Below, piece by piece: positions 1 through 32,645 of a stretch of 32,645 nt of DNA. The stretch comes from Planctomycetia bacterium (GTDB taxonomy: Bacteria > Planctomycetota > Planctomycetia > Pirellulales > PALSA-1355), in NCBI GenBank assembly GCA_016200205.1, contig JACQFF010000014.1:1-32645 (forward strand). Reading direction: 5' to 3'. The notes under the pieces are model-generated. The model searched no databases. It saw only the letters and a list, made by a program, of their open reading frames with translations, and was not told the origin of the DNA. Made by a program: the position numbers and the translations under genes. Position 1 is the stretch's first letter. Every line of letters starts with the position of its first letter.

Positions 1-594
1 AACCTTGCATTTTTTTCCTGTCCATCGCGCGCGGCGTTCGTCGCATCGTCGCTCAAGTCTTCTCGGCCAACTGAATGTGGATGGATTGAGTTGAACACGG
101 CGGCGTGCTTGGTGTAGAGAGTTTGCCCCACCGGAAGGCCTGTTTCCAAAGTTGGCTGACCTACTTCTCTACGATGCGAATCAAAGCAGCTTCAAGCGTC
201 GCCTAAACAGCAATTAACGTGCCGATTGGGGTCCACCTTACAGACTCTCTCTCTCTCTCATAATGCCGCCGGCGAGAACCATAAATCGCTCGATAGCACG
301 CAAAAATCTGCGAGCCACACGGGATATACGTTCGCCGTGCAATCGTGGCCGTTGGGCCGATTTCGACTGGGAGGTAATCAGCAGATGGTCGGAAAACGAC
401 CGGGAAGACTGTTGGGCGTTCAGATTTCTTCTTCGTCCGCTCCGGCCAGTTGAGCGGGCGACAGAAGGATATTGTTCCCGGAGTCGGCGTACGTTGCCGT
501 GACGTTTGAACCGGCGTTTGTCATCTGGGATGAGCCTTGAACTGATCCAGGCTCAGAATGATTCCTATCTTAACCGCCCCCCCCCCGCGCCTAG

Positions 595-765
595 CACGCG
601 GCGAATTTTTCTCGGTTTTTTGCGCCCAAGGGTCGGTTTCCGGGGTATGCCATTCCGCCGGGGCTTGCGCACCAGATAACGAACACCGGCGGCACCCCGC
701 TGACCTTTCTTTGCTGTTGCGCGCCAGGGTATGAGCACGACGACACGGTGCTGATCGAGCCCTGA
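595..765 (+). pseudogene. Remnant of a cupin-domain protein (C-terminal half only)
   Basis: Frame starting at 595 reads HAANFSRFFAPKGRFPGYAIPPGLAHQITNTGGTPLTFLCCCAPGYEHDDTVLIEP*. This matches the cupin pattern (iPPG..H.i.NtG..pl.fLcc..P.Y..dDT.l.e). In-frame TAG at 592-594 and no start codon. Confidence 0.6.
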
Positions 766-996
766 GCACGCGGGGGCCAAATCGGGCCAGGGGAAAATCG
801 TTAAACTCACCCTGTTCTTCCCAGTCGCAGCCATCCGTTGCCACCCTCTCAATGCGGCCATGTCAACGTCTGAAAGCTTCTCCTGAAACACCTTCCACTT
901 AATCACGTAATCACGGCGTTTTTCCGATTGTAATGAAATGCGGGATCGTATCGTTCTCGCGTTGGCGCGGGGAACCTCGGGTTCAGGAGTGGGTGG

Positions 997-3510
997 ATGA
1001 AATTGAAGCAACAAAGTCCCGTCTGGCCGTACTTGGGAATCTTGGCGTGCCTTTTCGTGTTGAGCGTTACGGCCCCTCGCGCGTGGGATCGCATGGCGCG
1101 CAAAGACACTCTGCGCCAAGTGCTCTCCGAGCGCCAACCGCGTTCCGCGGCCAGCCAAGTAACGTTCGAGCGTCCAAACCCGGTGTACGAGGTCATGGCT
1201 AGCGAGGAGCTCATCGAGAGAAAGGCGATCGACGAAGCGACCGACCGCAAGACTCAGCCTGCGCCCGAGCCCGTCGCCGAAGTCGTTCCTCCGCTGCCCG
1301 AGTTTGCCGAGGAAGTGCGCGAGCCGGGCGTTGAAGTGGCGAATCGTCCGGGCGGGCCGGCTGCGGAAGCTCCGATGGAGCTGCCCCGGGACGAGGCTCC
1401 GGCGGAGCCCGACTATCAACCGGCCATAGCGAGCTCGACGTGGCCGCTGCCCAGAGTCCTCGTCGAACAGCTGACGCAACTGGCCCAAGAAGAGCCCAGT
1501 GCCATTTGGGCCGAGCAGGCGACCGGCTTGATTTACGAGTTGTGTCGTCCCACGACGGAAAACAGTCGCTCGGCGATGGACATCATCAAGGATCTGCGGG
1601 CGCTGGGCGAGGACAATGCAACGGCGACGGCCGCCGATCCGCCGCGCGCGGCCCAAATAATCCGAGTTCAATATGCGCTGGCACGATGGCTGGATATTTG
1701 GGAGTCGGCAGCGGCGTTGGATCGGCTGGTTCGCCACGACGACGAAGGAAAGGCGGTACCCCAGCGGATAGCGGTATGCCTGGCGGACGTGGAAGCTCTC
1801 ACTAGCCAGGGCTCTTCCGGCACTGCCTGGCGCGAATACCTGCAGTTGGACGGACTGAAGCGGTTGGCCAGTGACCAACAAGAGCCGACAGAGGACGAGC
1901 GCCGAACCGCGGCTCGGCAGGTGCTCGACCGACTCAATTCCAGCCGGCTGTCGCGAACGCAGCGCAAGTTTGTCAGCGAAGGGCCGCTGGCCGCTTTGCA
2001 AACGGAGTTACGGTCGTGGGCCGCCGAACCGATCACGGCCGCTCGATTGCTCGCGCACGTCGAGCAGTATGAGCGTTCCGGCCTGGCCAGCGATGCCCGT
2101 TTGGTGGCCAACGATTCGCGGGGCTTAAGCTGGTCGGCGCCGAGCGCGGCCGAGAAAATCAGCCAGCACCTCGAAACCCACTACCGCAATGCCAACCTGC
2201 GGATCGCGGTTTCCAGCGCGCTTGTGAATCGGATGATACCCCAACCGCAGAAAATCGAAGCCGCGGTGAGCGATACGGTAATGAACGTGCCGGTATATGG
2301 CCGCAGCACGACCTTTACCAAGGTGTCGGCCCGGTTCGTGCCCGACCCGCGGCGAATTCGCGTGGGATTGGAAGCCAGCGGTTTAGTGGCTTCCGATACG
2401 GTTTCCACCAGCGGACCCGCGAAATTTCATAACTCGGGCCAATCGACGTTCCTGGTGCGCAAGCTGCTTGTGCTGGGTCCTCAGGGTTTGAGTGTCTGGC
2501 CCGCGGTCTCGGAAGCGGAGAACAACTACACCTACCTGGTTTCCTTGGAGACCGATTTTGACGGCGTGCCGCTGGTCGGATCGTTGGTGCGGAGCATTGC
2601 TCGTTCGCAGCACGACGACGCGCGTGACGAAGCCCGGATGGAAGTGGAACAGAAAGTGGCCATGCGAGCTCGCGATCAATTCGATGCCGAGGTTCGCCCG
2701 CATTTGGTGAAAGCCGCCGAGAGCGTTCAGAAAAAGCAATTAGCCACGCTCAATCGCCTGGGTCTGGAACTGGTGCCGTTGGCGCTTTCGACCACTCAAG
2801 AGCGGATCGCGGGCCGGATGCGCGTAGCCGGCACCGAACAATTGGGGGCTCATACGCCGCGGCCGCGAGCGCCTTCGGATAGCTGGTTTAGTCTGCAGGT
2901 ACACCAGTCGGCGCTCAACAACGTTATCGAGCGGCTGGACCTCGAGGGCCGCACGTTCGCCCTGCCCGAACTGTTTGCTTGGCTTGCCGAAAAACTGGAC
3001 CGGCCTCAATTGACCAACCAAGACGACCTACCCGAAGACGTCAGAGTGACCTTTGCCCAAAAGGATGCCGTGCGTTTGCGCTGCAATGCCGACCGGGTGG
3101 AAGTGACTTTCGCCATCGCCGAGCTGGTGCAACGCCGGAATCGTTGGCGCGATTTCGCGGTGCGCACTTTCTACTGGCCTGAGGCGGAGGGTTTGTCGCC
3201 CCAGTTTACCCGCGATGCCGGCCAGGCCCGCGATAGTACGATCCATCTGGAAGGGAAAAGCTTGAAAGGCAAGCCTCAATTGGTGCTGCGGGCCATTTTC
3301 AGCAAGGTGCTGTCCCGCAATCGGGACCTTCGCTTGCTGGATGAAAAGCTGACGTCGGACCCGCGCCTGAACGACTTGGAAATAACACAGTTCATCATCG
3401 ATGACGGCTGGATCGGCCTGGCCTACAGCCCCCGGCGCGCACCCAGCCAGATGGCTCGCCAGCTGAACAACGCACAACGCGAATCGAAACAAGAATCGGG
3501 CAGCCGGTGA
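997..3510 (+). CDS. Hypothetical planctomycete-type protein with N-terminal signal/anchor segment
   Basis: 837-aa ORF, hydrophobic N-terminus MKLKQQSPVWPYLGILACLFVLSVTAPRAW, GGAG-like RBS just upstream of the ATG. Confidence 0.85.
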   Translation: MKLKQQSPVWPYLGILACLFVLSVTAPRAWDRMARKDTLRQVLSERQPRSAASQVTFERPNPVYEVMASEELIERKAIDEATDRKTQPAPEPVAEVVPPLPEFAEEVREPGVEVANRPGGPAAEAPMELPRDEAPAEPDYQPAIASSTWPLPRVLVEQLTQLAQEEPSAIWAEQATGLIYELCRPTTENSRSAMDIIKDLRALGEDNATATAADPPRAAQIIRVQYALARWLDIWESAAALDRLVRHDDEGKAVPQRIAVCLADVEALTSQGSSGTAWREYLQLDGLKRLASDQQEPTEDERRTAARQVLDRLNSSRLSRTQRKFVSEGPLAALQTELRSWAAEPITAARLLAHVEQYERSGLASDARLVANDSRGLSWSAPSAAEKISQHLETHYRNANLRIAVSSALVNRMIPQPQKIEAAVSDTVMNVPVYGRSTTFTKVSARFVPDPRRIRVGLEASGLVASDTVSTSGPAKFHNSGQSTFLVRKLLVLGPQGLSVWPAVSEAENNYTYLVSLETDFDGVPLVGSLVRSIARSQHDDARDEARMEVEQKVAMRARDQFDAEVRPHLVKAAESVQKKQLATLNRLGLELVPLALSTTQERIAGRMRVAGTEQLGAHTPRPRAPSDSWFSLQVHQSALNNVIERLDLEGRTFALPELFAWLAEKLDRPQLTNQDDLPEDVRVTFAQKDAVRLRCNADRVEVTFAIAELVQRRNRWRDFAVRTFYWPEAEGLSPQFTRDAGQARDSTIHLEGKSLKGKPQLVLRAIFSKVLSRNRDLRLLDEKLTSDPRLNDLEITQFIIDDGWIGLAYSPRRAPSQMARQLNNAQRESKQESGSR

Positions 3511-3550
3511 AAGAGACTTGGCCCGATTGTTGCGGCCTTGACAGGAGCGA

Positions 3551-4336
3551 CTAGCGATCGCCCGGTTTTTCCCGGCCCAGCCAATAATGCAGCATCAGGG
3601 TCACGATCGTCATTCCGAGTCCGGCCAACATTCGGTTGCGTTGCAGGGCAACCCCGGCGTCGGTCGAGGGCTGAGCACCCCAAATAAATGCCGCGGCGGC
3701 AAGCACCAACAGCAGTATCAGCATGCTCCACAACAGCGGCCGACTGCGGGTCCAGCCGCAGGCGAATAGCGGGATCGAATAGAGGATCGGCCAATTGAAG
3801 TTGGCGGGTGTAAGAAAATCGGTCAATGCGATCAGCACGATCAAAGGCGCGCAACACAGCATGGCAAACGTCGCGCTGATTTCTTGATCCTGACGGCGGA
3901 AATCTTCGGAAATTTCCGCGTCGTGTTGTTCTTCGCGCCAGCGAATCCACAGCCGCAGCACCTGGCTCATGACCACGATCATGACGGCCACAAAAGTGCG
4001 GTTGACCAACCGATAGTCGAACAGGTGTCCACCCTCGGAAGGATTGATCGCGTTCTTAAGAATGTAGATCCCGTAGGTGAGTAGCACCAGCAGGCCGGCG
4101 ATCCGCCAGCCCGATTTCATGGCGCCGCTCTGTGCGAGCAAGACCAAAGGCGCGACATAAAGGACGGAAAAATTGGTCCGCGGCGTGCAGAAGTCGAGGA
4201 TTGCAATCCATAGCATCAAAAACAGAGACGTGGCAATGTTCCGGTTGGACCTGGCGGGTTGCAAATAGCTGAAGTCGTGCCACTCGCCGGAAGGCCCGCC
4301 GTCGGAAAACCAGACTGGAACTTGGCGGCTGTGCAT
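3551..4336 (-). CDS. Multi-pass membrane protein with two tandem copies of a sensor-like transmembrane module
   Basis: 261 aa; internal repeat AILDFCTPRTNFSVLYVAPLVLLA / ALTDFLTPANFNWPILYSIPLFACGW; several hydrophobic helices. Confidence 0.75.
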   Translation of the reverse strand: MHSRQVPVWFSDGGPSGEWHDFSYLQPARSNRNIATSLFLMLWIAILDFCTPRTNFSVLYVAPLVLLAQSGAMKSGWRIAGLLVLLTYGIYILKNAINPSEGGHLFDYRLVNRTFVAVMIVVMSQVLRLWIRWREEQHDAEISEDFRRQDQEISATFAMLCCAPLIVLIALTDFLTPANFNWPILYSIPLFACGWTRSRPLLWSMLILLLVLAAAAFIWGAQPSTDAGVALQRNRMLAGLGMTIVTLMLHYWLGREKPGDR

Positions 4337-4520
4337 GGTTGTCTCGGTTTGCTATGGGAGGTTTCCGAAGACGCGGAGAATCGACCAACTACCCGCGTCA
4401 CTACTTTAATCTTTAATCGCTTTCCAAGACCATTGAACCCCGATCCGGCATAATAGTTGCCAAGAACGGGCCGGAAAAGAGAAAAACACTCCATGCGATG
4501 CTCGGCCACTTTGGGCGGAG

Positions 4521-4543
4521 GCCCCACCCAATACGGTGGGGGG
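4521..4543. other. GC-rich intergenic hairpin
   Basis: GCCCCACC-CAATAC-GGTGGGG inverted repeat with no T tract. Confidence 0.4.
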
Positions 4544-4564
4544 CTCTCTCTTCCGCACCCAGCC

Positions 4565-4594
4565 TTGCAACCGCGGAATTGTTGGCGCTAGAAT
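4565..4594 (+). promoter_or_regulatory. Candidate sigma70-like promoter for the YHS-like lipoprotein gene
   Basis: TTGCAA - N18 - TAGAAT, about 70 bp upstream of the ATG at 4665. Confidence 0.35.
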
Positions 4595-4664
4595 GGCCCG
4601 CGCGCGGATGGAAAAAAGATGGCGGGCAAGGTTCATGTTCGGCACCGTACACAGGAGCATAAAG

Positions 4665-5021
4665 ATGCAACGCTGTTTGAGGGGTCCCATCGCAATTCTA
4701 ACACTTGGCTTTACCGTCTTTCTAGCCGGTTGCTCGAACAGCAAACTGGAGCAGTCCTCCAAGCCAGAGCCGGCCGCCGACAAGGCGCTTCGGCAGACCG
4801 CCGGAGACGAAACGGCCGATGCCTTGGCCCAATTGGATCCGGCCGATCGCGATGCGGCCAAACAGCAAGCCGTTTGTCCGGTGAGCGATGAGAAGCTTGG
4901 CTCTATGGGCGCTCCGTTCAAAGTCTCCGCGGAGGGTAAAGATGTTTTGCTATGCTGCGAAGGGTGCCGCGAGGATTTCCAAAAGGACCCACAGAAATTC
5001 CTGGCGAAGCTGAAGAAGTAG
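4665..5021 (+). CDS. Lipoprotein with C-terminal YHS/TRASH-like metal-binding motif
   Basis: ATG at 4665 preceded by AGGAG; lipobox FLAGC; CPVSDEKLGSMGAPFKVSAEGKDVLLCCEGCREDFQKDPQKFLAKL with conserved Cys. The ORF track start at 4536 is judged too far upstream. Confidence 0.75.
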   Translation: MQRCLRGPIAILTLGFTVFLAGCSNSKLEQSSKPEPAADKALRQTAGDETADALAQLDPADRDAAKQQAVCPVSDEKLGSMGAPFKVSAEGKDVLLCCEGCREDFQKDPQKFLAKLKK

Positions 5022-5193
5022 CAGCGCTCCAGAGAAGAATGTGAGCGGTTCCGAGTTCACGCCAGAGGATCTTGCGAATTTTCGTTAAATTCCGCAAAAG
5101 CCGCGGGACGCCATTGGACGATAAGATCGACGAGTACCGCTGAGTACTGCTGCGGAGCAGCAATGACTTTCGTGCTAGCAAAGGAGTGCGGGC

Positions 5194-6513
5194 ATGGTTC
5201 GTTCGACGAAATGGATTGCGGTAGCTGTCGGCTTGCTAATACTATTCGGTCCGGCAAGGGAACTGCCGGCCCAGGCACCACAACTCTCCAGTGCCGGATT
5301 ACTTCGGCCCGGCCGCGCCGATCAGGTCGTCGAGATGCCCGATGCCGGGGACGACGCCGACGCTCGCGTGGTCGAATCAAATTCGATCGACACCAGCAGC
5401 CTCAACGCCGGCGAAGTGGGCTCCAGTCTCAACGCCGATATTCCGCAGGCGCTGAGTCGACCCGAGGCCAGTGATTCGATCGCCCCGGACCAGCAGAACA
5501 TCGAGGTGATCAAGGAGCGGTTCGCTGATGGCTCGGTAAAAATCGAGCGCGAAGTCACGCAGGACGCCCAAGGCAATTACGTCAACCATGGCGCCTGGAA
5601 GATGTGGGACCAGCAAGGCAATCTGGTCGCGCAGGGCCAATACAGATTCGGCAGTCGCACGGGCACTTGGATTCGCTGGTATCGCACCGTGTCCGACAAT
5701 GGAGTGCTCGGGAAGATGCCCTACCAACAGTTCGTCGGCCCGTTCATCTCGCAGGCCACGTTCAAAAACGATCAGTTGCATGGCGTGTGGATCATCTACG
5801 ACGGCAAGAAACACATCATCAGCCAGTGGAAATTCGTCGACGGCAAGCGCGACGGCACGGCGGTTTGGTTGTTTGCCAACGGCCGCAGGATGCGCGAGAT
5901 CCAGTACCACGACGGCGATATCGATGGCCAATTTCGGGAATGGAATTCCGAGTCCAAGTTGATCATCAACGACACTTATCAAGCCGGCCGCAAGCTGGCG
6001 CAGAAAACCGCACGCCATCCCGGCGCGACGAAGAAATCGGAAGGCTCTTACCTCTTCGCCAAGGACGTCGAGCAGACGCCCGACGACTGGTGGAACTGCA
6101 AATTGCAAGTCACCACCAAGCAGGGCAAGGACGAAAAGCACGGTCCCTGGATCAGTTGGTATAGCAACGGCCAGCGTCAACTGGTAGGCACCTACGAACA
6201 CGACGTGCAAGTGGGCCAATTCACCTGGTGGCATACTAATGGCCAGAAGGCGCTGGAAGGCCGATTCGAATCCGGCAAGCAGGATGGTGTCTGGACCTGG
6301 TGGTATCCGAGCGGACAAAAATCGATTCACGGAGAATACGCCCACGGAAACCCCACGGGCCGCTGGACCTGGTGGAAAGAAGACGGCAAAGTGGCCCAAT
6401 CGGCTGATCTGTCTCACTCCGAGGGCATCGTGGTCGAGACCCCACGGAATTTGGAACCCAACGCGCTGCCTCATGCCACGAAGGTGCGCCCTCGCGTGCA
6501 GCCGTTGCGGTAA
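5194..6513 (+). CDS. Exported MORN_2 / YwqK-type repeat protein
   Basis: Signal peptide-like N-terminus; repeated G.W..WY.nGq units (GTWIRWYRT, GVWIIYDGKK, GPWISWYSNGQRQ, GQFTWWHTNGQKA, GVWTWWYPSGQKS, GRWTWWKEDGK). Confidence 0.85.
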   Translation: MVRSTKWIAVAVGLLILFGPARELPAQAPQLSSAGLLRPGRADQVVEMPDAGDDADARVVESNSIDTSSLNAGEVGSSLNADIPQALSRPEASDSIAPDQQNIEVIKERFADGSVKIEREVTQDAQGNYVNHGAWKMWDQQGNLVAQGQYRFGSRTGTWIRWYRTVSDNGVLGKMPYQQFVGPFISQATFKNDQLHGVWIIYDGKKHIISQWKFVDGKRDGTAVWLFANGRRMREIQYHDGDIDGQFREWNSESKLIINDTYQAGRKLAQKTARHPGATKKSEGSYLFAKDVEQTPDDWWNCKLQVTTKQGKDEKHGPWISWYSNGQRQLVGTYEHDVQVGQFTWWHTNGQKALEGRFESGKQDGVWTWWYPSGQKSIHGEYAHGNPTGRWTWWKEDGKVAQSADLSHSEGIVVETPRNLEPNALPHATKVRPRVQPLR

Positions 6514-6550
6514 GCCCAGCCGCCGAATGTTCAACCCATCGCAAGGGAAA

Positions 6551-6573
6551 GCCGCTTTCGAGCGGCTTTTTTT
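6551..6573 (+). terminator. Rho-independent terminator after the MORN-repeat gene
   Basis: GCCGCT-TTCG-AGCGGC-TTTTTTT: perfect 6-bp stem, UUCG tetraloop, T7 tract, 38 bp after the stop codon. Confidence 0.85.
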
Positions 6574-6636
6574 GGCGGAAGTTCGTCGAGACCGCGATTG
6601 CCTAGCCGCCGGTCGTTCGGCCCGAGCTGGTACTGA

Positions 6637-6922
6637 TTGGATCCCGAGCGGTTTTTCGGCAACGCGCTGTTTGCCGATGGAGCGGCGGCGGTCGTCGGCG
6701 CCAATGCCGCGCTGCCGGATGGCCGTTGAAAGTGGCGGCCATCGGATCGTGCCTGGTGCCCGACTCGACCGATGCCATTGCCTGGCACGTCGGCGAACAT
6801 GGTTTCGAAAAGGCTCTTTCCTCCCGCGTGCCGGATTTGAGCGGCAAGCGTTTGCGGTCCTGGTTGAAGCGAGCTGCGCTGTCGCGATGGCGGTTCGGGA
6901 CTGGGCGCCTGGCGGCCCATGA
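6637..6922 (+). pseudogene. Decayed fragment of a type III polyketide synthase (chalcone/stilbene synthase-like), C-terminal half
   Basis: Three frames in order: LDPERFFGNALFADGAAAVVGANAALPDG (frame of 6637), KVAAIGSCLVPDSTDAIAWHVGEHGFEKALSSRVPDLSGKRLRSWLK (frame of 6726), AVRDWAPGGP (frame of 6887). They match conserved DGAAA, W.v.dhGFe..LS..VP and W..HPGGP blocks of the family. Confidence 0.6.
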
Positions 6923-7259
6923 ATCTGCGTCCAAGGAGGGCAAAAAAAGGCCCGGAAACGCGGCCAAAAATCGCCCTTGACCCAATTTGACGATTCTCAT
7001 ATCCTCCCGCCTCACCGATGCGGATGCGTTGAGTATCCAAGAGCTACAGACCAGGCCGATAGATCGGCTTGATAGATCGAGAGACGAACAATCCATGTGG
7101 ATGGGTCTGCACGGGGGAGGCCGGGTTGGCTTTCCTGCGGACCACGAAGCGGCCCCGTTGGCATGGATGCCGGCGGTACGCTTCGGATACAAAGCGGGGC
7201 GGGAATTCAGCGAATCGCCCCCGGGTGTGCGCAAGTCAAGCGCAAGTGTCCAATCGCTC

Positions 7260-7320
7260 CCGGAAAAGGTTGCTGTCCTTTGCCCCCCTGGGACACGGCC
7301 TTTCCGGGGGCCTTTTTTTT
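7260..7320 (+). terminator. Two-tier stem-loop with T8 tract (terminator or 3' end of an unannotated transcript)
   Basis: CCGGAAAAGG...CCTTTCCGG outer stem (one bulged A), inner TGTCC...GGACA, then GGGCC TTTTTTTT. Confidence 0.6.
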
Positions 7321-7334
7321 GCGCTTGCGCGCAC

Positions 7335-8591
7335 TCAGCGGCGTAGCGATTCGGCTTCCAGAAAGTGATCCACGCCGTCGGCTTTGGCGATCACCACCAC
7401 GCCCCCTTCGCTCACCGTGAAGCCGCGAGCTCGATCGTGATCGGGATCAAAGCCGATCTCCGCGCCCGGCGGAATGTGCACACCCTTGTCGATGATGGCC
7501 CGGCGGACGCACGCGTGCCGGCCGATATCAACGCCATCGAGCAGGATGGAATCATGCACGTGGGCAAAACTGTTCACCCGTGTATTGGTGCCTAATAGCG
7601 AGCGTTCCACCGTGCCGCCGGAGATGATCGAGCCCTGGCAGACGATGCTGTCGAGCGCTTGTCCGCGCCGGGCATTGAAGCCTTCTTCGGCGAAGACGAA
7701 CTTCGGCGGTGGAAAGTTCGGCAAGTACGTGCGGATCGGCCACCGCTCGTCGTACATGTTCAATAGGGGATCGACTGAGATCAAATCCATGTTGGCCGCG
7801 TAATAGGCGTCCAACGTGCCGACGTCGCGCCAATAGGCGTCCTCCTTCCGATTCTCGTCGCGGAAGGGGAACGCGAATACGCGGTGCGTATCGACGATCG
7901 GCGGGATAATGTTGCGTCCGAAGTCGTGCACGCTGCCCGGCCGAGTTGCGTCGAGGCACAACTGCTCGAACAAGAATCGGGCGGTGAACACATAAATGCC
8001 CATCGAGGCAAAGATGTGCCCTTCATCGCCGGGAATGGTGGCGGGCACGGAAGGTTTTTCTCGAAAACCGATGATCCGCTGATTGCTGTCGATTTCGATC
8101 ACCCCGAAGTGCCGCGACTCGGTAGCCGGCACGCGCAGCGCGCCGACCGTCAGATCGGCATGATTCTCCGTGTGGTACTCCACGAGTCTGCAGTAATCCA
8201 TTTTATAGATGTGATCGCCGGCCAGGATCACGACATACTCGGGCCGCTCTTTTTCCAGCGTGTAAATGTTCTGATAAACGGCATCGGCGGTGCCCTGATA
8301 CCAGTGCTCGTCGATTCGCTGCTGCGGCGGCACCACGTCGATGAATTCGCCCAACTCGCGGCACAACAGCCGCCGCCAGCCGAGATTGATATGCCGGTCG
8401 AGGCTCATCGCTTTGTATTGCGTGAGCACCAGCATCTTCCGCAGTCCACTGTTGAGGCAGTTCGAGAGCGTGAAGTCGATGATGCGGTAGCCGCCGCCGA
8501 AGGGGACCGCGGGCTTGGCCCGGTCTCGGGTAAGAGGCTCCAGCCGCTCTCCTCTGCCTCCCGCCAAGACCACTGCCAAGACATTCTTCAT
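7335..8591 (-). CDS. glgC: Glucose-1-phosphate adenylyltransferase
   Basis: AVVLAGGRGERLEPLTRDRAKPAVPFGGGYRIIDFTLSNCLNSGL nucleotidyltransferase signature; DHIYKMDY; C-terminal left-handed beta-helix-like repeats. Confidence 0.95.
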   Translation of the reverse strand: MKNVLAVVLAGGRGERLEPLTRDRAKPAVPFGGGYRIIDFTLSNCLNSGLRKMLVLTQYKAMSLDRHINLGWRRLLCRELGEFIDVVPPQQRIDEHWYQGTADAVYQNIYTLEKERPEYVVILAGDHIYKMDYCRLVEYHTENHADLTVGALRVPATESRHFGVIEIDSNQRIIGFREKPSVPATIPGDEGHIFASMGIYVFTARFLFEQLCLDATRPGSVHDFGRNIIPPIVDTHRVFAFPFRDENRKEDAYWRDVGTLDAYYAANMDLISVDPLLNMYDERWPIRTYLPNFPPPKFVFAEEGFNARRGQALDSIVCQGSIISGGTVERSLLGTNTRVNSFAHVHDSILLDGVDIGRHACVRRAIIDKGVHIPPGAEIGFDPDHDRARGFTVSEGGVVVIAKADGVDHFLEAESLRR

Positions 8592-8737
8592 TCCGTCGCT
8601 CCCTACTCGCTGGCTTTGAGGGTTCTGTCAGCCCTTGCATCTTATCCGTTCGGCAAAGTGAGCTAAAGGGCTGAGCGCTTTGTAAGCGAAGACGAAGGTC
8701 CCTCGTGTAACGATTTTTCGCCCGCTGCGAGCGGCTC

Positions 8738-10699
8738 TCAGGTGGTCGCCGAGGCCGAAACTGCCAGGGGTGTGGGCTGGTTATCCATCCATTGCCGGTG
8801 CCAAAGCTCGAAGAACAGCAGTCCCCAGAGTCTATACCCGTGGTCGAACCTGCCGGTTTGGTGCTCGTCCAACATCTGCTCGACCGCACCGGGACGAAAA
8901 TAGCCACGCGCGGCCGCTCGCGAATCGAGCAGTACCTGGCGTGAATAATCCTTAAGTTCGTTGCGAAACCAGTGTTCCAGCGGCACACCAAAGCCCATTT
9001 TGGGTCGCCGCATGACCCTTGATGGAAGCAGGTCCCCGAAGGCTTCGCGCAATACGCGTTTGCCACGTCCGCTCGCGTAGAGCTTGCAGGCAACCGGCAT
9101 CCGCGCCGCAAGCTCCACCACCCGGTAGTCCAAAAACGGCGCCCGGCATTCCAGGCTGTTGGCCATCGAGGCAATGTCGACCTTGGTCATCAAATCGCCA
9201 GGCAAATAAGTGACCAGGTCGGTCAAGCTCGCGCTGGTGACCTGGTCCCGATGTGGGCAGCGCGCAAAGGCCTGGGCCAGAAAATCGAAGGGATCCGAAT
9301 CGGGTAACTCGCCGAGGAACTGCTCGCTGTAGAGATCTGCCCGAGCCGATTCGTCAAACAATGCCAGCCACCGCAGATAGCGTCTCCGAGGATCCAGGCC
9401 GAGCGCCTCGGCGAACCGGCCCGTGCGGCGCAACAGCGAACGCGACCGAGCGCGACGTCCCAATCGTTGCCAGAGAGGACTGCTGAGGAGCGAGCGCGTC
9501 ACGCGCGGCAGGGAATCGAAACAGGAAGCGAGCCGGACCGCGCGATAGCGCAGATAGCCGGCAAATAGTTCGTCGCCGCCGTCGCCGGTCAGCGCCACGG
9601 TGACGTGTTCGCGGGTCAGCTTCGAAACGTAATAGGTCGGAATGGCCGAGCTGTCGGCGAATGGTTCGTCATAGTGCCAAACAAGTTTTTCCAACACGTC
9701 GACGCATTGCGGCTCGAGGTGAAACTCGTGGTGTTCCGTTCCCAGCCGTTGGGCAACCTCGCGGGCGTTGGCCGTTTCGTCGTATTCCGGAATCGGGAAG
9801 CCGATTGAGAACGTCTTGACCGGACGCGCGACCTGGCTTTGCATCAGTCCCACGATCAGCGAGGAGTCGACCCCGCCGGAAAGAAAAGCGCCCAGCGGCA
9901 CGTCTGCTTCCAGCCGCAGCCGCACGGCGGAAGTGAGTAGTTCGCGCAATTCGGCCGCGTAATCGGCAATCGGCCGGTTGATTTCCTGATCGAAGTCGGG
10001 CTGCCAATAACAAGCGGTTTTCCAGCGTCCCTCTTCGTAAACGCCGTAATGGGCCGGCGGTAATTTCGAAAATCCACGAAAAATCGTCCGCGGATGAGGC
10101 ACGTATTGATACGTGAGGTACTCGTCGAGCGCTTGATGGTCGATTTCCCGGCGGATGCCCCTCACTTGCAACAGGCTCTTCAATTCGCTGGCAAAGAGCA
10201 GCCGATTCGGCTCGAGGCGATAATAGAGCGGTTTTTTGCCCAGCCGATCGCGCGCCAGCACGAGCCGCCGCGCGTTGGCATCCCAAATGGCCAGCGCAAA
10301 CATGCCGTTGAGGTGTCGAAGAAAGTCGAGCCCTTCGTCCTCGTAGAGGTGAACGATGGTTTCCGTGTCGCTGTGAGTGCGAAATTGGTGACCGGAGCCC
10401 TCCAACCGCTGCCGCAGCTCGCGGTGGTTGTAGATTTCGCCGTTGAAGACGATCCACACCGAACCGTCTTCGTTCGACAGCGGCTGATGCCCCAGCGCCA
10501 AGTCAATGATCGAGAGCCGGCGGTGTCCCAGCGCCACGCCGGGCGTCGCGCCGTAACCGCTCTGGAGTTTCCATTCGCTGCGATAGCTTCCTTCATCGTC
10601 CGGTCCTCGATGCCGGAGCACGTCGGTCATACGCTTGAGCGTTTCGGCGGCGATCCCAGCGGCCGGGTCGAACCAAATGGCTCCGGTGATTCCACACAT
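8738..10699 (-). CDS. asnB: Asparagine synthase (glutamine-hydrolysing)-type amidotransferase
   Basis: Starts MCGITGAIWFDP (class II GATase catalytic Cys2) at 10699; LGHRRLSIIDL; FNGEIYNHREL; SGGVDSSLI PP-loop; EYDETANAREVAQRLGTEHHEF. The ORF track start at 10768 would bury the catalytic Cys. Confidence 0.93.
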   Translation of the reverse strand: MCGITGAIWFDPAAGIAAETLKRMTDVLRHRGPDDEGSYRSEWKLQSGYGATPGVALGHRRLSIIDLALGHQPLSNEDGSVWIVFNGEIYNHRELRQRLEGSGHQFRTHSDTETIVHLYEDEGLDFLRHLNGMFALAIWDANARRLVLARDRLGKKPLYYRLEPNRLLFASELKSLLQVRGIRREIDHQALDEYLTYQYVPHPRTIFRGFSKLPPAHYGVYEEGRWKTACYWQPDFDQEINRPIADYAAELRELLTSAVRLRLEADVPLGAFLSGGVDSSLIVGLMQSQVARPVKTFSIGFPIPEYDETANAREVAQRLGTEHHEFHLEPQCVDVLEKLVWHYDEPFADSSAIPTYYVSKLTREHVTVALTGDGGDELFAGYLRYRAVRLASCFDSLPRVTRSLLSSPLWQRLGRRARSRSLLRRTGRFAEALGLDPRRRYLRWLALFDESARADLYSEQFLGELPDSDPFDFLAQAFARCPHRDQVTSASLTDLVTYLPGDLMTKVDIASMANSLECRAPFLDYRVVELAARMPVACKLYASGRGKRVLREAFGDLLPSRVMRRPKMGFGVPLEHWFRNELKDYSRQVLLDSRAAARGYFRPGAVEQMLDEHQTGRFDHGYRLWGLLFFELWHRQWMDNQPTPLAVSASATT

Positions 10700-10821
10700 G
10701 CTGGGTTGATTTCCCCGGTTTTTCTGGACGTGCCGGCTGGAAACTGGGTGCCACGGCCGTCTCGCCACTGCCTATCGGGCGGCCACGGGCAAAACACTCG
10801 CGGCACCCGACTCCCGCTCAT

Positions 10822-11922
10822 TCAGCCCAATATTTCACGGTACAGCGCCGCATGTCGCTCGACCATGGCATCGATCGCGAATTCCGCGGCGATCCGCTCT
10901 CGGCCGGCGATCCCCAGGCGGCGGGCAAGCTCGGAATCGTCCAAAATCTTGTTGGCATAGCGGGCCAAACCGGCCCGATCCCCAACCGGGACCAGATAGC
11001 CGGTTTCGCCGTGCACCACCAATTCGCGGTTGCCCCAAATATCGGTGGCCACCACGGGAACCGCCGAGGCCATGGCCTCCATGACCACGTTGGGCAAACC
11101 CTCGTAGCCGCTCGCGAGCCAGAGCAAGTCGAAATGGGGCATCAGCCGCGGCATGTCGTCGCGCGCGCCGAGAAAGTGGACCTTATCGTCGATGCGGCAC
11201 AACCGCCGGTAACGCTCCAGCGTTTGCCGTTGCGGTCCATCGCCGATGATGAGCAAATGCACGTCATTGCGAATTGCTTTCAACAGGTCGGAGGCCCAAA
11301 TCAAGTCTTTAATGCGCTTTTGCGGCCATAGCCGGCCGACCGCGCCAATGATTCGCGCCTCGCTCGGCAGGCCCAATTCGCCGAGCAACTGTGCGCGCGT
11401 GACCGGGCTGGGCGGCGCCGGACCGATGCCGTTGTAGATGAGGCGGAATTTGTCCGCGGGCAAGCCTTTCGCGGCGTAAAACTCTTGCACGCCACGGCTG
11501 TTTACCACGATCGCGGCCGTGCGCCTGGCAAAATAGCGATCGATCGCCAAGTGACGCCACTGCTTCCATGGGTCGACGCAGCGCTCGCCGGCCACGATGT
11601 TTCGCACTCCGGCCGCCAGTGCCGCCGCGCGGCCGTAGGCGTTGGCCGTGAACATCCAAGTTTGCACCAGATCGGGCTTGAGTCGGGCAATTTGACGCCG
11701 CAGTCGATAGTAGGCCGTCGGGTCGAATTGCCACTCCTTTCCGATCACCGTCAGCGGAATCTGTCGTTGCGACAATTCGGCCGCCAAGGGCCCACCACGC
11801 GTCAGTGCAAAAACATGCACATCGAATTCGTCGCGCGGCAGCCCGCCGGCTAACATGACAAGCTGCTTTTCGGCGCCCGAGCGATCGAGCGTGGGAATGA
11901 TGTGCAAGATGCGCCGCGTCAT
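10822..11922 (-). CDS. Glycosyltransferase family 4 (GT-B)
   Basis: ILHIIPTLDRSGAEKQLVMLAGGL N-terminus; GYEGLPNVVMEAMASAVPVVATDIWGNRELV C-terminal E-x7-E-like motif. Confidence 0.92.
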   Translation of the reverse strand: MTRRILHIIPTLDRSGAEKQLVMLAGGLPRDEFDVHVFALTRGGPLAAELSQRQIPLTVIGKEWQFDPTAYYRLRRQIARLKPDLVQTWMFTANAYGRAAALAAGVRNIVAGERCVDPWKQWRHLAIDRYFARRTAAIVVNSRGVQEFYAAKGLPADKFRLIYNGIGPAPPSPVTRAQLLGELGLPSEARIIGAVGRLWPQKRIKDLIWASDLLKAIRNDVHLLIIGDGPQRQTLERYRRLCRIDDKVHFLGARDDMPRLMPHFDLLWLASGYEGLPNVVMEAMASAVPVVATDIWGNRELVVHGETGYLVPVGDRAGLARYANKILDDSELARRLGIAGRERIAAEFAIDAMVERHAALYREILG

Positions 11923-12470
11923 TCCGAGTGCCCTGGCGCCAAATCAGTCGGTTCGAGCACGGCCACGTACGGCAAATGACGATAGGCGTCTTGGTAGTCC
12001 AACCCATAGCCGACGACGAAGCCATCTGGAATCTCGAAGGCCACGTGGTCGGGGCGAGCGGCTACTTGTTGGCGGCCCAATTTGCGCAACAGCACCGCGG
12101 AGCGGACCGAGCGCGGGCCAAAGGCTTGCATTTGCTGTAAAAGCGCCGAGAGCGTTTGACCGGTGTCGAAAATATCATCGACCAACAACACGTCGCGGCC
12201 CTGGATATCGGGCAGCATCGAATCGTCGATTTGCAGTGGGCCGGGGCGCGTTGCTCCGCCGCGGTAGCTGCGGGCCTGGATCACTCCCACGCGCAGCGGC
12301 AGATCGATGCGGCGGATCAGATCGGCCACGAGCACCATGCTGCCGGTCAACACACCGATGATTGTCAGCGGCCGGCCGGCATAGTACCCACCGATCTCGC
12401 TGGCCAGTCGCTGGACGCCGCGGCGGATTTGTTCTTCGCTGAGCAGTTGTTTCACGGGGACTTCCGCCAC
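11919..12470 (-). CDS. hpt: Hypoxanthine phosphoribosyltransferase
   Basis: PRPP motif DVLLVDDIFDTGQTLSALL; GVLTGSMVLVADLIRRI; overlaps the GT4 start by 4 bp (11919-11922). Confidence 0.93.
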   Translation of the reverse strand: MAEVPVKQLLSEEQIRRGVQRLASEIGGYYAGRPLTIIGVLTGSMVLVADLIRRIDLPLRVGVIQARSYRGGATRPGPLQIDDSMLPDIQGRDVLLVDDIFDTGQTLSALLQQMQAFGPRSVRSAVLLRKLGRQQVAARPDHVAFEIPDGFVVGYGLDYQDAYRHLPYVAVLEPTDLAPGHSE

Positions 12471-12717
12471 AGAAAAAAAGCGCGTTTCGCCGCCCTATTG
12501 TAGAAGGTGATCGTTGGGTCGAACAGGCGGCCGCGCCATGCGCCGGCAGCGCGTAAATCCGCGTAAATATACGTTATTCACCCGTCCGAGTGGGCTACCA
12601 CGAGCGTTGGCGAGATCCTGTTTTCCAGTTATAGTGGGTGGTTGACGCGCTCGACTTACTCTCCTGGAGCTTGTTCGCGCGCGATCGATCGAAACGAGGC
12701 CACGATCGGGGTGGCAC

Positions 12718-13176
12718 GTGGAAGCGAAATTAGTCGTGATTGATGGCGACACGGAGGCTCGCCAGTATGATCTGGAATTGCCCACCATCATCGGCCGCAG
12801 TCGCCGCACCGATTTGACTTTGGGCAATCCGCTCGTCAGCCGACAGCATTGCGAGGTTTTCGAAGCCAACGGCATCCTGATGGTCCGCGACTTGGGATCG
12901 CTCAACGGCACGTTCGTGGGCGAAACGCGCATTGCCGAACAAGCGATGCCGGTCAAGCCGGGTGATTTGCTCTCGGTCGGACCGGTCACTTTTCGAGCCA
13001 TTTATCGTACGGACAAACTTCCCGGAGCCAAAGAAGTTCCCTGGGAGCCGCAACGCCCCACGCTCGACGCGCCGCTGTTTGGCACGGGTGACGATGTCAA
13101 GGATACTCCTGGCCGACCGCAACGCTTCCCCAAGGGGGACGACGACGACGACGAAACGCTCCCGCGTCGGAAGTAG
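12718..13176 (+). CDS. FHA-domain protein (GTG start)
   Basis: TIIGRSRRTDLTLGNPLVSRQHCEVFEANGILMVRDLGSLNGTFVGETRI is the canonical FHA core. Confidence 0.9.
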   Translation: MEAKLVVIDGDTEARQYDLELPTIIGRSRRTDLTLGNPLVSRQHCEVFEANGILMVRDLGSLNGTFVGETRIAEQAMPVKPGDLLSVGPVTFRAIYRTDKLPGAKEVPWEPQRPTLDAPLFGTGDDVKDTPGRPQRFPKGDDDDDETLPRRK

Positions 13177-13218
13177 AGCCACAAACCGGCGAGAACTTCT
13201 GCCCCGATTTGAGATTTG

Positions 13219-13245
13219 CCATTGTCGGGGAAATTGCGACAATGG
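13219..13245. other. Intergenic hairpin, 9-bp perfect stem
   Basis: CCATTGTCG-GGGAAATTG-CGACAATGG. Confidence 0.6.
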
Positions 13246-13331
13246 TGGCGCGCCCGATCACCAGCGCGAGCCGGTGCTCGCGACTTCCAATGTGACAGTT
13301 TTCCGTGGGCACTACCTGGATCCCGTCTCGG

Positions 13332-15317
13332 ATGCGATTGTTTCAACTCGCCTGTACGCTGCTGGCCGTTTGGGCGCAACTGATTGCGCTTGATCGGGCG
13401 ATTGGCGCGGCGGAGCCGACCGACGTGGCGGCAAATGAGCGCCCGCGGCACACCAATCGCCTCTCCAAGGAAACCAGCCCGTATCTGCTGTTGCACGCCC
13501 ACAATCCGGTCGACTGGTATGCCTGGGGCGAAGAGGCGCTGGCGAAGGCCAGGCAGGAAAAGAAGGTTATTTTTCTGTCCGTGGGTTATTCCAGTTGTTA
13601 CTGGTGTCACGTCATGGAGCGCGAGTCGTTCATGGACGACCAGATCGCGGCGGAGCTCAATAAAAATTTCGTGTGCATCAAGGTCGATCGCGAAGAGCGG
13701 CCTGATATCGATGAAATCTACATGCAGGCGCTGCAAATCTATTTGCAGCTCGTCGGCTCCAAGCAAGGCGGCGGTTGGCCCTTGTCGATGTTCCTGACTC
13801 CCGACGCCAAGCCGCTGATGGGCGGGACCTATTTTCCACCCCGCGACAAGGACGGCCGAATGGGTTTTCTGACGGTCCTGGGCCGCGTGCACGAGGCCTG
13901 GTCGGCCGACGCCCAAAAATGGCAGGCCACCGGCAATTCGCTGGCCGATTACGTCGCCGACAGTTTGAAACAGCGGCCCATGCTCAAAGTCGTCAAGCTC
14001 GAACCAGCCCTGCTCGATTCGGTGCTCCGTGCCCTCGTCGGGCAATATGATGAGACGTACGGAGGGTTCGGCTTTAATCCCACGAACGCGCGACAACCGA
14101 AATTTCCCGAGCCGCCGAATTTGGTTTTCTTGCTCGATCGGACCCGGCATAAGAGCGATACCGCCAAAACGATGCTCATCGCCACGTTGGAAAAAGTCTC
14201 GCAGGGAGGCATCCGCGACCATGTCGGCGGCGGCTTCCACCGCTACAGCACCGATCGCTACTGGCGCGTGCCGCACTTTGAGAAAATGCTCTACGACAAC
14301 GCACAGCTCGCTTCGGTCTACGCCCAAGCGTACGAATTGGCGCCGCGCGCCGACTTCAAACGCGTAGTCGACGAAACACTCGAGTTCGTGCTGCGGGAGA
14401 TGACCGATCCGTCGGGCGGATTCTATTCGGCGATCGATGCCGAAACCAATTCCCAAGAGGGGCGCTTCTACGTCTGGGATCGCAAAGAGGTCCGGCCGGC
14501 GCTTACGCCGGACGAGTTCTCCCTGTGGGCCAGTGTATATGGCATTTCGGCCGAGCCGAATTTCGAGGGTCACTACATCCCGCTCTTATCGCAACCGCTG
14601 GTTGAAGAGGCCAAAAAACGCCAACTGAGCGAAGCGGCGCTCGACGAAAAGCTGCAAGCGATCCGCAAAAGGCTGCTTACGAAACGATCCCAACGCCCGC
14701 GGCCGCTCACGGATACGAAGATTCTGGCGGGCTGGAATGGGTTGATGATTCGCGGGCTGGCCGATGCTTCCCGGATTTTCGAATCCGAACAATATATTGC
14801 CGCCGCCGCCAAGGCAGCCGAGTTCGTGTTGAACAAGATGCGCGATTCCGATGGCCGGCTGCTGCGGACGCATGCCCTCGGGAAGTCCAAGCTGCCGGGC
14901 TATCTCGACGATTATGCGTTTTTCATCGACGGTCTGATCGCGTTGCACCAGGCGACCGGCCACGAGCGCTGGCTCGCCGCCGCCGCCGAACTGATGCAAA
15001 TCGAGCTGGCCCTCTTCTGGGATGAGCGGTTGGGCGGATTGTTCTATACCTCGACCTTGCACGAACCGCTCATCGCCCGCAGCAAGCTGCCCACCGATGG
15101 CGTGACCCCCTCGGGCAATTCGGTTTCGGCGGCCAATTTGCTGTACCTGGCAACCGCGCTCGACAAGCCCGACTATGTTGCGCGGGCCGAGAAATGCATT
15201 CAGGCAGCCACGCCGATTTTGGATGAACACCCCGCGGCAGTGCCCCAATTGGCGACGGCTTTATCGACGTGGCTTGATTTGCGACGAAAAAGCGATTCGC
15301 AAACTCCCAAAAAGTGA
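13332..15317 (+). CDS. DUF255 / thioredoxin-like (YyaL/SSP411 family) protein with signal peptide
   Basis: [72 protein letters not shown] at 13332 precedes a signal-peptide-like segment. Confidence 0.92.
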
Positions 15318-15323
15318 GCACGC

Positions 15324-15713
15324 GTGCTGCTGTTCAAGAAAAAGTTTCTGGACGCGATCCGCTCCGGCGAGAAAACGCAAACCATTCGGCTCTGGAACGT
15401 GTGCCGGATGAAGGCGGGACAGCGGAGCTATATTCCCGGCGCGGGCTATATTCGGATCGCGGCGATCGATCCGGTCGATTTGCAATCGCTCGCCGATGAA
15501 GACGCCCGGCCCGACGGTTTCCCCACGGCCGACGCGCTGCGCGCCGAGATCGCGGCCCTGTATGCCGACCAATTGGCGGCGGGCCATCGCGCGTATCGGA
15601 TTCGCTTTGTGCTGCTCTCGAGCGAAGAACAAGCCGCCGCCGTGGCCCAGCGAAGGGCCGCCAAAGCGGCGAAACGTACATCTCCCTCTCCCTTTGGGAG
15701 AGGGCCGGGGTGA
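15324..15713 (+). CDS. ASCH-domain-like protein whose C-terminus runs into a REP-like repeat
   Basis: MLLFKKKFLDAIRSGEKTQTIRLW.....GYIRIAAIDPVDLQSLADEDARPDGF; terminal TSPSPFGRGPG* is encoded by the repeat; GTG start. Confidence 0.75.
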   Translation: MLLFKKKFLDAIRSGEKTQTIRLWNVCRMKAGQRSYIPGAGYIRIAAIDPVDLQSLADEDARPDGFPTADALRAEIAALYADQLAAGHRAYRIRFVLLSSEEQAAAVAQRRAAKAAKRTSPSPFGRGPG

Positions 15714-15772
15714 GGGGAAACGCACACGACAAACACCCTCACCCTACCCTCTCCTAGAGGGCGAGGGTTTTG
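15679..15772. repeat. REP/BIME-like palindromic doublet
   Basis: CCCTCTCCC-TTT-GGGAGAGGG perfect hairpin (15684-15704), GGGGTGAGGG pairing with CCCTCACCCT (about 15735-15745), second arm CCCTCTCCTAGAGGGCGAGGG; lies between convergent genes. Confidence 0.75.
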
Positions 15773-15790
15773 AACTTGCTTGCAAGCTTT

Positions 15791-16441
15791 CTACGGATGC
15801 AGCATTCTGCTCAGCCCTTGGGCAATCGTCTGGGGTTGTTCCGCGACCTTTAGCGCCAGCGTCAGCAGGATCAACAGTCCGCAGAGGACCAGACGCAAGC
15901 CGTGCGTTTGGTTGCTCACCTTTGTCTGGTCGAGAGAGGCACGCAACGCGGCCGCCAGGCGGCGCCATCCGCCGATGCTTTGATCGTCGGGCGTGGCACT
16001 GAGCGTGACATTGCGCATGGGGGTAAAATTCTCGAGCTGCAGATTGACGCGCATTTGGGGCATGCTAAGGGCCTTGCCGGCCCAACTCGATTCGTGGTCG
16101 AGCCGCGCGGCCGTCTCGGCCAAAATGGGGCGCAACTCGTCGAGCGTCATGTTGTAGACAACCAGCCGCGGACGGCTAAGCATGATCGCCAGGAACAAAG
16201 AGAGCACATAAAAGCAAAAGAGCAGCGCCCACACCAGACCGCCAAATCGCGCGGCGGCTTCCTGGGGCATGAAAAGCTGCATGGGCCCGACCACGACGAG
16301 CCCCATCAGGGCCAGCCCGACGGCGAGTGTCTCACGCGTGCCGCTCACCACCAGCGGCCGCCGCGAAATATTGATGACACCCAGCAGCAGCAGGTAAATA
16401 GCCAACGGGCCGAAGGCCACGCAGGCGGAAAAGATGTCCAT
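15791..16441 (-). CDS. Multi-pass membrane protein of unknown function
   Basis: MDIFSACVAFGPLAIYLLLLGVINISRRPLVVSG...; start at 16441 chosen because residues upstream in the 389-aa ORF are antisense to the M28 peptidase gene. Confidence 0.75.
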   Translation of the reverse strand: MDIFSACVAFGPLAIYLLLLGVINISRRPLVVSGTRETLAVGLALMGLVVVGPMQLFMPQEAAARFGGLVWALLFCFYVLSLFLAIMLSRPRLVVYNMTLDELRPILAETAARLDHESSWAGKALSMPQMRVNLQLENFTPMRNVTLSATPDDQSIGGWRRLAAALRASLDQTKVSNQTHGLRLVLCGLLILLTLALKVAEQPQTIAQGLSRMLHP

Positions 16442-16574
16442 CAAAATCGTTCCAGTTTTTTTCTTCGCCGCTTTCCCGCTGTTTCGAAACCGCCTCACCA
16501 GAAGGGGACGGTCCGATTTTGCCGCGAAGACTTCACAAGATTGGATCAGTCCCCGGCGGCTTCGAATTAGCGTC

Positions 16575-17579
16575 TTATTGGCGTACTGCTTGCTTGAGCC
16601 ATTCTTGCAGCACCCAGCCCACTTTGGCCAACGATAAGGCCGAGCAATTGGCCGGCGTGTCGTCTTGAGTATGCCAGGCGGGATACTTGAAATCGATGAT
16701 GTCGCAACAAGGAATCTTGCCGATATCGTGCAGCTTGATATGGTCGTCGAGAACCTCATATCGTCTGCCCGCGACGAATTCGCGCACTCCCAACCGCGCC
16801 GCCGTATCGAAAATCGCTTCCACAACCGGCCGTGTATCGTCCCACGACATGCTGCGGCTATCCGGATAGATCTGCAAATCGGCGTCAGCAACCATGTCGA
16901 CGAGCACGCCCCAGCGGTATCGGGGCGTGCCGGGACGGGCGTTTGCGTAGGCGGTCGCAAAGAATTCGGAGCCGATGAAATAGGGGTCTCTTCCCTCCTC
17001 GAGAATGAATTCTTCGCCGTCGAATAATACGAAGTCGACTCCCAATTTGCCTTTCGAGCTGGTCATCTGGTGCGCCAGTTCCATCAACAGCGCGGTGCCG
17101 ATGGCCCCGTCGTTGGCGCCGACGAACGCGCCGCGCGGATTGCGCGTATCCTTGTCGGGGAAGGGGCGCGTATCGTAGTGCGCGCAAAGTAAAACCCGCT
17201 CGCGCCGCTGGGGCTGCCACTCGACGATCAGGTTGGACATCGCCACTTCTTTGCCGGTTTGTGGGTGGCGGATGCGAAATTTTTGAAAGCGAACTTTGCC
17301 CCCCAGGTTTTGGAAGTGCGTGGCCAGCAGCTTTTGCTGCGCGTGCATCCCCTGCGAACCGCTGACCCGGGGGCCCAACGCACACAGGTCCATCAAATAT
17401 TCGTACGCGCGTTGGCCATTGAAGGGGATCTCGGCCAGCGTCAGCCGGCTCTGATTATCCACGCTGCTTTGGGCTGTTCGCGCTGGGTTGTAAAACAGCA
17501 GCAAATAGCCGACTAGCACGCAGCTACCCGCCACGACCGCGGCGAGAAATACGGTTTGGCCCGAGGGCTTGGTCGTCAT
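16575..17579 (-). CDS. M28 family metallopeptidase (glutaminyl cyclase-like)
   Basis: LLCAHYDTRPFPDKDTRNPRGAFVGANDGAIGTALLMELA; VDFVLFDGEEF; N-terminal TM helix. ATG 17579 preferred over 17603. Confidence 0.9.
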   Translation of the reverse strand: MTTKPSGQTVFLAAVVAGSCVLVGYLLLFYNPARTAQSSVDNQSRLTLAEIPFNGQRAYEYLMDLCALGPRVSGSQGMHAQQKLLATHFQNLGGKVRFQKFRIRHPQTGKEVAMSNLIVEWQPQRRERVLLCAHYDTRPFPDKDTRNPRGAFVGANDGAIGTALLMELAHQMTSSKGKLGVDFVLFDGEEFILEEGRDPYFIGSEFFATAYANARPGTPRYRWGVLVDMVADADLQIYPDSRSMSWDDTRPVVEAIFDTAARLGVREFVAGRRYEVLDDHIKLHDIGKIPCCDIIDFKYPAWHTQDDTPANCSALSLAKVGWVLQEWLKQAVRQ

Positions 17580-17614
17580 CGAGGTCTCCGCGGCGAGTGA
17601 CATGCTGTTATTCT

Positions 17615-17664
17615 AAGCCGCGCGACGCCAGCGGCCTAGATCGGTCGAGCCAGTCGCGCGGCTT
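17615..17664. other. 12-bp perfect inverted repeat in divergent intergenic region
   Basis: AAGCCGCGCGAC - 26 nt - GTCGCGCGGCTT between the divergent M28 and DUF4254 genes. Confidence 0.7.
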
Positions 17665-17742
17665 GTGACCTGTGGGGTCCGGCGATAAAATTCGGCTTCC
17701 TATCCCCTGCAAGTTCAGACCCGTCCTCGACTGCATCGGCCC

Positions 17743-18348
17743 ATGATCAGTGTCAGCGAAATCACCGAGTTGCATGCCGCCACCGTGGCATTGTGGCACA
17801 CGCAAGAAATTGCCAATCCCTACAGCGGATTCTTGCAAGCTGTTTGCCAGCAGCACATGTTCAACTACCTGCTCTGGCACGAGGAGGATATTGCTCGCAG
17901 CCCGAACGTGGGCGAGGGGCGGATCGCGGCCGTCAAGCGGGCGATCGACGGCTATAACCAAAAGCGCAACGACGGGATCGAGGCGCTCGACGCTTGCTTG
18001 ATTCGCGAATTGACCGACCGGGGAGTCGTCCTACAACCCGGTGCCCCGCAAAACACGGAAACGCCGGGCAGCGCCATCGATCGGTTGTCCATCCTGGCCC
18101 TGCGGCGCTATCACATGCAGGAGCAAGCCGACCGGCCCGATGCCAGCGACGAACACCGCGCCAAAGCCCAGGGGCGGCTGGCCATCCTCGCCGAGCAGCA
18201 CCACGACCTCTCGACGGCGCTGGGCGAGTTGTTGGACGACATATTCGCCGGTCGCAAGCGGCTGAAGGTGTACTTCCAGTTCAAGATGTACAACGACCCG
18301 ACGATGAACCCGTATCTGTATCAAGCGGGCAAGGGACGACCGGATTAG
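17743..18348 (+). CDS. DUF4254-family protein
   Basis: LWHTQEIANPYSGFLQAVCQQHMFNYLLWHEEDIARSPN...AIDRLSILALRRYHM recognised as DUF4254-like. Confidence 0.85.
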   Translation: MISVSEITELHAATVALWHTQEIANPYSGFLQAVCQQHMFNYLLWHEEDIARSPNVGEGRIAAVKRAIDGYNQKRNDGIEALDACLIRELTDRGVVLQPGAPQNTETPGSAIDRLSILALRRYHMQEQADRPDASDEHRAKAQGRLAILAEQHHDLSTALGELLDDIFAGRKRLKVYFQFKMYNDPTMNPYLYQAGKGRPD

Positions 18349-18388
18349 ACGCCGTTTCGGAACCCACTCGCTTTGTCGCGGTAAAGCC

Positions 18389-18453
18389 TTGACAGCTGAG
18401 GCGGGTATTGTACTAATGTACAGTTACAGCCCCCGAGCGGTGCTCGCTAGAAT
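18389..18453 (+). promoter_or_regulatory. Candidate promoters of the methyltransferase gene
   Basis: TTGACA(18389-18394)-N16-TACTAA(18411-18416), and TTACAG(18424-18429)-N18-TAGAAT(18448-18453) immediately upstream of the C-box. Confidence 0.45.
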
Positions 18454-18466
18454 GTGACTTAGAGTC
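18451..18466 (+). promoter_or_regulatory. C-box operator upstream of the methyltransferase gene
   Basis: AATGTGACTTAGAGTC, containing the palindrome GACT-TAG-AGTC; matches the C-gene operator at 20681-20696. Confidence 0.7.
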
Positions 18467-18484
18467 ATCATCGATGGTGCGAAA

Positions 18485-19651
18485 ATGGAATTGATATATC
18501 CAGGCAAGATCACGCGCGACGAGCTGTTGCATCAAATCGCTCCGGCGAAGATGCGCCGAACGTCGATATTCGGGGAAAATTGCCAAATACGGAAGAACAG
18601 GTTATACCACGGTGACAACTTGCCAGTGCTCAAGACCTTCTATCTTGACCAAGAAATTTGTGGCCGTGTGCAACTCGTCTACATTGACCCGCCGTACGCC
18701 TCAAATCAGTCGTTCCAGCATCGAAAGGCGCTAGACACCCACGCATACCACGACGACCTTTCAGGCGCGGAGTATGTTGAATCGCTCCGCCGCCGATTAA
18801 TCGTGCTCCGCGAACTGCTTGCCGAAGACGGCGCCATCTACGTCCACTTGGACAGTAACATGGCATTTCACGTAAAGGTCATCATGGACGAAATCTTTGG
18901 CCCGTCAAATTTCCGAAATTGGATCACGCGGAAAAAGTGCCATTCGAAGAACTACACCCGCAAACAGTATGGCAACGTCGCGGACTATATCCTTTTTTAC
19001 AGCAAGTCGGCCAAAATGAAATGGAACCGACCCTGCGAGCGTGAGAACATCTACACTTTTGAACAGAGATTCCCTCGGATCGACAAGGTAACTGGGCGAC
19101 GCTACGCCCTCGTTCCGATCCATGCTCCCGGCACGCGGAATGGCGCGACTGGCAAACCTTGGCGCGGCATGTCACCGCCAGCGGGCAAGCATTGGCAGGT
19201 TCGGCCCGTTGAGTTAGATCGGCTTGACGCTGCGGGGGAGATTTACTGGTCTCCTACCGGCAACCCGCGACGCAAGATATTCGCGGACCAGAGCATGGGG
19301 GTTGCAGTTCAAGACCTTTGGACAAAATTCATGGATTTCCGCAATCAGAACATGAAGGAAACGGGATACCCTACGGAGAAAAACGGCGCGTTGCTGCGCA
19401 GAATAATCAAGGCTTCATCCGATCCCGGCGACGTTGTGCTTGATTGCTATTGTGGATCAGGGACAACCCTAGCCGTTGCGCGTGACTTAGGCCGAAGGTG
19501 GATTGGGGTTGACGCCAGTGAACTCGCAATCGAGACAACGGCTAAGAGGTTGCAATCGAAGTCGAAGAATGCCGACCAGTTATTGCTGTTTGATTCTTCG
19601 GCAACTGAGCAAGGGGTCACGATCACTTACGAATCTTCTAGCTCGCAGTAG
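18485..19651 (+). CDS. Site-specific DNA methyltransferase, beta-type N6-adenine/N4-cytosine
   Basis: VYIDPPYASNQSF (DPPY, motif IV) precedes VLDCYCGSGTTLAVARDLGRRWIGVD (FxGxG-like, motif I), the beta-class order. Confidence 0.93.
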   Translation: MELIYPGKITRDELLHQIAPAKMRRTSIFGENCQIRKNRLYHGDNLPVLKTFYLDQEICGRVQLVYIDPPYASNQSFQHRKALDTHAYHDDLSGAEYVESLRRRLIVLRELLAEDGAIYVHLDSNMAFHVKVIMDEIFGPSNFRNWITRKKCHSKNYTRKQYGNVADYILFYSKSAKMKWNRPCERENIYTFEQRFPRIDKVTGRRYALVPIHAPGTRNGATGKPWRGMSPPAGKHWQVRPVELDRLDAAGEIYWSPTGNPRRKIFADQSMGVAVQDLWTKFMDFRNQNMKETGYPTEKNGALLRRIIKASSDPGDVVLDCYCGSGTTLAVARDLGRRWIGVDASELAIETTAKRLQSKSKNADQLLLFDSSATEQGVTITYESSSSQ

Positions 19652-20418
19652 TCTTTCCACATAGAGCCGAGCAACAACCCCGGGCCATCATTGATGAAAA
19701 GCACTTTTGGGGTTTTCCCCTTCCATTTGTGGCCCATGATCTCCGCCACAACATTCCGGTATCCGCTCGTGCGGTCATCTTCTTGCGCTCCGCCCCGGTC
19801 AGAATCGTAGCGCGCTAGGCCGACCACAAGGGGTTGCCTACCCTTTGTCTTTTTGATGACGAAATCGACCGGGCGGCGATCTTTCGGATAATCGGGAACA
19901 ATGTCAAATAGGTTGATGTCCTTACCCGCACCGGCTGGTCCGGTGATATCGAACCCGCCGAAATTGATTGCGAACCACTCGAAGAATAGGCCCGTGAGGG
20001 CATAGCCCTTGGAGCCTCGCTCCCAATATTCATTCAGAATTGCAATCAACGCTTCATCGGGCTGAGGACGATCTGAATGGAACCTACGAACTCGGTCAAG
20101 CTCTCGAAACCGGCTGCCGAACTCGGTTATGATTTCGGGTATCTTCGACTTTTTTTTCAGCATCTCGACCGATGTGTCGGGCGAAACGTATTTCCGAAAA
20201 ACTCTCAGCAATTGGATTCTCAGGCTTTGCGGGCTGGCATCCGAAATCCGTTTCAGTAGGTCTTTTGAGTCCCTCGCCTGGCTCAAGAACTCTCCGAACT
20301 TTTGAATGATGGGATGGTAGATCGGAATTCCGGCAACCATCGAATCCGGGAAATACTGACTTTCAACAAACGTGATCCATTTGGCTTGTTCGCTGGTGTA
20401 ATCCCTTAGCGTTTTCAT
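19627..20418 (-). CDS. Putative cognate type II restriction endonuclease
   Basis: 263 aa, tail-to-tail 25-bp overlap with the methyltransferase and 4-bp overlap with a C-type regulator; acidic/basic core [30 protein letters not shown]...[24 protein letters not shown] plausible for PD-(D/E)XK. Mainly context-based. Confidence 0.75.
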
Positions 20419-20639
20419 TCCAACCCTTTGAAAAGCTCAGCGGTTGAAACGCCGAGGGCCTTCGCGATGACGTCTATATTGCGGAGTGAAACGTTGCGCC
20501 GGCCGCGTTCAATCCCACTTATGTAGGTTCGGTCCAGTCGGCATTTATCCGCCAGTGCCTCCTGGGATAGCCCGCGTTCAGCGCGCAGTGCTCGGATTCT
20601 TTGGCCGAACCGCGCGGTAATGTCGGGTTGCTTGCCCAT
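20415..20639 (-). CDS. XRE-family HTH controller (C protein) of the R-M system
   Basis: [60 protein letters not shown], small (74 aa), overlaps the R gene by ATGA. Confidence 0.9.
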
Positions 20640-20675
20640 TGGCTGCCGATGCTAGGGGTTTTTACAAACGCTGTT

Positions 20676-20696
20676 CCACGGACTATAAGTCACATT
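20676..20696 (-). promoter_or_regulatory. C-box operator of the C-R operon
   Basis: Minus strand AATGTGACTTATAGTCCGTGG; GACTTATAGTC palindrome centred about 47 bp upstream of the C start codon. Confidence 0.8.
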
Positions 20697-20723
20697 CGGA
20701 CATGCTGGGCTGGAACACAACTG

Positions 20724-20737
20724 GTTCTGCGCAGAAC
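20724..20737. other. 14-nt perfect palindrome GTTCTGCGCAGAAC
   Basis: Direct inspection; lies between the GT9 gene and the C gene. Confidence 0.5.
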
Positions 20738-20837
20738 GAAAACGCAGGGGCGAGCACAGAATTGGGTTCGCCCGCATCCAAAGGGAGAACCAGACGTTTT
20801 GAAAAAGCCCTTGGATCGGCTGGTGTCACGAATATCG

Positions 20838-21884
20838 CTAGGCGGACCGTCGTCCGAGATTGCCGCGATCGAGGATTTGATCGCAGGCTTCCGTGACGTG
20901 ATCGACTGAAATAGCTTCCATCGATTCGGGTCCGGCCGTCCGCCGCTGGCGGCTCGTGCCGGTCAGCAAGATTTTTTGCACGGCAATATGCTGCGGACCG
21001 TACGGGCCATTGCGCTCGGCCGGCATGGGCCCAAACAGACCGACACAGGGCGTGCCTACCGCCGCGGCCAAATGCAGCGGGCCGGTATCCGAGCCAACGA
21101 ATAGCGCCGCGCGCCGCACGATCGCGGCCAATTCGCCCAAGCTGGTCGCCGGCGCAATCATCGCGTGTCCCGCCGAGCCGGTCACGATCTGTTCGGCCCA
21201 GCCGCGTTCCTGATCGCCGGCCCATACCACGAGCGACTCCAGGCCGCGCAATTGACCCAGATGGCGGGCTACCGCCGCAAAGCGTTTGGCGGGCCAGCGC
21301 TTCGACGGCCAACTCGCTCCAGGATTGATGACGGCGAAGGGTGCAAGCACTCGTTGTGAGTCGAGAATCTTACGAGCGGCGCTGGCATTTACGGGGCTGT
21401 CGTCGAGATCGAAACGCACCGCTGGGTGGGTAATTCCCAACGGGGCGAGCAACTCGAGATTCCGGTCGGTCACATGAGTGCGGGTGGGGCGGACCAATTC
21501 ATTGTTGAGCCAGCGGCTCAGCTCGCGGCCATCCTTGCCGCCTAAGCCGATCCGGCGGCGGGCGCCGGAGAGCCGGGCGGCGATTGCGCTCTTGCTCAGC
21601 CCCTGCAAATCAATGGTCATATCGAACTGCAACGCACGCAGTCGGCGCCGCAAATCGAGCACGGTGCGCGGAGACTTGAGCCAGCCGCGCGGCAGCGCGA
21701 TCAATTCGTCGAGCGCTCGATGCCCACGCAGCAAGTCGGCAGTTCGGCCTTCGACCACCCACGCCAGAAACGCTTGGGGCAGCGCATCGCGCAGGGCATT
21801 GGCGACCGGCAGTCCGTGCAGCACGTCGCCAATCGCGCTCAGCCGGACGATCAGAATGCGATTCGCGGGTTCTGGCGTGGACAT
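20838..21884 (-). CDS. Glycosyltransferase family 9 (heptosyltransferase-like)
   Basis: RILIVRLSAIGDVLHGLPVANALRDALPQA; FAVINPGASWPSKRWPAKRFAAVARHL; FVGSDTGPLHLAAAVGTPCVGLFGP. Confidence 0.93.
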   Translation of the reverse strand: MSTPEPANRILIVRLSAIGDVLHGLPVANALRDALPQAFLAWVVEGRTADLLRGHRALDELIALPRGWLKSPRTVLDLRRRLRALQFDMTIDLQGLSKSAIAARLSGARRRIGLGGKDGRELSRWLNNELVRPTRTHVTDRNLELLAPLGITHPAVRFDLDDSPVNASAARKILDSQRVLAPFAVINPGASWPSKRWPAKRFAAVARHLGQLRGLESLVVWAGDQERGWAEQIVTGSAGHAMIAPATSLGELAAIVRRAALFVGSDTGPLHLAAAVGTPCVGLFGPMPAERNGPYGPQHIAVQKILLTGTSRQRRTAGPESMEAISVDHVTEACDQILDRGNLGRRSA

Positions 21885-21934
21885 GGGAGAGATTTTAGCC
21901 GGTCGGGGCCAGTCTCCCCAATAGCGATTCTGTA

Positions 21935-22036
21935 TTGAGTCCTAGGTCGATAACGGAATAGGGCCGACCAACGGAAGGCCCGGAAAATGCGCCAGTTTGC
22001 CTCGAACGCGAATTGCATTAGTTTGCTAGGGATCAA
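21935..22036 (+). repeat. TIR/hairpin intergenic element, copy A
   Basis: Ends TTGAGTCCTAG / CTAGGGATCAA; core GGGCC-GACCAACGGAA-GGCCC, AAATGCG, TTTGCTAGG; same layout as copy B at 27278-27382. Confidence 0.6.
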
Positions 22037-22836
22037 TAATCGCCTTGCACGGCCGCCGCGGCGATCCAGTCGACCAGCTTCGGCGCCAGCAGCTTGCCCC
22101 AGCGCGCCCACTTCGAACGCGCCGAGGTCAGCACCAGCCGCTCTCGTCGGCCCATCGCTTTGACGATCCGCCGCGCACAGGCTTCAGCGGTCATGAGCTT
22201 CTTTTGGTCGAGCGGGCTTTTATTAAGCCGCTGGCCTTTGGCGTCGACGGCCCGCGACAGAATTTCGGACTGCACGAAATCGGGGGCAACGATCGTGACG
22301 CCCACGCCGCTACCTGCCAGTTCGATGCGCAGCGATTCATAAAACCCGATCACCGCGTGCTTGCTGGCCACATAGCCCGACAACAGCGGGGCGCCCAACA
22401 GCCCCGAAACGCTCGCCACCGCGACTATCAGTCCGCATGATTGCTTGAGATGCGTAAGCGCGAAATGCGTGCAGTACACGCTGCCCAGGTAATTCAGCCG
22501 CATGATCTCTTCCATGACGGCCAGATCGGTCAATTCATCGAAGCGGGCCCACATCGCCCGGCCGGCATTATTGACCAGCGCGTCCAAACGGCCGAAGCGC
22601 TTGATCGCGCGGGCAATCAATTCGCCGCATTGCTCCTCGACGGTTACGTCGGTGGGCACAGCCAGCGTTTCAGCGCCCAATCGCAGGCATGTGGCCGCTG
22701 CATCTTCGAGCCGCTGGGCATCGCGCGCGGCCAGTACGAGCTTTGGCCGCCGCGGGGCCAATTCCAACGCCAACGCCCGGCCGATGCCGCTCGAGGCCCC
22801 GGTAATGAGAATCACTTGGTCCGAAAACTGAGCCAT
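22033..22836 (-). CDS. Short-chain dehydrogenase/reductase
   Basis: VILITGASSGIGRALALELA, NNAGRAMWA, YVASKHAVIGF (YxxxK). Start MAQFSDQV at 22836. Confidence 0.93.
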   Translation of the reverse strand: MAQFSDQVILITGASSGIGRALALELAPRRPKLVLAARDAQRLEDAAATCLRLGAETLAVPTDVTVEEQCGELIARAIKRFGRLDALVNNAGRAMWARFDELTDLAVMEEIMRLNYLGSVYCTHFALTHLKQSCGLIVAVASVSGLLGAPLLSGYVASKHAVIGFYESLRIELAGSGVGVTIVAPDFVQSEILSRAVDAKGQRLNKSPLDQKKLMTAEACARRIVKAMGRRERLVLTSARSKWARWGKLLAPKLVDWIAAAAVQGDY

Positions 22837-22895
22837 TCGAACTCCGCGATGCAGACTCAACGGGCGGTGTTTGCGGGATCGGACCTCGGTCGTAC

Positions 22896-24587
22896 TTACA
22901 CGCGCTTGCTCAGTTTTTCCGTCAGCCTTGCCAGTGCCGTGCTGTGATCGTCCCGGCCGATATGAACTTGGATCAGGCTCAAGGCCTTGGCGTCGGCCCA
23001 CGCCCGCTTTAGCGCGCTATCGAACTCGCCCTCGGTGCGCACCTCGTAGCCCGTGCCGCCGCCAAAGACTTCCGGCAGCTTGTGGTAGGCCCAAGGCTGA
23101 ATGTTGTTGAAGTCGAATTTTCCCGGGTGCAGAAAACGCTCGGTGCCGTAGCCGCCGTTGTCCAGCACGATGACAATCGTGGGGAAACGATGTCGAACGA
23201 GGCTCGACAGTTCGTTACCGGTCATCTGAAACGCCCCGTCGCCGACAATCACGACCGTCCGCAGGTCGGGGCGAGCCATTTGCGTGCCCAAGGCCGCCGG
23301 CACCGAAAAACCCATCGACGTGTAATAGGCCGGGCTGAGGAACTCGGTCCTTCCACGAATGACCAATTCTGTGGCCGCGAAGAGCGCGTCGCCGATATCC
23401 GCGATCACTACCGTTTCGTCGTCCAACGATTCGTTGAGCCGGGCGATCAGCCGCGAAATGCGGATAGGTTCCGCCGGCTGCAGCACGAACTTTTCACTAG
23501 CCAGGTTCCGTACCTTGGGGATCACTCGCTGCGGCGGCTGCGGACGGCGAGCGGCCAGCTCGCGCATGAAATCGGCCAACAGCACGTTGTGATAGTGGTG
23601 ATGTCGGATGCGCAATTGTTCGCTGGTGGCGTAGATGCACTTGCTTGGGTCGAGATTGGCGGTATAGATGCCGAGGTTGATGTCGGTCATGAACGTGCCG
23701 AGCAGCAACAGGCAATCGCTTTCCTCGACGAACCGCGTGACTTCGTCGTTGCCCATCGCCCCTTCATAAAGGCCGACGAACAGCGGATGCGTCTCGGGAA
23801 TAATGCTCTTGCCGAGCATGGTGGTCGTGATCGGAATCCGAGAGCCCTGGGCGAGCGCCAAAAGTTCGTCCTGCAAACCGAAGCGATGGATTTCCACGCC
23901 CCCCACGATGGCCGGCTTTTGACAACTGTTGAGCCAGCGCTCCGCTTCGGCCACCGCTTCGGCCAACACGTCGCAGTCGCTGACCAATTGCTGATCTTCG
24001 AACTGGTGCGGCAGCTCGGGCACGACGCCGACCATATCGCGCGGGATTTCGATATGCACTGGCCGCTTGTAGCGGGCCGCCGCGTGCAACACCCGATCGA
24101 TCTCATGGAACGCGATCAACGGATCGTTCAGCTCGGCACCGGCGATGCACAGTTTTTCCAAGACATCGAACTGCGTGCGAAATTCGCGCACCCGGTGATG
24201 GAGCAGCGGATTGTTGTGCCGCTCCTTGAGGCCCGGCGAGCCGGTGATCACAACCACGGGCGATTTCTCCGCATATGCTCCGGCCACCGAATTGCACAGG
24301 CTTAGCCCGCCCACGCAATAGGTCACGCAAACCGCTCCCATCCCGTGCACCCGCGCATACGCATCGGCGGCAAAGCCCGCGCAATCCTCGCGCGTGGTGG
24401 TCACGACGTTCAACGGGCTTCGATCCAACAGCGAAAAAAACTGCAAGATGTAGTCGCCCGGAATGCCGAAGACGTGGCCGATGCCGTAGTCTTGCAGCCG
24501 CCGGATAAGATACTCGCCGATCGACAACCCCGTGACCGGCAAGGGTGACCGCGTGGGACGCACGGCCGTGATTTCGGTGTGAGACAT
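22896..24587 (-). CDS. Thiamine diphosphate-dependent 2-oxo acid decarboxylase (pyruvate/indolepyruvate decarboxylase family)
   Basis: IGEYLIRRLQDYGIGHVFGIPGDYILQFF; GDGAFQMTGNELSSLVRHRFPTIVIVLDNGGYGTERFLH (ThDP motif GDG...NN-like). Confidence 0.9.
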   Translation of the reverse strand: MSHTEITAVRPTRSPLPVTGLSIGEYLIRRLQDYGIGHVFGIPGDYILQFFSLLDRSPLNVVTTTREDCAGFAADAYARVHGMGAVCVTYCVGGLSLCNSVAGAYAEKSPVVVITGSPGLKERHNNPLLHHRVREFRTQFDVLEKLCIAGAELNDPLIAFHEIDRVLHAAARYKRPVHIEIPRDMVGVVPELPHQFEDQQLVSDCDVLAEAVAEAERWLNSCQKPAIVGGVEIHRFGLQDELLALAQGSRIPITTTMLGKSIIPETHPLFVGLYEGAMGNDEVTRFVEESDCLLLLGTFMTDINLGIYTANLDPSKCIYATSEQLRIRHHHYHNVLLADFMRELAARRPQPPQRVIPKVRNLASEKFVLQPAEPIRISRLIARLNESLDDETVVIADIGDALFAATELVIRGRTEFLSPAYYTSMGFSVPAALGTQMARPDLRTVVIVGDGAFQMTGNELSSLVRHRFPTIVIVLDNGGYGTERFLHPGKFDFNNIQPWAYHKLPEVFGGGTGYEVRTEGEFDSALKRAWADAKALSLIQVHIGRDDHSTALARLTEKLSKRV

Positions 24588-25137
24588 GAAGTGAACCCTC
24601 TCCTCGCCCCTCGCCCCTTATCCCTAATCCCCGACTCGTCGCCGGGGATTATGCCTCAATCAAGGATACGGAACAATTCGGATCACAGTTAATTCTACGG
24701 TTCGGGCGGACCAAGGGGTCGCCCGGTGGGAGCACCGTGCGACCACGCAACTCATCGGCACAGCGCGATTTGAGACGTTTTTGAGGCGTGTCGCGATCAA
24801 CCAGAAGCCGTGTGGTGGCAAGGTCCGCTAGCAGTGCGACAGTTGGAGCTTGAAACTCTCCGGCCTTAGGGCCCTTTGTTGCGCCCTTGGTTCCAGAGCA
24901 GCAGCAGCCAAAAACCCAAGAACAGGCCCGGCCGCTCTTAATACGATATTCGAGCCATCCGCCAAGGCAAGTCCAAGTTACCCGCGGCAGATCGATCCGG
25001 CGTTCTAAACCGACTGGAATGTAACTCGCTAGGCGCTTCACCGGCTGTAGCCCGCGGTACTTTGAGCGTGATACAATACGCGGTTGGCTTGTTTTCTCGT
25101 TCTTTGTGCGTGGCTTCGCGCCGCGCGGCGGCAATTC

Positions 25138-27165
25138 ATGTCAACGTTCACGCCCAACATCAACCCCAGCCTGCCGATTCTCGATGAGCTCGCGCCGGCA
25201 CTGCGGCCCGCCCCGGCCGTTCGGCCGCAGCCGACGCCGCCGCTGCCGATGACGCGGAAAGAGATGCTGGCGCGCGGCTGGGAAGAGGTCGACGTGGTAT
25301 TCGTCACCGGCGACGCCTATGTCGATCACCCCAGCTTCGCCATGGCGCTGCTCGGACGCCTGCTGGAGAGCGAGGGCTATCGGGTGGCCATTTTAAGCCA
25401 GCCCGATTGGCGGAATTGCGATGCCTGGCGCACCTTCGGCCGGCCGCGGTTGTTCTTCGCAATTAGCGCCGGCAACATGGATTCGATGATCAACCACTAC
25501 ACGGCCAATCGCAAGGTGCGCAACGACGACGCCTATAGTCCCGGGGGGAAAATTGGCCTGCGGCCCGATCGGGCCACGTTGGCCTATTGCCAGCGGGCTC
25601 GCGAGGCTTATCGCGGCGTGCCGATCATCGCCGGCGGCGTGGAAGCCAGCTTGCGCCGCCTGGCGCATTACGACTATTGGAGCGACAAGGTCCGCCGCTC
25701 GATCATCTTGGATTGCAAAGCCGATTTGCTGGTTTACGGCATGGGCGAGCGGGCCATTGTCGAAATTGCCTGGCGGCTCCAGGCCGGTCAAACGCTGCGC
25801 GATCTGCGGCAGTTGCGGGGCGTCGTTTATCGCCTGGGAGCCAAAGAGACGCCGCCGGGCGAAAACACAATCACGTTGCCCAGTTACGAGCAGGTTTTGA
25901 GCGACCGCTGGGCGTTTGCCGAGATGACCAAGATTTCGCACAACGAAACCAACCCCTATAACGCCAAACGGCTGGCGCAGTTTCACGACCGCGAGTGCAT
26001 CGTGGCCAATCCGCCGCCGGTGCCGCTGGCGGAGACCGAAATGGACCGCGTGTACTCGCTGCCTTTCACGCGCAAGCCGCATCCCCGTTATGGAAACGAG
26101 CAGATTCCGGCATTCGAGGTTGTCAAGGATTCGGTGCAGATTATGCGCGGCTGCTTTGGCGGTTGCACGTTCTGTTCGATCACCGCGCACGAGGGGCGGA
26201 TCATTCAGAGCCGCAGCCAGGGATCGATCCTAAGCGAAATTCGCCAAATGACCAACGATCCCGATTTCAAGGGCGTGGTGAGCGATATCGGCGGACCGAC
26301 GGCCAACATGTATCAAATGCGCTGCACGCGCCCTGAGGTCGAGGCCAAATGCCGGCGGCTGAGCTGCGTGCATCCGACGATTTGCAAATTGCTCGGCACC
26401 GACCATGGGCCGCTCGTGCAGTTGATGAAAGCCGCGCGCGACGAACCCGGCGTAAAAAAGGTGTTGGTTGCATCAGGCATTCGCATGGATCTGGCGCGCC
26501 GCAGCCCCGAGTATATGCGCGAGTTGGCCACGCATCACGTCGGCGGACATCTGAAAATCGCGCCTGAACATACCGACCCCGATGTGCTGGCGCTGATGAA
26601 AAAGCCGGGCATCGAGGACTTCAATAAATTCGATCAGGAGTTCAAAAAAGTTTCGAAACAGGCGGGGAAAAAACAATTTCTCGTGCCCTATTTCATCGCC
26701 AGCCACCCGGGTAGCACGCTCGATTCGATGATCGATCTGGCGCTATTTCTCAAGCGCAATCACTACGCTCCCGACCAGGTGCAGGATTTCATTCCCAGCC
26801 CGTTCGACATCGCTGCCTGCATGTATCACACCGGCTTGGATCCCTTCACCAAAAAGCCGGTCTACATTGCCAAGCATTTGCGCGATCGCAAACTGCAACG
26901 GGCCCTGATGCAGTTTTTCAAACCGGAGAATTACTTCGAGGTTCGCCGCGCGTTGGAGCAAGCCGGCCGGCAAGACCTGATCGGCAGCGGTTGCGATTGC
27001 CTGATCGCCGATCGGCCGCCGAAGGAAGCCTTGGATAAGCGCCGCAAACGGGCCAATGATGCGGTGCGCGAGCAGATCGGCGGCGATCACATTCGCTCCA
27101 AGCCGGGCGGCGGCTATCGGCCGCTACGAAAGTCGGCCGTCAAGCGCGAGAGGGACCGCCGTTAA
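25138..27165 (+). CDS. YgiQ family radical SAM protein
   Basis: [34 protein letters not shown] (CxxxCxxC); N-terminal [29 protein letters not shown] 25138 preferred over 25084. Confidence 0.95.
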
Positions 27166-27277
27166 GACGCCAGTTCATTTCAAAACCGCTCCCGAGAAGA
27201 ACAAAGTCCCATTGGGCTCCGCCGACCATCCTGCGGATAGTGCCCGCGCAAAAATTGGAACACTCCCCAGCGGTTTT

Positions 27278-27382
27278 ATCGATCCCCAGGCAACTAATGG
27301 TCGAGGGGCGACCAACGGAAACCCCGGCAAATGCGGTGGTTCGCGATGGAATGACCAAGCCCTTTACTTTGCTAGGACTCAA
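27278..27382 (+). repeat. TIR/hairpin intergenic element, copy B
   Basis: ATCGATCCCCAG ... GGGGC-GACCAACGGAA-ACCCC ... AAATGCG ... TTTGCTAGGACTCAA; the right end CTAGGACTCAA is the exact reverse complement of the left end of copy A. Confidence 0.6.
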
Positions 27383-27412
27383 AAAAACATCGCCTCGGCA
27401 GGCAAGTGCTTC

Positions 27413-28336
27413 ATGTTCGCGCCCGATCAGCATCAACTACTCGATTTTGGCGCCGGCCGCAAGCTGGAACGCTTTGGCCGCTATACCGTCGACCGGCCGT
27501 CGCCGGCCGCCGAGGGCGCGAGCGAGCGCGATCGAAACTTGTGGCAACAAGCCGATGCCCGCTACGAGCGGAGCGAGGGCGAGCGGGGGACGTGGTCCTA
27601 TCGTCGCAGGATCGATGGGCCGTGCGCGGTGCGGCACGGCCTGTTGACACTCGAATTGAAGTTCACCGAGTTCGGCCATTTGGGCATTTTTCCCGAGCAA
27701 GCGGGCAATTGGGATTGGCTCGCGGGACAAATCCGCGCGGCTGGCCGGCCTCTGAAGGTTTTAAATCTCTTCGCCCACACCGGGGCCAGCACCTTGGCCG
27801 TCGCGGCCGCCGGCGCCGAGGTCGTGCACGTCGATGCGGCCTCGAACGTCGTCACCTGGGCTCGCCGGAACGCAAAAGCATCGAATCTTGCCGATGCGCC
27901 CACGCGCTGGATCACCGAGGACGCGTTGAAATTCGTGCGCCGTGAACTGAAGCGCGGCAATGGCTATGACGCCGTCATTCTCGATCCGCCGGGCTATGGC
28001 CACGGGCCGCATGGCGAAACTTGGAAACTCGCTGAACACCTGGGCGAACTACTGACGATGTGCCTCGAGCTGACTGCCGCACGTCGCCAATTCATGCTCC
28101 TCTCGTGCCACTCCGGCGAATTGGCCTTTGCCAGCGAGCTTTTGCACGCCACGCTTGCCGTAGCACCCGAGTTGCGCCGCGAAGGTACCATCCAAGCCCA
28201 CGAATTGAGCCTCGTTTCGCTCGCGGGCGACCGGCTGCATTGCGGGGCGGCGATGCGGTGGAGCGCACTTCCGGAGGCGGATCATCCCAATCCCGCCGCT
28301 CGCGGGCACACAATCGAACGGCCGCGCGAAGCATGA
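27413..28336 (+). CDS. Class I SAM-dependent rRNA methyltransferase (RlmI-like)
   Basis: VLNLFAHTGASTLAVAAAGAEVVHVDAASNVVTWARRNAKAS; DAVILDPPGYGHG. Start MFAPDQH at 27413 is an estimate. Confidence 0.85.
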   Translation: MFAPDQHQLLDFGAGRKLERFGRYTVDRPSPAAEGASERDRNLWQQADARYERSEGERGTWSYRRRIDGPCAVRHGLLTLELKFTEFGHLGIFPEQAGNWDWLAGQIRAAGRPLKVLNLFAHTGASTLAVAAAGAEVVHVDAASNVVTWARRNAKASNLADAPTRWITEDALKFVRRELKRGNGYDAVILDPPGYGHGPHGETWKLAEHLGELLTMCLELTAARRQFMLLSCHSGELAFASELLHATLAVAPELRREGTIQAHELSLVSLAGDRLHCGAAMRWSALPEADHPNPAARGHTIERPREA

Positions 28337-29133
28337 CGATCAAAACCATTACCAGTTTGAACAACCAGCGCGTCAAAGACGCGATCAAGTTGCGCGACCA
28401 TCGGCAACGCGCCAAGCAGCGACGATTTGTCATCGATGGCCCACGAGAGATTCTGCAAGCCGCGCGCGGAAACTTGCGGTTCGCTGAACTATTCGTGTGC
28501 GAGTCGCTGTGTAAAACCAGCGAGAGTCGGCAGGTGCTCGAGCGATTGAGCGAGTGGCCCGCCGCGATTTGGCGCGTGACGCCCGAAGTATTCGAAAAAC
28601 TCGCCTTTGGGGATCGCTCTGACGGCGTGCTGGCCGTCGCCGAAACCCCGCGGCGAACCCTCGCCGAGCTGATAGCGCCGGCAGGTGGGTTATTGGCGGT
28701 TCTCGAAGGCCTTGAAAAGCCGGGCAACGTGGGCGCCGTGCTGCGCAGTGCGGATGGTGCCGGCGTGACGGCCGTAATCGTGGCGGATCCACGCACCGAT
28801 CTCTATAACCCCAATTGCATTCGCGCCAGCCTGGGAGCGATTTTCACGAAACCCGTCGCCGAGGCCACGACCGGGGAAACGCTCACCTGGCTGCGCCAGC
28901 GGGGCTGCAAGATTTTCGCCGCGCGGCTCGATGCGACGCGAAGTTACGATGCGGTCGATTATCGCGGAAACGCTGCCATCGTGCTGGGGAGCGAATCCGC
29001 GGGTCTGTCGACCGCCTGGCCAACCGCCGACGTCACGCCGATCAAGCTTCCGATGCGCGGCGCGGCCGATAGCCTGAATGTCTCTGCCACCGCGGCCGTG
29101 TTGTTCTACGAAGCTCTGCGCCAGCGACAGTAG
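28333..29133 (+). CDS. TrmH/SpoU family RNA 2'-O-methyltransferase
   Basis: LEGLEKPGNVGAVLRSADGAGVTAVI; IVLGSESAGLS; IKLPMRGAADSLNVSATAAVLFYEALRQ. ATG overlaps the previous stop (ATGA). Confidence 0.93.
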   Translation: MTIKTITSLNNQRVKDAIKLRDHRQRAKQRRFVIDGPREILQAARGNLRFAELFVCESLCKTSESRQVLERLSEWPAAIWRVTPEVFEKLAFGDRSDGVLAVAETPRRTLAELIAPAGGLLAVLEGLEKPGNVGAVLRSADGAGVTAVIVADPRTDLYNPNCIRASLGAIFTKPVAEATTGETLTWLRQRGCKIFAARLDATRSYDAVDYRGNAAIVLGSESAGLSTAWPTADVTPIKLPMRGAADSLNVSATAAVLFYEALRQRQ

Positions 29134-29178
29134 AGGCCCTACCAGCAGCCGTGATTTCGGGCCGCGGTCGCTCTGGCA

Positions 29179-30045
29179 TTAGTGCAGCAGCCGGGCCGCC
29201 GCCAGGGTGTTGACCAACAACATGGTCACGGTCAACGGGCCCACGCCCCCAGGAACGGGTGTAATGTGGCCGGCCACCCGGCTGACTCCGGAGAAATCGA
29301 CATCGCCGACCAGGCCTTTGCCCGTGCGATGAATGCCCACGTCGATCACCACCGCGCCGGGCTTGACCATCGGTGCGGTGATGAATTTCGGCTGGCCAAT
29401 TGCGACGATCAAAATATCGGCCTGCCGGGTGATCTCCGGCAGATTATTGGTTTTGCTGTGGCATACCGTGACCGTGGCATCGCCGCCGAGTCCGCGCTGC
29501 ATCAGCATCAGCGCCATGGGCTTGCCCACTGTGTCGCTGCGCCCGACCACAACCACGTGGCGGCCGGCGATTTCGATCTTGTTGCGCACCAGCAGTTGCT
29601 GAATTCCAAAGGGCGTGCACGGCAAGAACCGCGGCTTGCCTTGCACCAGGCGGCCGACGTTTTCCGGATGGAACCCATCGACGTCCTTCAACGGGCTGAC
29701 GGCGGGCAGAATCCGCGTGACGTCGATTTGCTTCGGCAGTGGCAGTTGCACGAGAATGCCGTGGACCGGCTCATCCTTGGCCTTGTTGAGCTTGGCGATA
29801 AGCGACAGCAGTTCGTCTTGCGAAGTTTCGGCCGGCAGGCGGTACATGCGGCTTTGCATGCCTACTTGCTCGCAACCTGTCACTTTGTTCCGCACGTAAA
29901 CTTCGCTGCCGGAGTCATTTCCCACCAAGATGGCCGCTAGGGTGGGGACTTCGGCATTGTTTTCAATAAAGTCGGCGACCTCATCTCGCAGTTCGTCACG
30001 GATTTGCTTGGCCAGTTTTTTGCCATCGAGGATCGCGGCCGTCAC
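29179..30045 (-). CDS. folD: Bifunctional methylenetetrahydrofolate dehydrogenase / methenyltetrahydrofolate cyclohydrolase
   Basis: ILVQLPLPKQID; HVVVVGRSDTVGKPMALMLMQRG; GHITPVPGGVGPLTVTMLLVNTLAA. Confidence 0.97.
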   Translation of the reverse strand: MTAAILDGKKLAKQIRDELRDEVADFIENNAEVPTLAAILVGNDSGSEVYVRNKVTGCEQVGMQSRMYRLPAETSQDELLSLIAKLNKAKDEPVHGILVQLPLPKQIDVTRILPAVSPLKDVDGFHPENVGRLVQGKPRFLPCTPFGIQQLLVRNKIEIAGRHVVVVGRSDTVGKPMALMLMQRGLGGDATVTVCHSKTNNLPEITRQADILIVAIGQPKFITAPMVKPGAVVIDVGIHRTGKGLVGDVDFSGVSRVAGHITPVPGGVGPLTVTMLLVNTLAAARLLH

Positions 30046-30373
30046 GGTGGACCTTTCTATCGTGCGAAACGAACAGGTGAGAGCAGCATTCTAGCCGAGG
30101 CCCCGCCGGCCGACTATTGGCCGTGGCGCCAGGTTCACGCGTGCGTGAGCATGTTCGGGCAGCGTCGGTTGAAAGGCGTGACCGTCGGATGAAGGATGCC
30201 CAATTGAGGATCCACATGGTCAGGCGAGCCTGAGCATGGCAGCCAGACCTCATTCCGGCCGGCCGGTTGTCGATCCATTCAACCCGGGCTGGAAGAGCGA
30301 TGGGGTTGCCTCGGCGTCGGCCAACCGCCGCGAATCGGCATAGTCGGTTTTCCTTTGTACCGGTATATTCTGG

Positions 30374-30403
30374 TTGACAAGCGCGGCTCCGGGCGGATAT
30401 ATT
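30374..30403 (+). promoter_or_regulatory. Candidate sigma70-like promoter of the sulfite/nitrite reductase gene
   Basis: TTGACA(30374-30379)-N18-TATATT(30398-30403), about 85 bp upstream of the start codon. Confidence 0.5.
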
Positions 30404-30487
30404 ACAATCATGCTAATCATTGTGACCATTGGCTTGGCCTGATCCCGCCGCGGCACGCCCATCAAATTCTTTGCCCTCCATCTAGCC

Positions 30488-32227
30488 ATGTCTGACGAAC
30501 CGAAACTCAGTGCGGTCGAGGTCTTCAAAATTCAAAGCGATTATCTGCGCGGCGATATCGGCCAGGAGCTGCGGGATGGCAACGATTTCTTCGGCAAGTC
30601 GAGCATTCAACTGCTGAAGCATCACGGCACCTATCAGCAAGACGATCGCGATGCGCGCGCCGCCGGCCGCACCGAAGGGGGCAAGGGCAAGAGCATCAAA
30701 GCGTATTCGTTCATGGTCCGCAACAAGATTCCCGGCGGCAAATTGACCAGCGATCAACTTTTGGCCGAGCTCGATTTGTGCGACGAAGTTGGCAACACGA
30801 CGTTGCGGATCACCAGTCGCCAGGGTTTGCAGTTGCATGGCGTGCTCAAACATGACTTGTGGAAAACTATTCACCGCATCAACGAGGTTCAGCTTTCGAC
30901 GCTGGCGGCTTGCGGTGACGTCGAACGGAACATCATGTGCTGCCCGGCCCCGCTCGACGACCGCGTGCACGCTCAGTTGCAAGCGCTCGCCGATCAGTTG
31001 GCGATTCATCTCTGCCCCCGCACGCGGGCTTATCACGAACTGTGGCTGACCGATCCCGACACGGGCGAAGAAACCTTGCAGGGGGGCGGCAACGGACAGG
31101 AGATCGAGCCGATCTACGGATCGACCTACTTGCCACGCAAATTCAAAACGGCTATCGGTCTGCCCGGCGACAATTGCGTGGACCTGTATGCCAACGATTT
31201 GGGTCTGATGGCGATTACCGAAGGTGGCTCGATTGTCGGCTATAACGTGCTGGTCGGTGGCGGAATGGGCGTGACGCCTAGCGCCGAGAAAACTTTTCCG
31301 GCCGTTGCCCGGCGGATGGCGTTCATCAAGCCGGAACAAGCGGTCGACGTGGCCACCGCGATCGTCAAAGTGCAGCGCGATTTCGGCAATCGCGCGGATC
31401 GTAAAGTCGCGCGAATGAAATACCTGATCGCCAATTGGGGCTTGTCCAAGTTCAAGGCCAAGGTCGAGGAATATTACGGCAAACCCTTGGCCGATCCTCA
31501 TCCGAATGACGTGCATGGCTTCGACGACCATATCGGCTGGTTCGAACAGGGTGACGGCCGCTGGTTTTATGGCTTGAATGTCGAAAACGGCCGCATTCAC
31601 GATGAAGCTGATTTTCGGCTGAAGACGGCCCTGCGCGTGATTTGTGCCACGCTGAAGCCAAGTATCCGTCTCACGCCGCATCAAAGCATGCTGTTTACGG
31701 ACATCAATGCGGCCGATAAGCCGATTCTCGAAAAGGTTCTGCGCGAGCATGGCGTCAAGCTTCACGACGAGATTTCCACGGTGCGCCGCTGGTCGATGGC
31801 GTGCGTGGCCTGGCCGACCTGCGGCCTGGCGATTACCGAAAGCGAGCGAGCCTTGCCGGGCATTATCGATCAATTGGAGATCGAATTGGCCAAGCTTGGG
31901 CTGTCGCACGAAAAATTCACGCTTCGCATGACCGGCTGTCCCAACGGCTGCGCTCGACCGTATAACTGCGACATCGGGCTGGTCGGCAAAGCCGCCGGGC
32001 GCTACACGCTCTTGGTCGGCGGCCGGTTGTTGGGAGATCGCTTGAATTTCATTTACAAGGACATGGTCCCCGCGGCTGAGATCGTGCCCTCGATCGTGCC
32101 GCTGTTCGTCTATTTCAAGCAAGCTCGCGAGCAGGGCGAAACGCTGGGCGATTTCTGCCACCGCAAGGGACTCGAAGACCTGCTGGCCTGGACCGAACAG
32201 TACGCGGCCCAATCGGCCAGCGCGTAG
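30488..32227 (+). CDS. Assimilatory sulfite reductase / ferredoxin-nitrite reductase (siroheme, 4Fe-4S)
   Basis: LRITSRQGLQLHGVLKHDL; siroheme/FeS motifs CVAWPTC and TGCPNGCARPY. Confidence 0.92.
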   Translation: MSDEPKLSAVEVFKIQSDYLRGDIGQELRDGNDFFGKSSIQLLKHHGTYQQDDRDARAAGRTEGGKGKSIKAYSFMVRNKIPGGKLTSDQLLAELDLCDEVGNTTLRITSRQGLQLHGVLKHDLWKTIHRINEVQLSTLAACGDVERNIMCCPAPLDDRVHAQLQALADQLAIHLCPRTRAYHELWLTDPDTGEETLQGGGNGQEIEPIYGSTYLPRKFKTAIGLPGDNCVDLYANDLGLMAITEGGSIVGYNVLVGGGMGVTPSAEKTFPAVARRMAFIKPEQAVDVATAIVKVQRDFGNRADRKVARMKYLIANWGLSKFKAKVEEYYGKPLADPHPNDVHGFDDHIGWFEQGDGRWFYGLNVENGRIHDEADFRLKTALRVICATLKPSIRLTPHQSMLFTDINAADKPILEKVLREHGVKLHDEISTVRRWSMACVAWPTCGLAITESERALPGIIDQLEIELAKLGLSHEKFTLRMTGCPNGCARPYNCDIGLVGKAAGRYTLLVGGRLLGDRLNFIYKDMVPAAEIVPSIVPLFVYFKQAREQGETLGDFCHRKGLEDLLAWTEQYAAQSASA

Positions 32228-32270
32228 CGAGCCAAGCCGACGCCATTTGGCGGGCCTGTCTTGTTTCAGC

Positions 32271-32286
32271 GGGAATTCGAATTCCC
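32271..32286. other. 16-nt perfect palindrome downstream of the reductase
   Basis: GGGAATTCGAATTCCC, nested in a larger imperfect inverted repeat GGCCTGTcttGTTTC ... GAAAACAGGCC. Confidence 0.5.
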
Positions 32287-32558
32287 CGGCCCGCGAGTGG
32301 CTCATTCTGGAATTTCGAAAACAGGCCAAACGGCCGATTTTGGCGCTCGGTTTTTTCACCCCCTAGCTTTTTTGATCTCGAAAAAAGGCTCGCCTCGCCG
32401 CAAGTGATTTTGCCGACGCGATTTAAGGACTGGCTCGCCGTTGAATTTGCGTCGAGAGCGAAAAACGAGAACTTTCCGCCGGCCGACAATCATCCATTGT
32501 AACTTAAACCACGAATTCGTGCGCGCCGCAACGGGCGTTTTCGGCCGGGGGGAGAGGA

Positions 32559-32618
32559 GTGGTCAGTGGTTGGTGGTCAGTGGCTGGTGGTTGGTTGTAG
32601 GATGCGTCGCGACGCATC
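32559..32618. repeat. Low-complexity GTGGTCAGTGG/TTGG repeats followed by an 18-nt perfect palindrome
   Basis: gtggtcagtggttggtggtcagtggctggtggttggttgtag then GATGCGTCGCGACGCATC (32601-32618). Confidence 0.6.
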
Positions 32619-32645
32619 GTGGTCGGCTTTGGCGCGGTTCCGCTG

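Follow-up and report, generated by a model that had tools for sequence, protein, structure and literature searches.

A family of IS630-type MITEs with a near-constant inner hairpin in the Pirellulales

The two copies of a short repeat, A and B, that occur in a 32,645-nucleotide stretch of a Pirellulales contig (JACQFF010000014.1; hereafter the window) belong to a new IS630-type MITE family, of the same kind as the RUP and Correia elements. We found no description of a MITE family from Pirellulales in the open-access literature, a scope that leaves most subscription journals outside. We consider it very probable that an IS630/Tc1-type transposase, encoded by an IS of ~1.1 kb, moved both copies in trans. 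This explanation draws on the presence of a repeat family of near-fixed length with TIRs, on TA junctions within YTAR, on a patchy distribution, and on the matching ends of IS630-group elements in relatives. Against it stand the lack of an exact empty site, a MAG of its own without a related transposase, and weak end matches in two relatives (G024 and G021); the conserved inner hairpin counts further against a plain MITE, which does not need one. The preliminary description had proposed a MITE-like or structured intergenic element family, and both halves of that proposal are supported. To it we add the copy number, the full TIR, the YTAR target with TA at both ends, a probable IS630-group partner in relatives, the distribution and the near-constant inner hairpin.

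Read directly from the sequence, both copies lie where they had been placed. Copy A, of the A-type subfamily, runs from TA to TA at 21933-22038 (plus strand) in the intergenic space that separates a glycosyltransferase-9 gene from an SDR gene, with a left TIR, TATTGAGTCCTAGGTCGATAACGGAAT, at 21933-21959 (plus), an inner hairpin, GGGCC-GACCAACGGAA-GGCCC, at 21961-21981 (plus) and a right TIR at 22012-22038 (minus), within which lies the TGA stop codon of the SDR gene (22035-22033, minus strand), an overlap that had been correctly recognised. Copy B, of the B-type subfamily, occupies 27277-27384 (plus) and is flanked by genes for a radical SAM protein and a SAM-methyltransferase; it has AA in place of the right-hand TA, and its hairpin, at 27306-27326 (plus), reads GGGGC-GACCAACGGAA-ACCCC. 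This stem (GGGGC/ACCCC) had been quoted as GGGCC/GGCCC, but all other quoted blocks are correct, and TTGAGTCCTAG at the left of A is the exact reverse complement of CTAGGACTCAA at the right of B. The terminal inverted repeats are present as claimed but had been described too short. They extend over ~25-27 bp (A-type, TATTGAGTCCTAGGTAAATAACGGAAT versus TATTGATCCCTAGCAAACTAATGGAAT), share the conserved blocks TATTGA, CT(A/G) and AATG, and are imperfect, left and right differing at fixed places. In the orientation of the core, the element consists of TA, a TIR of ~25 bp, the hairpin, a variable segment of ~30 nt, the second TIR and TA, with a GC content of ~0.42-0.66; the consensus of the core hairpin across the family is GGGSC-GACCAACGGRA-GSCCC.

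A blastn search of the window's own genome (4.96 Mb, 328 contigs) with copy A returned six further copies of the A type, 80-89% identical (E 1e-22 to 1e-34), copy B at E 7.5e-5, and other weak matches. A covariance model built from 18 copies then identified 37 full-length copies in the same 4.96 Mb at E < 0.01. The outcome that the preliminary description had named as fatal to its reading, no further copies and similarity at the level of chance, is thus contradicted by both searches, and the model scan that it had proposed was positive in relatives as well. Searching with the TIR pattern alone yielded more copies in this genome, with paired ends ~102 bp apart. Nearly all of the genome's copies are ~105 bp long, and they fall into at least five diverged subfamilies; one internally deleted copy of ~70 bp (G000:C310, ~31840-31910, L030) joins a subfamily C-like right half to a TATTGGAGCCC left stub. 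The elements are under 200 bp, multicopy and dispersed, carry TIRs and are devoid of genes, as expected of MITEs.

The family is present in 13 of the 58 genomes of the order, the window's own included, with up to ~95 copies each; 16 were counted in G004 and ~94 in G024. Carriers span ~10 families of the order, as counted from family labels, and none was found in the one congener examined (G001) or in two genomes of the same family (G002 and G003). Matches to the core pattern in GTDB are mainly Pirellulales MAGs, and a coarser scan of the phylum, limited to ten scored candidates per genome and so giving a lower bound on the member count, added further members, chiefly from the same order. Core-pattern matches in Bacteroidales (L134) and Ornithinimicrobium (L135) contained no full-length element and were dropped. 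In other Planctomycetota (L204 in G415 and L202 in G199), short palindromic elements with TATTGA ends match without a clear core hairpin, and are probably further IS630-type MITEs. A search of a plasmid collection gave no match to the MITE; a single IMG/VR viral contig (L227:2959-3063) holds one full-length copy (49 bits), the sole clear viral match, and carriage by a phage or provirus is possible.

This distribution bears on whether the repeat is an old, immobile sequence, inherited vertically and no longer, or never, moved by an IS630 element. The divergence of the subfamilies in the window's genome is what such a history would leave, as is the failure to detect a partner there. The absence of the MITE from congener and same-family genomes speaks against it, however, as do the ~94 near-identical copies in G024, the identical copies that occupy different sites in G521 and the non-random junctions, and we regard this history as highly improbable. 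The examined copies in G024 are nearly identical, with an apparent burst of amplification behind them.

The junctions define the target. In all 33 of the G024 copies examined the length is 104-105 bp and the junctions are Y-TA...TA-R, with C or T 5' of the left TA and A or G 3' of the right TA, against a background of 11% YTAR among all TA sites of that G024 DNA. The target of the MITE is TA within YTAR. As for the target-site duplications that had been suggested as a check, TA stands at both ends in a YTAR context, but no exact empty site was recovered, either in G002 and G003 or in comparisons within genus g21. The two genes that flank copy A adjoin without the MITE in G002 and G003, at ~70% identity, where the exact junction cannot be read; in genus g21, G056 and G037 are without the MITE, but the G021 intergenic region contains extra unrelated sequence and offers no exact junction. 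We infer that TA is a duplication and that an IS630 transposase moves the MITE.

With ORFs called by a simple program based on codon usage, 29 of 30 copies in the window's genome lie outside genes, in both orientations, and no rule of orientation toward genes emerged among the 30. Six of the genome's copies, A included, reach 4-13 bases into the end of a called gene. The product of the SDR gene matches adh_short, and its C-terminus is about as long as those of its counterparts in G002 and G003. This context speaks against a fixed cis-regulatory RNA.

We looked for IS630-family transposase genes in the genomes that carry the MITE. G024 contains a 1101-bp element with overlapping ORFs of 164 and 184 aa that match HTH and DDE_3 Pfam models; its TIR is TATTGATCTTCAGA, one end of which runs on to AATGG, so that the TATTGA and AATGG blocks are spaced as in the MITE. 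Searching for homologues recovered ~20 related IS elements in the order. With the IS ends defined as TA-bounded inverted repeats, the MITE sequence not being used, the IS630-group elements show the end types TATTGA... or TACTC..., as in the MITEs. The ends are MITE-like beyond all or nearly all shuffles in eight of nine IS630-group elements, and those of two other IS630 elements are not MITE-like in the same test. Within single genomes, the match between IS and MITE ends is clear in G081 (22/27) and G023 (20/27), and weak in G024 (15/27, P 0.01) and G021 (13/27). TACTC-type members cluster in the transposase tree, with weak support. The transposase with matching ends that the preliminary description had suggested looking for is thus represented by the IS630 group in relatives, but the window's own assembly yielded none. 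Homologue searching found no related IS630-group transposase in this MAG, where the partner has presumably been lost or has escaped detection at a contig break; the sole DDE_3 match there, an IS630 on contig C75, has ends (TAGTGCTTTGTCACAGCT) unrelated to the MITE and was rejected. Among the matches listed for this genome and G024, no gene-sized element had the exact TIRs of the MITE, the ends pairing only at ~102-104 bp. On these comparisons of sequence, the probable partner is the ~1.1-kb IS630-group IS (HTH plus DDE_3) of relatives.

The closest model for such a partner is IS630/ISY100, which inserts at TA, has an imperfect TIR of 24 bp and combines N-terminal HTH domains with a DDE catalytic domain (PMC2170065), and for which TA is duplicated on insertion and ends of ~24-30 bp suffice (PMC2170065). 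The G024 IS differs in its overlapping ORFs and YTAR sites, and the MITE itself has no gene. We suggest that an IS630/Tc1-type transposase, provided in trans by the ~1.1-kb IS, would bind the ~25-bp TIRs and excise the ~102-bp element, which would insert at TA within YTAR to leave TA on both sides, the inner hairpin being under a constraint separate from that on the TIRs.

The pairing between the two ends can be read in other ways. Paired columns match in 82.5% of cells, in an alignment fitted to the model's own structure, versus 70.9% in shuffles, with two-sided changes at 18 of 22 pairs; aligning 18 copies with MAFFT leads to the same result. The pairs that covary in the stem and in the hairpin, together with the highly conserved hairpin loop, would suit a structured ncRNA or cis-regulatory RNA family, a leader RNA or sRNA whose ends form a closing stem and whose dispersal is secondary. 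A-C mismatches in the stem are not rarer than G-T, however, so there is no sign of an RNA helix on the plus strand, and the wobble test found no plus-strand G-U preference in the stem. Neither gathering nor permissive thresholds gave an Rfam match, and the absence of an orientation rule, the equality of MITE and IS630 ends and the TA in YTAR at both ends likewise speak against an RNA, which we consider very unlikely. The long imperfect palindrome with regularly placed mismatches also recalls a folded single-strand recombination site of the attC kind, or a REP element with a Y1-type transposase. Its ends are TATTGA/TCAATA, however, not the attC boxes GTTRRRY/RYYYAAC, the copies are single and dispersed, with TA junctions and IS630 ends, and the mismatch columns pair at the chance rate and so are not kept unpaired; a site of this kind is exceedingly unlikely. 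Chance-rate pairing fits positions that a DNA-binding protein does not read, and the covariation of the stem follows the IS end types.

The inner hairpin is the unexpected part of the element, near-constant although the ends differ. Its loop columns carry ~1.0-1.9 bits, versus 0.04-0.7 across most of the variable segment, a constancy beside a randomised neighbouring segment that is not easily explained by common descent alone. The core occurs with different TIR types in the window's own genome and in G004, G014, G024, G075 and G081, and G521 has, by eye, a hairpin at the same place with the stem letters swapped and a GA...CGGAA loop. Models built with the core favour core carriers, but elements with the core also emerged from searches with the TIR alone. 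A copy on C289 has part of the loop deleted. From these patterns the hairpin likely has a selected role, the likeliest candidate being that of a cis element which would aid amplification or tolerance, through host-factor binding or through a folded form of DNA or RNA. Tentatively, and with less than even confidence, we propose that it is a selected module, kept by MITE lineages as they switched TIR types for different IS630 transposases, and that it may promote their mobilisation or protect them, acting as folded DNA or as RNA to which a factor of the host or of the transposon binds. Two ISs (L171 and L178) have, toward their 3' end, a sequence, GCCCAGCGGAAG, that resembles the MITE core but is transposase C-terminal coding sequence (SHFRWA); the core may possibly derive from such sequence. 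Separately, several IS630 relatives (L163, L176, L182 and others) have a small hairpin, GCTAGCACCGTA..GGTGCATGAG, just inside the IS end and upstream of ORF1, which, beside the transposase start, perhaps serves translation control.

Among known elements, mobilisation of RUP (repeat unit of pneumococcus) by IS630-Spn1 has been proposed (PMC3049150, PMC2229807). Like RUP, the Pirellulales MITE is close to 107 bp, has no gene, and has IS630-like TIRs, TA termini and many dispersed copies (PMC3049150, PMC2229807). The RUP TIR is listed as 9 bp and AT-rich, whereas that of the MITE is ~25 bp and its GC ~0.42-0.66; it also spans ~10 families of the order and has a near-constant inner hairpin, and we do not claim membership by sequence. 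Pneumococcal RUP is over-represented between convergent genes (PMC3049150), whereas none of the copies in the window's genome (n = 30, L034-L063; a small sample with crude gene calls) was called there. Correia/NEMIS of Neisseria is comparable in its ~107 bp form, 24-bp TIR, TA termini and stem-loop transcript (PMC2229807); sequence and host differ, and we claim no link to IHF or RNase III. ERIC (RU-1) of enterobacteria is likewise a small repeat that is palindromic and dispersed, ends in TA and has a conserved interior (PMC2229807), but is 127 bp long, with a short TIR and another sequence and host.

An identified mobiliser with matching ends is uncommon among bacterial MITEs (PMC2229807), and here the probable mobiliser was recognised through its matching ends. 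Insertion of the MITE can alter gene ends: the TIR of copy A provides the SDR stop codon, and five more copies in the same genome overlap gene ends. With its burst of amplification in one genome, its reach over ~10 families with changing ends, and its near-constant hairpin, the family offers a good system for learning what a MITE needs beyond its TIRs.
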